Source: Tissierellia bacterium (lineage in GTDB: Bacteria; Bacillota; Clostridia; Tissierellales; Peptoniphilaceae). Taken from it: 64,000 bases of DNA. Made by a program: the position numbers and the translations under genes. The stretch is taken from assembly GCA_030540635.1 (NCBI GenBank), contig JAUNVW010000003.1, positions 43,284-107,283 of the forward strand, read 5' to 3'. Every line of letters starts with the position of its first letter. The stretch's first letter is position 1. Positions 1 to 64,000 of this stretch are shown one piece after another. The notes under the pieces are model-generated. The model was not told where the DNA came from. It worked only from the letters and a program-made list of their open reading frames with translations, and did no database searches.

Positions 1-1004
1 TGACCTCCAGGTATTTCAATGATCCGCGGTCCAATTTCTAAATCATGGAAAATTTTTATGGCCTTATCCGTTGCTTTTTGTCCGGCTTCATCACCATCAT
101 AACAAATATACACATTTTCGGTATAGCGTTTAATTAATTTCCCCTGTTCCTTCGTCAAAGCCGTCCCCAAGGAGGCTACGGCATAATCAATTCCTTTATT
201 AAAAAGGGCGATGACATCCATATAACCTTCCACCAATAGGACTTTGTTTTTCTTGGCAATTTCATTGAGATTGCCCACTCCATAAATATGGAGGGATTTG
301 TTATATATTTTCGAATCTTTGGAATTAATATATTTTGCAGGATGATCAACTAAGGTACGTCCTCCAAAACCAATAACCTTCTTTTTAATATCGAGGATCG
401 GGAAAATTAATCGATCCCGATATTTGTCGTAATATCCCTTTGAAAATGTAGACTCGCCAATTAAGCCCAATTCCAACATATCCTTTTCTTCATAACCCTT
501 ATCCTTTAAATGTCGGTATAGACCTGTGCCACTGCCATCGGCATAACCGATGACAAATTCATTAATACATCGGCGATCAAGTCCTCTTTTTACCAAATAC
601 TCCCGAGGGGTTTTATGGACGAGTAATTGACGAAAGAAATACTGCTTAGCCTCTTCATTTATGGCCAAAAGTTTATTTCTTTGTTGATAGGCTTTTTGAT
701 CAAATTGTCCTGTTTCAATAAAGATACCACCTTTGTCCGCCAGAAATCGTATCGCTTCTGGATAAGAAAGATTTTCTTTTTTCATAATAAACCCAATCAC
801 ATCGCCACCTTCTCCACAACCAAAACAACGGAAAATCCCCTTTTGGGAGGAAACCGTAAAGGAAGGTGTCTTTTCATTATGAAAAGGACAAAGGCCGACA
901 AAATTTTGTCCTGATTTTTTAAGATCGACATATTCTGAAACAATGGAAACAATATCCATTTGATCTTTTACTTCTTGTATTTTATCCTCCGGTATGCGAG
1001 CCAA
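1..1004 (-). CDS. dnaG: DNA primase DnaG, N-terminal part (runs off the left edge)
   Basis: DnaG makes the RNA primers for lagging-strand DNA synthesis at the fork. The reverse strand reads from a TTG codon at 1004 (MARIPEDKIQEV...) with GGAGG at 1011-1015, six bases upstream; no ATG fits, and the TTG puts the family N-terminus in place. The zinc-binding CHC2 motif is visible (CPFH at residues 39-42, CFGC about 20 residues later). A TOPRIM core follows, with VLLVEGYMDV and YDGDEAGQ. About 334 codons are present; the helicase-binding C-terminus lies outside the window. The dGTPase-like gene ends 14 nt upstream, so the two are probably cotranscribed, as in other Clostridia where dgt-dnaG-rpoD cluster. 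Confidence 0.96.
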   Translation of the reverse strand, partial: MARIPEDKIQEVKDQMDIVSIVSEYVDLKKSGQNFVGLCPFHNEKTPSFTVSSQKGIFRCFGCGEGGDVIGFIMKKENLSYPEAIRFLADKGGIFIETGQFDQKAYQQRNKLLAINEEAKQYFFRQLLVHKTPREYLVKRGLDRRCINEFVIGYADGSGTGLYRHLKDKGYEEKDMLELGLIGESTFSKGYYDKYRDRLIFPILDIKKKVIGFGGRTLVDHPAKYINSKDSKIYNKSLHIYGVGNLNEIAKKNKVLLVEGYMDVIALFNKGIDYAVASLGTALTKEQGKLIKRYTENVYICYDGDEAGQKATDKAIKIFHDLEIGPRIIEIPGG

Positions 1005-1018
1005 GTATTGCCTCCAAT

Positions 1019-2032
1019 CTATATGGACCATGATTTGGGGATAAATATCTCCTCATAAATATTTTTTGCGTAAATATCGGTCATGCCTGCGATATAATCG
1101 GTAATGATATCGTCAGAATTCACTGGAGAATTAAATTTATCATATATTTCTAAATGGGATTTCGGGATTTTCTCCATGTTCTTTTTAAAGTAATGGTACA
1201 AAGTTTCCAGCACATGATAGACCCGTTCCATTTCCCCTTTTTCTGAAACCTTTTGATAAACATTTTGAAATAGAAATGTCCGTAAATTCATCATCTCACG
1301 GTAAATATCTTTTTCCATGGTAATTTCCTTTAAATCCTTAGAAGAACGGATCACCGATCGAACCAATGTATCGATTCTCTCTGAATGATTTTTTCCCAAT
1401 ATTTGATGTACCGATGAGGGGATATCTTCTTCTTGGAGCAAATAACACCGTTTCGCATCATCTAAATCGTGGTTAATATAGGCGATACGATCGGAAATCT
1501 GAACGATCTTCCCCTCCAATGTTTTGGGCTTTCCTTGGGAAGAATGATTGACAATACCATCTCGCACTTCCCCAGTTAAATTCAATCCCGGATAATCATG
1601 TCGTCCTTCTAAATACTCGACAATCCGTAAAGATTGCTCATTATGTTTAAAACCATTGGGGTGGAGATCATTTAGTACCCGCTCTCCCATATGACCATAG
1701 GGGGTATGGCCTAAATCATGGCCCAAAGCAATGGCTTCTGTCAAGTCTTCATTTAAGGCCAATGCCCGGGCAATGGTCCTTGCAATTTGGGATACTTCCA
1801 GTGTGTGGGTCAAACGGGTTCGATAATGGTCTTTCTCCGGATGAATATAAACCTGGGTCTTATGCTCCAATCGACGAAATGCTTTCGAATGGATAATTCG
1901 GTCTCGATCCACTTGGAATTTATTTCGTATCTCACAATCCGGTTCATCATAAACTCTTTTTGCCAAAGAAGAGCGGGAGGCTTTTTGATCGAAAAACCCA
2001 TCTTCTTTTCCCTTTTTATCGAAATGATCCAT
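1019..2032 (-). CDS. Deoxyguanosinetriphosphate triphosphohydrolase-like HD protein
   Basis: Predicted dNTPase of the Dgt/HD family, hydrolysing dNTPs to nucleoside plus triphosphate. The HD metal site is visible: RLTHTLEV (His about 76), GHDLGHTPYGH (HD about 105-106) and a downstream aspartate in ISDRIAYINHDLDDA. The length, 337 aa, fits the short Gram-positive dGTPase-like group. The open frame reaches 2062, but AAGGGGG about 7 nt upstream of the ATG at 2032 makes that the likely start (MDHFDKKGKE); the first ten residues of the longer frame are the RBS region. It is the first gene of the dnaG operon. Substrate preference cannot be read from sequence. Confidence 0.92.
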   Translation of the reverse strand: MDHFDKKGKEDGFFDQKASRSSLAKRVYDEPDCEIRNKFQVDRDRIIHSKAFRRLEHKTQVYIHPEKDHYRTRLTHTLEVSQIARTIARALALNEDLTEAIALGHDLGHTPYGHMGERVLNDLHPNGFKHNEQSLRIVEYLEGRHDYPGLNLTGEVRDGIVNHSSQGKPKTLEGKIVQISDRIAYINHDLDDAKRCYLLQEEDIPSSVHQILGKNHSERIDTLVRSVIRSSKDLKEITMEKDIYREMMNLRTFLFQNVYQKVSEKGEMERVYHVLETLYHYFKKNMEKIPKSHLEIYDKFNSPVNSDDIITDYIAGMTDIYAKNIYEEIFIPKSWSI

Positions 2033-2070
2033 AATTTGACCCCCTTGGTGATAATAAAACACCTATTGCT

Positions 2071-2076
2071 ATTATA
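2071..2076 (-). promoter_or_regulatory. -10 element for the dGTPase-like/dnaG operon
   Basis: A perfect TATAAT on the minus strand lies about 40 nt upstream of the ATG at 2032. The best -35 (TTGAAA, 2091-2096) is only 14 nt away, so the -35 is weak or spaced short. Confidence 0.45.
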
Positions 2077-2110
2077 CCCATTCCCGGGGTTTTCAACATT
2101 TTAATGGGCC

Positions 2111-2150
2111 TAAAAAAATAAGTATTGAGTAAATACCCCAATACTTATTT
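2111..2150 (-). terminator. Intrinsic terminator ending the ispH-S1 operon
   Basis: An 11-bp perfect stem (2117-2127 with 2139-2149) with an 11-nt loop is followed on the minus strand by a run of seven T. It follows the ispH-S1 stop by about 26 nt. Confidence 0.85.
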
Positions 2151-2175
2151 TCATTAATTTTTATTTAAGAAATGC

Positions 2176-4428
2176 CTATGCTTCTTCGTTTTCTTCTTCA
2201 GAATCTTCTTCGTTTTCTTCTTCATCTAACGAACAAGTTTCTTCTTCCGCATTTTCTTCAGTTTCTTCTTCATTTGTTTCTTCTTCTACTTCTTCTTGTG
2301 TTTCAGAAACTACATCTGTTTTTGCATCGGCACGATCTTCTTCGACAACTTCTTCTTGTTCTGCGGTAACATCGGTTTCAGCTTCTTCTCCACTGCCGAA
2401 ATCTCCCATGTCCAGTCCAGCTTCATCTAATAAGAAGCCCAAGTCTGTATTTAATGCATCATCATCAAATAGGCTATCTTGTGTTTCTTGACGTTGTTGA
2501 CGTGGTTTTTTTCGCTTGACTTGTTTCTTAGGACGTGGCTTTCTTTCAGGTTTTTTCGGTGCCTCTTTTGTTTCTTTAATGGAAAGGGCGATTCGTTTTT
2601 CTTCAGGATTAATCTCAAGGATTTTAACATCGACCACATCGCCATTATTTAATTCATCCGATGGTTTTTCCACATGGGCGTGACTGATTTGTGAAACGTG
2701 AACCAAGCCCTCGACCCCTTCTTTTAAACGAACAAATGCACCGAAGTCAACAAGATTTACAACAGTACCTTGAACAACATCACCGACTTCATTATTTTCT
2801 ACAAAAGCTTCAAAGGGCTTTTGTTGTAATTGTTTTAAACCTAAGGAGATTCGATTTCGCTCCCGATTAGCGCGTAGGATTTTAACTTCAACTTCTTGTC
2901 CTTCTTTTAATTCATCCGATGGATGACTGATTCGATTCCAAGAAATATCTGAAATATGAATTAAACCGTCTACACCACCAATATCAACAAAGGCTCCGAA
3001 ATCCGTTAAACGTTGGACGGTACCTGTAACGACCTTATCTACTTCGATATTTTCCCAAGCTTTGTCGAGTTGTTCTTGTTTCTTTTCCACTAAAACATCT
3101 TTTCTCGAAATAACTAAGCGTCGTTTTCTTTCGTCTATATTAATGATTTTACATTCGCAGGTTTCACCGACAAATTTTCCAAGATTTTTCACGAAATAAT
3201 CTGCCACATGGGATCCTGGGATAAATGCTGTAATTCCATCAACATAAGCGAGTAATCCACCTTTGACTTCTTTAAAGATTTCCGCTTCTACGGTTTCTTC
3301 GTTTTCATAGGCTTTTACTAATTCTTTCCACGCGCGGACATCTTCCACTCTCCTTGTTGAAAGGACAACATTACCTTCACCATCATCGAGCTTAATGACA
3401 TAAACTTCGATATCATCACCTTCGGAAAATAAATCCTTTGGGTTTTTTGACTCATCGGAGCTTAGCTCATCACGATTAATGATACCATCGGATTTATAAC
3501 CGATATTTACCATTACTTCGTCATCGGTAACATAGATGACGGTTCCCTTCACAATTTCCCTTGGGTAGATTTTATTCATGCTCTCTTCTACCTGTTCCAT
3601 AAACTCATCTTTACTGTAATTTTCCATTACGTTTACAACCTCCTCGATTACCCAGTCCGGCGTTGAGGCTCCGGCAGATAATCCTATTATATTATATTCT
3701 AATACTTTTGCCCGTGGTAAATCCCGGTAATTTTCAATGCGAAAGGAATTGGGATTATGGGCTTTAGCGATTTGAAACAGCTTATTTGTGTTGGAGCTAT
3801 TCATTCCTCCGATTATAATCATGGCATCTACTTCTTGAGCTAATTCCTTTACGCCTTCTTGCCGAACCTTCGTTGCATTGCAAATGGTGTTTTCCACGAT
3901 AACATCCGTATTATTTCCTACTATTATATCAGAAAGTTCCTTAAATTTCACAAATTGATTGGTTGTTTGTGAAATAACATAAAACTTTCCATGAACTACG
4001 GCATTGGCCTCTTCCCTTGTCTCCACGACAATGGGATTTTCACCGTAGCTTTTCATTGCAATAATTTCCGGATGAGTAGGATCACCGATAATTACTGTTC
4101 GATAACCCCTGTCTTCCATTTTACGAATCTTCCCATAGATTTTTAATAAAACGGGACAGGTGGCATCGATCAATTGATTGCCACTGTTCATTATATCATC
4201 TTTTTGGTCATTTGGTAAACCATGTGCCCGTATTATTACGTTTTTTGTCTTAATTTTTTCATTTTCTTCATATAAACCCATCTTCTTTAATCGATCGGTT
4301 TCATCTTTATTATGAATCAACTGTCCCATGGATGTGGCAGGGCCTTCTTCCAATGCTTTTTCCGTCATCGTCACTGCCCTTTTCACGCCAAAGCAAAAAC
4401 CAGCGTTTTTCGCGATTTTAATAATCAC
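2176..4428 (-). CDS. ispH: IspH (HMBPP reductase) fused to a four-S1-domain ribosomal protein S1-like protein
   Basis: Residues 1 to about 280 are 4-hydroxy-3-methylbut-2-enyl diphosphate reductase, the last step of the MEP isoprenoid pathway. The three [4Fe-4S] cysteines are present (GFCFGVKRA, Cys12; DATCP; TICNAT), as is the RAHG motif. From about residue 290 four S1 RNA-binding repeats follow, e.g. GTVQRLTDFGAFVDIGG and GTVVNLVDFGAFVRLK, as in RpsA-type proteins. The last ~120 residues are a basic linker and a long Glu-rich tail. The 750-aa fusion is known in Clostridia. The start is GTG at 4428, overlapping the plsC stop in TAGTG, so translation is probably coupled. It is the last gene of the operon. 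The acidic tail has an unusually skewed composition. Confidence 0.95.
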   Translation of the reverse strand: MIIKIAKNAGFCFGVKRAVTMTEKALEEGPATSMGQLIHNKDETDRLKKMGLYEENEKIKTKNVIIRAHGLPNDQKDDIMNSGNQLIDATCPVLLKIYGKIRKMEDRGYRTVIIGDPTHPEIIAMKSYGENPIVVETREEANAVVHGKFYVISQTTNQFVKFKELSDIIVGNNTDVIVENTICNATKVRQEGVKELAQEVDAMIIIGGMNSSNTNKLFQIAKAHNPNSFRIENYRDLPRAKVLEYNIIGLSAGASTPDWVIEEVVNVMENYSKDEFMEQVEESMNKIYPREIVKGTVIYVTDDEVMVNIGYKSDGIINRDELSSDESKNPKDLFSEGDDIEVYVIKLDDGEGNVVLSTRRVEDVRAWKELVKAYENEETVEAEIFKEVKGGLLAYVDGITAFIPGSHVADYFVKNLGKFVGETCECKIINIDERKRRLVISRKDVLVEKKQEQLDKAWENIEVDKVVTGTVQRLTDFGAFVDIGGVDGLIHISDISWNRISHPSDELKEGQEVEVKILRANRERNRISLGLKQLQQKPFEAFVENNEVGDVVQGTVVNLVDFGAFVRLKEGVEGLVHVSQISHAHVEKPSDELNNGDVVDVKILEINPEEKRIALSIKETKEAPKKPERKPRPKKQVKRKKPRQQRQETQDSLFDDDALNTDLGFLLDEAGLDMGDFGSGEEAETDVTAEQEEVVEEDRADAKTDVVSETQEEVEEETNEEETEENAEEETCSLDEEENEEDSEEENEEA

Positions 4429-4997
4429 TATTTTTCCTCCATTTGATAAATTTTATCATAAACAGCTTTTGTAATCTTATAATATTGTTCTTTTTTATTT
4501 CCTTCATATTCTCTAGGATCGACGATTCCTTTTCCATGGATCACGACCTTTGAGAATAATTTGTATTTACTTTCAATATATAAAACGAGTATCGGCGCCT
4601 TTGAACGGGAGGCCAACAAGCCGATCCCTTCTTTCATATTACCCAGATCTACATTTTTTACTCGGGTACCTTCTGGAAATATCCCCAATACTTCATCATT
4701 TTTCAATACCCCAAGGGATTTTTTTATTGATTTTATATCTGTGGCATCACGATCCACCGATATAACACCGGCACCATTTAATAGGGGACGCAGTAAAGGA
4801 TGATCAAATAATTCCCTTTTCCCCATAAAACGAATTGGCCGTTTGAAATGGGTAGCGACAAAAAAAGGATCCCACCCACTATTGTGATTGCTACATACAA
4901 TTAAAGGTCCTTCTGGAATTTCTTCCAATCCCTTGATTTCAACACGAAATAAAATTTTAATGACAACCGCCATAATTGAACATAAAACTTTGTACAT
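4428..4997 (-). CDS. plsC: 1-acyl-sn-glycerol-3-phosphate acyltransferase
   Basis: PlsC adds the second acyl chain to lysophosphatidic acid to give phosphatidic acid at the inner membrane face. The catalytic HX4D motif appears as NHNSGWD and the substrate-binding motif as FPEGTR. An N-terminal hydrophobic stretch (VLCSIMAVVIKILF) may anchor it. The length, 189 aa, is typical for small Gram-positive PlsC. The start at 4997 has GGGGG six bases upstream. It abuts cmk (stop at 4998) and overlaps ispH, a cmk-plsC-ispH-rpsA order known from Clostridia. plsX and plsY lie elsewhere in the window, so the full phosphatidate route is present here. Confidence 0.93.
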   Translation of the reverse strand: MYKVLCSIMAVVIKILFRVEIKGLEEIPEGPLIVCSNHNSGWDPFFVATHFKRPIRFMGKRELFDHPLLRPLLNGAGVISVDRDATDIKSIKKSLGVLKNDEVLGIFPEGTRVKNVDLGNMKEGIGLLASRSKAPILVLYIESKYKLFSKVVIHGKGIVDPREYEGNKKEQYYKITKAVYDKIYQMEEK

Positions 4998-5816
4998 TTA
5001 TTCCCCCGCCTTCTTTAGGATAATCTCCATCACTTTCTGAATGGTTTCCCCTTCATCCATATTGGAATTATCCAATCGAATTCCGTCTTCTGCTTTTTTC
5101 AACGGTGAGATTTCCCTTGTGGTATCATATTCATCCCGGCGATTAATATCCGACAATACCATTTCAAAGGCTATGGCTTCATTCATTTGTTTAAATCGCC
5201 GTTTTGCTCGAACTTCCGGAGTAGCCGTTAAATAGATCTTGACCTTCGCCTGGGGTAAAACGACGGTGCCTATATCTCGCCCATCTAATACCGTCGATTG
5301 TTTTTTCGAGATTTCCCGTTGGGTATCAACGAGTTTTTCCCGAACAAAACCATAGGAAGAAACGAGGGAAACTTGATCGGTTACTTCTTTACTACGGATT
5401 CGATCTTCTAAATCTTCACCATTTAAAAGAAGTTTTCCATGGTCATATTGGAAAGACATTTCCTCCAAGGCCACTTTAATGGCCCCTTCATTGTGTAAAT
5501 CAATCTTCTTTTCCATCAATGCGTAGGTAATTCCCCGATACATAGCCCCCGTATCTAAATAGGCGATATTTAATTGCTTCGCAATCTTTTTGGCAATGGT
5601 CGATTTCCCCGAACCCGATGGACCGTCAATGGCAATATTAAACTCCCGATCCAGGGGAAAATAATGATATTCACCGTCTTTTGATACTGTCGTGATAAAT
5701 TCTTGAAAATCGATATCGAAATCTTCTTCCCGAAGGATTTCCCCTAAAGGATGGGCGATAAGGATCCTCGAAATATTCTTTTTATTCACCCGATCCAACA
5801 ATTCTTTTCTATTCAT
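4998..5816 (-). CDS. cmk: Cytidylate kinase with an unexplained N-terminal extension
   Basis: Cmk phosphorylates CMP and dCMP. The P-loop (IAIDGPSGSGKST) is followed by AYLDTGAMYRGIT and LDGRDIGTVV, all typical of the family, and the C-terminal RRDEYDTTREISPLKKA is canonical. The start is set at 5816 (MNRKELL) because GGGAGG lies 8-9 nt upstream; the frame continues to 5885 but that part overlaps the previous gene. Even so the P-loop begins only near residue 60, so the protein (272 aa) has about 55-60 extra N-terminal residues (MNRKELLDRVNKK... to about PLDREF) that I do not recognise. It overlaps the flavoprotein gene by 8 bp. Confidence 0.93.
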   Translation of the reverse strand: MNRKELLDRVNKKNISRILIAHPLGEILREEDFDIDFQEFITTVSKDGEYHYFPLDREFNIAIDGPSGSGKSTIAKKIAKQLNIAYLDTGAMYRGITYALMEKKIDLHNEGAIKVALEEMSFQYDHGKLLLNGEDLEDRIRSKEVTDQVSLVSSYGFVREKLVDTQREISKKQSTVLDGRDIGTVVLPQAKVKIYLTATPEVRAKRRFKQMNEAIAFEMVLSDINRRDEYDTTREISPLKKAEDGIRLDNSNMDEGETIQKVMEIILKKAGE

Positions 5817-7020
5817 TATCTTTACCTCCCGCTGATTTCCCAGCAACAAAACCCGTAGACCAAGCAATTTGTAAATTAAATCCACCGGTTAATCCATCGA
5901 TATCTAATATTTCCCCGGCAAAATATAAGTTTTCCACGTATTTCGATTCCATAGTCGACGGATCGACTTCATCAACATGAACGCCACCGGCGGTGATAAT
6001 CCCTCGATGGGCATCTTCTGTTCCCAGAATGTGATAGCGTAAATCCTTTATGGTTTCTACTAAATCTATCCGTTCTTTTCGCGTTAATTGATTGATTTTA
6101 CGGTCCTCTGGGATTTTGCTTTTCGTTAATACTTCATGGATCATCTTATTCAATAATAAATCCTTCAAACCATTTTTTATATCGCGATTGGCATATTTTT
6201 CAAAATCCCGTAAAAGACGGCGATCAAGTTGTTCTTTTGTCAATCCCGGCTTTAAATCCAAATGGATGATTCCCCCGGGGGATTTACTGATTAAAGACGA
6301 TAAAGTCAATATTAAGGGACCCGATAAGCCCCTTTTCGTGTATAGGACTTCCCCGATTTCATCATAGAAAAGCTCTTCTTTTCGATAACTTATTCCAATA
6401 TTTCGAAGGCTAATTCCTTCTAAATCGGACACATCCTCTTTTACATTCAAGGCAATGAGTCCTGGTCTTGGCCTTATGATTTTATGTCCCATCTTCGACG
6501 CAAATTCATAGCCATCTCCCGTGGAACCCGTTGCTGGATAAGTGATTCCCCCAGTGGCAATGATGACTTTATCGGCAACGTAATTCTTTTTATTGGTGTA
6601 TACCATAAACTTTTCTTTCTTTTCGATGGCATTGACCTTGGTATTATAAAGGATCTTTACATTATTTTTATGAAGTCTTCTTTCCAATGCCTTCATAATA
6701 TCCGAGGATTTATCACTTACGGGAAAAACCCGCCCTCCCCGTTCTACTTTTAAGGGCACATCTTCTTCCACCATTTTCATCATATCTTCATTGGAAAACT
6801 GATATAAAGAAGAATACATAAAATATGGATTATTCACAAGGGAAGAAATGATATCTTCCACTGGGCAATCATTGGTTAGATTACAACGCCCCTTCCCTGT
6901 AATATAGACTTTTTTCATGAGTTTTTCATTTTTTTCAAAAATAATTACTTTTTCTTTTGTTCCTGCGCCAATACCTGCCAAAACGCCGGCGGCTCCACCA
7001 CCAATAATTGCAATTGTCAT
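5809..7020 (-). CDS. NAD(P)/FAD-dependent oxidoreductase, HI0933/YhiN (BaiN-like) family
   Basis: A flavoprotein of the HI0933 family. The N-terminal Rossmann motif IAIIGGGAAGVLAG binds FAD, the family motif VYITGKGRCNLTND is present, and the C-terminus has AGEILDIDGLTGGFNLQIAW, the second FAD contact. The length, 403 aa, is normal. The physiological substrate of most members is unknown; BaiN members act on bile acid intermediates, but sequence alone cannot assign that here. AGGTG precedes the ATG at 7020. It is commonly found beside cmk in Clostridia, and here the stop overlaps the cmk start by 8 bp. Confidence 0.9.
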   Translation of the reverse strand: MTIAIIGGGAAGVLAGIGAGTKEKVIIFEKNEKLMKKVYITGKGRCNLTNDCPVEDIISSLVNNPYFMYSSLYQFSNEDMMKMVEEDVPLKVERGGRVFPVSDKSSDIMKALERRLHKNNVKILYNTKVNAIEKKEKFMVYTNKKNYVADKVIIATGGITYPATGSTGDGYEFASKMGHKIIRPRPGLIALNVKEDVSDLEGISLRNIGISYRKEELFYDEIGEVLYTKRGLSGPLILTLSSLISKSPGGIIHLDLKPGLTKEQLDRRLLRDFEKYANRDIKNGLKDLLLNKMIHEVLTKSKIPEDRKINQLTRKERIDLVETIKDLRYHILGTEDAHRGIITAGGVHVDEVDPSTMESKYVENLYFAGEILDIDGLTGGFNLQIAWSTGFVAGKSAGGKDNE

Positions 7021-7027
7021 ATTTCAC

Positions 7028-7597
7028 CTATAATTTTTCCAATACCAATACGAAAGGCGGATTGTTCTTTTGATTGATAAAATCGTATTTCATACAATTC
7101 CACTGTTTTTGGTCGAACTCTTTGATTTTCTTCAATAAATACATTTCTTCTTCTTTTCCCGATGGATGACCGGGATAAAAAGTCATGATGATCAATCCCT
7201 TAGGCAATAGTAAATCCATCGCTTTTTTTAAGGATCGATAGACCGTAATTTTATCTGTTGTTATGGTTTTATCGCCACCGGGAAGATAGCCTAAATTATA
7301 AATAAATAAATTTGCTTCTTTAATATATTTATCGACATTTTCATGACTATCATGGATAAGCCTTTTGTTTGTAAAATCCGATAATAATTTCGCCGATGAT
7401 CTAATGGCCTTTTCTTGAAGATCAAAACCATAGAGAAAACCTTGGGGAATTTGTTTTAAAATCCATAAACTGTCTTTGCCATGGCCCAAGGTCATATCCA
7501 CGCAAATTTCATTTCCCGTTAGGAAATGATTCAATAATTTACGGGTTATTTCAACGGTATTAATGGGAAGCACGGCAATCACCTTGGAATAATTCAT
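7028..7597 (-). CDS. mnmM: YtqB/MnmM-type SAM-dependent methyltransferase (tRNA wobble uridine modification)
   Basis: A class I SAM methyltransferase of the YtqB family, shown in other Firmicutes to make the final methylation of mnm5s2U at the tRNA wobble position. The SAM motif I is CVDMTLGHGKDSLWIL, the post-I acidic residue is in YGFDLQ, and the motif IV region is FIYNLGYLPGGDK, matching the family NLGYLPGGDK signature. The start at 7597 (MNYSKVIAVLP) aligns with family N-termini and gives 189 aa; the frame reaches 7663 but the extra residues overlap the preceding gene more deeply. It overlaps that gene by 38 bp. Confidence 0.85.
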   Translation of the reverse strand: MNYSKVIAVLPINTVEITRKLLNHFLTGNEICVDMTLGHGKDSLWILKQIPQGFLYGFDLQEKAIRSSAKLLSDFTNKRLIHDSHENVDKYIKEANLFIYNLGYLPGGDKTITTDKITVYRSLKKAMDLLLPKGLIIMTFYPGHPSGKEEEMYLLKKIKEFDQKQWNCMKYDFINQKNNPPFVLVLEKL

Positions 7598-7916
7598 CGA
7601 GGATAATTTTCTTTCCGGGATAAAAGTCCTCGGTACAGCCCTTTCGATCATAAAATACTCCATGGCCCAATTGATGAACCTTAAATCCCGTGGACTTTAA
7701 AAAAAATAAAGCGTATTCTTTTTTATCCGAAAGGATTTGAAAATCTTCCAAATAAACTTTATCCCCAATGGTTATCCTCGAATAACCTAGAATTTTTTCA
7801 TTTTCTCGAAAAACATAGAGATAACTCGGTAATTCCAAAGAGATATTTAAATCCATGGGGAATTTTTCCATTAATATTTCCAAATCATCGGGCACCATAT
7901 CTTTTAACGATAACAT
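7560..7916 (-). CDS. Small uncharacterised protein, possible GNAT-like fragment
   Basis: A 118-aa protein I do not recognise. The stretch SLELPSYLYVFRENEKILGYSRITIGDKVYLEDFQI resembles the central beta-strands of GNAT acyltransferases (split here as text; residues about 30-65), but no acetyl-CoA-binding Q/RxxGxG/A loop follows, so it would be a degenerate or minimal member. It sits inside the operon, overlapping rluB by 13 bp upstream and mnmM by 38 bp downstream, which supports it being translated. The RBS is weak (AAAGAAG). It may simply be a lineage-specific protein linked to its RNA-modifying neighbours. Confidence 0.55.
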   Translation of the reverse strand: MLSLKDMVPDDLEILMEKFPMDLNISLELPSYLYVFRENEKILGYSRITIGDKVYLEDFQILSDKKEYALFFLKSTGFKVHQLGHGVFYDRKGCTEDFYPGKKIILDELFQGDCRASH

Positions 7917-8614
7917 TCTTCTTTCAACTCTTTCAACTCATTTTTCTTTAATTCACGATATTCTCCAGGGGCTAAATTTCCCAAATGAAGGGGCCCCAAT
8001 TGAATCCGACACAATTCGATCACCGGATGGCCAATACGATGAAACATTTTTCGAATTTGTCGATTTCGCCCCTCATCAATGGTGACAAAATACGAAGATG
8101 TATCCTTTCCCGTGGCTTTTCCTTCAATCGTACAGGGATTTAATAAATAATCATCGATGATGATTCCTTTTTCTAATCGAGATATGTTTTTTTTCGATGG
8201 ATGACCGGATACTAAAACATCATAGGTTTTCTTAATCCCGTAACGGGGATGGGTGATTCGATGGGTGAGAATTCCATCATTTGTTAACAATAACAAGCCC
8301 GTTGAATCCTTATCTAAACGGCCAGCCGGATAAATCCTTTCCTTAGTATCGATAAGATCAACCACTTGGAGCTTCTCATGGGGATCGTCCACCGTTGTGA
8401 CATAATCCAAAGGCTTATGTAGGAGATAATAAACTAATTTTCCTTCTAATTTTATCACATCGCCATCGACTTCCACTACATCCTCTTTACCGATATCAAT
8501 CCCCGGATGATCCACCGTATTTCCATTTACTCTAACCCTTCCATTAAATACGAGTTCATCGGCTTTTCGCCTCGAAGATATCCCCGCCCTTGCAATGTAT
8601 TTATTCAGTCGCAT
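7904..8614 (-). CDS. rluB: Pseudouridine synthase RluB/RsuA family
   Basis: Predicted 23S rRNA pseudouridine synthase. An N-terminal S4 RNA-binding domain (residues about 1-60, MRLNKYIARAGISSRRKADEL) precedes the catalytic domain. The catalytic aspartate lies in AGRLDKDSTGLLLLTNDG and the family motif GRNRQIRKMF follows near residue 190. The length, 236 aa, is typical. AGGAGAAGG lies just upstream of the ATG. The scpA-scpB-rluB order is conserved across Firmicutes, and it overlaps scpB by 14 bp. Confidence 0.93.
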   Translation of the reverse strand: MRLNKYIARAGISSRRKADELVFNGRVRVNGNTVDHPGIDIGKEDVVEVDGDVIKLEGKLVYYLLHKPLDYVTTVDDPHEKLQVVDLIDTKERIYPAGRLDKDSTGLLLLTNDGILTHRITHPRYGIKKTYDVLVSGHPSKKNISRLEKGIIIDDYLLNPCTIEGKATGKDTSSYFVTIDEGRNRQIRKMFHRIGHPVIELCRIQLGPLHLGNLAPGEYRELKKNELKELKEECYR

Positions 8615-9152
8615 GATCCTTCTCCTGTTCGATTTTGTATTTTTCCATTTCCGTCAATTGTGGCAAATCCTTTAAATCTTCTAAATTAAAGGATTGTAAA
8701 AACCGATTTGTCGTACGGTATAATATGGGTCGTCCAATTTGATCCAAACGGCCGGCCTCTTCAATCAATCCCCTTTTTTGTAAAGTCTGTATCGTCGAAG
8801 TCGAAGAAACCCCCCGTAGATTTTCAATATCAATTCGAGTAACCGGTTGCTTATAGGCGATAATCGCCAATGTTTCCATACATCCCGAACTGAGACTTGT
8901 CACCTTCTGCTTCTCAACAAATTTCGAAACAATACCTTTAACTTCTTTCACCGTTTGTAATTGATAACAATCGCCGACTTTTTTAATCATCAAGCCCCGT
9001 TCATCTTTTTGGAATTCTTCTTTCATTTCTTCAATGATCAATCGGGCATCTTTTTTCGAGACATCTAAAGCCCTGGCAATTTCTGTTAATTCCAAGGGTT
9101 CCCCCCAAAGAAACAAAATGGCTTCGATGGCTTTTTTATGTTGTCTATCCAT
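8601..9152 (-). CDS. scpB: Segregation and condensation protein B
   Basis: ScpB is the winged-helix kite subunit of the SMC-ScpAB condensin complex. The family motif AIIAYKQPVTRIDIENLRGV is present near residue 95-115, with RGLIEEAGRLDQIGRPILY after it. The length, 183 aa, fits. GGAGG is placed 7 nt upstream of the ATG at 9152. It overlaps scpA upstream by 8 bp and rluB downstream by 14 bp. Its partner smc is in the same window at 18288-21818. Confidence 0.95.
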   Translation of the reverse strand: MDRQHKKAIEAILFLWGEPLELTEIARALDVSKKDARLIIEEMKEEFQKDERGLMIKKVGDCYQLQTVKEVKGIVSKFVEKQKVTSLSSGCMETLAIIAYKQPVTRIDIENLRGVSSTSTIQTLQKRGLIEEAGRLDQIGRPILYRTTNRFLQSFNLEDLKDLPQLTEMEKYKIEQEKDHATE

Positions 9153-9870
9153 GATTTGCCTCCACTCGAATATCGTCGTTAAAATCCCGTTGAATCACCT
9201 GTATCTTTTTATTTTTCATCAATTCCAATAGGGATAAGAATATCGTGATGATTTCAAATTTTGATCCATCTCTTTTCACAAAATCCATAATTCCATAATT
9301 TTTCCCCGGCCGTAACATCCACTCAATTTCATCGACATATTCCTCCACACTAAACTCATCGGCACGGATAATCTCAAAGCGATCTTCCTCCACCTCTTCC
9401 ACGGAGGCGAGTAATTGATCCAAGGCCGATACTAATTTTTCAATATCGTATTCTAAGATAATCTCCCGTTGATCCCTCTTAAAGGGCCCTAAATCCGATG
9501 GCACTTTGGAGTAATGGGATTCTTGTTCCTTTCCATAGATCATTAAAGATTTCGCCAATTCTTTCATTTTTTGATATTCAATAATCCGTTGTTTTAATAT
9601 TTCCTCTGAAATCTCTTCCCCATCTTCCTCCTCTTTTTGTGGCAATAGGGATTTCGATTTGATATAAATTAAAGTCGATGCCATATCAATAAAATCCGTC
9701 ATATCCTCTTTTTCCCGGGCCATAATTTCCAATTGTTCCAAATAATTCTCGGTAATTTTCGATATTTTTACATCGGCAATATCGACTTCTTCTTTCTCAA
9801 TTAATTGTAACAAGAGATCCATTGGCCCTGAAAAATAGGCTTGATTAATATCGATCGCCAAAAATATCAC
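9145..9870 (-). CDS. scpA: Segregation and condensation protein A
   Basis: ScpA is the kleisin that bridges the SMC heads. The N-terminal family motif FSGPMDLLLQLIEKEEVDI (residues about 13-31) and ADVKISKITENYLEQL are clear, and the C-terminal winged helix includes FLSLLELMKNKKIQVIQ. The length is 241 aa. The start ATG overlaps the stop of the M50 protease gene (ATGA at 9867-9870), implying coupled translation. Confidence 0.95.
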   Translation of the reverse strand: MIFLAIDINQAYFSGPMDLLLQLIEKEEVDIADVKISKITENYLEQLEIMAREKEDMTDFIDMASTLIYIKSKSLLPQKEEEDGEEISEEILKQRIIEYQKMKELAKSLMIYGKEQESHYSKVPSDLGPFKRDQREIILEYDIEKLVSALDQLLASVEEVEEDRFEIIRADEFSVEEYVDEIEWMLRPGKNYGIMDFVKRDGSKFEIITIFLSLLELMKNKKIQVIQRDFNDDIRVEANHG

Positions 9871-10472
9871 CGAACCAATTGTAAAGTAAAATTTCCAAGA
9901 CCATTGATTATTTTCGTCGCCAATGGCGATAAAAATCGAGGGAGTATTCCCGATACAATCAATAGGATCAAGAGAATATAAATGTATTTTTCATACTTAA
10001 ACAGATATTCTAAAGCATTACCCGGTAAAAGGGAGGCTAAAGCCTTCGATCCATCCAATGGAGGCAATGGAATACTATTAAAAATGGCGAAATACACATT
10101 GTAAATAAGTAATAGTAAAAAGAACTCTTGCAGTATTTCACCCTTTACCACCCAAATAAAAAAAGCACCGATAATCGCCAATATCATATTCATGGTAACA
10201 CCAGCTATGGACACCAAAAAAGTACCTAGACGTTTTCTTTTAAAGTAATACATATTAATTGGCACAGGTTTTGCCCAGCCAAATCGAAATATGATCATAC
10301 TAAGAACGCCTAGGGGGTCCAAATGTCGTAAAGGATTCAGTGAAAGTCGTCCCTGGGTTTTTGCCGTTGTATCGCCCATCCACAATGCCACATAGCCATG
10401 GGCTAACTCGTGGGCGACAATTGTGATAACGAGTACGGGCACCAATAGGGCATATTCTCTAAATTTGTCCAT
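9867..10472 (-). CDS. Site-2-protease-type M50 membrane metalloprotease
   Basis: An intramembrane zinc protease of the M50B group. The zinc motif HEXXH is seen as VAHELAHGY (residues about 20-28) within the first membrane segment, and the third metal ligand is in NSIPLPPLDGSKAL. Three to five further hydrophobic segments are evident (GVTMNMILAIIGAFFIWV, FFLLLLIYNVYFAIF, YIYILLILLIVSGIL). The length, 201 aa, matches the small YwhC-like members with no PDZ domain. Substrate unknown. It precedes scpA in many Clostridia. It overlaps the NUDIX gene by 14 bp. Confidence 0.88.
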   Translation of the reverse strand: MDKFREYALLVPVLVITIVAHELAHGYVALWMGDTTAKTQGRLSLNPLRHLDPLGVLSMIIFRFGWAKPVPINMYYFKRKRLGTFLVSIAGVTMNMILAIIGAFFIWVVKGEILQEFFLLLLIYNVYFAIFNSIPLPPLDGSKALASLLPGNALEYLFKYEKYIYILLILLIVSGILPRFLSPLATKIINGLGNFTLQLVR

Positions 10473-11016
10473 TATCCATCATTTTCTTCACATATAAAAC
10501 GCCCATGATCGTTTTGGAATCGGTAATTTCTCCCGTATCAATCATTTCAATGACCCTTTCAAAGGGCATTTTCACAATTTCTAGAAATTCATCATCATCC
10601 CCTTCTTTCTTCCCTTCATAAATATCATTGGTAAAGAAAAACGATGTTTTTTCGTTGGTAAATCCAGGGGAAGAATAGGCGTCAAAGAGATACTCCAAAT
10701 GATTGGATCCATAACCAATCTCTTCTTGCATTTCCCGAAGTGCCGTTTCCCTCGGCTGTTCATTGGATTCCACTAAGCCGGCTGGTATTTCTAATATAAA
10801 ATCATCAATGGCCTTTCGGTATTGACGCACTAAAAAGATCTCCTCTTTATCCAGCACAACTAAGGCGACAGCTTTACTATGGTCGACGATTTCCCGCTTT
10901 GAATATTTTTGATTGGGCAGTTCTACGGTTTCCACGCGAAGATTTAAAATTCGCCCTTCATAAATCATTTCGGATTTCACTGTTTTTTCAATACTTTGAT
11001 CTCCTCGTTGATCCAT
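10459..11016 (-). CDS. NUDIX hydrolase, ADP-ribose pyrophosphatase-like
   Basis: Predicted ADP-ribose pyrophosphatase (NudF/YqkG type). The Nudix box GX5EX7REUXEEXGU is complete: GLVESNEQPRETALREMQEE, followed by IGY, about residues 80-102. The upstream LVRQYRKAIDDFILEIPAG is the ADPRase signature. The start is placed at 11016 (MDQRGDQ) because AGAGGGG lies 6 nt upstream and the recN stop is one base away; the frame extends to 11112 but that would run back into recN. Length 185 aa. Confidence 0.9.
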   Translation of the reverse strand: MDQRGDQSIEKTVKSEMIYEGRILNLRVETVELPNQKYSKREIVDHSKAVALVVLDKEEIFLVRQYRKAIDDFILEIPAGLVESNEQPRETALREMQEEIGYGSNHLEYLFDAYSSPGFTNEKTSFFFTNDIYEGKKEGDDDEFLEIVKMPFERVIEMIDTGEITDSKTIMGVLYVKKMMDNGQI

Positions 11017-11017
11017 C

Positions 11018-12706
11018 TTATCCCCTCTTTCTTTCTTTGCGAAGTGATTCTGCTTGTTCCAGCATTTCTTCAGCTTGTTTTCTTGTGATCTCGGTAATGT
11101 CGACACCGGCAATTAAACGGGCCATTTCCTCGATTCGTTCCTTTTTCTCAATGCTTCGGATCCTTGAAATGGATTCGTTCTTTCCTTCTACTTTTTCAAT
11201 TAAAAGATGATGATCCGATAATGCGGCAATTTGGGGCAAATGGGAAATCACAATAACTTGATGGCTCCCACTGATTTCCATGATTTTTTCACCGACAATC
11301 TGTGCCGTTCTTCCACTAATCCCCGTATCGATTTCATCAAAGATTAAAGTATCCAATTCATCGACATCGGCCAACACGGCCTTAAGTCCCAACATGATTC
11401 GAGACATTTCCCCACCCGATGCAATTTCCCGTAAAGGATAAAGTGTTTTTCCTGGATTGGTTTTCAGTAAAAATTCCGCCTTATCGTAACCATCCATGGA
11501 TAATTCTTTTTCTTCCAGTAAAATTTTAAAATCTGCCGATTTCATATTTAAATCCTTTAAATTCTGAAGAATATCCTTTTCTAAATTACGGGCAATATCT
11601 TCTCGTAATCCATGGAGTTCATGGCCAAAGGCCATTGCCTTTTCCCATTTTGCATCGATTTCTTTTTGAATCCTTTCACTGTGGCTTTCCCAATCCTCTA
11701 AATCGTTCAATCGCCTTTCTATTTTCTCCCGATATTCAATGAGTTTATCGATACGATCTCCATATTTACGTTTTAAATCCGTAAATATTCCCATCTTTTC
11801 ACTTAATTCATGTAGACGTTCTTCATCAAAGTAAAGGGCCGAGCGATAATGTCCAATTTCCCTTGAAATATCGTCAAGTTCATAATAAGCCGAGGACATC
11901 CTCTGACTTAATTCTTCCAATTCTTGATCAAAAACCTCAACCTCTTTAAACTCCTGTAGACCATCGTTTAATTGGGAGAGTATTCCCCCATCGCCGAAAT
12001 CTTCCCCATGGAATAAATTTTCCAAACGGGATAAAGATTGTTGAATATCACTGGTTTTGTTGATTTTATCAAATTCTCGATTTAATTCTTCTTCATCAAA
12101 ATTTTCCAAATCCAACATATCCAGTTCCCGACATTGATAATGTAAAAGATCCCGTTCCCTCTCTCGCTCAACAGGATCCAGATCAAATTCCTTTAATGCC
12201 TTTTGAAGTTTACCGATGGATTGTAATATTTTTTGGATTTTCTTTTTTCTCTCCATCGTTCTATTGTCATGGCGATCGATGATTTTTAAATATTCCTCTC
12301 GGCGCATGAGGGACTGATTTTCATTTTGACCATGTATATCGATTAATTCTCCAGTAATTTCACCAATGACCGATAAATTTTGTAATCGTCCATTAATATA
12401 GGCCTTCGACTGACCCTTCTCATCAATAACTCGAGTAATCGTCAGTACATCTTCGGTGAAACCCCGTTCGGCCAATTTCCGTCTCTTTTCCTCCGAAGGT
12501 GTGAAATTTCCTTCCACAATTGTTCTACGACGGACATCTTTAACCATGGACTTTCGAAAACGCTCACCGGTCAATAACTCTAGGGCTTCAATTAAGATCG
12601 ATTTTCCTGAACCCGTTTCCCCGGTGATGACATTGAGGCCCTTTTGAAAATTTACCGTAACTTTATCAATAATCGCAAAATTTTCGATATACAATTGATC
12701 TAACAT
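11018..12706 (-). CDS. recN: DNA repair protein RecN
   Basis: RecN is an SMC-like ATPase in recombinational repair of double-strand breaks. The Walker A is ITGETGSGKSILIEAL (residues about 28-43), two coiled coils fill the middle, and the C-terminus carries the ABC signature ASGGEMSRIMLGL and Walker B DTLIFDEIDTGISG. The length, 562 aa, is full. AGGA lies upstream of the ATG at 12706, and argR ends 7 nt before it, an order (argR-recN) conserved in Firmicutes. Confidence 0.96.
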   Translation of the reverse strand: MLDQLYIENFAIIDKVTVNFQKGLNVITGETGSGKSILIEALELLTGERFRKSMVKDVRRRTIVEGNFTPSEEKRRKLAERGFTEDVLTITRVIDEKGQSKAYINGRLQNLSVIGEITGELIDIHGQNENQSLMRREEYLKIIDRHDNRTMERKKKIQKILQSIGKLQKALKEFDLDPVERERERDLLHYQCRELDMLDLENFDEEELNREFDKINKTSDIQQSLSRLENLFHGEDFGDGGILSQLNDGLQEFKEVEVFDQELEELSQRMSSAYYELDDISREIGHYRSALYFDEERLHELSEKMGIFTDLKRKYGDRIDKLIEYREKIERRLNDLEDWESHSERIQKEIDAKWEKAMAFGHELHGLREDIARNLEKDILQNLKDLNMKSADFKILLEEKELSMDGYDKAEFLLKTNPGKTLYPLREIASGGEMSRIMLGLKAVLADVDELDTLIFDEIDTGISGRTAQIVGEKIMEISGSHQVIVISHLPQIAALSDHHLLIEKVEGKNESISRIRSIEKKERIEEMARLIAGVDITEITRKQAEEMLEQAESLRKERKRG

Positions 12707-12713
12707 AATCGTC

Positions 12714-13166
12714 CTACCTTATGATTGATTGTATCTTTTCCACTAATTCATCCAATCCATTTTTATCTTCTACAGCAATAAAAATAGTATCATTTCCAGT
12801 GATAATGCCGGCAATATTTTCTAGTTTTTGATTGGTAATGGTCATCCCGCAAACCGTTGCCGTGTGGGAAATAGTCTTGACAATGACCATATCTCCATTA
12901 TGTCGAATGGATAATACGGCAGAACGGAAGATCCGATCCAATCGTTCATTTAAAGAATCGTGGACCGTATCGATAATGGCGTAAATATAATCCCCTTCCG
13001 TCGTCTGTACTTTCGTAATACGAAGTTCTTTAATATCCCGACTAATGGTGGCTTGGGTTGCCGTTGCACCGTGTTTTTCCAATAAGCCGGCTAATTCTTC
13101 CTGTGTGTGGATATTGTGTTTCTCAATTAAATCCAAGATTAATCGTTGTCTTGTATATTTCTTCAT
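12714..13166 (-). CDS. argR: Arginine repressor ArgR/AhrC
   Basis: ArgR is the arginine-responsive transcriptional regulator. The N-terminal winged helix has ATQATISRDIKELRI, and the C-terminal hexamer/arginine-binding domain has GTI-like CGMTITNQKLENIAGIIT and GNDTIFIA. The start at 13166 (MKKYTRQR) gives 150 aa, the family length, and has AGAGAGG 9 nt upstream; the frame runs to 13220 with two more ATGs but these overlap tlyA or the RBS. It has no biosynthetic arg genes beside it here; it sits in the conserved tlyA-argR-recN block. Confidence 0.94.
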   Translation of the reverse strand: MKKYTRQRLILDLIEKHNIHTQEELAGLLEKHGATATQATISRDIKELRITKVQTTEGDYIYAIIDTVHDSLNERLDRIFRSAVLSIRHNGDMVIVKTISHTATVCGMTITNQKLENIAGIITGNDTIFIAVEDKNGLDELVEKIQSIIR

Positions 13167-13188
13167 CCTCTTCATCCTCTCTTTGGTA

Positions 13189-13944
13189 TTAATGCAATTG
13201 TTTGAAGGCGATTTGGGCAAGATTTTTTCGATAAACCGATGGTCCTTCCTCCCTTGTCAGATGGAAAAAGTACTCAATATTCCCCTCTGATCCGACAAAT
13301 TCCGAATACCACATATCGGAAAGGATAAATCCTTCTTCTTCTAAAAATTCAACCAGATCATCTAGGATTCTCTGATGATGTTCCCAGGTATTGACAAATT
13401 TCCCCTGGCTTTCAAACTGTGGCTTCACTAAGACCAACATTTCAAAATGATGAAAAATATCAATGATTTTCGGTAAAATTTTTCGAATGGAGATGAACGA
13501 TACATCCATTGTCCCAAAATCAATTTTTCCCAAATGTAATTGCTCCAAATCCCGGGCATCCGTATCCTCAAAGGACACCACACGGGGATCATTTCGTAAT
13601 TTAGAATGGAGCTGATTCTGCCCCACATCTACTGCATATACTTTTTTTGCTCCCCGGGAAAGTAATTCTTCGGTAAACCCCCCGGTGGAAGCTCCAATAT
13701 CGATACAAATTTTATCGTTAATCTTTATATCGAAATATTCAAACGCCTTCTGTAATTTCCTTCGGCCCCTTCCGACATAGTCCAATTGTCCAATTATTTC
13801 AATGCCCTCTTTATCCGCCTTCTGGGAAGCTTTAGATACCACTTTTCCTTGATACTTCACAAATCCCTCTTGTATCATTTGCTGTGCCTTATTTCTCGAT
13901 TCCACAATACCCATTTCTTTTAATAATGTATCGATACGTTTCAT
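13189..13944 (-). CDS. tlyA: TlyA family rRNA 2'-O-methyltransferase (S4 + FtsJ domains)
   Basis: TlyA proteins methylate ribose of 23S (and sometimes 16S) rRNA. An S4 domain covers residues 1-60 (MKRIDTLLKEMGI... FVKYQGKVV), followed by an FtsJ/RrmJ fold with SAM motif CIDIGASTGGFTEELL near residue 82, and the K-D-K-E tetrad partly visible (VDVG, MDVSFISI, LVKPQFE). The length is 251 aa. It overlaps the ispA stop by 4 bp (ATGA). In B. subtilis dxs lies between ispA and tlyA; dxs is absent here. Confidence 0.92.
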   Translation of the reverse strand: MKRIDTLLKEMGIVESRNKAQQMIQEGFVKYQGKVVSKASQKADKEGIEIIGQLDYVGRGRRKLQKAFEYFDIKINDKICIDIGASTGGFTEELLSRGAKKVYAVDVGQNQLHSKLRNDPRVVSFEDTDARDLEQLHLGKIDFGTMDVSFISIRKILPKIIDIFHHFEMLVLVKPQFESQGKFVNTWEHHQRILDDLVEFLEEEGFILSDMWYSEFVGSEGNIEYFFHLTREEGPSVYRKNLAQIAFKQLH

Positions 13945-14747
13945 CCTCTATCCACGGTTATTTGGATCAGATTTTTCAAAAATCCCGTATCCTCCTTTTC
14001 GGCAATTTCCATGGCTTTTTCTTGAAATAAAGCAATCATTTCAGTCGTTGACTCTTTCCCCTTCATCGTTACAAATGTTTTTTTACCGGCCTTTTGATCA
14101 TCTTCAAAATCTTCTAAATCATCGGTTAATTGAAACAAATAGCCGTAATATTTCCCAAAATCCAGCGCGTCTTTTATCTCCTCTTCCGAGGCCCCCTGTA
14201 AAATTGCACCGGCACCACATGCGCCAATAAATAAATTGCAAGTTTTATAATAAATCATCTCAATGGGATGATTGTTTTCATTGATATCCAATTCCTGACC
14301 ATGGATCATACCGTCGATCCCGGCACATCGAGATATTAATTCCCCTGCCCGTACTTTATCTTTATTTTCACCTTTCGTCTGTAAAATATTTCGAAAGATT
14401 AATTCATAGGCTTTATTTAAAAGGGCATCGCCGGATAATACGGCCATGGCTTCTCCAAATTGCTTATGGACCGATGCTTTTCCCCGTCGATAATCATCAT
14501 CATCCATACAGGGTAAATCGTCATGGATCAATGAATAATTATGAATCATCTCTAAGGCCAGGGCAAAATCCATGGCTTTTTCATCATCCTTTGCGAAAAA
14601 CAGAAGTAATACGGGACGAATCCTTTTACCGCCATCATCAACGGCGTAATGTAGGATTTTCCTCAACGGCGTATCTTCCGTTTCCATCGCCCTTATTTCT
14701 CGATCGATTTTTTCTTTCAGTTTGTAATAAAGCGGGTGAAATTCCAT
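13941..14747 (-). CDS. ispA: Polyprenyl (farnesyl/geranyl) diphosphate synthase
   Basis: Condenses IPP onto allylic diphosphates. The first aspartate-rich motif is DDLPCMDDDDYRRGK (residues about 79-93) and the second is LTDDLEDFEDD (about 215). The length, 268 aa, is somewhat short versus the usual 290-300, mainly at the C-terminus (ends LIQITVDRG just after the last helices), so a C-terminal helix may be missing. GGAG lies 6 nt upstream of the ATG. It follows xseB directly (stop at 14748), the usual order. Confidence 0.93.
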   Translation of the reverse strand: MEFHPLYYKLKEKIDREIRAMETEDTPLRKILHYAVDDGGKRIRPVLLLFFAKDDEKAMDFALALEMIHNYSLIHDDLPCMDDDDYRRGKASVHKQFGEAMAVLSGDALLNKAYELIFRNILQTKGENKDKVRAGELISRCAGIDGMIHGQELDINENNHPIEMIYYKTCNLFIGACGAGAILQGASEEEIKDALDFGKYYGYLFQLTDDLEDFEDDQKAGKKTFVTMKGKESTTEMIALFQEKAMEIAEKEDTGFLKNLIQITVDRG

Positions 14748-14981
14748 TTAAAACTCCGTTTCCAAAAAATTCATCTCTTGAATCTCTTCTTCCCGCTCTT
14801 CTTTTAAAACTTTTAATTTCCCTTCCTGGGTCTTTAATATTTTCTTCAATTCCTGATGAAGTTTCACCCCTTCTTCATAAAGGCGAATATTTTCCTCTAA
14901 GGATAAATCATCTTCTTCCAGTCGATGGACGATTTCTTCTAAACGTTTAATGCCTTCATCATATAATTTAATATTCCCCAT
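14748..14981 (-). CDS. xseB: Exodeoxyribonuclease VII small subunit
   Basis: XseB binds XseA to form exonuclease VII, which degrades single-stranded DNA to oligonucleotides. The family pattern YDEGIKRLEEIVHRLEEDDLS (here residues 5-25, quoted across the motif) and LEENIRLYEEGVKL are typical. The start at 14981 has AAAGGAGG 6 nt upstream; the frame reaches 15023 but the upstream part overlaps xseA. Length 77 aa. It overlaps the end of xseA by 14 bp. Confidence 0.94.
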   Translation of the reverse strand: MGNIKLYDEGIKRLEEIVHRLEEDDLSLEENIRLYEEGVKLHQELKKILKTQEGKLKVLKEEREEEIQEMNFLETEF

Positions 14982-16305
14982 TGAAATCCTCCTTTCCGGT
15001 AACTTCTGAATATACCCTTCCATCTTTTAAAAGGAAACACAATTTGTCCCCCAATGATACATCGTCGATTTTTCCAATTAATTGATTTCCTTTATAAATC
15101 TTCGTATAACCTTTGTCTTGGAGAAGACGGGGATTGAGTAAATCCAAGGAATTTTTAAGCAAATCGACTTTCGATTGTTCCTTTTGTATATATTGTGACC
15201 AATTATTTTGAAGTTTTTGCAAATAATTATCCAGGCGATTTTCTTCTTGTTCCACTGCCCCTAAGGGGGAAGCCCGATGTAATCGATGGGATAGCCTTGC
15301 CCGTTCATTTATTCGATTTACAAGATTATGTTTATAGTATTTTTTCAACGAAAGGGTTAAATCCTCTAAATCTTTTTCCATTTCAAGGAGGCGCTCTTCT
15401 GGACCATAATACTCTAAACGCTTCTCCAACTGTTCCAATTCCCATCGTTCATTGTCGATACGGTGCTTTATCCGATGTTCCAAATCTTTTTCCACCTTAA
15501 TAAGATTCTCAAGCATTTCTTGGATATTCGGCGTCGCCAATTCCGCTGCCGCCGTCGGGGTAGCAGCCCGCAAATCGGCGACATAATCGGTAAGCATTGT
15601 ATCGGTTTCGTGGCCGACTGCTGAAATTGTCGGCGTTTTCATGGAAAAAACTGTGCGAAGTAATTCTTCATCATTAAAGGCATTGAGATCTTCAAAGGAT
15701 CCACCACCTCGACCAAAGATAATCGTATCGAGATTCAGCTGATCCAATCGCCGTAAACCGTCGGCGATTTCTAATGCCGCTCCATAACCTTGTACTTTAG
15801 ATGGACAGAAATAAATATCGCAAATAGGATATCTGCGCCGAATCGTATCGATAATATCGTGTTTTGCCGCCCCTGTATCTGCTGTAACAACACCAATTTT
15901 CTCCGGATATCTAGGGATTTCTTTCTTCCAACGGATATCAAATAGACCTTCTTTTTCTAATTCTTCTTTTAAAAGGAGAAACTTTCGGTAGATTTCACCA
16001 ACTCCCGCATCTTCGACTTCTGTCACAAGAATTTGATACATGGACGCCCGATCAAAAGTCGTAATTTTCCCGCGACAATTAATTTTTTGCCCATCTTCTA
16101 AAATCAATTTTTTTGCTAGATGCATCGATTTAAATACGACACAACGTATCATCGCGTCCTCATCCTTTAATGAGAAATAAATATGACCACCGGAACGTTT
16201 AAAGTTAGAAACTTCACCGGTTACATAGACATTGGATAAAATTGCATCTCGTTTTAACACATTAAAAATATATTTACTTAACTCCCGAACTTCAATTGGT
16301 TGCAT
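14968..16305 (-). CDS. xseA: Exodeoxyribonuclease VII large subunit
   Basis: Catalytic subunit of exonuclease VII. It has an N-terminal OB fold (residues about 20-100: NVYVTGEVSNFKRSGGHIYF and FKDEDA-type strands), a catalytic domain with IIFGRGGGSFEDLNAFNDEEL and SAVGHETDTMLTDYVADLRAATPTAAAE split across about 195-265, then a long coiled coil. The length, 445 aa, is full. AAAGGAAG lies 8 nt before the ATG. It overlaps nusB by 14 bp; folD, which often lies between nusB and xseA, is absent. Confidence 0.95.
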   Translation of the reverse strand: MQPIEVRELSKYIFNVLKRDAILSNVYVTGEVSNFKRSGGHIYFSLKDEDAMIRCVVFKSMHLAKKLILEDGQKINCRGKITTFDRASMYQILVTEVEDAGVGEIYRKFLLLKEELEKEGLFDIRWKKEIPRYPEKIGVVTADTGAAKHDIIDTIRRRYPICDIYFCPSKVQGYGAALEIADGLRRLDQLNLDTIIFGRGGGSFEDLNAFNDEELLRTVFSMKTPTISAVGHETDTMLTDYVADLRAATPTAAAELATPNIQEMLENLIKVEKDLEHRIKHRIDNERWELEQLEKRLEYYGPEERLLEMEKDLEDLTLSLKKYYKHNLVNRINERARLSHRLHRASPLGAVEQEENRLDNYLQKLQNNWSQYIQKEQSKVDLLKNSLDLLNPRLLQDKGYTKIYKGNQLIGKIDDVSLGDKLCFLLKDGRVYSEVTGKEDFNGEY

Positions 16306-16705
16306 CCTTAGAACTTCCTTTCACCACAGCAGCCAAAACGCCATTGATAAATCGATAGGATATGGCGGTGGAATATTTCTTTGATAATTCCACAGCCTCA
16401 TTAATGACAACGGATACAGGAGTGATCCCATTGGTGATTTCCAACAAAGCCAATCGCAAGATCGACAGATCTAAACGATTCAACCGTTCGAAATCCCAAT
16501 CCTCAATATATTCTTCGATGATTCCATCAATTTTGTCCTTTTGTACAATATACTTGCGAAGGATATTTGTGACAAATTGTTCTTCATCATCCTGCATCTC
16601 ATGATAAGCCATAAATTCATCGGGAAATAAGGGATCTACACTATCCTTTATTTCCATTTCATAAAGGGCCTTCATCGCCCAGGATCTCGCTACTTTTCTA
16701 CTCAT
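16292..16705 (-). CDS. nusB: Transcription antitermination factor NusB
   Basis: NusB binds boxA RNA with NusE (S10) in rRNA antitermination. The all-helical NusB fold shows VARSWAMKALYEMEI at the N-terminus and the family motif NRLDLSILRLALLEI with VVINEAVELSKKYSTA after it. The start at 16705 (MSRKVARSW) has GGAGG 4 nt upstream; the frame extends to 16726. Length 137 aa. It follows the Asp23-family gene by 29 nt. Confidence 0.94.
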   Translation of the reverse strand: MSRKVARSWAMKALYEMEIKDSVDPLFPDEFMAYHEMQDDEEQFVTNILRKYIVQKDKIDGIIEEYIEDWDFERLNRLDLSILRLALLEITNGITPVSVVINEAVELSKKYSTAISYRFINGVLAAVVKGSSKDATN

Positions 16706-16734
16706 ATATCCTCCACAATCCTTCAATCGTTCAA

Positions 16735-17073
16735 TTATTGTTCCAATTCTAAAACATTAATATTGACAGTTGTTACATGAAGACCTGTCATGATTTCTAT
16801 TTTATCTTTAATATTTTTTTGGACATTTCTCGCCACAATATTAATCCTACTATTATAATCCACACCAATATTGATATCTAAAATAACGGTATTTCGAATG
16901 ATTTGCATATCCACTGATTTCATTGCATTATCATCGATTTTGTCCATTGCCGTTCCATTCTCAGTAATGAGATGGGTAACCCCATCAATATCCATCGCCG
17001 CCTCACAGGCGATGAGCTTTATAATATCATTGGATATCCGTACACGGCCTTTTTTAAACTTTTGTTGTTCCAT
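16735..17073 (-). CDS. Asp23/Gls24 (DUF322) family protein, YqhY-like
   Basis: A 112-aa DUF322 protein of the type encoded upstream of nusB in B. subtilis (YqhY, linked there to acetyl-CoA carboxylase control). It has the characteristic alternating hydrophobic pattern, with VRISNDIIKLIACEAAMDIDGV at the N-terminus (quoted around residues 10-32), LDINIGVDYNSRI and a C-terminal VNINVLELEQ. No membrane segment or signal peptide. GGAGGG precedes the ATG. It is the first gene after the promoter at 17095-17123. Confidence 0.88.
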   Translation of the reverse strand: MEQQKFKKGRVRISNDIIKLIACEAAMDIDGVTHLITENGTAMDKIDDNAMKSVDMQIIRNTVILDINIGVDYNSRINIVARNVQKNIKDKIEIMTGLHVTTVNINVLELEQ

Positions 17074-17094
17074 GCTTTTCCCTCCATTTAATAA

Positions 17095-17123
17095 ATTTTA
17101 TCAAATTTTCTCGATAAATTCAA
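17095..17123 (-). promoter_or_regulatory. Candidate promoter of the yqhY-nusB-xseA... operon
   Basis: The minus strand has TTGAAT (17118-17123), a 17-nt spacer and TAAAAT (17095-17100), just after the ftsY stop codon and 22 nt upstream of the Asp23-family ATG. No terminator separates ftsY from it, so read-through from the upstream operon is also likely. Confidence 0.5.
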
Positions 17124-18278
17124 TTAACTGACAATGGCGTCAATGAACTCATCGACTTTAAAATCGACCAAATCATTCATTTGTTCGCCAATGCCAATGA
17201 GCTTAACCGGTAGACCTAATTCTAGCTCTAAGGGAATCACCATTCCACCCTTCGCCGTACCGTCTAATTTTGTAATAATAACACCGGTTAAATCCGTTAC
17301 ATTTTTAAATTCCTTCGCTTGGAAAATCGCATTTTGTCCAGTGGTACCATCGACCACAAGGAAAACTTCCTTTTGCGCTTCCCCATATTCCCGTTGAATG
17401 ATACGATTGATTTTCTCCAATTCATTCATTAAATTCTTCTTATTATGGAGCCTTCCTGCAGTATCACAAATTAATACATCGGTTTTTTTCGATTTTGCCG
17501 ATTGAATGGCATCGTAGATTACCGCTGCCGGATCAGCACCTTCACTATGGGCGATTATTGGTACATTGGCTCGATTGGCCCATTCGGTCAATTGCTCAAT
17601 AGCCGCCGCCCGAAATGTATCCGCTGCCGCCAATTGTACGGTTTTCCCCTCTTTCTTAAAACGGTGGGCCATTTTCCCAATGGTCGTCGTCTTTCCGACA
17701 CCATTGACTCCAACAACGAGGATAATACTCGGTGGTGCAATGGAAAGCCCATGATCCATCTCATTTTCTTCAATTTTCTCTTTAATAATTGAAACTAATT
17801 CCTTTTTAACTTCAGAAGGATCATCCATCCGTTTTAATTTAATCCTTTCCTCTAAGGCATCGACAATATCCATGGTGGTTTCCACACCCATATCCGATGA
17901 AATTAAAATATCTTCCAAATCCTCCATCATTTCCCCATCGACTTTATGGTAGGACGCCAACATTTGATCGATTTTATTGGATAAATTAGATCGGGTTTTC
18001 GTCAAGCCATCTTTTAATCGTTGGAGAAAGGAACGGGAATCCCCTTCCAGGTCTTCCTTATTATTTTCATCATCCATATCTATTCCTTGGGAAGCAGTTT
18101 CTTCTATTTTTTCGCCATCATCTTTTTCCCTGAGCTGAATCTCTTCATTCTTTTCCTTATCCTTTTCAGGACTTTCTTCTTTTTCCTCTTCTGTCTTGGT
18201 ATCCTTTATCACCTGTTCTTCTTCAATACTTTCTTCCTCTTTCTTCTTCTTGAATTTATTAAAAAAAGATTCTAGCAT
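17124..18278 (-). CDS. ftsY: Signal recognition particle receptor FtsY
   Basis: FtsY is the SRP receptor GTPase at the membrane. The first ~80 residues are highly charged and acidic (A-like domain), then the NG domain: G1 VVGVNGVGKTTTIGKMA near residue 190, the DTFRAAAIEQL motif, DTAGRLHNKKNLM, and TKLDGTAKGGMV near the C-terminus. The length is 384 aa. AGGAGG lies before the ATG at 18278. It follows smc by 9 nt, an arrangement conserved in Firmicutes (rnc-smc-ftsY). Confidence 0.96.
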   Translation of the reverse strand: MLESFFNKFKKKKEEESIEEEQVIKDTKTEEEKEESPEKDKEKNEEIQLREKDDGEKIEETASQGIDMDDENNKEDLEGDSRSFLQRLKDGLTKTRSNLSNKIDQMLASYHKVDGEMMEDLEDILISSDMGVETTMDIVDALEERIKLKRMDDPSEVKKELVSIIKEKIEENEMDHGLSIAPPSIILVVGVNGVGKTTTIGKMAHRFKKEGKTVQLAAADTFRAAAIEQLTEWANRANVPIIAHSEGADPAAVIYDAIQSAKSKKTDVLICDTAGRLHNKKNLMNELEKINRIIQREYGEAQKEVFLVVDGTTGQNAIFQAKEFKNVTDLTGVIITKLDGTAKGGMVIPLELELGLPVKLIGIGEQMNDLVDFKVDEFIDAIVS

Positions 18279-18287
18279 GAAAACCTC

Positions 18288-21200
18288 CTATATTTCATAA
18301 TCATATTCTTCCATATTTAATTTGATCACCGACGATACCCCTTGTTTTTCCATGGTAACACCGTATAAAGAATCGCATATTTCCATCGTGGATTTTCGAT
18401 GGGTAATCATAATAAATTGGGTATCATCGGAAAACTCCCGAAGATAATCGGTATAACGATAAATATTCGCTTCATCCAATGATGCATCGATCTCGTCTAA
18501 AATACAAAAGGGGGAGGGACTGGTTTCAAAAATCGCAAATAACAGTGCAACGGCCGTCAGGGACTTCTCTCCTCCGGAAAGTAAATTTAAATGTCGTAGT
18601 TTTTTCCCCGGGGGCCGGGCAACGATCTCAACACCACTGTGTAAGACATCATCGGATTCTAAGATTAATTTTGCTTCTCCCCCATGGAATAGGATTTTAA
18701 ATATTTTTTCAAAATGACGGGAAATCTGCCTAAAGGAATCCACAAATGATTTTGTCATCTCCCGATCCAATTCCCGGATAATTTCTAGTAAATCCTCTTT
18801 TGACTGAAGCAAATCATCTTTTTGATCCCTTAAAAAGTCCACATCTTTTTTACAGGATTGATACTCTTCGATGGTCTCGATGCTGAAATACCCAATTTCC
18901 GATAGCTTTTTCCGGTATTCCGCGAGTTTTTTCGGATCGAAGGATTCCCCGCTTTCTTCAACTTCTGCCAAAGAAACATTATACTTTTCTTTAATATCCT
19001 CTTCCAGGTTTGCAATTTCCTCAATAAGACGAATCTTGTCCTTCTCCAAAGATTCCATACGGTAAATCATTTTATTAAAATCCTTTTGTTGCTTAATTTC
19101 CTCCCCTTGAAGATCTTCTAACTGTTGGGATAATCTCTTCGTTTCTTTTTCCAACACCGGCAATTCTTCTTTTCTTTTTAAAATATCTCGGTTTTTTTCA
19201 TCACGAATTCTTTGAAAATCCTCATATTCCCTTTTTAATTCTTTCCCTTTTTCCAGGGCTTTTTTCCGTTCTTCTTTGTATTTTTCCCTTCGTTCTCTCC
19301 CACTTTGGAGACGATCCTTTCCATCGGCCAATTCATTTTCCAATAATTGTAAATCCCGCTCATCACGGTCTAAAATCCCAAGAAAACGCTGAAATTCCAA
19401 TTGTTCTTTTTGAATATTCTCTCGAAATTCTTGAATTTCATGGCTCTGTTTTTCCTGTTCAAATTCGCCGATTTCTTTCTTTTTTTCCATTTCTCGAAGA
19501 TTTCTTTCATCTTCTTTTGTAAATGAAAGACCTATCCCCTCTTCTTTTTGACGATGGATTAAACTTTTCTTCTCCTCTTCAATGAGAATAATCTCCAATT
19601 TTTCTTTTTCCAAATCATCCTTCAATGGTTCCAATTGGGCGATCTCTTGTTGAAAAACCCTCGTTTTTTCCTTCCATTCCTCTAATTCTTCAGCAAAATG
19701 ACCTTTTTCTATTTCTAAACTTTTCCCAAATTTTTGAACCTTTTCTTGGGTCTTCTTGACATCGGCTTCTGCTTTATTTAAATTTTCCCTTTGGCTTAAT
19801 AATCCAGATTCCTTCGTTTTTGATGAATATCCTCCCACAATGGATCCGCCGATATTAATAATGTCCCCATCAATGGTGGCGATGCGAAAGGCACCGGGAT
19901 ATTTTCGAGATAAAGCGATGGCATCGTCCATATTTTTTGTAATTACCGTTTGATTTAAAAAAGACTCCAGTATCCCCCGATATTTTTCGTCAAATTCCAA
20001 AACATCGGTGGCAATGGCTAGGATTTTATCATCCTCAATGGCCACGCGCTTCCTTCCCTTTATCTTGGAAAGGGGAAGAAAGGTACAGCGGCCAATTTTC
20101 TTTTCCTTTAAAAATTCGATTAAGACTTTAGCCTCTTCTTCCCCTTGGACGACAATATTTTGCAAACTCGATGATAACAGGGTTTCAATTACTTTGCCAA
20201 AGGATTCCTTGACGGTAATTAATTCGGCCAATGTCCCAATCATATTTTTCCTTAAAGGTGATTTTTGTACAGCCTTAATAAAGCGTTGAACATTATAATA
20301 ATAACCGTCGTAATTGTTTCGTATTTTTAAATAAAAAGAATATTTATTCTGTTTATCCGTTAATTCTGATTTTAAACTTCGGAAATGATTATCTTTTTCT
20401 ATTAAATCTTCCCGTTTTTCTTCGAGAAAACTTTGCTCTTTTTCTAGGGTTTTTTTACGAAATTCTAATTTTTCCCGTAATTGATGATATTCTTCCTTTT
20501 TACGCTGGTAATTTTTCTTTCCTTCGTCCAATTGTTTTTTTATCTCATGGAGCTTTTGATCCAATTCTTCGGCCATATTTTTCTTGGAACTTTCCAGTTC
20601 TTCCCGGGTTCTTTTATGGATATAAAGATCGGTGATTTCCGAAGATAATTGACGGATTATCCTTTCATTCTCTTGAAATTCTTCATTTCTCCTTTGAAGC
20701 TCCCTTTGAAGTTTCGATAAATTAGAAGATCTCTTTTCTTTTTCCTTATTTTTCTCCTTTAAAGTGATTTTTTCTCCTTGTATTTTCTTTTCCAGCTTTT
20801 GGAGATCTGATTTTTGATTCTTCCCTTCCTTTTCTTCTTCTTGGATTTCTTTTTCCATTCGCTGGGCTTCTTCGATTAAATGCCCTTCCCTTTCCTTCGC
20901 CAAAAGGATTTTTGAAGCCAATTTTTCCACTTCAATTTGTTCATCGTGGTATGCTTTTTGCACTTCGCCGTATTTTTGATTTTTTATGCCATATAAATGA
21001 CGAAGATTCTCTATTTCTTTTTTTAATCTTTGACGTTCTTCCTTCAACTGAAGATATTCTTCTTGATCTTTTTTATAGGCCTCATCTAAGGCCATTGATT
21101 TGTTTTTCTTTTGTCGCCAATTTCTTTTCCCTAGGCTTAATTCCATTTCCCGAACTTTCTCCGAATATTTCAAGCCTAATTCTGCCCGTTTCGCTTCTTT

Positions 21201-21818
21201 TTCAAGAAAGTCCATTCGCTTCATTTGTTCCGTTAAAATATCTTGAATTCGAAATAAATTCTCTTCCGTTTTATCCAGTTTTTTCAAGGACTCTTCTTTT
21301 CGATATTTGTCCTTTGCTATCCCCGACGCTTCTTCGAAGATTTCCCGACGTTCTTCCGGCTTTGATGATAAAATTTCATCAATTCGTCCTTGACCGATAA
21401 TGGAATAACCTTCTTTTCCAATACCCGTATCCATAAAAAGTTCCCGGAGATCTTTTAGTCGCGCCCGGGATTTATTAATATAATATTCCGATTCCCCGGA
21501 GCGAAACACCCGCCGGGTAATCACCACTTCTTTATAGGCAATGGGAATCCACTGATCTTCATTATCAAAAGTCATAGATACTTGACAAAAATTCAACGCT
21601 TTTTCTTTATCGGTACCGGCAAAGATAATATCTTCCATGCGATGACCCCGTAATTGTTTCGCCGATTGTTCCCCAAGTACCCAACGAACCGCATCGGAGA
21701 TATTTGATTTCCCCGATCCATTGGGTCCCACAATACCTGTGATGGGATGGCCAAAGGATAATTTTATTTTATTTTTAAAAGATTTAAATCCTTGGATTTC
21801 GATGGATTTTAATCGCAT
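18288..21818 (-). CDS. smc: Chromosome segregation protein SMC
   Basis: SMC is the ATPase core of bacterial condensin. Walker A is GIVGPNGSGKSNISDAVRWV (residues about 28-47), long coiled coils flank a hinge at about residues 500-660 (with GTLAELITV and the glycine-rich IGGSIVGGYS), and the C-terminal head carries the signature LLSGGEKSLTAVALLFAI and Walker B FCILDEIDASLDEANI. The length is 1176 aa, normal. AGAGGTG precedes the ATG. scpA and scpB at 9145-9152.. complete the complex. The coding strand is very rich in Glu/Lys codons in the coils. Confidence 0.97.
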   Translation of the reverse strand: MRLKSIEIQGFKSFKNKIKLSFGHPITGIVGPNGSGKSNISDAVRWVLGEQSAKQLRGHRMEDIIFAGTDKEKALNFCQVSMTFDNEDQWIPIAYKEVVITRRVFRSGESEYYINKSRARLKDLRELFMDTGIGKEGYSIIGQGRIDEILSSKPEERREIFEEASGIAKDKYRKEESLKKLDKTEENLFRIQDILTEQMKRMDFLEKEAKRAELGLKYSEKVREMELSLGKRNWRQKKNKSMALDEAYKKDQEEYLQLKEERQRLKKEIENLRHLYGIKNQKYGEVQKAYHDEQIEVEKLASKILLAKEREGHLIEEAQRMEKEIQEEEKEGKNQKSDLQKLEKKIQGEKITLKEKNKEKEKRSSNLSKLQRELQRRNEEFQENERIIRQLSSEITDLYIHKRTREELESSKKNMAEELDQKLHEIKKQLDEGKKNYQRKKEEYHQLREKLEFRKKTLEKEQSFLEEKREDLIEKDNHFRSLKSELTDKQNKYSFYLKIRNNYDGYYYNVQRFIKAVQKSPLRKNMIGTLAELITVKESFGKVIETLLSSSLQNIVVQGEEEAKVLIEFLKEKKIGRCTFLPLSKIKGRKRVAIEDDKILAIATDVLEFDEKYRGILESFLNQTVITKNMDDAIALSRKYPGAFRIATIDGDIINIGGSIVGGYSSKTKESGLLSQRENLNKAEADVKKTQEKVQKFGKSLEIEKGHFAEELEEWKEKTRVFQQEIAQLEPLKDDLEKEKLEIILIEEEKKSLIHRQKEEGIGLSFTKEDERNLREMEKKKEIGEFEQEKQSHEIQEFRENIQKEQLEFQRFLGILDRDERDLQLLENELADGKDRLQSGRERREKYKEERKKALEKGKELKREYEDFQRIRDEKNRDILKRKEELPVLEKETKRLSQQLEDLQGEEIKQQKDFNKMIYRMESLEKDKIRLIEEIANLEEDIKEKYNVSLAEVEESGESFDPKKLAEYRKKLSEIGYFSIETIEEYQSCKKDVDFLRDQKDDLLQSKEDLLEIIRELDREMTKSFVDSFRQISRHFEKIFKILFHGGEAKLILESDDVLHSGVEIVARPPGKKLRHLNLLSGGEKSLTAVALLFAIFETSPSPFCILDEIDASLDEANIYRYTDYLREFSDDTQFIMITHRKSTMEICDSLYGVTMEKQGVSSVIKLNMEEYDYEI

Positions 21819-22843
21819 GCCATCACCTCTTTTGTACTAAACTGGTATCTACTATTTTCTGTTTCTATGGCAAAATGCTCCCCCTGTCGAAAACTCAATT
21901 GCTTTTTGGGGAAAGCTCTCTTCCATTTTTTCTTATTTTCCCCTTTAAATCCAATTAAACCGTCGAAAAATACCCTTGGTGCGGTTATTTCCAACTTCCC
22001 CTTTGGCATTTCCTTGATTTTTGGACCAAAGAAATCATCGATGATTTTCGATTCCACCAATTGACGATAGGAGGGATGATAGGGACCTCCGACAAGGGAT
22101 GGCTGTATATCCTCACTACTTTGTAATCCTATTCGAATCATGGGAATATCATGGGCATAGAAAAGTCTATAAATATCACCATCTATATTTATAGAGTCTT
22201 CTAAACTCCGAGGATTGTATTTTCCCTTTTCATAATATTTTTCAAGTAAAGTATCTTTAATAATCACCGTTGGATAAATTCGGACAAAATCGGCTTTCCA
22301 GCGAATGAAATCCTTCGCCGTCTGGATATCATCCCCAGGCTTTGCGCCATATAATCCCGTCATCATTTGTAATCCCAGTTTAATCTTAGATTTTTGCAAT
22401 AATGAAACGGCATTTTCTACGGCTTCCACGGTGTGCCCCCGGTGATTTTTCTTTAATACTTCATTATTTGTCGATTGGACCCCTAGTTCTATGGTTTTTA
22501 AGGGATATTTTAATACATCATCAAGAACATCTTCACGGATATAATCGGGCCTTGTGGAACAACGAATACTTCCAATATGGCCCTCTTCGATGAATTCATT
22601 GGCGATCTCTAAATATCTTTTCCTTTGTTCCTTTGGAATTCCCGTAAAAGATCCACCGTAAAAGGCAATTTCATCGGCATAATTATTGGGAAAATAGGAT
22701 AGATACCGTCGAATATCTTGGCGGATTTCTTCCTCTGTCGGTGCTTTCTCCCGGGCAATTTTTTTCTGATTGCAAAATATACAATCCACAGGACATCCAA
22801 TATGGGGGATAAATATGGGGATAATGTATTTTTTCTTAATCAT
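21809..22843 (-). CDS. Elp3-like radical SAM protein
   Basis: A radical SAM enzyme of the Elp3/MiaA3-like family encoded between rnc and smc in many Clostridia. The cluster-binding cysteines are in GCPVDCIFCNQ (Cys17, Cys21, Cys24; CX3CX2C). IAFYGGSFTGIP, IELGVQSTNN and GLQMMTGLYGAKPGDD are further motifs of the TIM-barrel. There is no C-terminal GNAT domain, so it is not a full Elp3; the function is unknown, possibly tRNA-related. Length 344 aa. It overlaps the rnc stop by 8 bp with no clear RBS, suggesting translational coupling. Confidence 0.88.
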   Translation of the reverse strand: MIKKKYIIPIFIPHIGCPVDCIFCNQKKIAREKAPTEEEIRQDIRRYLSYFPNNYADEIAFYGGSFTGIPKEQRKRYLEIANEFIEEGHIGSIRCSTRPDYIREDVLDDVLKYPLKTIELGVQSTNNEVLKKNHRGHTVEAVENAVSLLQKSKIKLGLQMMTGLYGAKPGDDIQTAKDFIRWKADFVRIYPTVIIKDTLLEKYYEKGKYNPRSLEDSINIDGDIYRLFYAHDIPMIRIGLQSSEDIQPSLVGGPYHPSYRQLVESKIIDDFFGPKIKEMPKGKLEITAPRVFFDGLIGFKGENKKKWKRAFPKKQLSFRQGEHFAIETENSRYQFSTKEVMACD

Positions 22844-23558
22844 GGTATCGACGAAGACGAATCAAAGCATCCTTTGCGGCATCTTGTTCCGCTGCTTTCT
22901 TATTATGGCCATGGCCCTTTCCCAATATCCGCCCTTGTCGGCTCACTTCCATATAGAAGATTTTTTTATGATCCGGTCCTGTTTCTTTAATTAATTTGTA
23001 ATTTAAACGGGCGCCGGATTTTTTTTGACAATGTTCTTGTAATTTCGTCTTATAATCCACAAAGGTCCTGGCTTGTCGGCCTTGATCAACAAAAAACTTT
23101 TTGAGCTTTGTCCTTACAATCTCTTTTACGGTATCAAAATCAGAATCGATATAAATCGCACCGCAAAGGGCCTCAAAGGAATCGGCCAATACAGAGTGTC
23201 GTTCCCGACCCCCCGACTGCTCTTCGCCCTTTCCCATGAGTAAATATTTCCCTAAATGGATTTGTTTTGCCACATAGGCAAAGGACTGTTCACAAACCAA
23301 TTGGGAGCGAAATTTCGTCATGGAACCTTCCCTTAAATTAACCTTCGTATAAAATAAATAATCCGAAACAATTAATTCCATGACGGCATCGCCTAAGAAT
23401 TCCAATCTTTCGTTACATTTACGAAATCTTCCAACTTCTTCGTTGGCGTAACTGGAGTGGGTTAATGCTAAATTTAGAATATTTAAATCTTCAAAGGTAT
23501 AACCAATGGATTGTTCTAGTTCATGTAATTCTTTTCGCCTTTCTTCGGTAAGAATCAT
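22836..23558 (-). CDS. rnc: Ribonuclease III
   Basis: RNase III cleaves double-stranded RNA in rRNA processing and RNA turnover. The signature NERLEFLGDAVMEL is at about residues 48-61, with a second catalytic site in VLADSFEALCGAIYID near 125. A dsRNA-binding domain fills the C-terminus from about 165 (KTKLQEHCQKK ... KKAAEQDAAKDALIRL). The length, 240 aa, is typical. acpP ends 4 nt upstream, the classical plsX-acpP-rnc-smc order. Confidence 0.96.
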   Translation of the reverse strand: MILTEERRKELHELEQSIGYTFEDLNILNLALTHSSYANEEVGRFRKCNERLEFLGDAVMELIVSDYLFYTKVNLREGSMTKFRSQLVCEQSFAYVAKQIHLGKYLLMGKGEEQSGGRERHSVLADSFEALCGAIYIDSDFDTVKEIVRTKLKKFFVDQGRQARTFVDYKTKLQEHCQKKSGARLNYKLIKETGPDHKKIFYMEVSRQGRILGKGHGHNKKAAEQDAAKDALIRLRRYHD

Positions 23559-23562
23559 GGAT

Positions 23563-23799
23563 TTACTCCATTTTTTCTTCTATGATATCGACAAAGTCTC
23601 CTGTTTTTTCAATTTTGGAAAAATCAACTTCACTTAAATCAATATCGAAAGCTTCTTCCACATCCATCACCAATTCCAACATTCCGATGGAATCGGCTTC
23701 TAAATCATCCCTCATATCCGTTTCTTCTGTTAACACTTCGACATCATATTCCTGGGAAACAATGCTTTCAAGTTTTTTTAGAATATCTTCTCGACTCAT
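23563..23799 (-). CDS. acpP: Acyl carrier protein
   Basis: ACP carries acyl chains on a phosphopantetheine arm in fatty acid and phospholipid synthesis. The attachment serine is Ser37 in DLEADSIGMLELVMDVEE. The protein is acidic, 78 aa, the family length. It starts one nucleotide after the plsX stop and is followed by rnc. It would supply acyl-ACP to PlsX. Confidence 0.95.
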   Translation of the reverse strand: MSREDILKKLESIVSQEYDVEVLTEETDMRDDLEADSIGMLELVMDVEEAFDIDLSEVDFSKIEKTGDFVDIIEEKME

Positions 23800-23800
23800 T

Positions 23801-24775
23801 TTATGATTCCTCCTTTAAATTCTCTTCGATCTTTTCATTCACTTTCTTTTCGATAAAATCGATCATTGTATAAATTCCTTGTTTAAATGCCTTTCGACTT
23901 GAAGATCCATGGGCTTTAAATAAGGGTTTTTTCACCCCAAGTATTGGTGCCGCCCCGGTTTTATTGTAATCAAATAATCCTTGGACTTTACCCATGGCCT
24001 TTAAAATTTCTTGATCCTTCGTTTGATGAATGGCATCTTTTAAAAGTCCCATAATGGCCGTTGCCACACCTTCTGTCGTCTTTAAAACCATATTTCCAGT
24101 GAAACCATCGGTAATGACGATATCTGGTCCCTTTAAAAAGATATCCCGGGCCTCAATATTTCCTTTAAAATTATAGGATTCCTCTGCCATAATGTCGTAA
24201 GTATTTAAACGAAGTTCATCGCCCTTTCCTTCTTCAGCACCGATATTTAACAAATACACCTCGGGACTTTCTTTCTCTAAAACTTCTTTTCCGTAGATAT
24301 TGGCGATTTTCGCAAATGTATTTAATAATTGTGGTGTACAATCTGTATTGGCACCGGCGTCTAAAAATATCGTATTTCCCCTCAATGTTGGAAAATTTAA
24401 TACAATAGCCGGCCTCTTCACTTGGGCCATCCGCTTAACAATTAATGTACCACCGGCCAATAAAGCTCCTGTGGAACCACAGGAAATCATGCCATCTCCT
24501 TCTTCTTTTAATAATCGAAGACCCATAACCAAAGAAGAATCTTTTTTCTGACGAAGGGCCATTGTCGGCGAATCTCCGTGGTCAATTTGTACCTCACTGT
24601 GGAGTATTCTGTAATTGTAATCTTCCATTTGTTCTTCTTCTAAAATCTTTTCAATGATTTTTCGATCACCGATAAAAATCGGCTCAAAACTTTTATTTCT
24701 CATGGCATCAATGGTGCCATGGATAATTTCTTCGGCACCTTTATCTGCACCAAATGTATCAATAATGAGTTTCAT
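23801..24775 (-). CDS. plsX: Phosphate acyltransferase PlsX
   Basis: PlsX converts acyl-ACP to acyl-phosphate, which PlsY (26654-27229) transfers to glycerol-3-phosphate. The N-terminal DTFGADKGAEEIIHG (family DxxGGD-like; here the second Gly is Ala) and SCGSTGALLAGG, FLDAGANTDC, TDGFTGNMVLKTTEG motifs are clear. The start is set at 24775 (MKLIIDTFG) with GAGGTG 7 nt upstream; the frame reaches 24844 but passes through the promoter. Length 324 aa. Confidence 0.95.
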   Translation of the reverse strand: MKLIIDTFGADKGAEEIIHGTIDAMRNKSFEPIFIGDRKIIEKILEEEQMEDYNYRILHSEVQIDHGDSPTMALRQKKDSSLVMGLRLLKEEGDGMISCGSTGALLAGGTLIVKRMAQVKRPAIVLNFPTLRGNTIFLDAGANTDCTPQLLNTFAKIANIYGKEVLEKESPEVYLLNIGAEEGKGDELRLNTYDIMAEESYNFKGNIEARDIFLKGPDIVITDGFTGNMVLKTTEGVATAIMGLLKDAIHQTKDQEILKAMGKVQGLFDYNKTGAAPILGVKKPLFKAHGSSSRKAFKQGIYTMIDFIEKKVNEKIEENLKEES

Positions 24776-24797
24776 TTGTTTCACCTCGCATAGAATT

Positions 24798-24803
24798 ATT
24801 ATA
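24798..24803 (-). promoter_or_regulatory. -10 of the plsX-acpP-rnc-smc-ftsY operon
   Basis: Perfect TATAAT on the minus strand, 22 nt upstream of the plsX ATG. The -35 is weak (TTCGGC with an 18-nt spacer). No FapR-like operator was recognised. The 224-nt gap to the rpmF terminator holds nothing else I can identify. Confidence 0.55.
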
Positions 24804-24999
24804 CCACAATCCACAATAAATGCCGAAATTTCCGCTTTTCCCAAAGATTATTTCAATGGCCTTTTCAAGAATTTGTAGGAATAGAATTTCCTGAGGACTT
24901 ATAAAGCGGGATATTTACTTCATTTTGTTAACTTTCCCTTTCGACAATATTCATCGCCGATTTATTAAAAAAATGTAATTTTTCCCTTTTTATGGAAAT

Positions 25000-25029
25000 A
25001 AAAAAAGAGACAAGCTCTTCAGCTGTCTC
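25000..25029 (-). terminator. Intrinsic terminator after rpmF
   Basis: A stem GAGACA/TGTCTC (25024-25029 with 25007-25012), extended by an inner GCT/AGC, is followed by seven T on the minus strand. It overlaps the rpmF stop codon. Confidence 0.85.
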
Positions 25030-25213
25030 ATTCGTTTTCTACCGCCAACACTTCTTCCCCTTTATAATGACCACAGGATTTACAAACTCTGTGTGGTAAT
25101 TTCGGTTCATGGCAATTTGGACATGTATGAATTGTCACTAGGGGCAATTTATAAGAAGATGCTCTTCTTTTGTTTTTTCTCGTTTTCGACGTTCTTCTCT
25201 TAGGTACTGCCAT
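25028..25213 (-). CDS. rpmF: 50S ribosomal protein L32
   Basis: L32 is a small zinc-ribbon protein of the large ribosomal subunit. It begins [20 protein letters not shown], and the zinc ligands are CPNC and CKSCG near residues 31-50, i.e. the zinc-binding (C+) form. The start at 25213 has AAGGAGG 8 nt upstream (the frame extends six codons further). Length 61 aa. It lies upstream of plsX as in many bacteria, but with its own promoter and terminator. Confidence 0.96.
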
Positions 25214-25257
25214 TATGGACACCTCCTTCAATTTCTAACTTCTTTTAGACTTTATCC

Positions 25258-25286
25258 ATTGTATCGAAATAATGGGATTTTGTCAA
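25258..25286 (-). promoter_or_regulatory. rpmF promoter
   Basis: TTGACA (25281-25286), a 17-nt spacer and TACAAT (25258-25263) on the minus strand, about 45 nt upstream of the rpmF ATG. Confidence 0.8.
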
Positions 25287-25297
25287 TTCATTTTTCA

Positions 25298-25328
25298 AAA
25301 TAAATTCCGGCACCCCGGGTACCGGAAT
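25298..25328 (-). terminator. Intrinsic terminator after ackA
   Basis: Stem ATTCCGG/CCGGAAT (25322-25328 with 25304-25310) followed by TTATTTT on the minus strand, about 20 nt after the ackA stop. Confidence 0.75.
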
Positions 25329-25346
25329 CTATCTTTTTTAAATTCT

Positions 25347-26534
25347 TTAGATCAATTCCATCGTGTCTCTGGCAATCATCAACTCTTCATTGGTTGGTAC
25401 GACCATGACAGTAATTCTCGAATCATCGGTGGATATAATTTGTTCCTTTCCACGACAATTGTTTTTCTCTGGATCAATCTTAATGCCGTATTCTTCTAAG
25501 TTTTCCAGTAATGTTGCCCTTGTTTCCGGAGAGTTTTCCCCCAATCCACCGGCAAAAGTAATGCAATCTACATGACCCAATGTAATCATATAGGATCCTA
25601 AGAATCGCTTACAACGGTAGTTGAACATATCCAGTGCCAATTGGGCTCTTTCGTTTCCTTTTTTTGCGGCTTCTTCTAAATCTCTAAAGTCCGAAGATAT
25701 TCCCGAGATCCCTAAAACTCCCGATTCTTTATTTAAAAGTTCATTCATTTCATCGGCAGTATAGCCTTCTTCATTCATTAAAAAGGTCATCGCCGACGGA
25801 TCTAAATCTCCGGAACGTGTTCCCATGATAAGTCCTTCTAAAGGTGTTAGCCCCATGGAAGTCACAAGACATTTTCCTTCCTTTACCCCAGATAAGGAGG
25901 ATCCATTTCCTAAATGAACGGTAATAATATTTAAATCTTCTGGTTTTTTCTCCATAATTTCTGCCGTTCGAAGGGTTAGATAACGATGGGATGTTCCGTG
26001 GAATCCGTATTTACGAAGACGGTATTTTTCGTAGAATTTATAGGGAATACCATACATGTAAATTTCCGGTGGCATGGTTTGATGAAATGCCGTATCAAAT
26101 ACTGCAATATTCTTTTTCCCCGGTGCTGCTTTTTCACAGGCTTCAATTCCCATTAAATTCGCTGGATTGTGTAATGGACCAAATTTAATAAATTCTCGAA
26201 TCACGTCTTTCACCTTTTGATCAATGATCGTCGATTCCGATAATTTATCTCCACCGTGGAGAACTCGATGGCCAATGGCTTGGATTTCATCGATACTTTC
26301 AATAACTCCATGCTCCTTATCCTGAATGGCATCAAATACCATTTTAACGGCATGATCGTGATTTGGAATTTCTTCTTCCACCACATATTTATCATCGCCG
26401 TGTTTTTGCGTCAAACGGGAACCTTCAATGCCGATTCGTTCCACCAGTCCTTGTACCAATACGGATTCATCATCCATATCAAAGATTTGATACTTCAGGG
26501 AAGACGAACCGCAATTAATCACCAATATTTTCAT
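25347..26534 (-). CDS. ackA: Acetate kinase
   Basis: AckA interconverts acetyl-phosphate + ADP and acetate + ATP, the energy-yielding last step of acetogenic fermentation. The signatures are VINCGSSSLKYQIF at the N-terminus, NGSSLSGVKEGK, and TRSGDLDPSAM; FDTAFHQTMP and HGTSHRYL are also present. Length 395 aa, normal. AGGAGG lies 6 nt before the ATG. No pta is next to it; it is monocistronic between its own promoter and terminator. This supports an anaerobic fermentative lifestyle. Confidence 0.97.
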   Translation of the reverse strand: MKILVINCGSSSLKYQIFDMDDESVLVQGLVERIGIEGSRLTQKHGDDKYVVEEEIPNHDHAVKMVFDAIQDKEHGVIESIDEIQAIGHRVLHGGDKLSESTIIDQKVKDVIREFIKFGPLHNPANLMGIEACEKAAPGKKNIAVFDTAFHQTMPPEIYMYGIPYKFYEKYRLRKYGFHGTSHRYLTLRTAEIMEKKPEDLNIITVHLGNGSSLSGVKEGKCLVTSMGLTPLEGLIMGTRSGDLDPSAMTFLMNEEGYTADEMNELLNKESGVLGISGISSDFRDLEEAAKKGNERAQLALDMFNYRCKRFLGSYMITLGHVDCITFAGGLGENSPETRATLLENLEEYGIKIDPEKNNCRGKEQIISTDDSRITVMVVPTNEELMIARDTMELI

Positions 26535-26594
26535 GAAAACCTCCTATTTATTTCCTTTTTTCTGTAGCAAACAGGAAAACTCTGTTCAGTTAGT

Positions 26595-26623
26595 ATTATA
26601 TCAAAAATCCACCTATTAGGCAA
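26595..26623 (-). promoter_or_regulatory. ackA promoter
   Basis: TTGCCT (26618-26623), a 17-nt spacer and perfect TATAAT (26595-26600) on the minus strand, about 60 nt upstream of ackA. Confidence 0.65.
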
Positions 26624-26653
26624 AGAAAAGGCAAGGTTTCGGCTTTTGCTCCC

Positions 26654-27229
26654 TTAAAAAGTATTTTCTTTCCCTTGGAGAAGTCTTCGGATATTGGAAT
26701 GATGACGAAATAATGCTAATATGGCCAATACCATAAAGGTAAGGGAACGATAATAATCATGGGGATATAAATATATTCCATAGCCAAAGGCAATGATGCT
26801 GGCGACAATGGAGCCTAAAGACATCAGTCTTGTTTTAAAAACCAGTAGGAGGAAAATTCCCAGTAGGATTAAGATGAATCCCGGGGAAAGAACAATAAGA
26901 ACCCCAAAGGATGTGGCAATTCCCTTTCCCCCTTTGAATTTGAAAAATAGAGGGAAATTATGTCCCAATACAACGGCAAGGGACATCCAAAAAATAAGAT
27001 TACCTCCCAAATATTTGCCCAATAATCCTATAAATAGTCCCTTTAAAAAATCAATGACAAAGGTCATGATACCAAATTTCATCCCATAAATTCTAACGGC
27101 ATTGGTGGTTCCCGCATTTCCCGAACCTTTCTTGCGAATATCTTCTTGATACAATAATTTCCCCAAGATTAAAGATCCCGATATATTCCCGATAAAATAG
27201 GAAAGAATAATCCAGAAAATATTCATCAT
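26654..27229 (-). CDS. plsY: Glycerol-3-phosphate acyltransferase PlsY
   Basis: PlsY is the integral membrane enzyme that acylates glycerol-3-phosphate from acyl-phosphate. The three loop motifs are present: SGSLILGKLLY region, GSGNAGTTNAVR (about residue 36) and GHNFPLFFKFKGGKGIAT (about 88-105). Five or more membrane segments. Length 191 aa. It overlaps der by 4 bp and has no SD of its own, suggesting coupled translation. Confidence 0.95.
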   Translation of the reverse strand: MMNIFWIILSYFIGNISGSLILGKLLYQEDIRKKGSGNAGTTNAVRIYGMKFGIMTFVIDFLKGLFIGLLGKYLGGNLIFWMSLAVVLGHNFPLFFKFKGGKGIATSFGVLIVLSPGFILILLGIFLLLVFKTRLMSLGSIVASIIAFGYGIYLYPHDYYRSLTFMVLAILALFRHHSNIRRLLQGKENTF

Positions 27230-28545
27230 TTTGATGATCTCCGAATCTTCAAGTGGAATACCAAGGGAACGCCTTCAAATCCAAAATTTTCCCGGATTTT
27301 ATTTTCAAGATATCGCAAATAGGAAAAATGCATTAATTCCCGTTTATTAATATAGAGCAAAAACACCGGGGGTCTCGTGGATACTTGGGCGATATAGAAA
27401 ATTTTCAGTCGTACCCCTTTATCCGATGGTGGTGGATTTCGTAATACGGCATCATTTAAGATTTCATTTAACACGCCGGTTTTCACCCGTAGGGAGTAAT
27501 TATTATCGATAATATCGATATGATTGAAAATATGCTCCACTCGGATTTTATCTTTCACCGAAATAAATAATAAAGGCGCATAGGGAATGAACGCGAGTTT
27601 TGTTCGGATATTTTTTTCAAATTGACCCATGGTTTTTGTATCTTTATCGATAAGATCCCATTTATTCACCACAATCATTATGGCTTTGTTTTGTTCATGG
27701 GCGTAACCGGCTATTTTTGTATCTTGTTCGGTGACTCCCTCTGTCGCATCAATCATGAGAATACAAATATCCGAACGATCAACGGCATTTAATGTCCGAA
27801 TAACCGAATACCTTTCCACTCCTTGTTCTACGGATCGTTTCTTTCGAAGTCCCGCCGTATCAATGAAAATATACTCGTGATCCTTAAAGGATACCTTTGA
27901 ATCAATGGCATCCCTCGTTGTGCCGGCAATATCGGTAACGATCATTCTTTTCTCCCCTAATAAATAGTTGATCAATGATGATTTTCCCACATTTGGTTTT
28001 CCCATTACACATACTTTTGTGAGATCTTCATCGGGATTTTCTTCCATCTGGGGCAGTTTCTCTACCATGGCGTCTAAGAGATCGCCGAGATTTAAGCTAT
28101 TTTCTGCGGATATCGGATAAATTTCAGTAAAACCTGTTTCATAGAATTCATAGACCGCATCTTCCATTTTTTTAAAATCCACTTTATTAACGGCGACGAT
28201 AACTTCCTTTTTCGTTCGTCGCAACATATGGGCAATTTCCTGATCCACTGCCGTCATACCACTGCGACCGTCAACGATAAATAAAACAAGATCGGCCATA
28301 TCTACGGCAATTTCAACTTGTTGTTCAATATGGGATAAAAACACATCATCGGATCGCGGTTCCAGCCCCCCGGTATCGACGACGGTAAAATGACGACCTT
28401 GCCATTCCCCATCGGCATAGAGTCGATCCCTTGTTACCCCTGGCTTATCTTCGGTAATGGCTAGGCGTTTTCCAACTAATTTATTAAAAAGAGTCGACTT
28501 TCCCACATTGGGTCGACCGACAATTGCAATAATTGGTAATTTCAT
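27226..28545 (-). CDS. der: Ribosome biogenesis GTPase Der (EngA)
   Basis: Der has two tandem GTPase domains and acts in 50S assembly. First G domain: G1 GRPNVGKSTLFNKL, DTGG, NKVD; second: G1 GKPNVGKSSLINYL near residue 182, DTAGL, NKWDLI; then a KH-like C-terminal domain. Length 439 aa, full. GAGGAGG precedes the ATG at 28545. The der-plsY order is conserved in Firmicutes. Confidence 0.97.
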   Translation of the reverse strand: MKLPIIAIVGRPNVGKSTLFNKLVGKRLAITEDKPGVTRDRLYADGEWQGRHFTVVDTGGLEPRSDDVFLSHIEQQVEIAVDMADLVLFIVDGRSGMTAVDQEIAHMLRRTKKEVIVAVNKVDFKKMEDAVYEFYETGFTEIYPISAENSLNLGDLLDAMVEKLPQMEENPDEDLTKVCVMGKPNVGKSSLINYLLGEKRMIVTDIAGTTRDAIDSKVSFKDHEYIFIDTAGLRKKRSVEQGVERYSVIRTLNAVDRSDICILMIDATEGVTEQDTKIAGYAHEQNKAIMIVVNKWDLIDKDTKTMGQFEKNIRTKLAFIPYAPLLFISVKDKIRVEHIFNHIDIIDNNYSLRVKTGVLNEILNDAVLRNPPPSDKGVRLKIFYIAQVSTRPPVFLLYINKRELMHFSYLRYLENKIRENFGFEGVPLVFHLKIRRSSK

Positions 28546-28570
28546 CTTATTTCCTCCTCACTTCTTATTC

Positions 28571-28599
28571 ATAATATCACAAGAACTCCAAGTTTTGAA
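28571..28599 (-). promoter_or_regulatory. Candidate der-plsY promoter
   Basis: TTCAAA (28594-28599), a 17-nt spacer and TATTAT (28571-28576) on the minus strand, about 30 nt upstream of the der ATG and just past the glyA terminator. Confidence 0.4.
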
Positions 28600-28600
28600 T

Positions 28601-28640
28601 AAAAAATACCCCCAAGATTTTTATCATCATCTTGGAGGTA
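28601..28640 (-). terminator. Intrinsic terminator after glyA
   Basis: A 12-bp stem with one mismatch (28629-28640 with 28607-28618) followed by six T on the minus strand. It closes the aspS-tcdA-rseC-glyA operon. Confidence 0.85.
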
Positions 28641-28657
28641 GTTTTTTTGACCTTCAT

Positions 28658-29899
28658 TTAATTGTAAAGAGGATAATCTTTGAGGAATTCTAAAACATCT
28701 TTTTGAATTTCCTTTGGATCCCGTTCTTTTTTCAATGCGTCGACCATAAATTGGGCGATTTTTTCCATGGCGTCTTCTTTCATTCCCCGGGTCGTCATGG
28801 CAGGCGTACCAATTCGTACTCCAGAAGTGACAAAGGGCGACTCTGGATCATTGGGAATGGTGTTTTTATTGACGGTAATATTCACATCATGAAGTAGTGC
28901 TTCTGCTTCTTTTCCTGTTAATTCTAAATTACGAACATCTAATAATAATAAATGATTATCTGTTCCACCGGATACCAAGCGAATTCCACCTTTTTGTAGG
29001 GCATCTCCAAGGGCCTTCGCATTCTTTTTCACTTGAACAATATAATCTTTAAATTCCGGCTGTAAATCTTCCAAAAAGCATACGGCTTTTGCTGCAATTA
29101 CATGCTCCAAAGGTCCACCTTGCATCCCTGGGAACACCGATTTATCTAATTTTTTCGCCCATTTTTCTTTACATAAAATCGCTCCACCCCGTGGTCCCCG
29201 TAAAGTTTTATGGGTCGTTGTCGTAACAAAATCTGCATAGGGTACAGGATCTGGATGTTCACCAACGGCGATTAATCCAGCGATATGGGCCATATCAACC
29301 ATTAAATAGGCGCCCACTTCATCGGCGATTTCTCGAAACTTTTTAAAATCAATTTCCCGTGGATAAGCCGACGCTCCACAGACGATTAATTTCGGCTGTA
29401 CTTCCTTCGCTTTCGCCCTAACTTTATCGTAATCAATGATTTCTGTTTCATCATCCACGCCGTAATCAACGAAATTGTAATATAATCCGGAGATATTAAC
29501 CGGCGATCCATGGGTTAAATGACCACCTTCTGAAAGATTCATTCCAAGGACCGTATCCCCCGGCTGTAATACCGTTAAATAAACGGCAAGATTGGCATTG
29601 GATCCCGAATGGGGCTGAACATTGGCGTGGTCGGCACCAAAGAGTTTACACATTCTATCCCGTGCTAAATCTTCAATAATATCAACATATTCACATCCGC
29701 CATAATATCTTCTGCCGGGATATCCTTCGGCGTATTTATTTGCCGGTGATGAACCCATGGTTTCCATAACCGCTGCGGATACAAAGTTTTCCGAGGCGAT
29801 CAATTCAATATAATCCCTTTGTCTTTGGGTTTCCTTTTGAATCGCCTCATAAATCTTGGGATCTTCTTTTTCCAAATGCACTAAATCATTTAATTTCAT
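28658..29899 (-). CDS. glyA: Serine hydroxymethyltransferase
   Basis: GlyA is a PLP enzyme that interconverts serine and glycine with transfer of a one-carbon unit to tetrahydrofolate. The PLP lysine is in [15 protein letters not shown] near residue 228. The N-terminal [16 protein letters not shown] and [16 protein letters not shown] motifs are canonical. Length 413 aa. It starts 4 nt after the RseC-like gene's stop and is the last gene of the T-box-led operon. Confidence 0.97.
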
Positions 29900-29903
29900 C
29901 TCT

Positions 29904-30329
29904 TTACTCCTTTGTATCTATTTTTTCAAGACTGAGAAAGTCTTTCTTCCGTTGAAATTTACGGTCCACCCCTCGAAGGATAATCAGGGAAATTCCTAGA
30001 AATCCAATCCCTAACAAAAAGGAATACAATTCATAATCAACGGCTTTTCCTTGGAAATACTGGTATCCAATAACAATACCTAAAATCATCATCATCAAGG
30101 GAATACTGTATAAAACCAAGGTATATTTCACCACAGATTGACCTTTGGCGACGACATTGACAATATCCCCCACTTCTGAGTGGATATTGTTTTCCAATTC
30201 GAGGATCTCAGGTTTCATATCCCCGCAACCATGACATGAACTACATTCACCGCCACATCCTCCTTGGCGCATCACTGCAACTCTTACGATTTGATTTTCT
30301 TTCCCAATCACAACACCTTGTTTTCTCAT
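29904..30329 (-). CDS. RseC/MucC-like membrane protein (SoxR-reducing system RseC family)
   Basis: A 141-aa RseC-family protein. A cysteine-rich N-terminal segment ([14 protein letters not shown], residues about 23-36) could bind an Fe-S cluster or other metal, followed by two membrane helices ([21 protein letters not shown] and [18 protein letters not shown], about 68-115). In proteobacteria family members act with the Rnf-like Rsx complex or with RseB; in Clostridia the role is unclear. The start overlaps the tcdA stop by 4 bp. Confidence 0.85.
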
Positions 30330-31024
30330 ACTTCACACCTTCTTATTAAGTCTTTCACCACCTCTGCTCCAATAATCAGCCCCATAACCGGTGGGACAAA
30401 AGCAATGGATGATGGAGCATCAGGACTTGTTACAACCGGTTCGATATCAGAAAACACTACCTTTAACTCGCGAATATTCTCTTTACGAAGTCGTTTTCGC
30501 ATGGCCCTCGCCAATGGACAATGGGAAGTTTTGTAAATATCCGATACTTTAAACGCCAAGGGATCCAATTGATTCCCGGCGCCCATTGCTGAAATAATGG
30601 GAACATCCTTCGCCTTCGCCTCTTTTACAATGGCTACTTTTGCTCCAATATCATCAATGGCATCGACGATATAATCATAATCCTCGAAGTGAAAGTTGGA
30701 GATATTTTCACTGTTTACTTTTTTACGTTCCGTATGAATATGACAATGACTATTTATATCCGATAATCTTTGTCTAATTACATCAACTTTTGTTTTCCCA
30801 ATTGTTGATTCCAATGCGATTATTTGTCTATTTATATTACTTACGGATATTGTATCATAATCGACGACGGTTAAGCAAGGGATATTTGAACGGACCAAGG
30901 CCTCGGCCACATATCCTCCGACGCCACCAAGACCAAAAAGAAGGACTTTGGAATTGCCGAGAATTTCCAAAGCCTCTTTTCCAATTAATTTTTCGGTTCG
31001 AGTAAATTTATTTTCCGTCTGCAA
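30326..31024 (-). CDS. tcdA: tRNA threonylcarbamoyladenosine dehydratase TcdA
   Basis: TcdA is an E1/ThiF-like ATPase that cyclises t6A37 of tRNA to ct6A. The nucleotide-binding motif VLLFGLGGVGGYVAEAL is at about residues 28-44 and the DYDTISVSNINRQ motif follows, then VDAIDDIGAK and the C-terminal PSSIAFVPPVMGLIIG. I set the start at a TTG at 31024 (LQTENKFTRTEKLIG) because it places FTRTEKLIG where family members begin; the ATG at 31063 would lie 56 bp inside aspS. Either way it overlaps aspS. Length 232 aa. Confidence 0.88.
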   Translation of the reverse strand: MQTENKFTRTEKLIGKEALEILGNSKVLLFGLGGVGGYVAEALVRSNIPCLTVVDYDTISVSNINRQIIALESTIGKTKVDVIRQRLSDINSHCHIHTERKKVNSENISNFHFEDYDYIVDAIDDIGAKVAIVKEAKAKDVPIISAMGAGNQLDPLAFKVSDIYKTSHCPLARAMRKRLRKENIRELKVVFSDIEPVVTSPDAPSSIAFVPPVMGLIIGAEVVKDLIRRCEV

Positions 31025-32783
31025 ATTGAATATGAACCTCTTCCAATTGATCTTCTGTGACATTGCTCGGCGCTTCCGTTAAAAGATCAGTAGCGGATTT
31101 TGTCTTTGGAAAGGCAATGACATCTTTAATATTATCGGTTTCTGCCAATATCATAATTAAGCGATCGAGGCCATAGGCAATTCCCCCGTGGGGAGGTGTT
31201 CCATATTGGAGCGCTTCCACAAAGAAACCAAATTTTTGCTGAATTTCATCATCGGAAAGATTCAAGGCCTTAAACATTTTTTCTTGTAATTCACGATTAT
31301 TAATACGGATCGATCCCCCGGCCAATTCGTCACCATTACAAACAATATCATAGGCAATGGAGCGAACTTTCTCCGGCGAATCTTCTAAAAATTCTAAATC
31401 CTCCATACGGGGATGGGTAAAGGGATGATGTTTCGATACATAGCGATCATCTTCTTCACTATATTCAAATAACGGAAAGTCCACCACCCATGCCAATTGA
31501 TAATCCTTTGGATCCTTTAAGCCCAATTCTTTTCCGAGATGATTTCGTAATCCCGAAAGGGCTTCAAAGACAATATTATTCTTATCGGCGACAATTAAAA
31601 GAAGGCCGTTTTTTTCCACTTCCATGGTTTCCATGATTTTATCCATTTCATCCTCGGATAGGAATTTTGCTATTGGCGAAGAGATTTCTCCATCTTTAAT
31701 TCGAATCCACGCCAAACCCTTTGCCCCATAACCTTTGACAAATTTCTCCAATCGATCCACTTTTTTCCGTGAAAATTCCTTTTCATAATCCCCGATATTA
31801 ATTCCCCTTACGGAATAACCTTCTTTACAATTTCCAGAGAACACTTTAAATCCACTGTCCTTCACAATCTCGGTTAAGTTTTTTAAGGGAAAACCAAAAC
31901 GTAAATCCGGTTTATCACTGCCATAATTCTCCATCGCTTCTTGATAACTCATTCGTCGGAAGGGAATTTCAATATCCACACCCTTTACCTCTTTAAATAT
32001 CTTTTGAAGTAAACGTTCATTAAGATCCATAACATCTTCTTCATCGACAAAACTCATCTCAATATCCACTTGGGTAAACTCCGGTTGGCGATTGGCCCTT
32101 AAATCTTCGTCCCGGAAACATTTTACGATTTGATAATAACGGTCCATACCGGCGACCATGAGGAGCTGTTTCATCAGCTGTGGCGATTGGGGAAGTGCAT
32201 AGAATTTTTCTGGATTCACCCGGGAAGGTACGAGATAATCCCTTGCTCCCTCAGGGGTTGGCTTATTGAGTACCGGTGTTTCTACTTCCACAAAATTCTC
32301 CTGATCGAGGAACTCCCGAAATACCCGAGCCGTTTTCGCCCGTAATTTTAAATTATCTTGGAGATGTTTTTTCCTTAAATCTAAATAACGATATTTTAAG
32401 CGAATTTCTTCTTGGGCATCATCATCGTCCTTAATGTAAATCGGCGGTGTCTTGGCACGGTCCAATATCCGAAGTTCCTTAACATTGATCTCCACATCCC
32501 CCGTATCCATATTGGGATTTTTAGACTCCCTTTCTTCCACCTTACCTTTTACTGCAATAACATACTCTCCCCGTATTCCTTCCGCTTTTTCAAAGGCCTC
32601 TTTTTCTTCTTCACGGACGACAATTTGACTAATTCCTGTGGTATCTCGTAAATCAATAAAAATCAAGGACCCAAGATTTCTTTCCTTCGCTACCCAGCCC
32701 ATGAGAATGACTTCTTTTCCGATATCTTCTTTCCGTAAATCACCACAATAATTCGTTCTTTTAAAATCTTTTATGCTCTCCAT
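31008..32783 (-). CDS. aspS: Aspartyl-tRNA synthetase
   Basis: Class II synthetase that charges tRNA-Asp. The N-terminal OB anticodon-binding domain (VILMGWVAKERNLGSLIFIDLRD), motif 2 region (FRDEDLRANRQPEFTQVDIE) and motif 3 (GIAYGLDRLIMI) are clear, with the bacterial GAD insertion domain between. The start at 32783 (MESIKDF) has AAAGGAG 4 nt upstream; the frame reaches 32831 through the T-box terminator. Length 591 aa. Expression is predicted to be T-box controlled by uncharged tRNA-Asp. Confidence 0.97.
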   Translation of the reverse strand: MESIKDFKRTNYCGDLRKEDIGKEVILMGWVAKERNLGSLIFIDLRDTTGISQIVVREEEKEAFEKAEGIRGEYVIAVKGKVEERESKNPNMDTGDVEINVKELRILDRAKTPPIYIKDDDDAQEEIRLKYRYLDLRKKHLQDNLKLRAKTARVFREFLDQENFVEVETPVLNKPTPEGARDYLVPSRVNPEKFYALPQSPQLMKQLLMVAGMDRYYQIVKCFRDEDLRANRQPEFTQVDIEMSFVDEEDVMDLNERLLQKIFKEVKGVDIEIPFRRMSYQEAMENYGSDKPDLRFGFPLKNLTEIVKDSGFKVFSGNCKEGYSVRGINIGDYEKEFSRKKVDRLEKFVKGYGAKGLAWIRIKDGEISSPIAKFLSEDEMDKIMETMEVEKNGLLLIVADKNNIVFEALSGLRNHLGKELGLKDPKDYQLAWVVDFPLFEYSEEDDRYVSKHHPFTHPRMEDLEFLEDSPEKVRSIAYDIVCNGDELAGGSIRINNRELQEKMFKALNLSDDEIQQKFGFFVEALQYGTPPHGGIAYGLDRLIMILAETDNIKDVIAFPKTKSATDLLTEAPSNVTEDQLEEVHIQFADGK

Positions 32784-32798
32784 ATTTCTCCTTTCAAA

Positions 32799-32994
32799 TA
32801 AAAAAACCCGTCCCCAAAGGGACGAGTTCAACTCGTGGTACCACCCTAATTTAATGCATACTCTTTTTGATAACGCAGAGCACTGCGATAAAACTCCGAG
32901 ATGTCGATTTAAATATGATTGAAGTGTTCCACCTTATCACTTCTCTCTGGGAAATCAGGGATTTAAAGGCTCTTCTCTTCACCGTTTTATTTAT
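32799..32994 (-). promoter_or_regulatory. T-box leader, aspartate specific
   Basis: A T-box riboswitch precedes aspS. The conserved T-box AGGGTGGTACCACG lies at 32834-32847 and would bind the tRNA acceptor end. It is followed by a terminator stem CTCGTCCC/GGGACGGG (32819-32826 with 32807-32814) and a run of T to about 32799. Upstream, a stem I region contains GGTGGAAC and a GAC triplet followed by A (32903-32905), fitting an Asp specifier codon. Uncharged tRNA-Asp should favour the antiterminator and allow aspS-tcdA-rseC-glyA transcription. Confidence 0.93.
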
Positions 32995-33000
32995 ACATTT

Positions 33001-33029
33001 ATTATAAACAAAGGTCTATTTTTTGTCAA
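33001..33029 (-). promoter_or_regulatory. aspS operon promoter
   Basis: Full-consensus promoter on the minus strand: TTGACA (33024-33029), 17-nt spacer, TATAAT (33001-33006). The -35 lies inside the 3' end of murJ (stop at 33016-33018). Confidence 0.9.
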
Positions 33030-34578
33030 TATCATTACTTCGACCCTTCCGTCGCCGTAAAAATCCATGGACAATACTCTTTAATTCCTCCACTTGCAAA
33101 ACGACGATGGCCCCACCGTAAATGAGAACCGCCGTTATGATGGCAAAAAACAGCACGAGGATTTCGTCTCTTCCTCCCGATGGCGCCAGATAATCTATAC
33201 CAAAGCCGTAGACAAGACGTGATCCAAAGACCATTAAGCCCGTTGCCAATAGCATTTTCCCAATCTCAACGAAAAATCGGGAAATATTTCGGAAACGACC
33301 GATTTTTCGGCGCAAATGCAAGGTAATGGTAAAGGCACCGATTAAGGAAGAAAGGGATGTGGCAAGGGCTAAACCCTTGACTCCAAAAATCTTCGATAAT
33401 GTTAAATTCCCCACAATATTTATCCCCACCATCATCATGGAGTTCAATGTCGGTGTTTTTGTATCATTTAAGGAATAAAAGGTCTTTGAAACAATTTCCC
33501 TTACGGCAATTCCAATTAAGCCAATGGCATACATATACAAACAAGCGGAAGTTATACTCGTATCATCGGCTGTAAAACTTCCATGTTCAAAGACAAGGGA
33601 CACAATGGGCCTTGCAAAGGTCATAAGACCGGCCATCGCCGGCAATACCAATATGGAGATCGTCGATAATGACGAAAGAATACTATCTTTTAATCCATCG
33701 ATATCCCGTTTTACAACCCTTCGGGATAATTCTGGAAAAACGACGGTGGCAATGGTCGTAATGACAATCCCATTGACAAATTCCGTCAATCTCTGGGCAT
33801 AGGACAATACGGATACTCCCTTTTCACTGACAACAGAGGCAATGCGATTATCAATCACCACATTAATTTGGGTAACTGCCGTCCCCAATATGACGGGAAT
33901 CGCCAATAAAAGTAATCGCCGTAAATAGGGATCGGATAAATTTATCCCAGGACGATATCTGAAGCCTTTCTTTTTCACCACGGGAATATAGATAATGTAT
34001 TGGAGAGAAATCGCCAATAATAATCCAATACCAATGATCCAGGTATTATCAAATTTTGCGGATAAAATTAAGGAACCGATGATGAATAAATTTAAAATAT
34101 AACCTTGGAGATTTTGTACTAAAAAGTGATTTTTCGCATTTAAATATCCTCGGAACACCGCCGCCACAATGGAAGGCAACATCGATAATAAGGCGATTCT
34201 CATAAATTGAACCGTTAAATCCAATTTATAACCGGTAAAACCCTTGGCAAAAATTTTGACCAAGGGATAGGCAAAGATCTCACAAATAATGATTAAAAAA
34301 ACCATTAAAACCATAACCGTATTATTGACATTGGAGGTAAATCGGTCCCCTGCCCCCTCCCCATGTCGATTAACAATTCGATTATATGTGGGAATAAATC
34401 CTGTGGATATTCCTGAAGATATAAAGGCAATAATCAAAACCGGCAATATTTGGGCCGTTAAAAAAGCCTCTGCCACATCACCGGTTCCATATAAATAAGA
34501 TAATGTCGTTTGACGAAGAAGACCAAATACTTTGGAAATTATCGTCACAATCATTAAAATAAAAGCTGTTGATTTCAT
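33016..34578 (-). CDS. murJ: Lipid II flippase MurJ (MVF family)
   Basis: MurJ moves lipid II across the membrane for peptidoglycan synthesis. It is a 520-aa protein with about 14 hydrophobic segments and the MVF signatures KVFGLLRQTTLSYLYGTG at the N-terminus, NRIVNRHGEGAGDRF and VIDNRIAS, SYAQRL. The start at 34578 (MKSTAFILM) has AAAGGA 8 nt upstream; the frame extends eight codons more. A minus-strand TATAAT at 34611-34616 is a likely -10. Monocistronic position between a PucR-type regulator and the aspS promoter. Confidence 0.93.
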   Translation of the reverse strand: MKSTAFILMIVTIISKVFGLLRQTTLSYLYGTGDVAEAFLTAQILPVLIIAFISSGISTGFIPTYNRIVNRHGEGAGDRFTSNVNNTVMVLMVFLIIICEIFAYPLVKIFAKGFTGYKLDLTVQFMRIALLSMLPSIVAAVFRGYLNAKNHFLVQNLQGYILNLFIIGSLILSAKFDNTWIIGIGLLLAISLQYIIYIPVVKKKGFRYRPGINLSDPYLRRLLLLAIPVILGTAVTQINVVIDNRIASVVSEKGVSVLSYAQRLTEFVNGIVITTIATVVFPELSRRVVKRDIDGLKDSILSSLSTISILVLPAMAGLMTFARPIVSLVFEHGSFTADDTSITSACLYMYAIGLIGIAVREIVSKTFYSLNDTKTPTLNSMMMVGINIVGNLTLSKIFGVKGLALATSLSSLIGAFTITLHLRRKIGRFRNISRFFVEIGKMLLATGLMVFGSRLVYGFGIDYLAPSGGRDEILVLFFAIITAVLIYGGAIVVLQVEELKSIVHGFLRRRKGRSNDIDKK

Positions 34579-34610
34579 AAAATCTTCCTTTACAATTTGC
34601 AATAAAATTA

Positions 34611-34616
34611 ATTATA
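34611..34616 (-). promoter_or_regulatory. Candidate -10 of murJ
   Basis: TATAAT on the minus strand 33 nt upstream of the murJ ATG; no good -35 (TTAAAA at an 18-nt spacing, overlapping the preceding stop codon). Confidence 0.4.
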
Positions 34617-34636
34617 CCACATTTAAAGCTTTGGTT

Positions 34637-35965
34637 TTAAAACAGCTCTGGATATTTACGCTTTAATATTTCCAAAGAGGCCATTAAATTTCGTCGCATT
34701 TTGTAATCGTCAAAATCAATGGACACCAATTCCTCGATTTTATTGATTCGATAGACCACAGAATTTCGATGGACATTCAGTTGTTCCGACGCCTTAATAA
34801 GGGAACGTTCTTCCGCTAAATAATAATACAAAGTCTTCGTTAATTCCGAGGAATAATTCCGATCTTCTTCGACAATAATATCCAATTCATCAGGTATAAT
34901 CACCGATAAATCTCGATCGATCACCATCATATCGTAAACCAAATCGAAAACCGAATCGGTGATTTTTTGTTCTGGAACAATTTCTTCATCCAGTAAAAAA
35001 TCAGCAATCTTATAAATCTTCTCGAGATTTAAAAGATCATTTTTCAAGCCCGCTTCAATATACCGTAATTTATACTCTTCTAAGAGGGCGAGGGTTTCTT
35101 TTTTAATATATTTTAATTCTTTGAAATTTTCATTCATCAAAAGAACTAAACGCTGATCCACAATGGCGGAGTACATAAACATGGGATGATCCATTTTAAA
35201 GCGATTGCCGTGGACAAACATCTCTTGGTATTTGTACATTCCTCCAACGAGTTCTGCAATAATAACGGTATAATCGTCCTTCAGCCCCCAATCAATGGTA
35301 TCCATCGTCTTTTCTCCCGAACGCTGGAAAACCCCTTGGACGAGATTTCGTAGGACTTCATAAAATCCATCACCGTGATTGACAATTTCTCGAATACTGT
35401 CGTACAGCAATGGTCCCAACAGATTCGTCATCTTCTTTACTTCTTCTTCATAAACTTCATCGAGGGATTCAAAACCAAAATAGGCATAGCGACGGGTAAG
35501 TCGATTTAATCGAACTTCCAGGGGAAAAGTTTTAGCCACTTTATTAAAATCAAAAATATTATAAATCAATTTTTGCCCCGAAGAAAGGATACAAATATTG
35601 GATTTAAAATAATCTTTAATATAATGGATCAGTCCTTTAAAATCTTCCTTTGCTGAAATCCGATACAATAAACCATCATAAAACTTCTCATTTTCCTGTA
35701 AAATCTCCGTGATTTCATTGAGTTTTTTCCCTAAATAATCTTTTCTCACGAGGATAATATTATTATGGCGATCCTGGAGATAATCTTCCTTCTCCGATTG
35801 GATCAAAAAAGTATAACCCTTTCGTTCTGTCGTATATTCCCCTTCCCCGATGATATTTAAGGCATTTTTACTGGCCCCTCCGAAATGAATATTTTGGATA
35901 TCTTCCGTAAAATTCAATGTATATTTCATATCATTAAAATGGGACATTAGGTATTTTAAATCCAT
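34637..35965 (-). CDS. PucR/CdaR-type transcriptional regulator
   Basis: A 442-aa regulator with a C-terminal PucR-type helix-turn-helix (LAEERSLIKASEQLNVHRNSVVYRINKIEEL, residues about 390-420; quoted here as the recognisable core HRNSVVYRINKIEEL). The N-terminal ~370 residues contain no domain I recognise with certainty; the middle resembles the GGDEF-like region of CdaR/PucR proteins. The effector is unknown. AAAGGA lies 8 nt upstream of the ATG. It stands alone between murJ and the TPR gene, with opposite neighbours offering no metabolic hint. Confidence 0.8.
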   Translation of the reverse strand: MDLKYLMSHFNDMKYTLNFTEDIQNIHFGGASKNALNIIGEGEYTTERKGYTFLIQSEKEDYLQDRHNNIILVRKDYLGKKLNEITEILQENEKFYDGLLYRISAKEDFKGLIHYIKDYFKSNICILSSGQKLIYNIFDFNKVAKTFPLEVRLNRLTRRYAYFGFESLDEVYEEEVKKMTNLLGPLLYDSIREIVNHGDGFYEVLRNLVQGVFQRSGEKTMDTIDWGLKDDYTVIIAELVGGMYKYQEMFVHGNRFKMDHPMFMYSAIVDQRLVLLMNENFKELKYIKKETLALLEEYKLRYIEAGLKNDLLNLEKIYKIADFLLDEEIVPEQKITDSVFDLVYDMMVIDRDLSVIIPDELDIIVEEDRNYSSELTKTLYYYLAEERSLIKASEQLNVHRNSVVYRINKIEELVSIDFDDYKMRRNLMASLEILKRKYPELF

Positions 35966-36056
35966 GATACATTTCCTTTCTCTCGTATTTTTCGACTCTC
36001 TTTGTTCTATAATATCATAATTTGTACTTTTCGTATAATAAGGATGGAGATTTTCA

Positions 36057-36098
36057 GAAAAAAAGTCCTTTTTCCTTAATTTTTAAGGAAAAAGGACT
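36057..36098 (-). terminator. Strong intrinsic terminator after the TPR gene
   Basis: A perfect 16-bp stem (36083-36098 with 36064-36079), three-base loop, then seven or more T on the minus strand, 3 nt after the stop at 36102. Confidence 0.92.
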
Positions 36099-36101
36099 AT
36101 T

Positions 36102-37199
36102 TTAACGTTTTTCTAAATATTGGAGTATTCCCATGGCTTGATTGAAAATATTCTCATTAATATCATCATAGGAAATAATGGTACTTAAATCCTCCTTGGC
36201 TTTCTCAAATTCTTCTAAAGTAATATAGACCATGGCCCGATTATAGAGAAGATTTTCATCTTCAATATATCGTTCTAAACCTTCCGTTAATTTGTCCAAA
36301 GCCCCTTTAACAAAACCCAATTCAAAATCCGTAAAGGAAGCATCTAAATAATAGGACAATTCCCGATAATCCAAATCGTAGGCCCGATCAAAATACTCCT
36401 TTGCACCATGGTATTGACCGGATTTCAAGGCGACTTTTCCCAGGAGATATTGAACGATTCCGATTTCACCATCGAAGGACAAAAGTATTTCTTGGGCTTT
36501 TTTCAAAGAACCCTGTTCCAAATAAAGGGAAGCCTCTTGTAATTTACTGTCCTTTTCAATGGCTTGTTTTTGGGATTGGATCATTTCCTTCAACGATTGC
36601 TTTAATCCTTCTTCCTCTTCCCAATGATCAATTTTTTCCAAGGCCTGTTCCAAATAAAGATTGGCTTTCAAATAATTTCCCTGATGAATTTCGATATTTG
36701 CTAAGCCAAAATAAGGCAGGGGAAATTCGGGATTTTCCCGTAACAATTCATTCATCATCAAGAGGATTTTCCGTCGAATTTCCACATCTTTGGTCAGTTC
36801 ATGGAGCAAAAAACCATAGAAGAAGCGGTTTCTACGATCTTTTACCCCTAAAACTTCATTGGCATGGAAGAAATGGATGGCATCCTTTGGTTTAGATAAG
36901 GATGAAATTCCCATTTGAAAAATTAAACCCTGTAAATCCTTCGTCCATTCCTTTAATATTTCAAGATATCTTTCATTGTATTTAAACTCTGGATCAATGG
37001 AGATATTGAAAATCATTCCCTTGATGAAATGTTTGATCTCCACTTCTTCTCGAAATCTTGACTTTTTAATATTTTCTAAAAAATCATCTTTCACAATGGG
37101 AAGGGGCAAATCTTCCCCTTTAAAATACCTTTTGCCCTCTTTTAATTCTAAATAATACAATCTAGGATGTTCTTCTAAAAAAAATTCCTTAATATCCAT
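36102..37199 (-). CDS. TPR-repeat protein of unknown function
   Basis: A 365-aa soluble protein with no signal peptide. From about residue 145 it has tetratricopeptide-like helical repeats: PYFGLANIEIHQGNYLKANLYLEQALE, then LQEASLYLEQGSLKKAQEIL, YLLGKVALKSGQYHGAKEYFDRAYDLD (quoted in part: ALKSGQYHGAKEYFDRAYD) and LYNRAMVYITLEEFEKAKEDL. The first ~140 residues have no recognised domain. AGGTG precedes the ATG. It follows the membrane protein at 37207 by 7 nt and probably works with it; role unknown. Confidence 0.75.
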   Translation of the reverse strand: MDIKEFFLEEHPRLYYLELKEGKRYFKGEDLPLPIVKDDFLENIKKSRFREEVEIKHFIKGMIFNISIDPEFKYNERYLEILKEWTKDLQGLIFQMGISSLSKPKDAIHFFHANEVLGVKDRRNRFFYGFLLHELTKDVEIRRKILLMMNELLRENPEFPLPYFGLANIEIHQGNYLKANLYLEQALEKIDHWEEEEGLKQSLKEMIQSQKQAIEKDSKLQEASLYLEQGSLKKAQEILLSFDGEIGIVQYLLGKVALKSGQYHGAKEYFDRAYDLDYRELSYYLDASFTDFELGFVKGALDKLTEGLERYIEDENLLYNRAMVYITLEEFEKAKEDLSTIISYDDINENIFNQAMGILQYLEKR

Positions 37200-37206
37200 T
37201 TTTCAC

Positions 37207-37899
37207 CTATTCCATTTCTTTCATAAATCGACGTTTTCGCATATTTGATTTCGATAGGATTTCGTACAATTGCCCCCGGTAAATCATCACCCCTAAAAAC
37301 ACAAGATTTATGCCAAGAAACACCAAAATATCCTGGGGACTTTTCTTCAAGGGATTTTGAATCAATCTTAAAATTTTAGGATACAGAAAATAGGCGATCA
37401 CCATATTGGGAAGCCATTGGTGAAAATTATTTTTCATCAATTCCAAGCTATTTCCAATGGCTTGAACTCCATTTCCATTTCCCAAATAAACGGATTCAGG
37501 TAATGGATTTAACAGGATGAAAATGATGAGATAGTACCAAGAAAACACCGCAAAGAAACGGCCCAATAGCATCTTTATGAAGTAATTAATTAAGGCAATT
37601 TCCACCAAGGACCCCATATAATCGGCATAAATCCCCCGGCTATGGAAACGGATTTCGTTCTTTTTAATGCTTAAACGTAATAATCCAAATAATATACTCA
37701 ACGCAAAAATTTTCAAAATATAATTGACGAGTTGAAGGGCCAATGGGGGTAAAATTTGCCCGAAAATATTGTCCCCAATATTTAATAACAAAAGAATGGC
37801 GAGATTGGCGACAAAAAGTAGAGGCAAATACCCCAAAGAGAATAGGGTTCGTTTGAGCGCCATGGTTTGAACATAAAAGAAATCTTTAATATATTCCAT
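37207..37899 (-). CDS. Polytopic membrane protein of unknown function
   Basis: A 230-aa protein with about five or six hydrophobic segments (LPLLFVANLAILLLLNIGDNI, LQLVNYILKIFALSILFGLL, MLLGRFFAVFSWYYLIIFILL, MVIAYFLYPKIL, ILVFLGINLVFLGVMIY; each shortened here). No family recognised. AGGAGG lies 6 nt upstream of the ATG and overlaps the stop of the DUF4491 gene. Operon: DUF4491, this gene, TPR protein, then a strong terminator. Confidence 0.72.
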   Translation of the reverse strand: MEYIKDFFYVQTMALKRTLFSLGYLPLLFVANLAILLLLNIGDNIFGQILPPLALQLVNYILKIFALSILFGLLRLSIKKNEIRFHSRGIYADYMGSLVEIALINYFIKMLLGRFFAVFSWYYLIIFILLNPLPESVYLGNGNGVQAIGNSLELMKNNFHQWLPNMVIAYFLYPKILRLIQNPLKKSPQDILVFLGINLVFLGVMIYRGQLYEILSKSNMRKRRFMKEME

Positions 37900-37908
37900 T
37901 AATACCTC

Positions 37909-38250
37909 CTACTGAGTAAACTTTTTTTCTTCTTCCTTTAATTGGTTTTGGATTTTTTCATAATAGGCTTCCCGTTGGGGATTTTTAGGAAACCAACCTT
38001 TTAAAACACGGACTTCCTGCTCGAAAATTTCTTTAATGGACCAAAAAAAACAACAAGCGAGAACACCGGTAATCAATGATCCATAAAGATTATCCACAAT
38101 CACCGAAATTCCACTGAAAATCATGCCTCCCATTAGAAAAAACACCCAGGATTTCCTGCCAAAAAAATACTCACATTTTATCACAATTGGGTGGAATAAA
38201 CCAATTAATAGAAAGGTTATACCGCCAATGATTAATCCCTTGAAATTCAT
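37909..38250 (-). CDS. DUF4491 family small membrane protein
   Basis: A 113-aa membrane protein with three hydrophobic segments and the DUF4491 pattern: GLFHPIVIKCEYFFG, then FFWSIKEIFEQEVRVLKGWF ending in PKNPQRE. Function unknown. The start is taken at 38250 (second ATG), with AAAGGA 9 nt upstream; the first ATG at 38256 has too short a spacing. A TATAAT at 38282-38287 on the minus strand is a possible -10 with a TTGATG -35 at a short 15-nt spacing. Confidence 0.78.
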   Translation of the reverse strand: MNFKGLIIGGITFLLIGLFHPIVIKCEYFFGRKSWVFFLMGGMIFSGISVIVDNLYGSLITGVLACCFFWSIKEIFEQEVRVLKGWFPKNPQREAYYEKIQNQLKEEEKKFTQ

Positions 38251-38322
38251 CTTCATCGATCCTTTCTTCCTTTAATAATCAATTATACCCGAAAAGATGA
38301 TCCATCAATCAGAAGCACATCA

Positions 38323-38358
38323 CAAGAAAAATAGAGTGACCTTTCGCCACTCTATTTT
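38323..38358 (-). terminator. Intrinsic terminator after phosphoglucomutase
   Basis: An 11-bp stem (38348-38358 with 38328-38338) ending in AAAATAGAGTG-type arms, followed by T-rich sequence on the minus strand. It ends the glycogen operon. Confidence 0.8.
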
Positions 38359-38379
38359 CGATTTGATTTTCTCGATGTA

Positions 38380-40074
38380 TTATTCCACAGCATCCATTTT
38401 CTTTCGCGCCGTTTCTTCAATTTCTCGAATCTTTCTCTCGGAATCTTCAAGACTATTACCTACGGAGTAAATATACAATTTAATCTTTGGTTCTGTTCCC
38501 GAAGGACGAAGGGCATACCAAGATTTATCATCATAATAGTATTTTAACGCATTGGTTTTTGGCAATCCCGTATCATCCTTTTCATAGTCGATGACCTTTT
38601 CCAGTTTTGCCGATGGCAATTCTTCAATCGGCTCTTCCCGGAAAGCTTCCATAATTCGTCCAATCCGTTCTTGACCCGATGCGCCCTCTAAAACAATGGA
38701 AATGAGATTTTCATTATAATATCCGTATTTCTCGTATAAATCATCTAAGACATCCAGTAAAGATTTACCTTGTTTTTTATAAAAACCTGCCATTTCGGCA
38801 ATCATCATCGCCGAATTCACCGCATCCTTATCACGAACAAAGGTGCCGTAGTTAAAGCCAATGGACTCTTCATAACCAAAGATCCAGTTCTTTTCCCCGG
38901 TTTTCTCGTATTCATTGGCTAGGCCACAAAGATTTTTAAAGCCTGTCAAGGTCTCTTTCATTTCCACATCATTATCTTCGGCAATTCGAGTGGAAAGATC
39001 TCCTGTTACAATGGATTTAACGACAACGGGATTTTTGGGTAAATCTCCTTTTTTGCGACGTTCCGATAAAATATAATGAACGAGTAATGCCCCAATTTTA
39101 TTTCCATTGACAAAAACATATTCACCGTCTTCATTTAAGACTTCAAGTGCCGTTCGGTCGGCATCGGGATCATTGGCAATTAAGATTTCCCCGCCAACTT
39201 TATGGCCTAATTCTTCCGCCAATCGAAAGGCCTTGGGATCTTCGGGATTGGGATAACCAACCGTTGTAAAATCTGGATCCGGTTCCTCTTGTTCTTTCAC
39301 CACAGATACATGGGTGAATCCCCGCTCTTTTAATACCCTTTGGACCAATTCATTACCGGTACCATTTAACGGTGTATAGACAATGGAAATATCCTTGTCG
39401 ACTTTATCATCATGAATTGCAAGATTTAAGACATCTTCTAAATAATCTTCATCGAGATCATCGGAAATATACTCGATAATTCCTTCTTCTACCCCATCCT
39501 TAAAGTCCATGGTCTTGATTTTTGAGAAATCATCGTAGTTTTTAATATGACCTTCGATTTTACCGGCGATATCATCGAGAATCTGACTTCCCTCTTCCCA
39601 ATAGGCTTTATAGCCATTGTAATCCCGTGGATTGTGGGACGCCGTCACCATAATACCACTAATGGTCTTTAGCTTGCGAATGGCGTAGGATAAAACCGGC
39701 GTTGGACGAATTCCATCAAAAATATATACCTTAATCCCATTTGCCGCCAAAACCGAAGCCGATATTTCCGCAAATTCCTTTGATTTATGACGGACATCAT
39801 AGGAAATTGCAACGCCTTTTTTCTTAGCTTCTTCACCAAATTCCGAGATCGTATCGGCCAATCCTTGGGTCGCTTGGGAAACCATGTATTTATTCATGCG
39901 ATTAGTTCCAGCACCTAATTTCCCCCGTAATCCCGCCGTACCAAATTCTAAAGATTTATAAAAGCGGTCTTCAATTTCCCCTTCGTCTCCCTCTATGGAA
40001 ACCAATTCCCTATGGGTTTTTTCATCGAAAAAATCATCATTTAACCATTTCTCATATTCTTTTCGGTAATCCAT
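38380..40074 (-). CDS. Phospho-sugar mutase (phosphoglucomutase/phosphomannomutase family)
   Basis: Alpha-D-phosphohexomutase of the PgcA type, expected to interconvert glucose-1-P and glucose-6-P and so link glycogen with glycolysis. The catalytic serine is in VTASHNPRDYNGYKAYW, the metal site in NDPDADRTALEV, and the sugar-binding loop in GYEESIGF; RPSGTEPKIKLYIY is the phosphate-binding site. The start at 40074 (MDYRKEY) has AAGGAGG 5 nt upstream; the frame reaches 40146 inside the previous gene. Length 564 aa. Last gene of the glycogen operon. Confidence 0.94.
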   Translation of the reverse strand: MDYRKEYEKWLNDDFFDEKTHRELVSIEGDEGEIEDRFYKSLEFGTAGLRGKLGAGTNRMNKYMVSQATQGLADTISEFGEEAKKKGVAISYDVRHKSKEFAEISASVLAANGIKVYIFDGIRPTPVLSYAIRKLKTISGIMVTASHNPRDYNGYKAYWEEGSQILDDIAGKIEGHIKNYDDFSKIKTMDFKDGVEEGIIEYISDDLDEDYLEDVLNLAIHDDKVDKDISIVYTPLNGTGNELVQRVLKERGFTHVSVVKEQEEPDPDFTTVGYPNPEDPKAFRLAEELGHKVGGEILIANDPDADRTALEVLNEDGEYVFVNGNKIGALLVHYILSERRKKGDLPKNPVVVKSIVTGDLSTRIAEDNDVEMKETLTGFKNLCGLANEYEKTGEKNWIFGYEESIGFNYGTFVRDKDAVNSAMMIAEMAGFYKKQGKSLLDVLDDLYEKYGYYNENLISIVLEGASGQERIGRIMEAFREEPIEELPSAKLEKVIDYEKDDTGLPKTNALKYYYDDKSWYALRPSGTEPKIKLYIYSVGNSLEDSERKIREIEETARKKMDAVE

Positions 40075-40084
40075 TTTTTCCTCC

Positions 40085-40687
40085 TTAAAGATAATACAAT
40101 ATTGTTTGATAAAGTGATTTACTATAAAACCACTTTTTAAAATCATATTTTACTTTCTTTCCCCAATTGGAGCAGATCATATCTATTCTTCCATCATCAT
40201 GGATTTCGATCTCCGTAATGATGAGCCAATGATAGCGAAGATCTTTTTTCGGACTCATCCAACTCATGATCATCACCGGTGAATCGTAAACAAGACCAGC
40301 TATAATATATTCTAAGACATTGTGGATCGCCCAAGGCCAATCATTTTTCATCGGTAATAATAGATGATCATGATTTTTCGTAAATTGTTTAACTCCATGA
40401 TTCATATGGAAAGCCGTGAACACACCGATGGGCGTTGGCTTTAACACTTTCCCCACTTCATAGGCAAAATCCGTATAGCTTTCCATCGTCAACGGCCCCT
40501 GGAAAAGATTAAAATCTTCCCGGGTCAAACTGTGATACAAAAGAATATTTGTCGCCGCAATAATCCCACAACCTGTTCGATAGTAATAGGATGAATTACG
40601 GTATTTCTTTAGCCACAATTGATCGCCACCATAGGCTCCTTCGATATTCATCACTTCATCGAAGGATTTCAATTTATAAATAGTCAA
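40085..40687 (-). CDS. Putative C39-like cysteine peptidase-fold protein
   Basis: A 200-aa protein with no signal peptide. RTGCGIIAATNILLYH (Cys about 40) resembles the active-site Cys motif of peptidase C39-like/papain-fold proteins; RYHWLIITEIEI (His) and ICSNWGKKVKYDF (Asn) follow in the right order and at the right spacing for a Cys-His-Asn/Asp triad. The role in a glycogen operon is unknown. It starts with TTG at 40687 (AGAGG 9 nt upstream), overlapping the pulA stop by 14 bp; next ATG is 12 codons downstream. Function is inferred from motif order only. Confidence 0.6.
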   Translation of the reverse strand: MTIYKLKSFDEVMNIEGAYGGDQLWLKKYRNSSYYYRTGCGIIAATNILLYHSLTREDFNLFQGPLTMESYTDFAYEVGKVLKPTPIGVFTAFHMNHGVKQFTKNHDHLLLPMKNDWPWAIHNVLEYIIAGLVYDSPVMIMSWMSPKKDLRYHWLIITEIEIHDDGRIDMICSNWGKKVKYDFKKWFYSKSLYQTILYYL

Positions 40688-42581
40688 GATTATTAACCTC
40701 TGCTTTAATAATCGTCGTGCAATGGCCTTTTAAACGAATCTTCTTTTTCAAATTCATTTTTTTGTTCATCAATCGATTCTCGTATATTTTTATAAAATTA
40801 TGGATTTTGTAATTTCCCCGCCGTTGGATAAGGGTTTTAATCTCCTCCATGCTTAAAACTTCTTCTTCTTCCATATTATGGAAAAAGAGGAGAATACTCA
40901 TCCCATTGAAAATACCATAAGCAATGAGGGAGTCCTTTAATCCCCCCATAAATCCTAAATGTTCCGGCAATTCTTCTCCATCATAGGAGAAAAATCGTCG
41001 ATATTGACGGCGAAAAGCAATTAAATCCCTTACATGTTCGAAGATATCCATATTTTCCATCTTTTTACGCCAATCAATTCCATTGACTTCCAATGGGGAA
41101 TGATAGGTATTCGGTCGCATCTTTTTCGATCGAAGAAATTCATTACCCGCATGGAAGAAAGGAATTCCAAAGGAAGTCATCAAAAGATTAAATAATAATT
41201 TCGTCCGATCGGCCACTTGGACTTGATCTTTCATCGTCTTAGTTAATTTATCTTGAATAATTAAATTATCATGGGAATTAAAATAATTAATGGACTCCCA
41301 AGGATCCTTTGCAAATCCTCGGTGATATTCATCAAAATGAATGGACCCGGCAATTCCCGTTTCAATTTCCCTTTTGTAGCCGTATTCCCCCTGGATATAG
41401 CCTTGGAAAGCCCCATCATTATCCCCCTTTAAGGCATCCCGATAACCGGAATTAAAAATTGAAAATTCCTTTCCGTATTGGGAACCGGTAATGACCATTT
41501 GGTCTTTGGGTAAAGTCGATGCAAAGGCCGACCATGGTTCACCGTAAATCAGGACTTCTGGATTTTCCCAACGGAGTACGCGAACAATATCGTCCATCGT
41601 TTTTCGATCCATTAATGCCATTAAATCGAAACGAAATCCGTCGATTTTATACTCTTTCATATAATACAAAAGAGAGTCCAATATGAACTCACGAACCATT
41701 TTATTTTCCGTCTTGGCTTCATTGCCACAACCCGAACCATTACTAAATTCTCCCTGGAGGGTTTTCCGATAATAATAATCGGGCATCAATTTATTAAAAT
41801 TCGAATCAACGGTGCGATAGGTGTGATTATAAACCACATCCATCACCACAGAAATTCCCCTTTCATGGTATTTCTGAATCATTTTTTTAAATTCTCGAAT
41901 ACGATTTTTCGGATCATAGGGATCGGTTCCATAGGATCCTTCAATAACATTGTAATTTTCCGGATCATAACCCCAATTATAATTATCCCCATCAAAAAAG
42001 CGTTCCGGCCTTTCGTCCACTGTCCAAAAATCATAAACCGGCATTAAATGGACATGGGTCACCCCGAGATCGGCCACATGGTCGATCCCGGTCACCAATT
42101 CTCCTGTATTTTCTTCACAAGCACCGAGGAATTTCCCCCGATAATCTCGGCGAACCCCTGAAGATGGATCGGCGGTAAAATCTTTAATGCACATTTCATA
42201 AATAATGGCATCTTTCCATGGATGATAGGGAATATTATGGTATCGAAAACCCGGGGGATCCGTATCTTCCAAATTGACGACACAGGAACGAATGGAATTA
42301 ATTGATGATGCTTTGGCATAAATATCATTGGCCACCAATTCTTCATCAATTAAATAATCATAGTAAATTCCATCAAGATCTTCGTATATCGTCGTGGCAA
42401 AAAACCCCTTCCCCTCATCTTTCATTTGTTCAATGCGATAGGGAATATCTTTTTCATTTTTATATAATTGTAAACTTATATTTTTCGCTTCATTGGACCA
42501 AATTCGAAACTCTGTTTTTTCCTTCGAATATTCGGCACCTAATCCATAACGATTGTAGGAATAATATTTATTTTTGCTCAT
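40674..42581 (-). CDS. pulA: Type I pullulanase (glycogen debranching, GH13)
   Basis: Cytoplasmic pullulanase that cleaves alpha-1,6 branches. It has an N-terminal CBM48-type domain (TEFRIWSNEAKNISLQLY), the type I pullulanase motif YNWGYDPENYN near residue 215, and GH13 regions: MDVVYNHTY, GFRFDLMALMD (nucleophile Asp), IYGEPWS (acid Glu) and NYFNSHDN. No signal peptide. Length 635 aa, about the usual size. The promoter TTGGAA-N16-TATAAT is at 42625-42652. The RBS (AGGGG) is 13 nt upstream. Confidence 0.93.
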   Translation of the reverse strand: MSKNKYYSYNRYGLGAEYSKEKTEFRIWSNEAKNISLQLYKNEKDIPYRIEQMKDEGKGFFATTIYEDLDGIYYDYLIDEELVANDIYAKASSINSIRSCVVNLEDTDPPGFRYHNIPYHPWKDAIIYEMCIKDFTADPSSGVRRDYRGKFLGACEENTGELVTGIDHVADLGVTHVHLMPVYDFWTVDERPERFFDGDNYNWGYDPENYNVIEGSYGTDPYDPKNRIREFKKMIQKYHERGISVVMDVVYNHTYRTVDSNFNKLMPDYYYRKTLQGEFSNGSGCGNEAKTENKMVREFILDSLLYYMKEYKIDGFRFDLMALMDRKTMDDIVRVLRWENPEVLIYGEPWSAFASTLPKDQMVITGSQYGKEFSIFNSGYRDALKGDNDGAFQGYIQGEYGYKREIETGIAGSIHFDEYHRGFAKDPWESINYFNSHDNLIIQDKLTKTMKDQVQVADRTKLLFNLLMTSFGIPFFHAGNEFLRSKKMRPNTYHSPLEVNGIDWRKKMENMDIFEHVRDLIAFRRQYRRFFSYDGEELPEHLGFMGGLKDSLIAYGIFNGMSILLFFHNMEEEEVLSMEEIKTLIQRRGNYKIHNFIKIYENRLMNKKMNLKKKIRLKGHCTTIIKAEVNNLDYL

Positions 42582-42624
42582 TTTTTATAAATAACCCCTC
42601 GTTTAATTTTTATTTGTCCATCTT

Positions 42625-42652
42625 ATTATATCGAAAAATGAGCTTGTTCCAA
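42625..42652 (-). promoter_or_regulatory. Candidate internal promoter for pulA and downstream genes
   Basis: TTGGAA (42647-42652), 16-nt spacer and TATAAT (42625-42630) on the minus strand, in the 80-nt gap after glgA. Confidence 0.55.
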
Positions 42653-42661
42653 TATTTGTTT

Positions 42662-44086
42662 TTAATTTGCGACATCTTTATATAGTTCTAAATATTCTTT
42701 GGCAGATTTATCCCAATTATTTTTAGCCTTCATCCCCTGCTCCTGGATTTTTCGGAAATCATCCTTATTGTAGAAGGAGATCCCCCGGCGAATCGTATAG
42801 AGCAAATCATGGGCATTAATATTTTTAAAGGTAAATCCCAAGCCTTCTTTCGTAAATTCATTATAGGGTGGAACCGTATCCTTTAATCCTCCCGTTTCCC
42901 GGACAATGGGTACTGTTCCATAGCGCATGGCAATTAATTGGGAAATTCCACAGGGTTCGGCCAAGGACGGCATCAATAGAAAATCACATCCCCCGTAAAT
43001 CTTATGGGATTCTCCGCTATTGTAGTAAATCCTCGCCGACATTTTCTCCGGGAATTTCCATTCAAAATAGCGAAACATCTCTTCGTAGACATAATCTCCC
43101 GTTCCCAAAACGACAAATTGTATCTCTTCTGTGGTAAGTAGCTCATCCATAATATAGCGAACCAGTTCTAAGCCCTTCATCTCCACTAAACGGGAACACA
43201 TCCCGATTAAAGGCACATCTTTTTCCGGCAAACCATAGAGGCGTTGAAGATCTCTTTTGTTCTCTTTCTTTTTGTCTAGACATTTACTACTGAAATTCTC
43301 CGCGAGATAGGGATCTTTTTCCGGATTCCACACATTATAATCAATCCCATTGACAATACCCTTTAATTTATAGGAATATTTATCAATGACCCCTTCTAAA
43401 CCTTCGCCGAAAAATGGATATTTAATTTCTAAGGCATAGGTCCCTGAAACCGTTGTAAAGAAATCGGAATAAACGATGCCACCTTTCATGAAATTAATCG
43501 CATCATAATATTTTAAACCGTCTTCATTGTAATAAAACGGAGATAATCCCGTAATTTGTAATACATCGGAATCAAAAATTCCCTGATATTTTAAATTATG
43601 AATGGTAAATACCGTCTTTATTTCGTGGTAAAACTCATCCCCTCTTTTGAAATCGGCGACAAAAACATTAACAAGGGCCGTATGCCAATCATTGGAATGA
43701 ATGATATCCGGCTTAAAATCTAGAAATCGTGGCAATTGAGTACAGGCTTTGGAAAAGTAGATAAAGCGTTCTGCATCATCACCTTCACCATAGATATTAT
43801 TACGGGCAAAGTAAAATTCATTATCGATAAAATAAAAGGTAACCCCTTCCACCGTCGTTTCATAGACTCCGGTGTATTGGTGGCGATAATCAAGATCGGT
43901 ATAAAAATATCCCACATAATCGAGATCTTCTTTATATTTCCTTTTGACCGCAGAATAAAGGGGTAAAACTACCCGGATATCGACGCCCTTTTCCTTTAAA
44001 ACCAAAGGCAAGGAGCCGGCGACATCGGCTAGCCCCCCTGTTTTGATAAACGGTTCCGCTTCGGAAGTACAATATAAAACTTTCAT
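42662..44086 (-). CDS. glgA: Glycogen synthase
   Basis: GT5 glycogen synthase that extends alpha-1,4 glucan with ADP-glucose. The ADP-glucose-binding motif is IKTGGLADVAGSLP near residue 15, and the C-terminal AEPCGISQLIAMRYGTVPIV and ETGGLKDTV are present. IHSNDWHTALVN and TIHNLKYQGIF are also canonical. Length 474 aa. AGGAG lies 6 nt before the ATG. glgD ends 8 nt upstream. Confidence 0.97.
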   Translation of the reverse strand: MKVLYCTSEAEPFIKTGGLADVAGSLPLVLKEKGVDIRVVLPLYSAVKRKYKEDLDYVGYFYTDLDYRHQYTGVYETTVEGVTFYFIDNEFYFARNNIYGEGDDAERFIYFSKACTQLPRFLDFKPDIIHSNDWHTALVNVFVADFKRGDEFYHEIKTVFTIHNLKYQGIFDSDVLQITGLSPFYYNEDGLKYYDAINFMKGGIVYSDFFTTVSGTYALEIKYPFFGEGLEGVIDKYSYKLKGIVNGIDYNVWNPEKDPYLAENFSSKCLDKKKENKRDLQRLYGLPEKDVPLIGMCSRLVEMKGLELVRYIMDELLTTEEIQFVVLGTGDYVYEEMFRYFEWKFPEKMSARIYYNSGESHKIYGGCDFLLMPSLAEPCGISQLIAMRYGTVPIVRETGGLKDTVPPYNEFTKEGLGFTFKNINAHDLLYTIRRGISFYNKDDFRKIQEQGMKAKNNWDKSAKEYLELYKDVAN

Positions 44087-44094
44087 CTTTTCTC

Positions 44095-45210
44095 CTATTC
44101 TACAACTAAATTCTTTTCCACAATATATGGATGGATTTTAGTTCCTACTAAAGAAACCTGTTCTTTCACATAAACATTCTTATCTAAAATGGAGTTTACC
44201 ACAACGGCTCCCGGTTTAATGATACTATCTTGGAACAAAATGGAATTTTTAATAATGGCGCCTTTACCAATTCGGACACCACGGAAAATAATGGAATTTT
44301 CCACTTCCCCTTCAATGACACAGCCATTGGCGACTAAAGAATTTTCCACTTTGGATTCCTTTAAATAAAGGGCCGATGGTTCGTCCTTAGATTTTGTCAA
44401 TACTAAGCCATTTTCAAAGAAAATATGATCATATAATTCCCGATCCAATAATCTCATATTGGCATCGTAATAGGTTCGAATATCGCGGATCGGGATAATA
44501 AAAGATTTCATTTTGTAGACGCCGACATTCAATTGATTTAGCCGATGACGTAGGGCATCCTTTAAAGTGAATGCGTCCCCTTCTTCCATACATTCTTTAA
44601 TTATGGAGATAAAGACATCTTTTTTCATAAAACCGATTTGCGCCAAAAGATTAAAAACATCTTCTGTGGCTAAATTCGTTCCAATATTTTTTAAACGATT
44701 ATCCCCATTGAAAATCAATTTATCGGCATGGATATACTTGCCCAGGGGATCTTCAACGCTTTTGTAAAATAACATGACATCATAATCTTTTTCACGAAAC
44801 TCCTCATAGGGATCCGTAAGATCAGTTTTATTGGCAATCATGGGATCGACGAAAAAAAGATACTTCTCTTTACTATCCTCATAGAATCTTAAAGTATCGT
44901 AATAGGCCTTAATTTCGTTACTTGCCTCTTTTTCTTTGCGAAAACTTGGCGGAAACATCACAAGGCCATTTCGACGTCGATTGAGTTCCCAAGGTTTACC
45001 ATTCCCAATATGATCCAAGGTCGAGCGAAGTAGTTTTCCCCCATAGAGAACCACATTGGAAAAATCATTATTTGCCATATTGGACAAAGCGATATCGATT
45101 AAGCGATATCGACCGGCAAAGGGCAACATATAAGCCGGTCTTGTATTGCAAAGGGGACCAAATTCATTACCGATAAGTCCACCATTAATTACACCGATAC
45201 ATTTTTGCAT
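44095..45210 (-). CDS. glgD: Glucose-1-phosphate adenylyltransferase subunit GlgD
   Basis: Non-catalytic or regulatory partner of GlgC in Gram-positive bacteria. The N-terminus keeps the nucleotidyltransferase fold (YMLPFAGRYRLIDIALSNM) but the GGxGxRL pyrophosphorylase loop of GlgC is replaced by GGLIGNEFGPL. The C-terminus is a left-handed beta-helix (VENSLVANGCVIEGEVENS). Length 371 aa. AAGGAGG lies upstream. It would form GlgCD heterotetramers with the preceding gene. Confidence 0.95.
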   Translation of the reverse strand: MQKCIGVINGGLIGNEFGPLCNTRPAYMLPFAGRYRLIDIALSNMANNDFSNVVLYGGKLLRSTLDHIGNGKPWELNRRRNGLVMFPPSFRKEKEASNEIKAYYDTLRFYEDSKEKYLFFVDPMIANKTDLTDPYEEFREKDYDVMLFYKSVEDPLGKYIHADKLIFNGDNRLKNIGTNLATEDVFNLLAQIGFMKKDVFISIIKECMEEGDAFTLKDALRHRLNQLNVGVYKMKSFIIPIRDIRTYYDANMRLLDRELYDHIFFENGLVLTKSKDEPSALYLKESKVENSLVANGCVIEGEVENSIIFRGVRIGKGAIIKNSILFQDSIIKPGAVVVNSILDKNVYVKEQVSLVGTKIHPYIVEKNLVVE

Positions 45211-45222
45211 AATATCCTCCTT

Positions 45223-46362
45223 CTACTCTTCTGAAATACCGTCTTGGGAAATGAGATACACCGTATCATCCTCTTTACTTCCGATAATTTCATCGGCATC
45301 AATGGTAATATTCGTATCAATCACGGCATTATACACCTTGGCTCCTTTTTTCACTTCGGCCCCCGGTAAAATAACGCAATTATATACCTCTGCCCCCTCT
45401 TCGATGATGACGGAAGAGGATAATACGGAATTTTCCACTTTACCAAATATTCGACAAGCCTCATTGACGAGGGAATTTCGAACCTTACCACTTTCGGAAA
45501 CATAATGGGGAGGTAAATTACGGCTCTTTGTGTAAATTCTCCATTTTGTATCGTAAAGATTCAAAGTGTTTTTTGGATCCAATAAATCAAGATTCGCTTG
45601 CCAATAGGAACGAACCGTTCCCACATCTTTCCAATACCCGTCAAATTTATAGGCATAAACCGGTAAATCATCTTGGATAAAAGCCGGGATAATATTTGCA
45701 CCAAAATCATGGGCGGAATTTTCATCTTCCGCATCTTTAATTAAATACTGTCGTAAAATATCCCAATCGAAAATATAAATTCCCATGGATGCCAGATTAT
45801 TCTTTGGTTCTTCCGGCTTCTCTTGAAATTCTACAATTCGATCCTCTTCATTGGTATTCATAATCCCAAAGCGAGAGGCTTCCTCCCAGGGAACTTCCAT
45901 GACGGCAATCGTCGCCTTTGCTCCCTTTTCTTTATGGAAATCCAATAATAAATTATAATCCATTTTGTAAATATGATCCCCGGATAATATAACCACATAT
46001 TGGGCTTTCAAATTATCGAGATAATCCATATTTTCAAAAATTGAATTGGCTGTACCTTCGTACCAACGTCCCCCTTTTTCCGTGTAGAATGGCGATAAAA
46101 TTCGTAAACCTCCGGAATTACGGTCATAATCCCAGGACGCTCCATTCCCAATATGGGTGTTTAACTCAAAGGGTTTGTATTGGGTTAAAATCCCGATATC
46201 ACGAATATCTGAATTGGTTGAATTGGACAGTGCAAAATCAATGATTCGGTATTTTCCACCAAAGGGAACGGCAGGCTTAGCCACATTTTTCGTCAAGGCC
46301 TTTAATCGAGAACCTTGACCTCCTGCCAGTAACATCGTCACCACTCTATTCCTTGCTTTCAT
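45223..46362 (-). CDS. glgC: Glucose-1-phosphate adenylyltransferase GlgC
   Basis: Makes ADP-glucose from ATP and glucose-1-P, the committed step of glycogen synthesis. The active-site loop [21 protein letters not shown] (shown here as [10 protein letters not shown], residues about 11-20) and [24 protein letters not shown] and EFQEKPEEP are canonical. Length 379 aa. AGGAGG is 6 nt upstream of the ATG, inside the end of glgB, giving a 17-bp overlap. Confidence 0.96.
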
Positions 46363-48328
46363 CCTTGGCCTCCTCTTTTTTTCTTTGTGCTTTCCATTCT
46401 CGGGACATTTTTATACTTTTCACCGAGTTTTTATTGTATTGAATATATGCGCCACTCAATGGCTTTAAATCAATCTCTATGCGAAATGGTTTCCCCCGAA
46501 ATTCTTCTTGGACCGTTGTACTTGGATTATTCCTAGTTGTATTTCCGCCGTATTTTTTTTGATCCGTATTGAAAACAACGGAGTAAAGTCCTGGACGATC
46601 GACACCGACGGGATAATTCTTCCGTTCCACCGGTGTGAAATTAAAGGCACAAATCGTCTTTTCACCGTATTTATCGATCCGTTCAAAAATCAGTACCGAT
46701 TCCTTGGCATTGTCCACATCGAGCCATTCAAATCCATCATAGGAAGTATCGACTTCGTAAAAGGCTTTTTCCTTCCCATAAAATCGATTTAAATCTTCAA
46801 CGAATAATTTCATTTGCTGATGGCGTTCATAATCGAGAACTTCCCAGGTAAGCTCTTCCCATTCATTCCATTCATCAAATTGGGCAATCTCATCGCCCAT
46901 AAACATGAGTTTCTTTCCGGGATGGGCGTACATATAGGAATACAATAATCGCAATTGATCAAATTTTTGATCATAATCTCCCGGCATCTTTTGAATTAAA
47001 GAACCTTTCATATGGACAACTTCATCATGGGAAAAGGGTAAGATATAATTCTCTGAAAATGCATAAACTAAGGAAAAAGTTAATTTCCCGTGATGATCCT
47101 TTCGGAAAATGGGATCCATTTTAAAATACTCCAAGGTATCATTCATCCAGCCCATATTCCACTTGAAATTAAAACCTAAACCACCTTCAGAAACTGGCAT
47201 GGTCAGTAAAGGCCAAGCCGTCGATTCTTCAGCAATCATAAGTGTATCTGGATATAATTTGAAAATTGTCGTATTTAATTTCTTGATAAAATTAACGGCA
47301 TCTCGATTCTCATTACTGCCGTCTTCATTTTTTAAATCCTTACCGGTAAAATCCAAATACAGCATATAGGCAACGGCATCCACCCGTAAACCATCAATAT
47401 GGTAATAATCATGCCAGTAAATCGCCGAAGAAATTAAAAAGTTTTGGACTTCTGGTTTTGAATAATCAAAATTTAATGTTCCCCATTGTTCATTTTCTGC
47501 CATAAATTGATTTTCATGTTCAAATAAATTCGTTCCATCGAATCTTGCCAAACCGAAATCATCTTTGCAAAAATGACTCGGTACCCAATCTAAAATTACG
47601 CCGATATTTTTTTGATGGAATCGATCAACTAAATGCATAAATTCCTTCGGCGTACCAAAACGGGAAGTCGGTGCAAAATACCCCGTCGCCTGATATCCCC
47701 AGGAACCATCAAAGGGATATTCGGTTATGGGCATAAGCTCCACATGGGTATATCCCATTTTATGAACATAATCCACGAGGACATCGGCAAGCTCCATATA
47801 GGAATACACTTCTCCCGTATCCTTCTTTCGCCAGGAAGATAAATTCACTTCATAGATGGACATGGGCTCATGATAGGGATCTTTCTTTTTCCTCTTTCTC
47901 ATCCATGCCCGATCATTCCACTGATAACCATTGATATCGTAAACCTTCGATGCCGTTTTCGGCCGTTCTTCTGCATGGAAAGCAAAAGGATCGGCTTTAT
48001 ATCGAATTTCTCCGGAATAGGAAACCAAGCGGTATTTATAGGCTTCATATTGTTTAACGCCATAAACACAAATGGACCAAATTCCAGATTCGTGAATTCT
48101 TTTCATCGGTAAATCCAACTCATTCCAATTATTAAAATCACCGATTAAATTAACATATTGGGCATTGGGCGCCCATACGCAAAAGCGAACGGCGTCTCTT
48201 CCTTCCCGGGACTTTACAAAATGGGCCCCGAGAAATTTGTGGGCGTTTTCATTATTTCCATGATGGAATAAATAGGCATCAACATCCCCATCATCGCGGT
48301 AATAATAATTTTTGCCATATTCTTTCAT
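46346..48328 (-). CDS. glgB: 1,4-alpha-glucan branching enzyme
   Basis: GH13_9 branching enzyme. It has an N-terminal CBM48 (about residues 40-130: [33 protein letters not shown]), GH13 regions [25 protein letters not shown] (nucleophile Asp), [10 protein letters not shown] (acid Glu) and [10 protein letters not shown], and a C-terminal beta domain. The start at 48328 has GGAGGG 6 nt upstream; the frame extends to 48358. Length 660 aa. First gene of the glycogen operon glgB-C-D-A-pulA-C39-like-pgm. No glycogen phosphorylase is in the window. Confidence 0.96.
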
Positions 48329-48478
48329 ATTTTCCCTCCGAGATCTTTCTTTACACATTGTAGACTTATATACTATTTATTCCCTATTTCTCCCTAGCTA
48401 AACCCTTTTCCCAAGGGAAAAACAGTCAACATCAATCCTTGAAAATGAAAGAAAAAAACATTTTTCCTCCATATCTAT

Positions 48479-48745
48479 CTAGTTAATTCGCCGATAAACG
48501 GGATTTATACTCTCTTTAAAAATATCCCATAAACTATCGTAATATTCCCCGAGATTTTTTTGTAATTTCTCTTCTTGTTGAATCTCTAAAAGAATAATCT
48601 CATCATAAGTATTCATGAGATCCTCAAAGGCATCTAAATTTCTCCCATAATAATCTCCAAAGCCATAGGCCTTTTCCAAAACATCATGGAGATCCTCCTT
48701 TGTTAAAATCTCATCTCCTTTTAATATTATCTGTCGATATCCCAT
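48479..48745 (-). CDS. Barstar-family RNase inhibitor
   Basis: An 88-aa barstar homolog. GFGDYYGRNLDAFEDLMNTY (residues about 28-47) matches the barnase-binding helix and loop of barstar; Asp38 and Asp42 correspond to Asp35 and Asp39, the two key contacts with the RNase active site. It is cytoplasmic with no signal. It follows the barnase-like gene by 2 nt, the usual immunity arrangement, so it probably protects the host from its own secreted or surface RNase. Confidence 0.92.
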   Translation of the reverse strand: MGYRQIILKGDEILTKEDLHDVLEKAYGFGDYYGRNLDAFEDLMNTYDEIILLEIQQEEKLQKNLGEYYDSLWDIFKESINPVYRRIN

Positions 48746-48747
48746 CT

Positions 48748-49203
48748 TTACTCTACCTTCTCAAATGTTTCATAATGATCCTTCGTATAATAGATCTCAT
48801 CCTCGCTAAAAACGATCCTTTCCGGTCCACGATAACCACCATTGTAATGAATATCGGCCTCCTTATACTTAGCCGGGGGCAATTTCTTCTCTCGATTTCC
48901 AAAACTATCGCCACCAATAACCATCTCCGGCGCCACTTCCCAGAGATTACCTGCCCGGGGATCCCATCCTAATTTCTTCGCTTCTCCTTTTGTAATATAA
49001 TTATCCGGCAATTTATCATAGCTTCGCAAATAAGCCACCACATCATCGAGGGAATAATAATAGGCATCCTCATCCAATAAATCCTCTTCTTTATGATCTT
49101 TTCCTTCTACTTGCCCACCTTCTGACAACTCCGTCGACATCGGTTGACAAGCCATTAGGAATAGGAGGATAAAAAGTAGCCCCCATCTTTTAATTCTTTT
49201 CAT
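48748..49203 (-). CDS. Barnase-family ribonuclease with lipoprotein signal
   Basis: A 151-aa secreted RNase. Residues about 50-151 match barnase closely: YLRSYDKLPDNYITKGEAKKL, GNLWEVAPEMVIGGDSFGNR, EADIHYNGGY and DHYETF. The general base Glu115 (barnase Glu73), Arg129 (Arg87), His143 (His102), Lys72 (Lys27) and Arg104 (Arg59) are all kept. The N-terminus is a signal peptide ending in a lipobox LMAC with Cys19, so it should be a lipoprotein, unlike barnase itself. An acidic 30-residue linker (Cys19 to about 48) follows. GGGGGGGG precedes the ATG. Confidence 0.92.
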   Translation of the reverse strand: MKRIKRWGLLFILLFLMACQPMSTELSEGGQVEGKDHKEEDLLDEDAYYYSLDDVVAYLRSYDKLPDNYITKGEAKKLGWDPRAGNLWEVAPEMVIGGDSFGNREKKLPPAKYKEADIHYNGGYRGPERIVFSEDEIYYTKDHYETFEKVE

Positions 49204-49288
49204 TTTCCCCCCCCTAAAATTTTTATTTCAATAATCTTCTTTGTTTGTGTATTAAAACATCTTTTCTATCCTGCACAAGTCTTTTTTT

Positions 49289-49322
49289 AAAAAAAACAGA
49301 GCGACGGCACAAAGCTGTCACT
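49289..49322 (-). terminator. Intrinsic terminator after the YerC gene
   Basis: A 9-bp stem with one mismatch (49314-49322 with 49300-49308) followed by eight T on the minus strand. Confidence 0.8.
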
Positions 49323-49360
49323 CCACTTTCCATTTTTCCAACTACCGTTGAAATTTTTAT

Positions 49361-49699
49361 TTATTTCTTTTTTTCCTCTTCTTCACGACGTCTTTTTTCT
49401 TCAAGATTTTTCTGAATCAATGCATCAAGTACTAATTCATATCCTTCGGCACCGTAATGAAGGGAACGATTCACTCTGGAAATCGTCGCCGTTGATGCTC
49501 CTGTATCTTTTTCGATTTCATTATAAGTCTTTCGTATTTTTAGGAGTTTGGCAACTTCCAAACGTTGGGAAATCGAATGAAGCTCCCGAACTGTGCAAAC
49601 ATCTTCAAAGAATTTGTAACAATCTTCTTTGTCTTTTAGCATCAATACGGCTTCAAAAAACTCATCTAATTGTTGGCTTTTGATTTTAGACGTATCCAT
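49361..49699 (-). CDS. YerC/YecD-type TrpR-like regulator
   Basis: A 112-aa TrpR-superfamily DNA-binding protein. The family core is visible: LKDKEDCYKFFEDVCTVREL, SQRLEVAKLL and the helix-turn-helix TGASTATISRVNRSL with YGAEGY after it. The C-terminus has a charged tail (EEKRRREEEEKKK). Ligand and regulon are unknown. The start is set at 49699 (MDTSKIKSQQ) with AAAGGA 8 nt upstream; a TATAAT at 49786-49791 is a possible -10. It is unlinked to trp genes. Confidence 0.88.
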   Translation of the reverse strand: MDTSKIKSQQLDEFFEAVLMLKDKEDCYKFFEDVCTVRELHSISQRLEVAKLLKIRKTYNEIEKDTGASTATISRVNRSLHYGAEGYELVLDALIQKNLEEKRRREEEEKKK

Positions 49700-49913
49700 T
49701 GACATCTTCCTTTCTATTTTATCATTTGATATTGATCTCCATCTCATCCTTCAATGATTTAGCATTTTGGCAATATCCTACATGTATTATAATATCAACT
49801 TTTCCAAATTAAAGCAAGAGTATTATTAAAGATTTAATTACTATTTTTAAAATCATTTATAAAGATATTATTAATTCTCCTAGCTTATCGAAAGATCTAC
49901 GATATTTATTCAC

Positions 49914-49951
49914 AAAAAATTACTACCACCTATAAGATCGGTGATAGTAAT
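49914..49951 (-). terminator. Intrinsic terminator after cls
   Basis: A 12-bp stem with one mismatch (49940-49951 with 49919-49930) followed by six T on the minus strand; it overlaps the cls stop codon. Confidence 0.85.
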
Positions 49952-51408
49952 CTCGATATTGATTCCAATGCCTTCGCTTTTCTCGTACGACTTTCATATA
50001 GCTCCTCCGTTAACAAATAGGAATCCTTAACATCGATATAAAATTGTTCCTTCAGGCGACGATTCATCGCCTTATCATACATGACACAATTGACTTCAAA
50101 ATTTAAATGAAAGGAACGATTATCTAAATTCGCCGAACCCACAGTGGATAAAAAGTCGTCGACGATCAAAACCTTCGAATGGATAAAACCTTTATTATAA
50201 TAGTAGATCTTCGCCCCATGTTTTAATAATTCTCCACAATTATTTAAATTGGCCCAAAAAACAAAGGGATGATCCTTTCGCGATGGAATCATAATATGAA
50301 CATCGACCCCGGAAATTAACGCCGTTTTTAAGGCCTCCATAATGGATTGATCCGGAACAAAATAAGGCGTTTGAATAAAAATCTCTTTCCTCGCCGAACC
50401 AATCATTTTAAACATGGCATTTTTAATATTCGGCAGGGAAGTATCCGGTCCCGATGTGATAATTTGCATCGCCACATCATGGGTCACCTTATCGACGGGT
50501 ACCATTGCCGTATCTACCGTCGCCATATCTATATAAAATTCGTCTAAAAACTCGGGATCCTCCCCTGAAGCATAGGACCAATCCTTCGTAAATCTTATTT
50601 TTAATCCAAAAACGCCAGAACCGGTAATCCGTAAATGGGAATCCCGCCAGGGGCCAAATTTCTTATCCCGTCCAATATACTCATCACCGATATTATAACC
50701 ACCGACATAGGAAATTTGATTGTCAATGATAATAATCTTCCGATGATTTCTGTAATTGATTCGAAAATTAATAATTCGGAAAAAGGATTTAAAAAACATC
50801 GCGACCTTTCCACCGGCATCTTCCAGCGGTTTTAAATGCTTCTTTCGCAAATAACGGGCCCCTAGGGAATCGACCAGTAGGCGAACTTCCACACCTTCTT
50901 TCGCTTTTCGGGTAAGAATTTCCAGGATTTTTTTCCCCAAAGCATCATTTTTGAAAATATAGGACTGTAAATCAATGGATTTAGATGCCCGTTCTAAATC
51001 ATCAAATAATTGTTCAAAAAGTTCTTCTCCCCAATTGTATAAAGTCACCGAATTATCCTCGGTATAAAAAGACTCATCCATGATTAAATTCATCCGAATT
51101 AAATCTTTATACTCTTCACTTTCCAAGTCTTCAAAGCGATAGGAATCATTGACGATTTTCTTCATTTGTTTATGGGACTGCATTTTTAAAAACCGGTCCT
51201 GATATTCCTTTAAGGAGAAGAGTTTGTTCTTCCTCGTATCGAGACCAAAAAACAAATACAGGATAAATCCAAATATCGGTAAAAAATACAAGACCATCAC
51301 CCACATTAAAGTGGACTGGGGACTCTTTTTATCAAAAAACACGACAAATATCGCCAATAATATATTGACCCATATTAAATTCGTCAAAAAACCCGTATAT
51401 TGTGCCAT
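49930..51408 (-). CDS. cls: Cardiolipin synthase (phospholipase D family)
   Basis: Makes cardiolipin from two phosphatidylglycerols at the membrane. Two N-terminal membrane helices (LIWVNILLAIFVVFF, LMWVMVLYFLPIFGFILYLFFG; about residues 10-55) precede two HKD catalytic motifs: NHRKIIIIDNQISYVGGYNIGDEY (HxK, residues about 220-240) and HSKVLIVDDFLSTVGSANLD near 400. Length 492 aa. AGGTGG precedes the ATG. It follows typA by 17 nt and ends at a terminator. Confidence 0.94.
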   Translation of the reverse strand: MAQYTGFLTNLIWVNILLAIFVVFFDKKSPQSTLMWVMVLYFLPIFGFILYLFFGLDTRKNKLFSLKEYQDRFLKMQSHKQMKKIVNDSYRFEDLESEEYKDLIRMNLIMDESFYTEDNSVTLYNWGEELFEQLFDDLERASKSIDLQSYIFKNDALGKKILEILTRKAKEGVEVRLLVDSLGARYLRKKHLKPLEDAGGKVAMFFKSFFRIINFRINYRNHRKIIIIDNQISYVGGYNIGDEYIGRDKKFGPWRDSHLRITGSGVFGLKIRFTKDWSYASGEDPEFLDEFYIDMATVDTAMVPVDKVTHDVAMQIITSGPDTSLPNIKNAMFKMIGSARKEIFIQTPYFVPDQSIMEALKTALISGVDVHIMIPSRKDHPFVFWANLNNCGELLKHGAKIYYYNKGFIHSKVLIVDDFLSTVGSANLDNRSFHLNFEVNCVMYDKAMNRRLKEQFYIDVKDSYLLTEELYESRTRKAKALESISRLLSPIL

Positions 51409-51425
51409 TGAACCACCTGCCTTAT

Positions 51426-53246
51426 TTAATCATTTTTATGGGACTTATAACGCTTTGTCGTATCCAATACTTTTTTTCGAATACGCAAATGTTGTGGTGT
51501 TATTTCGATTAATTCATCGCCTTCGACAAATTCCATCATCTCCTCTAAACTCATGAGCTTCGCTGGAGATAGACGGAGGGCATCGTCGGCTGCTTGACTT
51601 CGGATATTGGTTTGTTTCTTCTTCCGACAAATATTAACTTCAATATCTAATCCCTTTGCATTTTGCCCCACAACTTCTCCTTCATACACATGATCTCCCG
51701 GTTCCACAAATAACAATCCCCGTTCCTGGGCTTGGTAAAGACCATAGACCGAGGCTTCTCCCGTTTCAAAGGAGATAATTGAACCCATTTGTCTTTTCGG
51801 AATCTCGCCTTTATAGGGGGCATATTCTAAAAACTCCGTATTTAATACGCCACTTCCCTTGGTATCCGTTAAAAACTGTTGTCGATAACCGATTAAACCC
51901 CTAGCCGGTATATGGAAAATCATCCGGGTCAAGCCCCCGGAAACGGGATTGATTGTGACGAGTTCGCCCTTACGCTGTCCTAATTTCTCAATAATTGTCC
52001 CGGTAAATTCTTCGTCAACATCGATAAAGACCCTTTCCATGGGCTCCCACAATTTCCCGTCGATTTCTTTATAAAGAACTTCCGGCTTAGAAACTTGAAA
52101 CTCGTAACCTTCCCGTCGCATATTTTCAATCAATACGGATAAATGAAGTTCCCCACGGCCAGATACTCGAAAGGTTTCTGTGGAATCTGTTTCTTCCACC
52201 CTAAGGGAAACATCGGTCTCCAGCTCCTTCTTTAAACGGCTATGGATTTGCCGACTGGTAACATAATCTCCTTCCTGTCCCGCAAAGGGGGAATCATTTA
52301 CGGAAAAATTCATCGCCAAAGTCGGTTCTGAAATCTTGACAAATTCCAAGGCCTCGGGATCCTCTTCGGTACAAAGGGTATCGCCGATTTCAATGCCTTC
52401 CACACCGGTTACGGCAACGATAGAGCCCACCTTCGACTCCTTCACCTCCACCCGGGATAATCCTTCAAATTCATAGATATTGGTGATTTCAATATTCTTA
52501 TGCTTATCGGGATCATTGTAATTAACAATAACTGCTTTATCATGGAGAGATACCGTCCCCTGCTCCACCTTACCAATACCAATACGACCGACATAATCAT
52601 TATAATCAATCGTCGATATAAGTAATTTAAAAGGTTGATCAGGATCTCCTTTTTCCATGGGAATATCTTCAATAATCGTATCGAGTAAATCCCGCATATC
52701 TTTTTTTGGACAATTGGGATCCTTTGTGGCATAACCTTCCTTTGCCGAAGCATAAATAAAGGGCGAATCTAAATACTCCTCCGGTGCCCCCAATTGGATA
52801 AATAACTCTAAAATCTCCTCGGTTACATCATCAACCCGGGCATTGGGCCGATCAATTTTATTGATGCAAACGACAACAGGTAAATCCAATTCAAAGGCCT
52901 TTCGCAAAACAAATTTCGTCTGGGGCATTGGCCCTTCAAAGGCATCGACAACTAAGACGACGCCCGAGGTCATTTTAAGTACCCGTTCTACTTCACCACC
53001 AAAATCGGCATGACCCGGTGTATCAATAATATTTATTTTAACGCCATTGTAACGGACGGCTGTGTTTTTTGATAAAATCGTTATTCCCCGTTCCCTTTCA
53101 ATGGCATCGGAGTCCATAACTCGATCCTTCACCTCTTGATTGTCACGGAAAACACCACTGGATCGCAATAATCCATCGACTAAAGTCGTTTTACCATGGT
53201 CAACATGGGCGATAATCGCAACATTACGAATATCCTCTCTTTCCAT
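51426..53246 (-). CDS. typA: Ribosome-binding GTPase TypA/BipA
   Basis: TypA/BipA is an EF-G-like translational GTPase with a role in ribosome assembly and stress. G1 is [18 protein letters not shown], then [26 protein letters not shown]-like domains and the BipA C-terminal domain. The start at 53246 (MEREDIRN) has AGGAGGG 6 nt upstream; the frame reaches 53366. Length 606 aa. Two overlapping TATAAT hexamers at about 53276-53290 on the minus strand lie just downstream of the preceding terminator. Cotranscribed with cls. Confidence 0.96.
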
Positions 53247-53308
53247 AAGATCCCTCCTAAAATACACTCTTTCAATTATATCATTATAGCATGAAATACA
53301 TCTTCCCG

Positions 53309-53350
53309 AAAAAAAAGACCGACTCGAGTTTAATTGCCCCTCGAATCGGT
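53309..53350 (-). terminator. Intrinsic terminator after the HATPase gene
   Basis: An 11-bp stem (53340-53350 with 53318-53328, one G-T pair) followed by eight T on the minus strand. It also overlaps the gene's 3' end. Confidence 0.88.
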
Positions 53351-53728
53351 ACATTTTATAATACAAGTTATTTCATTATGATTAATATCCACCCGATCGG
53401 CTAAATGCTTTACAATAAAAAGCCCCCGTCCATCGGGACGCAGTGAAAGGCAGTCGGTGTCTTTATTATCATGGTAAAAACCCAACCCTTGATCTTTCAC
53501 ACGAATTCGAATCTCATTACCGTTGATTCCAACCTGGATATTGATTTTTTTTTGAATATCATGCTCATTTCCATGTTCCACTGAATTTACCACCAATTCA
53601 TTCAAAATAAATCGGATATCGTAGAGTAAATCCTCTCCGACAATATGATTCATAATTTGAAGAATTTCTGTGATACCGCGGTTTGCATTATCCAATGAAG
53701 AAGGAATACAGCGGTTGATTCTATACAT
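53330..53728 (-). CDS. HATPase (RsbW/SpoIIAB-like anti-sigma kinase family) protein
   Basis: A 132-aa GHKL-ATPase of the anti-sigma/serine kinase type. The N box is ILNELVVNSVEHGN (about residue 44-57), G1 VKDQGLGFY and G2 DGRGLFIVKHLAD. No transmembrane segment. Such proteins often bind and phosphorylate an anti-anti-sigma (STAS) protein or a sigma factor; neither is adjacent here, so its partner is unknown. I chose the start at 53728 (MYRINRC) with AGGTG 6 nt upstream; GTG and ATG starts lie 2-3 codons earlier. Confidence 0.82.
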   Translation of the reverse strand: MYRINRCIPSSLDNANRGITEILQIMNHIVGEDLLYDIRFILNELVVNSVEHGNEHDIQKKINIQVGINGNEIRIRVKDQGLGFYHDNKDTDCLSLRPDGRGLFIVKHLADRVDINHNEITCIIKCTDSRGN

Positions 53729-53873
53729 TTTCATCACCTACTATCAATAGTACCCTGATTTCAGGTTTTTTAATCATACTTAGAAAAGATTGTTCAGAAA
53801 TCCAAAAATTTTAAAGATCCAAATTTACCTCGTAATTTCCAAAACAAACACTGTTATTTTTTTTAAGATTGGG

Positions 53874-53879
53874 TATAAT
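53874..53879 (+). promoter_or_regulatory. Candidate -10 of rubredoxin
   Basis: Plus-strand TATAAT 34 nt upstream of the rubredoxin ATG; the -35 region (CTGTTA at 17 nt) is weak. Confidence 0.5.
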
Positions 53880-53898
53880 TAAAATGTAGTGTTTAAGA

Positions 53899-53906
53899 AA
53901 GGAGAG
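53899..53906 (+). promoter_or_regulatory. Rubredoxin ribosome-binding site, complement of the small RNA motif
   Basis: The Shine-Dalgarno AAGGAGAG, ending 6 nt before the ATG at 53913, is exactly complementary to CTCTCCTT, the conserved anti-Shine-Dalgarno motif in the four small RNAs at 55347-58535. Confidence 0.6.
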
Positions 53907-53912
53907 ATATTG

Positions 53913-54074
53913 ATGGAATCTTATGTATGCTTAGCATGCGGTTGGGTTTATGATCCTGAAGTCGGCGATCCAGACGGAGGAATTGAACCTGGCACAGCTT
54001 TTGAAGATCTTCCCGAAGATTGGGTATGCCCACTTTGCGGAGCTGGTAAAGATATGTTTGAATTACAAGAATAA
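53913..54074 (+). CDS. Rubredoxin
   Basis: Small iron protein that carries one electron in anaerobes. Four cysteine ligands to one iron are present: CLAC (Cys6, Cys9) and CPLC (Cys39, Cys42), with the family WVYDPE and [17 protein letters not shown] motifs. Length 53 aa. The start at 53913 ([10 protein letters not shown]) has AAGGAGAG upstream; the frame runs eight codons further back. It is the first plus-strand gene of the window and is monocistronic, ending at a perfect 15-bp terminator. Confidence 0.97.
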
Positions 54075-54083
54075 TTGTTCTTA

Positions 54084-54113
54084 AAAAGACCTTTGGAATT
54101 CCAAAGGTCTTTT
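54084..54113. terminator. Bidirectional intrinsic terminator between rubredoxin and engB
   Basis: A perfect 15-bp palindrome (54084-54098 with 54099-54113; the central AATT forms the loop), T-rich on both strands, between convergent genes. Confidence 0.9.
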
Positions 54114-54722
54114 CTATTCTTCGTCAAAACCTGAACCGTATTTAATAATATGATCCACTTGCTCCAGGAGCAAATCCCGATTCTCCTTTGATGTCGATGA
54201 AAATGGAAAGATTAAATCGCCATCATCAATGCCTAAAGTCCTTTGAAGGATCCCAATATTCTTTTGTCGTTTCCCCCGGGAAATTTTATCCAGTTTCGTC
54301 GCCACGACAAAACCTGTAAATCCAATCTCTAAAATCCATTGATACATTTCAATATCTTGCTTTGTCGGTTCGTGGCGAATATCCACAACTAAAACCACTT
54401 CGTAGAGATTGTTTCTGTGGTGTAAATAAGTATCGATAATTTGATGCCACTTCGCCTTCTCTTTCTTTGAAGCAATGGCGTAACCGTAGCCTGGTAAATC
54501 CACGAAACGGAAAGATTGATTCACACAATAGAAATTAACCGTCCGTGTTTTCCCTGGCTTTGACGATGTATGGGCAATATTTTTCCGACCCACTAAAGCA
54601 TTAATCAAAGAAGACTTTCCCACATTGGAACGTCCCGCAAAGGCAATCTCCGGCAAATTCGACGGAGGATACTGTTCTACGGTGGCGCCGATTTTCTCCA
54701 GCTCCACATGTTTGATCTTCAT
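54114..54722 (-). CDS. engB: Ribosome biogenesis GTPase YsxC/EngB
   Basis: EngB is a GTPase needed for 50S subunit assembly. G1 is FAGRSNVGKSSLINALVG near residue 30, followed by KPGKTRTVNFY, DLPGYGYA (G3), TKLDKISRG (G4) and FSSTSKE (G5). Length 202 aa from 54722 (MKIKHVEL), which has GGAGG 7 nt upstream; the frame reaches 54767. A minus-strand TATAAT at 54744-54749 may be the -10. It usually follows lon or clpX; here it stands alone. Confidence 0.95.
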   Translation of the reverse strand: MKIKHVELEKIGATVEQYPPSNLPEIAFAGRSNVGKSSLINALVGRKNIAHTSSKPGKTRTVNFYCVNQSFRFVDLPGYGYAIASKKEKAKWHQIIDTYLHHRNNLYEVVLVVDIRHEPTKQDIEMYQWILEIGFTGFVVATKLDKISRGKRQKNIGILQRTLGIDDGDLIFPFSSTSKENRDLLLEQVDHIIKYGSGFDEE

Positions 54723-54843
54723 CACTCCACCTCCCCTTCCTTTATTATAACAAATATTAAGCCCCATCCCATTAGTTTTTCCTGGAAAATTTAATCTGGG
54801 AATAATTTATTAAACTTTTCTAGTGAAAATTAGCGAGAAATCG

Positions 54844-54857
54844 TTACAATCTTGTAA
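54844..54857. promoter_or_regulatory. 14-bp inverted repeat upstream of the HigA-like gene
   Basis: TTACAATCTTGTAA (six-base arms, 2-nt centre) lies 23 nt upstream of a plus-strand TATAAT (54880-54885). Its position, near the -35 region, would suit autoregulation by the HigA-like protein, but nothing in the sequence proves a binding protein. Confidence 0.4.
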
Positions 54858-54940
54858 TATTCCCTGGGCAAATCTGTGGTATAATAAAGATGCAATCGAT
54901 GAGATTTCTTTTGCAAACGTATTCTCAAGGAGGTTATACT

Positions 54941-55192
54941 ATGGAAAAAACAATCGAAAAAACAAGCGAAACCGTACATCCAGGACTTATCTTAAAAAAA
55001 GTTCTCGAAACAAGATTGATGAATACCGAAGACTTAGCCCGTCTTTCCAAATATGATAGCGAACACTTCAAAAAAATTATCCGTGGCGATAATGATATTG
55101 ATCAAAATACATCCCAAGAACTGGAGCGATTATTATCCATTGAATCCAGCTTCTGGCTAATGAAACAAAAAGATTACAACACCATCCATTAA
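54941..55192 (+). CDS. Lone HigA-like helix-turn-helix protein
   Basis: An 83-aa protein with a HigA/VapI-type antitoxin pattern: VHPGLILKKVLETRLMNTEDLARLS (about residues 12-36; core HPGLILKKVLE), then FKKIIRGDNDID and SIESSFWLMKQKDYN at the C-terminus. Family antitoxins normally pair with an adjacent HigB mRNA interferase; none is present here, upstream or downstream. AAGGAGG lies 7 nt before the ATG at 54941, with TATAAT at 54880-54885. It ends at a UUCG-loop terminator. Confidence 0.85.
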   Translation: MEKTIEKTSETVHPGLILKKVLETRLMNTEDLARLSKYDSEHFKKIIRGDNDIDQNTSQELERLLSIESSFWLMKQKDYNTIH

Positions 55193-55196
55193 AATC

Positions 55197-55221
55197 ACTG
55201 GGATCTTCGGATCCCAGTTTT
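55197..55221 (+). terminator. Intrinsic terminator after the HigA-like gene
   Basis: A 9-bp stem (55197-55205 with 55210-55218) closed by TTCG, followed by TTTT. Confidence 0.85.
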
Positions 55222-55311
55222 CAATTCTTCCGAAAAAATATAAAAGAATTCTACTTTCTATTAATATCTTATGGTAATGAAGGGAAAAAGGAAATTTCCT
55301 TGGAAAATCCA

Positions 55312-55354
55312 TTGACAATTGCCGTAAACCGTCTTATACTGATAATGGTTATCA
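55312..55354 (+). promoter_or_regulatory. Promoter and Fur-like box of small RNA copy 1
   Basis: TTGACA (55312-55317), a 17-nt spacer and TATACT (55335-55340). A 7-1-7 inverted repeat TGATAATGGTTATCA covers 55340-55354, overlapping the predicted start; it matches TGATAAT-N-ATTATCA in 13 of 14 defined positions. Confidence 0.8.
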
Positions 55355-55441
55355 ACTCTCCTTAATATATTACAAACCCCTTGTAATATTAGATTTAATT
55401 CATTACCTAAAAAGCCACGGCCCCCCTGCCGTGGCTTTTTT
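55347..55441 (+). ncRNA. Fur-linked small RNA family, copy 1
   Basis: Predicted 95-nt stand-alone RNA, start near 55347. It begins with the conserved ATCAACTCTCCTTA, whose ACTCTCCTT would pair with Shine-Dalgarno sequences. A hairpin follows, arms ATATTACAA and TTGTAATAT around a loop ACCCC (55368-55390). Then comes the conserved TTAATTCATTACC and a terminator (GCCACGGC at 55414-55421 paired with 55428-55435, C-rich loop, six T). No ORF with an RBS is inside, and no gene follows on this strand, so it is not a leader. It matches three more copies at 58024-58535; with copy 2 it forms a subtype (loop ACCCC). Confidence 0.85.
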
Positions 55442-55444
55442 CGG

Positions 55445-56581
55445 TTATTTTTTCGGTGGCCTTGGACCATAATACTGATAAAAAGTCGTTTCAATCGGTC
55501 CATTGAACAGCTTCCTCTTTCGATTGGCTTTTTTACCGATTAATGATTCCAGCTTTTTCTCGTCGGTAAGGATATACCAGGACCAAGTGTTCAATTGTTT
55601 CATCTTCTCCCCGAGATCCAATAAAATCTCCTCGGCTTTTTTCTTATCCATAAAACGATCGCCATAGGGAGGATTGGTAATTAAAACCCCATAATCATCG
55701 GATAAGGCAATTTGTCGAAAATCCCTCGTAATAAAATCAATATCTTCTCGAACCCCGGCAGATTCTGCATTTTCAATGGCCCTTCTAACGATACCACCAT
55801 CAATATCCGATGCTAAAATATGGAGCTTTCCCCCATAATCAATGGCATCCATGGCCTTTGCCCGTTCCTTCTTATAAATCTTCTGCCACTCTTTCGACCA
55901 ATGGACACAGTCGAAATCTCGATCGATACCTGGAGCAATATTCCGAGCAAATCTCGCCGCCTCAATGGCAATCGTCCCTGAACCACAGAATAAATCAACG
56001 AAAAACCGATCCCTTTGATAAAAAGACAATTCCACCAAAGCCGATGCCAAATTTTCCCGAAGGGGCGCCCTTCCCGATTCTATGCGATACCCCCTTTTGT
56101 GCAAACCTTCACCTGAGGTATCCACCATAAGTATTGTCCTATCTTTATGATTGCGAAAACGAATCTTGTATCGACTACCGGTTTTAGGGAACCAATCAAT
56201 GGGATAAATCTCTTTCATTTTCCCAATCATTGCCTTTTCAATAATACTCTGACAATCCCGAATGGAAAATAACTTGGCTTGATGGGCCTTGCCATTCACT
56301 ATGAAATTAGCGTCTTCAGCCATCCACTTTCCCCACTCAATCTCTTGAACTCCCTGGAACAAATCTTCAAAACTGTCGGCTTTAAATTCCTTTAAAACAA
56401 TATACACCCGATCGGCTGTGCGAAGATGGATATTCAATTTAATAATATCTTCTGCCGTACCCTCCAATTCAATATAACCATTGTTCACCGTAAAATCTTC
56501 ATAACCCATCTTTTCCAATTGCCATTTTGTCAAAGACTCTAAACCAAAGGCCATGACAATTCGTATTCTATATTTTTTCAT
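55445..56581 (-). CDS. THUMP-domain rRNA guanine/adenine methyltransferase (RlmL/YpsC type)
   Basis: A 378-aa RNA methyltransferase. Residues about 50-160 form a THUMP/ferredoxin-like RNA-binding domain (KMGYEDFTVNNGYIEL, LRTADRVYIVL, FSIRDCQSIIEKAM), followed by a Rossmann-fold domain with motif I FVDLFCGSGTIAIEAA near residue 195 and motif IV ITNPPYGDRF. The NPPY motif indicates amino-methylation of a base; targets in this family are 23S rRNA G2445-like sites. A minus-strand TATAAT lies at 56633-56638. It ends 4 nt from the terminator of small RNA copy 1. Confidence 0.88.
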   Translation of the reverse strand: MKKYRIRIVMAFGLESLTKWQLEKMGYEDFTVNNGYIELEGTAEDIIKLNIHLRTADRVYIVLKEFKADSFEDLFQGVQEIEWGKWMAEDANFIVNGKAHQAKLFSIRDCQSIIEKAMIGKMKEIYPIDWFPKTGSRYKIRFRNHKDRTILMVDTSGEGLHKRGYRIESGRAPLRENLASALVELSFYQRDRFFVDLFCGSGTIAIEAARFARNIAPGIDRDFDCVHWSKEWQKIYKKERAKAMDAIDYGGKLHILASDIDGGIVRRAIENAESAGVREDIDFITRDFRQIALSDDYGVLITNPPYGDRFMDKKKAEEILLDLGEKMKQLNTWSWYILTDEKKLESLIGKKANRKRKLFNGPIETTFYQYYGPRPPKK

Positions 56582-56684
56582 CCTAATCTCCCTCTTGGAA
56601 TTCTTGCTCTTCTTTGTGAATCTTCCTAAAGTATTATATCATATGTGGTACAATGTTTATATCAAAGAATGAAGGAGTCCATCG

Positions 56685-57332
56685 ATGAAATTTATATCTG
56701 AATTTGAAACCCTCGGGGAAATGGAAATTGGAGAAAAAGAAATACATTTAATCTCGGCTTCCCCGAGAAGACGAGAAATGATGAAATACCTCGGCCCTGC
56801 CCATTTTGGTACTGCAACCATTGATGAAGGCCGATTGACGAAAATATATAGGGAAGAACACAAAAATCTAGAAGATTTGCCGGCATATCTCTCCCTAAAA
56901 AAAGCATTGGCTGTACAAGCACCACCAAACTCCCTTATCGTGACGGCCGACACCGTCGTTATCCTCGGCGATACCCTTTTGGGAAAACCACATTCCCAAA
57001 AAGAAGAAGAGGATATGCTCCGTAGTCTATTTGGAAAAAAACACAAAGTCGTCACCGGATTTACCCTAAGGGACGGCCAGTCCTTTCGGGCATACACCGC
57101 CTATTCCATCGTAGAATTCGTCGAATATAAAGAATATTTAGAACCGGAAATAAAAAAATACCTCGCCCAAAGGGGGGGCAAAGGGAAAGCCGGCGCCTAT
57201 GGCATACAAGATATCCACCCTTATTTTATCCGTTGCATCTACGGTGATTACAACACCATCGTCGGATTACCCATAACTGCCGTTCGGGAAAAACTCCACG
57301 AAAATGGTTGGATCAATCCATGGCAAAAATAA
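56685..57332 (+). CDS. maf: Maf-family nucleotide pyrophosphatase
   Basis: Maf proteins hydrolyse non-canonical or canonical nucleoside triphosphates to monophosphates and can slow division. The motif ISASPRRREMM sits near residue 27, with TADTVVILGDTLLGKP and SFVEYKE-like features (VEFVEYKEYL), GGKGKAGAYGIQD and GDYNTIVGLPI. There is an extra N-terminal stretch of about 20 residues (MKFISEFETLGEMEIGEKE) before the usual start. AAGGAG lies upstream of the ATG. Length 215 aa. The next gene overlaps it by 13 bp. Confidence 0.92.
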   Translation: MKFISEFETLGEMEIGEKEIHLISASPRRREMMKYLGPAHFGTATIDEGRLTKIYREEHKNLEDLPAYLSLKKALAVQAPPNSLIVTADTVVILGDTLLGKPHSQKEEEDMLRSLFGKKHKVVTGFTLRDGQSFRAYTAYSIVEFVEYKEYLEPEIKKYLAQRGGKGKAGAYGIQDIHPYFIRCIYGDYNTIVGLPITAVREKLHENGWINPWQK

Positions 57333-57787
57333 AACTCATCCTATCGGCTTGTTTAATCGGCATCCCCTGTCGTTACAATGGCAAATCCCAGAAACAAAAA
57401 TTACATCTTCCAGAAGAAATTGAAATCTACCCCATATGTCCAGAAGTCATGGGTGGGCTTCCCATCCCTCGCCTTCCCTGTGAAATCCAGGGAGAACACG
57501 TCTTTAACACTGCTGGTAAGGATTGCACAAAAGCCTTTCAAAAAGGAGCAGAAAAGAGCCTAGAAATTGCTAAGAAAAGAAACTGTTCCCTCGCCCTATT
57601 GAAAGAATCCTCCCCCTCCTGTGGCGTAAACTTCATTTACGACGGAAGTTTTACGGGAAATAAAATTCCAGGACAAGGCATCACCACCCAATTACTTCGG
57701 GAAAATGGAGTAAAAGTCTTTTCGGAAAATGAATTCGCCCAATTAAAAAAAGTGATCCATCCCCGTTCATCCACCGATAAACTTTAA
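57320..57787 (+). CDS. DUF523 (TudS-like) Fe-S protein
   Basis: A 155-aa DUF523 protein. Conserved cysteines are in SACLIGIPCRYNG (about residues 9-16), CPEVMGGLPIPRLPCEI and LLKESSPSCG. A studied relative, TudS, is a [4Fe-4S]-dependent thiouracil desulfidase; this protein may use an Fe-S cluster similarly, but its substrate is unknown. ATG at 57320 is likely (the frame also has a TTG at 57308); the RBS is poor, so it is probably coupled to maf. It lies immediately before the small RNA array. Confidence 0.82.
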   Translation: MAKIKLILSACLIGIPCRYNGKSQKQKLHLPEEIEIYPICPEVMGGLPIPRLPCEIQGEHVFNTAGKDCTKAFQKGAEKSLEIAKKRNCSLALLKESSPSCGVNFIYDGSFTGNKIPGQGITTQLLRENGVKVFSENEFAQLKKVIHPRSSTDKL

Positions 57788-57973
57788 AAATTAAGCCATA
57801 AGCCTTAAATAATCCCTTCGTCTATATTATCCGCCGATTAAAAACCATAAATGAAAAATACTTTCAAATTATCCCTTAAATTTCTCCAAAATATCAGCCA
57901 AATTTCCCAAGTATTTTAGAAAAGATGTAAAATTCTTTCAACTTTTATTAAAATCTCACTTTATCCTTGCAAT

Positions 57974-58017
57974 TGATAACTATTCTCATTGACAAAACAT
58001 AAAAAGGGCTCTATACT
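57974..58017 (+). promoter_or_regulatory. Fur-like box and promoter of small RNA copy 2
   Basis: TGATAACTATTCTCA (57974-57988; 12 of 14 positions of the 7-1-7 repeat) abuts TTGACA (57989-57994); 17-nt spacer; TATACT (58012-58017). Confidence 0.8.
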
Positions 58018-58023
58018 TAAAAT

Positions 58024-58116
58024 GTATCAACTCTCCTTAATATATTACAAACCCCTTGTAATATGAAATTAAATTCATTACCTAAAAAAGATGTGGCATT
58101 TAGTCACATCTTTTTT
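58024..58116 (+). ncRNA. Fur-linked small RNA family, copy 2
   Basis: Predicted 93-nt RNA. It carries the same ATCAACTCTCCTTA motif and the ATATTACAA/TTGTAATAT hairpin with ACCCC loop as copy 1, then a diverged middle and the conserved TTCATTACC. Its terminator stem is unrelated in sequence (GATGTG with CACATC at 58090-58095 and 58105-58110) but still a stem with six T, so the terminator sequence drifted or was swapped while structure was kept. This is the first member of the tandem array of three. Confidence 0.85.
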
Positions 58117-58172
58117 ATATCCATTTAAAATATTAAAATCTTTGAAATAATATTAAATCCTTCGACTACCGC

Positions 58173-58222
58173 TGAGAACGATTATCTTTTTCATTGACAA
58201 AGGGAATTTATTCCCTTATACT
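58173..58222 (+). promoter_or_regulatory. Fur-like box and promoter of small RNA copy 3
   Basis: TGAGAACGATTATCT (58173-58187; 11 of 14 positions), TTGACA (58194-58199), 17-nt spacer, TATACT (58217-58222). Confidence 0.72.
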
Positions 58223-58228
58223 AATAAT

Positions 58229-58323
58229 AGATATCAACTCTCCTTATATTACAATCCCCTTGTAATATATAATTAGATTTAATTCATTACCGAAAAACCA
58301 TGGCTCCCCTGCCGTGGTTTTTT
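58229..58323 (+). ncRNA. Fur-linked small RNA family, copy 3
   Basis: Predicted 95-nt RNA with ATCAACTCTCCTTA, a hairpin TATATTACAA/TTGTAATATA with loop TCCCC, then TTAATTCATTACCG and a terminator whose stem has a T-G wobble where copies 1 and 4 have C-G. It forms a subtype with copy 4 (loop TCCCC, terminator loop TCCCCT). Confidence 0.85.
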
Positions 58324-58390
58324 AGTGTGAACAGTAATGGAATATTAAAATCTTTTAAATTCTATTAAATTCAAATAAAAAATTATTAAT

Positions 58391-58434
58391 TGATAATAAT
58401 TCTCATTGACAAGATTTCTTTTACTATTTATACT
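58391..58434 (+). promoter_or_regulatory. Fur-like box and promoter of small RNA copy 4
   Basis: TGATAATAATTCTCA (58391-58405; 13 of 14 positions of the 7-1-7 repeat) abuts TTGACA (58406-58411); 17-nt spacer; TATACT (58429-58434). The best-matching Fur-like box along with copy 1. Confidence 0.82.
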
Positions 58435-58440
58435 AGTATT

Positions 58441-58535
58441 AGATATCAACTCTCCTTATATTACAATCCCCTTGTAATATACAATTAGATTTAATTCATT
58501 ACCGAAAAACCACGGCTCCCCTGCCGTGGTTTTTT
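58441..58535 (+). ncRNA. Fur-linked small RNA family, copy 4
   Basis: Predicted 95-nt RNA, nearly identical to copy 3 (two substitutions in the body, one of which restores a full C-G pair in the terminator stem). Its terminator CCACGGC/GCCGTGG with six T ends 18 nt before the convergent ATP-grasp gene's stop and probably terminates that gene as well. Confidence 0.85.
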
Positions 58536-58553
58536 AGTTGGAAGAAGTTTCTC

Positions 58554-59726
58554 TTACAAAAAAGTTTCTTTTAAGAAATATAGCCAAGGTCTAATATCTT
58601 CCCAATTTCTAATGGCCATGACCTTTGATCCCTTTAATGTATTTTTCCATTGAAACCAGCTTAAAACATGATCGGGATATTTCTTTCGATTGGTGATGGT
58701 GTATCGGACCAAATCCAATGAATCATAAAGCCACACAATGGGGACGATTGATTTTCTAAAAATTAAATTCTCACCCTTTAAATCCTCAATCGCCATAATG
58801 GGCATATTTACTCCGGCAGCCGTCGCCGAATAATTCCATAATACGGAACGGGGATTGATTTCAATGATCTTAAATAATTGATCCCTTTCATCATATTTAA
58901 ATTCTGCCGATCCAATTCCATAATAATCTAGGCCATCCATTAATTTCTCACAATATTCCTGTAATATCGGAGTATCCTCTATTCTACCGGCTGTCATCGT
59001 TCCCGTATTCGGTGGATATTGACGGATTTTGTACCCCGTTGATATCGCCTTTAATCGGTGTTCATGATCATAAAAAAAGGAAGTATTATACAAATGATGA
59101 TTATCTCCCGGAATGTATTCTTGTAAAACAAGGGGGGTGTTTTCTAAATGAAGATCCTTTATTTCAGATATTGTTTGTTTATACTCCTTGGAATCTTCAA
59201 TAATCACTGCTTTTTTATACTTTTGTACAAATATCGAAGTTTTTTCAGGTTTCAATAAAACAGGATAGCGTAGTTCCCCCTCTCTTTCTTCCATTTCTGC
59301 AAGATTATCAAAGTACAGGGATTCAGGATAGGGAACCCCAACTTCCTTCGCCCGTTCAACTGTTTTCTTTTTGTTATTACATATTTTTATACAGCTTTTA
59401 GAGGATACCAAGGCCACCCCGTAATTATTTATTAATTCCCTGTTTTTCGCCAAATAGTCGACTCCGTCATCACTTGTTGCGAAGACAATACCAACTATAT
59501 TTTGTTCCTTTAATTCCATCAACCGCTGTATTATAAGATCATTCAAATCTTTTTCTTTCATACTATCGGCTTTGATAAAATTTACATACTTCGAGAAAGC
59601 ACTATAGGATTTTTTTACATCAATAACATCACTGGTATAACCTTCTTCGCCCAAGGCCCTAACTATACCATAAGTATTTAAACTATCTGTTAATACAATA
59701 AATCGATAATCGTTAATTTTTTTCAT
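58554..59726 (-). CDS. ATP-grasp carboxylate-amine ligase-like protein
   Basis: A 390-aa ATP-grasp enzyme. The nucleotide-binding region has YPVLLKPEKTS and VLQEYIPGDNHH, and the metal-binding IEINPRSVLWN near residue 293 is conserved. The N-terminal preATP-grasp domain (IVLTDSLNTYGIVRALGEEGY) is typical of ligases joining a carboxylate to an amine, thiol or imine. No substrate can be assigned. It is similar in layout to ATP-grasp proteins in surface glycan loci; the next gene upstream is a PIG-L deacetylase. GGGAG lies upstream. Confidence 0.85.
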   Translation of the reverse strand: MKKINDYRFIVLTDSLNTYGIVRALGEEGYTSDVIDVKKSYSAFSKYVNFIKADSMKEKDLNDLIIQRLMELKEQNIVGIVFATSDDGVDYLAKNRELINNYGVALVSSKSCIKICNNKKKTVERAKEVGVPYPESLYFDNLAEMEEREGELRYPVLLKPEKTSIFVQKYKKAVIIEDSKEYKQTISEIKDLHLENTPLVLQEYIPGDNHHLYNTSFFYDHEHRLKAISTGYKIRQYPPNTGTMTAGRIEDTPILQEYCEKLMDGLDYYGIGSAEFKYDERDQLFKIIEINPRSVLWNYSATAAGVNMPIMAIEDLKGENLIFRKSIVPIVWLYDSLDLVRYTITNRKKYPDHVLSWFQWKNTLKGSKVMAIRNWEDIRPWLYFLKETFL

Positions 59727-59793
59727 TAAACTCCCTCTATGTCAACTCAATGCACAGCTCGATAAAATCATTCACTTATTAATCCCTCTATTT

Positions 59794-60600
59794 TTATGGC
59801 CGTTCATTCCTCAATGTCTTGTAAAAATTCCGCTGATTTCCAATTCGATAGGGATATCTCTCTTCAATTGTATCTCCAAAATCTTTTATCTCTTCCTTTA
59901 ATCTTTCACTACTTATTTTTCGAAAAAACTCAGCACCTGCTACATCGAGCATACTACCCTTCCCGCGATTTAAATCCTGAAAAATTGAAAAATCCATGGT
60001 AGATTGTGATGGAAAACAATCATATAATTGCTTTTTTAAAAGAAAATCTTCTTCATCCATGGGATAATAGGTATTGATCAATTGAAAGGGCAGTAAATTT
60101 GATACTTCGTAGAGGTAAATCTTCCCTTTTGGCATCAGATCGGCAATTATTTTCGTTGTTTGTCGGTGATCGGGATGATTATCAATATAAGACACCGTAA
60201 AGATGCTATCATATTGTGGCAATATTTCTTCCAATTCTTTTTTTAGTCGGGATTCATCCTTTTGTAAATTCATATTTTCCCCATCTAGAAAATATATCTT
60301 CCCACATTTTAATAAAGCGTGTAAATTCTTCCCTTCTTGTTTACGAACTTCTGCACTACCCTTAAGGCCTTTCCCACTATCGGTCATATATAATACATCA
60401 TAATTAATCTTTCCCATTAAAGCGCCCATTCCTATGGTTTCATCATCGACATGGGGCGCTACTACTAGGGTTCTTCCTAAATCACACAAGGAAATTCGTT
60501 CCAATTCTAAGCTACCATGATATATTTTTTTAATCTGATATAAATTGTACCAGCGAATGGGATGATACAATACTTTCGCTAAACAATCTTTGATACTCAT
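59794..60600 (-). CDS. PIG-L (LmbE-like) deacetylase family protein
   Basis: A 268-aa zinc-dependent N-deacetylase, of the family that deacetylates GlcNAc-containing glycans or pseudaminic-type intermediates. Metal ligands are in APHVDDETIGMG (near residue 48) and DNHPDHRQTT (His-Pro-Asp-His). No signal peptide, so it acts on a cytoplasmic precursor. A candidate promoter (TTCAAA-N17-TATAAT) is at 60616-60644. With the downstream ATP-grasp gene it suggests a surface-glycan modification pair. Confidence 0.85.
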   Translation of the reverse strand: MSIKDCLAKVLYHPIRWYNLYQIKKIYHGSLELERISLCDLGRTLVVAPHVDDETIGMGALMGKINYDVLYMTDSGKGLKGSAEVRKQEGKNLHALLKCGKIYFLDGENMNLQKDESRLKKELEEILPQYDSIFTVSYIDNHPDHRQTTKIIADLMPKGKIYLYEVSNLLPFQLINTYYPMDEEDFLLKKQLYDCFPSQSTMDFSIFQDLNRGKGSMLDVAGAEFFRKISSERLKEEIKDFGDTIEERYPYRIGNQRNFYKTLRNERP

Positions 60601-60615
60601 AATCTCACCTTCTCT

Positions 60616-60644
60616 ATTATATCAAATACTTCAAAAAGTTTGAA
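60616..60644 (-). promoter_or_regulatory. Candidate promoter for the PIG-L/ATP-grasp pair
   Basis: TTCAAA (60639-60644), 17-nt spacer and TATAAT (60616-60621) on the minus strand. Confidence 0.5.
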
Positions 60645-60665
60645 AACTCTTGCCCGATTAATATC

Positions 60666-60700
60666 AAAAAAAGCCTTCCAATCCCACAGGATCAGAAGGC
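60666..60700 (-). terminator. Intrinsic terminator after the first CWB2 protein
   Basis: GCCTTC/GAAGGC arms (60695-60700 with 60673-60678) with an inner ATCC/GGAT, followed by seven T on the minus strand. Confidence 0.8.
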
Positions 60701-60713
60701 CTTCCATGATTAT

Positions 60714-62957
60714 TTATTTTTCCTTATCCCCAACATAATTCTTGAAATATGTTTCCAATGCCTCTTCCAAAGAACTTGTTCCACCGGCTAAATAAATCTT
60801 CTTAATTTCTTTCTCTTTGATATACTGAATCGCTGGATCATTATCTTTCTCGGCAATGGGATTTTCCACTAATAAAATCGCTGCATTTTTAACCTTTGCT
60901 AAAGGTGCTGATGTCAATGCATCGGGAGATTTAAATCCATTGACGAAAATCGCTGCCTTAACATCGTTTAATTTCTTCGCAATTTCTAAAGATGTACCAT
61001 AACGATTAGAACCTGAGATTCGTTCTGCAATCGTCAATTCGTTTTTCACAACGACATCATCATCAATCGTACCCTTTCCACCGGCTATCGTCGCTTTCAC
61101 AACTTCTTGTTCTTTTACGAAGTCTTGTGCTACTTCCGGCATAAGATCTTTACGAGTCAATAAAATGGCTTGTTTTTCTTGTGTTGCAAGGGGAGCCACC
61201 GCCAAGGCATCGGCATCGATATAACCGTTGGCTACGATGATATGCTCTTTGCTGAAGCCATGATCTTTTACAAGGAGCTCTGCCACTTCAACGGCTGTTT
61301 CAAAACGATCTTTACCAGAAATTCGTTCGACTTTAACATCTTCTAATTGGTTCTTCACGACATTTGATACCGATCCAGTACCACCAACGATGATGACATT
61401 CTTCACTTCACGGGTCTTGATGAAGTTTTGAATCCCTGTGTATAGACTGTCTTTTCCCGTTAAAAGGATGGGAGCATCAAGTGCATTGGCCAGTGGTCCT
61501 GCTGCCAAGGCATCGGCTGCCACTTCACCATAGGCTAATATAAGATGATCTGTTTTTTCATAGGCTTCTTTCGCCGTGTCTAAAGCTGTTGCATAACGGT
61601 TTTTTCCGGAAACACGTTTCGTTTCACCATGCTCTAGTACTTCGAAAGGAAGTTCTGTTTTATGTTCTGTTCCCGCTTTTGCCACAAGGACAAAATGATC
61701 TCCGGCTGTAAATCGTACCTTATTATTTAGAGCAAAAGTTTTATCTGTTTTAACGGTAAATAGCTCCACCGATTCAATCGTATTATCCGGTTTTTGCTTA
61801 AATACAGTATAAGGGTCTTCTTCTTTTGTTCCATCTGATTTTACTTTGTAAAGCTCAAAGTAGACATTTTCTTTTTTTGCATCAAATATATTGGAATCAA
61901 ATTTACCAGTGATGAAAGATTGTCCTTCGTAGACTTTGTCTATGACGACAGGAAGTTTTTTATAACCAACTTCTACTGTTATCACATCGGAGTACACTTG
62001 ATTGGTCTTATCATAGACGTAAAAAGATAATTTGTCTCCAAGAGAAGGCTTTACTTTATCTTTAAATTCAATAACACCTAAACCGTTAACCGTTCCTAGT
62101 GCTTGTTTTACCTGATTTTCTTTGTCCGTATAGATGACATAGGGTTCATAAGTGGTGCCGGTCTCTACTTTTTCTAATTGTCCGTGGAACATCGTATCGC
62201 CAACGGCAATTTCATCCATAGTAAATGTAAGATCCGTTTTTTGAACGACAAAAGTAAGGCTTGTGTCCTCTTTAAGATCTACTGTATAGACACCATCTGC
62301 CTTTTTCAAAGTCGCAGCTTTAGCTGGATCAAGGCTTGGGACAACTTTTACATTTTTATAATTGTTTGGAATCTCAAAGGAGATCTTATATTCCCCTTCT
62401 TCTAAATCAGCTGAATAGTTATCACTTACAATGGCGTTATCAATTTTCATCTTAATGGCAGAATTTTTGATATTCTCAAAATTTACAATTAATTTATGTT
62501 TTTTTACTTTTTGTTCTGCTTTAAGGATCACCTTATTTGTATCCACTGTTGACGTTAAGGTTAACACCCCATCTGCAAAGGTAAAACCATCCGGCATATA
62601 ACCTTCCAGTTTAGAAAGATCATATTTCTTCGATTCGATTTTAAATTTCTTTTCAGTTCCTTTCGTCGTATCAATTCGAAGATAGCCTTTTTTTGAATTT
62701 TTGCTATCATTGCCAAAGGCAGGAGTCATCTCTTGGTTTTCTTCACTGGAAGTGATATCCGTAATTTTAATTTCGGCGGCTAATATTTGAGCCTGGGTTA
62801 AAAACTTATCATCCTTGTCTTTTAGCTCAATCGTCACCGATCTTGTTTCTATGTTCGAGGGACTTTTACCAGTGGAATTTCCATCGGCCAAGGAAAGGGT
62901 TCCTTGTCCCAATACCAAGGAAAGGGCCAAGAGCAATGCAAATATTCTTTTTTTCAT
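60714..62957 (-). CDS. Secreted surface protein with three cell-wall-binding repeat 2 domains
   Basis: A 747-aa exported protein. Signal peptide MKKRIFALLLALSLVLGQG (cleavage near 20-25). Residues about 40-440 are a lineage-specific, mainly beta region I do not recognise; it has several repeats of a KxxF/VxxK type and no enzyme motif. The C-terminus has three CWB2 repeats beginning RVSGKNRYATA (about 447), RISGKDRFETA (about 543) and RISGSNRYGTS (about 645), each with an IVGGTGSVS-like segment. In Clostridioides difficile CWB2 repeats attach proteins to the secondary wall polymer PSII; here attachment to a surface polymer is inferred. Confidence 0.93.
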   Translation of the reverse strand: MKKRIFALLLALSLVLGQGTLSLADGNSTGKSPSNIETRSVTIELKDKDDKFLTQAQILAAEIKITDITSSEENQEMTPAFGNDSKNSKKGYLRIDTTKGTEKKFKIESKKYDLSKLEGYMPDGFTFADGVLTLTSTVDTNKVILKAEQKVKKHKLIVNFENIKNSAIKMKIDNAIVSDNYSADLEEGEYKISFEIPNNYKNVKVVPSLDPAKAATLKKADGVYTVDLKEDTSLTFVVQKTDLTFTMDEIAVGDTMFHGQLEKVETGTTYEPYVIYTDKENQVKQALGTVNGLGVIEFKDKVKPSLGDKLSFYVYDKTNQVYSDVITVEVGYKKLPVVIDKVYEGQSFITGKFDSNIFDAKKENVYFELYKVKSDGTKEEDPYTVFKQKPDNTIESVELFTVKTDKTFALNNKVRFTAGDHFVLVAKAGTEHKTELPFEVLEHGETKRVSGKNRYATALDTAKEAYEKTDHLILAYGEVAADALAAGPLANALDAPILLTGKDSLYTGIQNFIKTREVKNVIIVGGTGSVSNVVKNQLEDVKVERISGKDRFETAVEVAELLVKDHGFSKEHIIVANGYIDADALAVAPLATQEKQAILLTRKDLMPEVAQDFVKEQEVVKATIAGGKGTIDDDVVVKNELTIAERISGSNRYGTSLEIAKKLNDVKAAIFVNGFKSPDALTSAPLAKVKNAAILLVENPIAEKDNDPAIQYIKEKEIKKIYLAGGTSSLEEALETYFKNYVGDKEK

Positions 62958-63011
62958 ATTTTATCCATCCTTTCTATATCTATTGTATCATAACAAAGGA
63001 AATATTCCATT

Positions 63012-63042
63012 AAAAAAGAGACTATCTTTCGATAGTCTCTTT
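63012..63042 (-). terminator. Intrinsic terminator after the second CWB2 gene
   Basis: A perfect 12-bp stem (63031-63042 with 63015-63026), four-base loop, then six T on the minus strand. Confidence 0.92.
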
Positions 63043-63061
63043 CGTATCTTCTTAAAAGTTA

Positions 63062-64000
63062 TTATCTTCCAAGAATGATGTTATTAATTTCTGTTCTTGC
63101 TTTTTCAGAAACTGTTCCAGTTCCACCTAAGATAGTGAAGCTAGTTACATCATATGTTTCTAGATAAGCTTTAACAGCATCGGATACTGTATCAGCATTT
63201 GGTAATAATAATACTGGAGATCCTTCTTTTGCTGCAAGTGTAGCACCTGTAAGAGCGTCAGCATAACCTGCACCGCTTGTTACAAATACATGGTTTGCAT
63301 TTGGATAGAATTCTTTTGCAATTTCTACCGAAGTTGCAGAACGGTCAAGACCAGCAATTCTATTTGCTGTTAAGTTAGAGTCTCTTAATTCTCTAATTAC
63401 TGCATCGGATACGGATCCAGTACCGCCGATTACACGTACTTCTTTTGCTTTGTTAGCAATGATGAAGTCTTTGACTTCTTTTGGAAGTTGATTCTTCATT
63501 GTTAAAAGAAGTGGTGAACCAGCTACTGCTGCAGGAGATGCGGCTGCTAAAGCATCTGGGAAGTTTTCGCCAGAAGCTAAATATACTATACCTTTATCTC
63601 CGAAATGTCCATGAACCCATTTCGTTTCATTATTGTCCATGATCCAACGTAATAAATCTTTCGCATTTTCTACAGAAGTTCCATAACGGTTTAATCCAGA
63701 GATTCTCTTGATTTTTCCGAAAGCTTCTAATTCTTTTTCAACCGCTTCGTTGATCGTTTGAGTACCACCAACGATTACGATTCTTGAAGGATTCACTTTC
63801 TTCAAATACTCTGCAGTATCTTTAGGAAGTTGTCCTTTTTGAGTTAATAATAATGGTGCATTGTAATTATAAGCAGTTGTAGTCGCTGTTAATGCATCAG
63901 GATAGCTATCTCCAGAAGCAATTACTACGTTCTTATAATTGTCTTTTACTTGAAGACCATTCGGGAATAATCTTTCTGCCATTTTCACAGCAGTTTCATA
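63062..64000 (-). CDS. CWB2 surface protein, C-terminal part (runs off the right edge)
   Basis: The frame is open to the window edge (the codons before GTG at 63988 continue YETA), so the start is outside. Visible are the end of one CWB2 repeat and two full ones: RISGLNRYGTS and RIAGLDRSATS, each followed by DALxxA and IGGTGSVS/ILGGTGTVS segments, ending ARTEINNIILGR. It is a wall-anchored protein like the one at 60714; the two are separate genes with a terminator between them. Confidence 0.93.
   Translation of the reverse strand, partial: YETAVKMAERLFPNGLQVKDNYKNVVIASGDSYPDALTATTTAYNYNAPLLLTQKGQLPKDTAEYLKKVNPSRIVIVGGTQTINEAVEKELEAFGKIKRISGLNRYGTSVENAKDLLRWIMDNNETKWVHGHFGDKGIVYLASGENFPDALAAASPAAVAGSPLLLTMKNQLPKEVKDFIIANKAKEVRVIGGTGSVSDAVIRELRDSNLTANRIAGLDRSATSVEIAKEFYPNANHVFVTSGAGYADALTGATLAAKEGSPVLLLPNADTVSDAVKAYLETYDVTSFTILGGTGTVSEKARTEINNIILGR

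What the first reader, a model, noticed from the sequence alone, without database searches (positions are those of the whole stretch)
55312..58535. Four-copy family of stand-alone small RNAs with Fur-type boxes
Seen directly: four plus-strand units, each with TTGACA-N17-TATACT, a 7-1-7 inverted repeat close to TGATAATNATTATCA (13, 12, 11 and 13 of 14 positions), a conserved ~93-95 nt body and an intrinsic terminator, and no protein gene after them. Established: Fur boxes at promoters make genes iron-repressed, as with FsrA in B. subtilis. Inference: an iron-starvation-induced, multi-copy regulatory RNA system. I do not recognise the RNA sequence as a known family.
Basis: partly seen in the sequence, partly recalled or inferred. 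Interest (0 to 1): 0.95.

Follow-up and report, generated by a model that had tools for sequence, protein, structure and literature searches.

The report
Iron-starvation RNA that silences ferredoxin
This anaerobic bacterium carries four copies of a small RNA gene next to sequences that match the binding site of the iron sensor Fur; the RNA is predicted to be made when iron runs out and would likely block translation of iron-using proteins such as ferredoxin, because most of its relatives that carry the RNA, and none of the checked ones without it, have a matching sequence at the start of the ferredoxin gene.

Summary
Four plus-strand units at 55312-58537 each have TTGACA-N17-TATACT, a Fur-type box (13, 12, 11, 13 of 14), a body conserved over about 64 nt and an intrinsic terminator; no gene follows in the same direction. 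They match no Rfam family above gathering. The same RNA, with the same promoter and boxes, was found in three further genera of the family, including Finegoldia magna, in 7 of 8 genomes beside the same gene (PF04463). The first hairpin of every member has CCCC in its loop. In the window's genome the same box precedes feoAAB, an IsdE-like ABC gene and DUF3793-flavodoxin. The ferredoxin ribosome-binding site reads AAGGGG, complementary to the loop, in 7 of 8 genomes where the RNA was found and 0 of 83 where it was not (91 of 130 examined). RNA and leader tend to change together between genera. The exception is the window's own genome, where a conserved 5' CTCTCCTT is the better partner. Best reading: a Fur-repressed iron-sparing RNA that works like FsrA and IsrR but is not homologous to any Rfam family. 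Transcription, Fur binding and target repression are untested. New member of a known kind.

The parts
55312..55340 (+). unit 1 promoter: TTGACA 55312-55317, TATACT 55335-55340
55340..55354 (+). unit 1 Fur-type box TGATAATGGTTATCA (13/14), overlapping the predicted start
55346..55442 (+). unit 1 RNA (start predicted): CTCTCCTT 55356-55363; hairpin 1 at 55367-55389 with loop ACCCC; terminator hairpin 55409-55440 with CCCCCC
57974..57988 (+). unit 2 Fur-type box TGATAACTATTCTCA (12/14), abutting -35
57989..58017 (+). unit 2 promoter: TTGACA 57989-57994, TATACT 58012-58017
58021..58116 (+). unit 2 RNA (start predicted): CTCTCCTT 58031-58038; hairpin 1 at 58041-58065 with loop ACCCC; terminator of unrelated sequence without CCCC, 58084-58116
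58173..58187 (+). unit 3 upstream Fur-type box TGAGAACGATTATCT (11/14)
58194..58222 (+). unit 3 promoter: TTGACA 58194-58199, TATACT 58217-58222
58222..58236 (+). unit 3 downstream Fur-type box TAATAATAGATATCA (11/14)
58229..58325 (+). unit 3 RNA (start predicted): CTCTCCTT 58238-58245; hairpin 1 at 58245-58269 with loop UCCCC; terminator hairpin 58292-58323 with CUCCCCUG
58391..58405 (+). unit 4 Fur-type box TGATAATAATTCTCA (13/14), abutting -35
58406..58434 (+). unit 4 promoter: TTGACA 58406-58411, TATACT 58429-58434
58441..58537 (+). unit 4 RNA (start predicted): CTCTCCTT 58450-58457; hairpin 1 at 58457-58481 with loop UCCCC; terminator hairpin 58504-58535 with CUCCCCUG
57308..57787 (+). 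neighbour gene, 2-thiouracil desulfurase family PF04463 (formerly DUF523, recalled); the RNA lies beside its relative in 7 of 8 carrier genomes. Upstream of it lies a Maf-like gene, 56685-57332

Best explanation
The four units are copies of a small-RNA gene whose promoters carry Fur-type boxes, so they are predicted to be repressed by iron-loaded Fur and made under iron starvation, and the RNA would likely act as an iron-sparing RNA that pairs with the ribosome-binding sites of mRNAs for iron proteins, ferredoxin first, and blocks their translation. Shown by sequence: promoters, boxes, hairpins and terminators; relatives in four genera; CCCC in the first hairpin loop of every member; the same box before feoAAB, an IsdE-like ABC gene and flavodoxin; an AAGGGG ribosome-binding site on ferredoxin only in genomes where the RNA was found. 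Inferred: Fur binding, induction by low iron, and the pairing itself. Because flavodoxin lies behind the same boxes, the circuit would swap ferredoxin for flavodoxin when iron is short. In the window's lineage the RNA has four copies, and pairing with ferredoxin and rubrerythrin mRNA seems to have moved to a conserved 5' stretch, CUCUCCUU.
For: Promoters, boxes, folds. Homologues with boxes, mostly at the same place; the g19-only model finds unit 1 at E 7.3e-6. Own-genome box sites include feoAAB, IsdE-like, DUF3793-flavodoxin; 51 sites against 14 for the reversed pattern. Ferredoxin leader AAGGGG in 7 of 8 genomes with the RNA, 0 of 83 without. Iron proteins among CAAGGGG starts: 4 of 8 in F. 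magna, 3 of 7 in G018, one of these three an iron-sulfur family by recall only. Loop-leader pairing strongest within genus for g6, g32, G119 and G120. Own genome: rubrerythrin ranks 2nd of 201 sampled starts for the 5' segment; ferredoxin pairs with the unit-1 5' segment at -15.4, reached by 1 of 82 foreign leaders.
Against: The window's own ferredoxin lacks AAGGGG, and none of 3 own CAAGGGG starts is an iron gene. Own ferredoxin ranks only 8th (unit 1) and 25th (unit 3) of 201; the top-ranked starts are a permease and an epimerase-like gene. The G018 RNA pairs better with Finegoldia's leader than with its own. With whole RNAs instead of loop segments some foreign leaders reach -21 to -24, as strong as cognate pairs. 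UvrB, MscL, a glycosidase and others also have CAAGGGG starts. Carriers are related, so 7/8 against 0/83 is not 91 independent cases (one search leaves the tree open). No Fur-type protein in the incomplete own genome. No transcript data.
Confidence: 0.75

Rival explanations
1. A Fur-regulated small RNA with broad targets: C-rich stretches reach many G-rich ribosome-binding sites, and iron proteins are only some of them.
For: About half of the CAAGGGG starts are not iron genes (UvrB, MscL, ATPase subunit D, peptidase, glycosidase). CUCUCCUU resembles a general anti-Shine-Dalgarno.
Against: Ferredoxin shows a split by RNA presence, and ferredoxin and rubrerythrin recur in two genera.
Confidence: 0.15
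2. The box belongs to another Fur-family regulator (PerR or Zur), so the RNA answers peroxide or zinc rather than iron.
For: Similar boxes precede rubrerythrin, Ni-SOD, a ZnuA-type binding protein and a heavy-metal ATPase. The only Fur-family protein found in the own genome is not the clear Fur type.
Against: The same box precedes feoAAB, IsdE-like transport and flavodoxin. The consensus TGATAATNATTATCA is the Firmicute Fur box (recalled). Iron-protein targets fit iron.
Confidence: 0.12
3. A repeat or relic with promoters but no RNA function.
For: Tandem near-identical copies; no transcript data; one of the two G119 copies has a degenerate box.
Against: Loops are kept across genera while stems and terminators differ; unit 2 keeps a terminator with another sequence; target co-occurrence. 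Only four copies, all at one locus.
Confidence: 0.04
4. Leader or riboswitch of a downstream gene.
For: Structured RNA with a terminator.
Against: No gene follows any unit in the same direction; no riboswitch family matches.
Confidence: 0.01

Closest known systems
IsrR of Staphylococcus (PMC9410917; abstract and passages seen)
   Same: Two Fur boxes; three C-rich regions, two of them in hairpin loops; pairs at Shine-Dalgarno sites; mRNAs of iron-containing enzymes as targets.
   Different: The IsrR gene used in the paper is 174 nt with three stem-loops plus terminator and is single-copy as far as seen; here about 95 nt, four copies, other genes around it. Ferredoxin is not mentioned in that paper (0 occurrences).
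FsrA of Bacillus subtilis (named in PMC9410917; listing only of PMC12871923)
   Same: Fur-repressed; binds the Shine-Dalgarno through a C-rich motif (paper's statement).
   Different: FsrA needs the FbpABC chaperones (same source), not looked for here; the window gave no Rfam match above gathering.
PrrF1/PrrF2 and RyhB (named in PMC9410917)
   Same: Fur-controlled iron-sparing RNAs, duplicated in some species.
   Different: Hfq-dependent RNAs of Gram-negatives; here C-rich loops in a Gram-positive anaerobe.
LhrC of Listeria (PMC4132741; title and start of abstract)
   Same: Multicopy small RNA (C-rich anti-Shine-Dalgarno motifs recalled).
   Different: Induced by cell-envelope stress through LisRK.

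Membership tests
Iron-sparing small RNA (functional kind) | Promoter with Fur boxes | tested here: met
   same box before iron genes
Iron-sparing small RNA (functional kind) | Stand-alone gene with own promoter and terminator, no conserved ORF | tested here: met
Iron-sparing small RNA (functional kind) | Sequence complementary to ribosome-binding sites of iron-protein mRNAs | tested here: met
   clear in three other genera; weaker in the window's genome
Iron-sparing small RNA (functional kind) | Induced by low iron and represses its targets | not testable with these tools
   needs expression and reporter experiments
Any family of Rfam 15 | Score above the curated cut-off | tested here: not met
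   (window); searches list three sub-threshold matches (E 0.047 to 0.44)
IsrR | Sequence homology and synteny with staphylococcal isrR | tested here: inconclusive
   No Rfam match; whether Rfam holds IsrR was not checked, and isrR was not aligned directly
FsrA | Match to the FsrA family model | tested here: inconclusive
   No Rfam match of any kind above gathering; that Rfam holds an FsrA model is recalled
FsrA | FbpA/B/C chaperones | not tested
   not searched for

The most novel reading that the evidence does not exclude
A hard-wired electron-carrier switch of anaerobes: one Fur signal opens flavodoxin and, through this RNA, shuts ferredoxin. The ferredoxin ribosome-binding site has co-evolved with the RNA loop from genus to genus, and in the window's lineage the RNA was copied to four genes and re-aimed from its loop to a new 5' anti-Shine-Dalgarno stretch.
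Probability: 0.5. Interest if true: 0.8.

Novelty: new member of a known kind. Interest (0 to 1): 0.7.

Why it matters
Iron-sparing RNAs are known from enterics, Pseudomonas, Bacillus, Staphylococcus and Mycobacterium (PMC9410917, passages). My full-text searches listed no paper that by title or abstract describes one for Finegoldia, its family or Clostridia; the library holds only open-licence papers. Such anaerobes lean on ferredoxin for energy metabolism, so an RNA aimed at ferredoxin itself would reach the centre of their physiology. The contrast between species makes it directly testable with a two-plasmid reporter, and F. magna, a human-associated anaerobe, carries a single-copy version.

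Tried and rejected
Other hits of the covariance models look like chance terminators. For R1 seven further genomes had E 0.0076-0.042; the four of these alignments that were printed lack CCCC in the loop. For R2 (249 genomes) I looked at 24 further loci besides true members; those readable lack a good Fur box, and none has the CCCC hairpin (two lay at contig edges and were not properly readable; hits without a locus were not looked at). G031 (E 0.0021) proved a true member. A promoter-plus-box pattern in 130 family genomes led to no further copy of the RNA among the 20 regions fetched; many begin methyltransferase-like or ABC-like ORFs. A genome-contig scan with the PF04463 protein kept 80 loci, in none of which my scan found the RNA. 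A viral contigs pattern scan found nothing. The loose target pattern AGGGG-N-ATG in the own genome was too unspecific (395 against 313 for the control). Covariation among the four window copies is weak: hairpin 1 never varies, and most measures are within reach of shuffles. A tree of 25 PF04463 proteins did not resolve whether carriers form a clade. One ferredoxin row (G012) was first read at a wrong offset; it was re-read for the final count, but still hold the wrong row among their 82 background leaders.
Full report
WHAT IS THERE. Four plus-strand units lie at 55312-55442, 57974-58116, 58173-58325 and 58391-58537. Each has TTGACA-N17-TATACT; with one mismatch allowed the window holds 5 such matches against 0.27 expected. 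Each has a 7-1-7 Fur-type box scoring 11 to 13 of 14. The RNAs are 96-97 nt if they start 4 to 7 bases after the -10 box (predicted). The order is a 5' stretch with CTCTCCTT, a hairpin with ACCCC or UCCCC in its loop, a linker, and an intrinsic terminator. All four fold well below shuffles (z -5.8 to -7.4). In unit 2 the terminator sequence is unrelated to the others while the 64-nt body is 95% identical to unit 1, as expected if the terminator matters only as a structure. The four RNAs share no ORF longer than one codon, and the downstream genes are convergent. Only these four copies were found in the genome, a 69%-complete assembly.

RELATIVES. A covariance model of the four copies, run over 130 genomes of the family, gives genus g6 at E 6.8e-4. 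There the RNA follows the same gene pair, Maf-like and PF04463, with TTGACA, TATAAT, an upstream box and a downstream TGATAATAGATATCA. G109 of this genus is Finegoldia magna ATCC 29328. Scanning PF04463 neighbourhoods (30 loci) showed further members: genus g19 (one in G018, two each in G119 and G120) with three hairpins, and G117 of genus g32. A model built only on g19 (R2) then found window unit 1 at E 7.3e-6, G117 at 7.6e-4 and G031 at 0.0021. The pattern TTACN{1,3}CCCCTTGTAA gave 11 places in 130 genomes: 9 are these RNAs, 2 lie elsewhere without a Fur-type promoter. So the RNA was found in 8 of 130 family genomes and 4 of 39 genera; more distant forms may be missed. In 7 of the 8 genomes it lies beside the PF04463 gene; in G031 it is about 61 kb away. 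CCCC lies in the loop of hairpin 1 in every member; the terminator loop has it too in most, but not in unit 2 or in the second G119 copy. Rfam has no match above gathering in the window and nothing convincing below it there or in five relative loci.

REGULATION. In the own genome the box (up to 2 mismatches) occurs 51 times against 14 for the reversed pattern. Of the sites whose surroundings I read, several lie upstream of feoA-feoA-feoB (two boxes), an IsdE-like binding protein, DUF3793-flavodoxin (three boxes), rubrerythrin (two boxes), Ni-SOD, a ZnuA-type binding protein and a heavy-metal ATPase; many others lie inside genes or beside genes I cannot place. This is an iron/Fur-like regulon with redox and metal genes. 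A clear Fur-type protein was found in all six other genomes searched (G005, G109, G018, G119, G117, G031; F. magna's scores 170 bits to NCBIfam Bacillus Fur, cut-off 220). The window genome shows one Fur-family protein, 85 bits to the same model; I read it as Zur-like, which is not settled.

TARGETS. CAAGGGG before ATG (the complement of CCCCUUG in the first hairpin) gave 72 places in G000, G109 and G018. I ran 70 of them through a start-codon script (two that lie in L234 and in the window were left out). I judged 18 to be real gene starts: 8 in F. magna, 7 in G018, 3 in G000. In F. magna they include ferredoxin, rubrerythrin, an iron-type alcohol dehydrogenase and a 4Fe-4S protein (4 of 8). 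In G018 they include ferredoxin, rubrerythrin and a BadF-type ATPase, an iron-sulfur family by recall (3 of 7). In G000 none of 3 is an iron gene. No genome-wide rate of iron genes was computed. The control was ferredoxin across the family: 128 of 130 genomes have a match, and I read the leader of the best short ferredoxin in 91. AAGGGG is present in 7 of 8 genomes with the RNA and in 0 of 83 without it; 2 of the 83 have AGGGG, and the rest mostly a GGAGG type. G116 of genus g32, in which no RNA was found (65% complete), also lacks AAGGGG. By genus the split is 3 of 4 against 0 of 32. The genomes are related, so Fisher's p of 1e-9 overstates the case; a PF04463 tree did not settle whether carriers form a clade, though g19 and g32 group together (support 90/89).

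CO-CHANGE. Loop plus 3' arm pairs with its own ferredoxin leader at -17.2 kcal/mol in Finegoldia, -21.5 and -23.0 in G119 and G120, and -20.2 and -22.1 in g32. The g32 segment pairs with Finegoldia leaders at only -11.9, and Finegoldia's with g32 leaders at -12.2 and -13.4. None of the 82 background leaders reaches these cognate values. Against this, the G018 segment prefers Finegoldia's leader (-19.5) to its own (-15.9), and with whole RNAs some background leaders reach -21 to -24. These are duplex energies without accessibility.

THE WINDOW'S OWN SPECIES is the exception. Its ferredoxin leader reads AAAGGAGGTAATATC, and no CAAGGGG start is an iron gene. But its RNAs, unlike the others seen, carry the 5' CTCTCCTT. 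Rubrerythrin has AAGGAGAG at its ribosome-binding site and ranks 2nd of 201 sampled own starts for both 5' forms; ferredoxin ranks 8th and 25th. The unit-1 5' segment pairs with the own ferredoxin leader at -15.4, reached by 1 of 82 foreign leaders; the unit-3 form at -12.9, reached by 5. A xanthine-dehydrogenase-type gene with [2Fe-2S] domains and AAGGGGAGAG is among the first dozen. The top hits are a permease and an epimerase-like gene (my reading). The sample is partial and not random, since many loci were fetched for other patterns.

MECHANISM. Iron-loaded Fur would hold the promoters shut. Without iron the RNA would be made, and its C-rich loops (or, in the window's lineage, the 5' stretch) would cover ribosome-binding sites of iron-protein mRNAs, while flavodoxin is opened by the same signal. 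In C. difficile low iron raises flavodoxin and lowers ferredoxin-dependent fermentations (PMC6311696, abstract and passages), so the physiology fits. IsrR works by this design in staphylococci (PMC9410917, passages). That the RNA here acts so is inference.

VERDICT. It is a new RNA family of a known functional kind, with good sequence evidence for its main target in related genera and weaker evidence in the window's own species.

Noticed in passing
L037:2560-2700 (G119): A second copy of the RNA with a degenerate Fur-type box (AACCCTTATTAATAG) and TATGGT instead of a good -10, but CCCCC kept in two loops: a copy that may be decaying or may have escaped Fur.
   Followed up: partly
L079, L080, L081, L083, L084, L088; L238 in the own genome: A methyltransferase-like ORF behind a Fur-type box, nearly identical in genomes of several genera; the own-genome relative is followed by an ABC-exporter-like ORF. 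Looks like an iron-regulated module that has moved between genera.
   Followed up: no
L219:817-1545 and L221:976-1515 (own genome): Rubrerythrin behind two near-perfect Fur-type boxes and Ni-SOD behind one: oxidative-stress genes apparently under the same kind of box as iron genes.
   Followed up: partly
window 58200-58216: The -35/-10 spacer of unit 3 contains a palindrome, AGGGAATTTATTCCCT, absent from the other units.
   Followed up: no
L372, L373 (ferredoxin leaders of G119 and G120): The leaders carry TTAGATATTAAGATATCTAA just upstream of AAGGGGG, which resembles the outer stem of the RNA of the same genomes; it may extend the pairing or may fold on itself.
   Followed up: partly
window 60714-63988: Two minus-strand ORFs with repeats that look like cell-wall-binding repeats type 2 (by eye; not scanned).
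   Followed up: no
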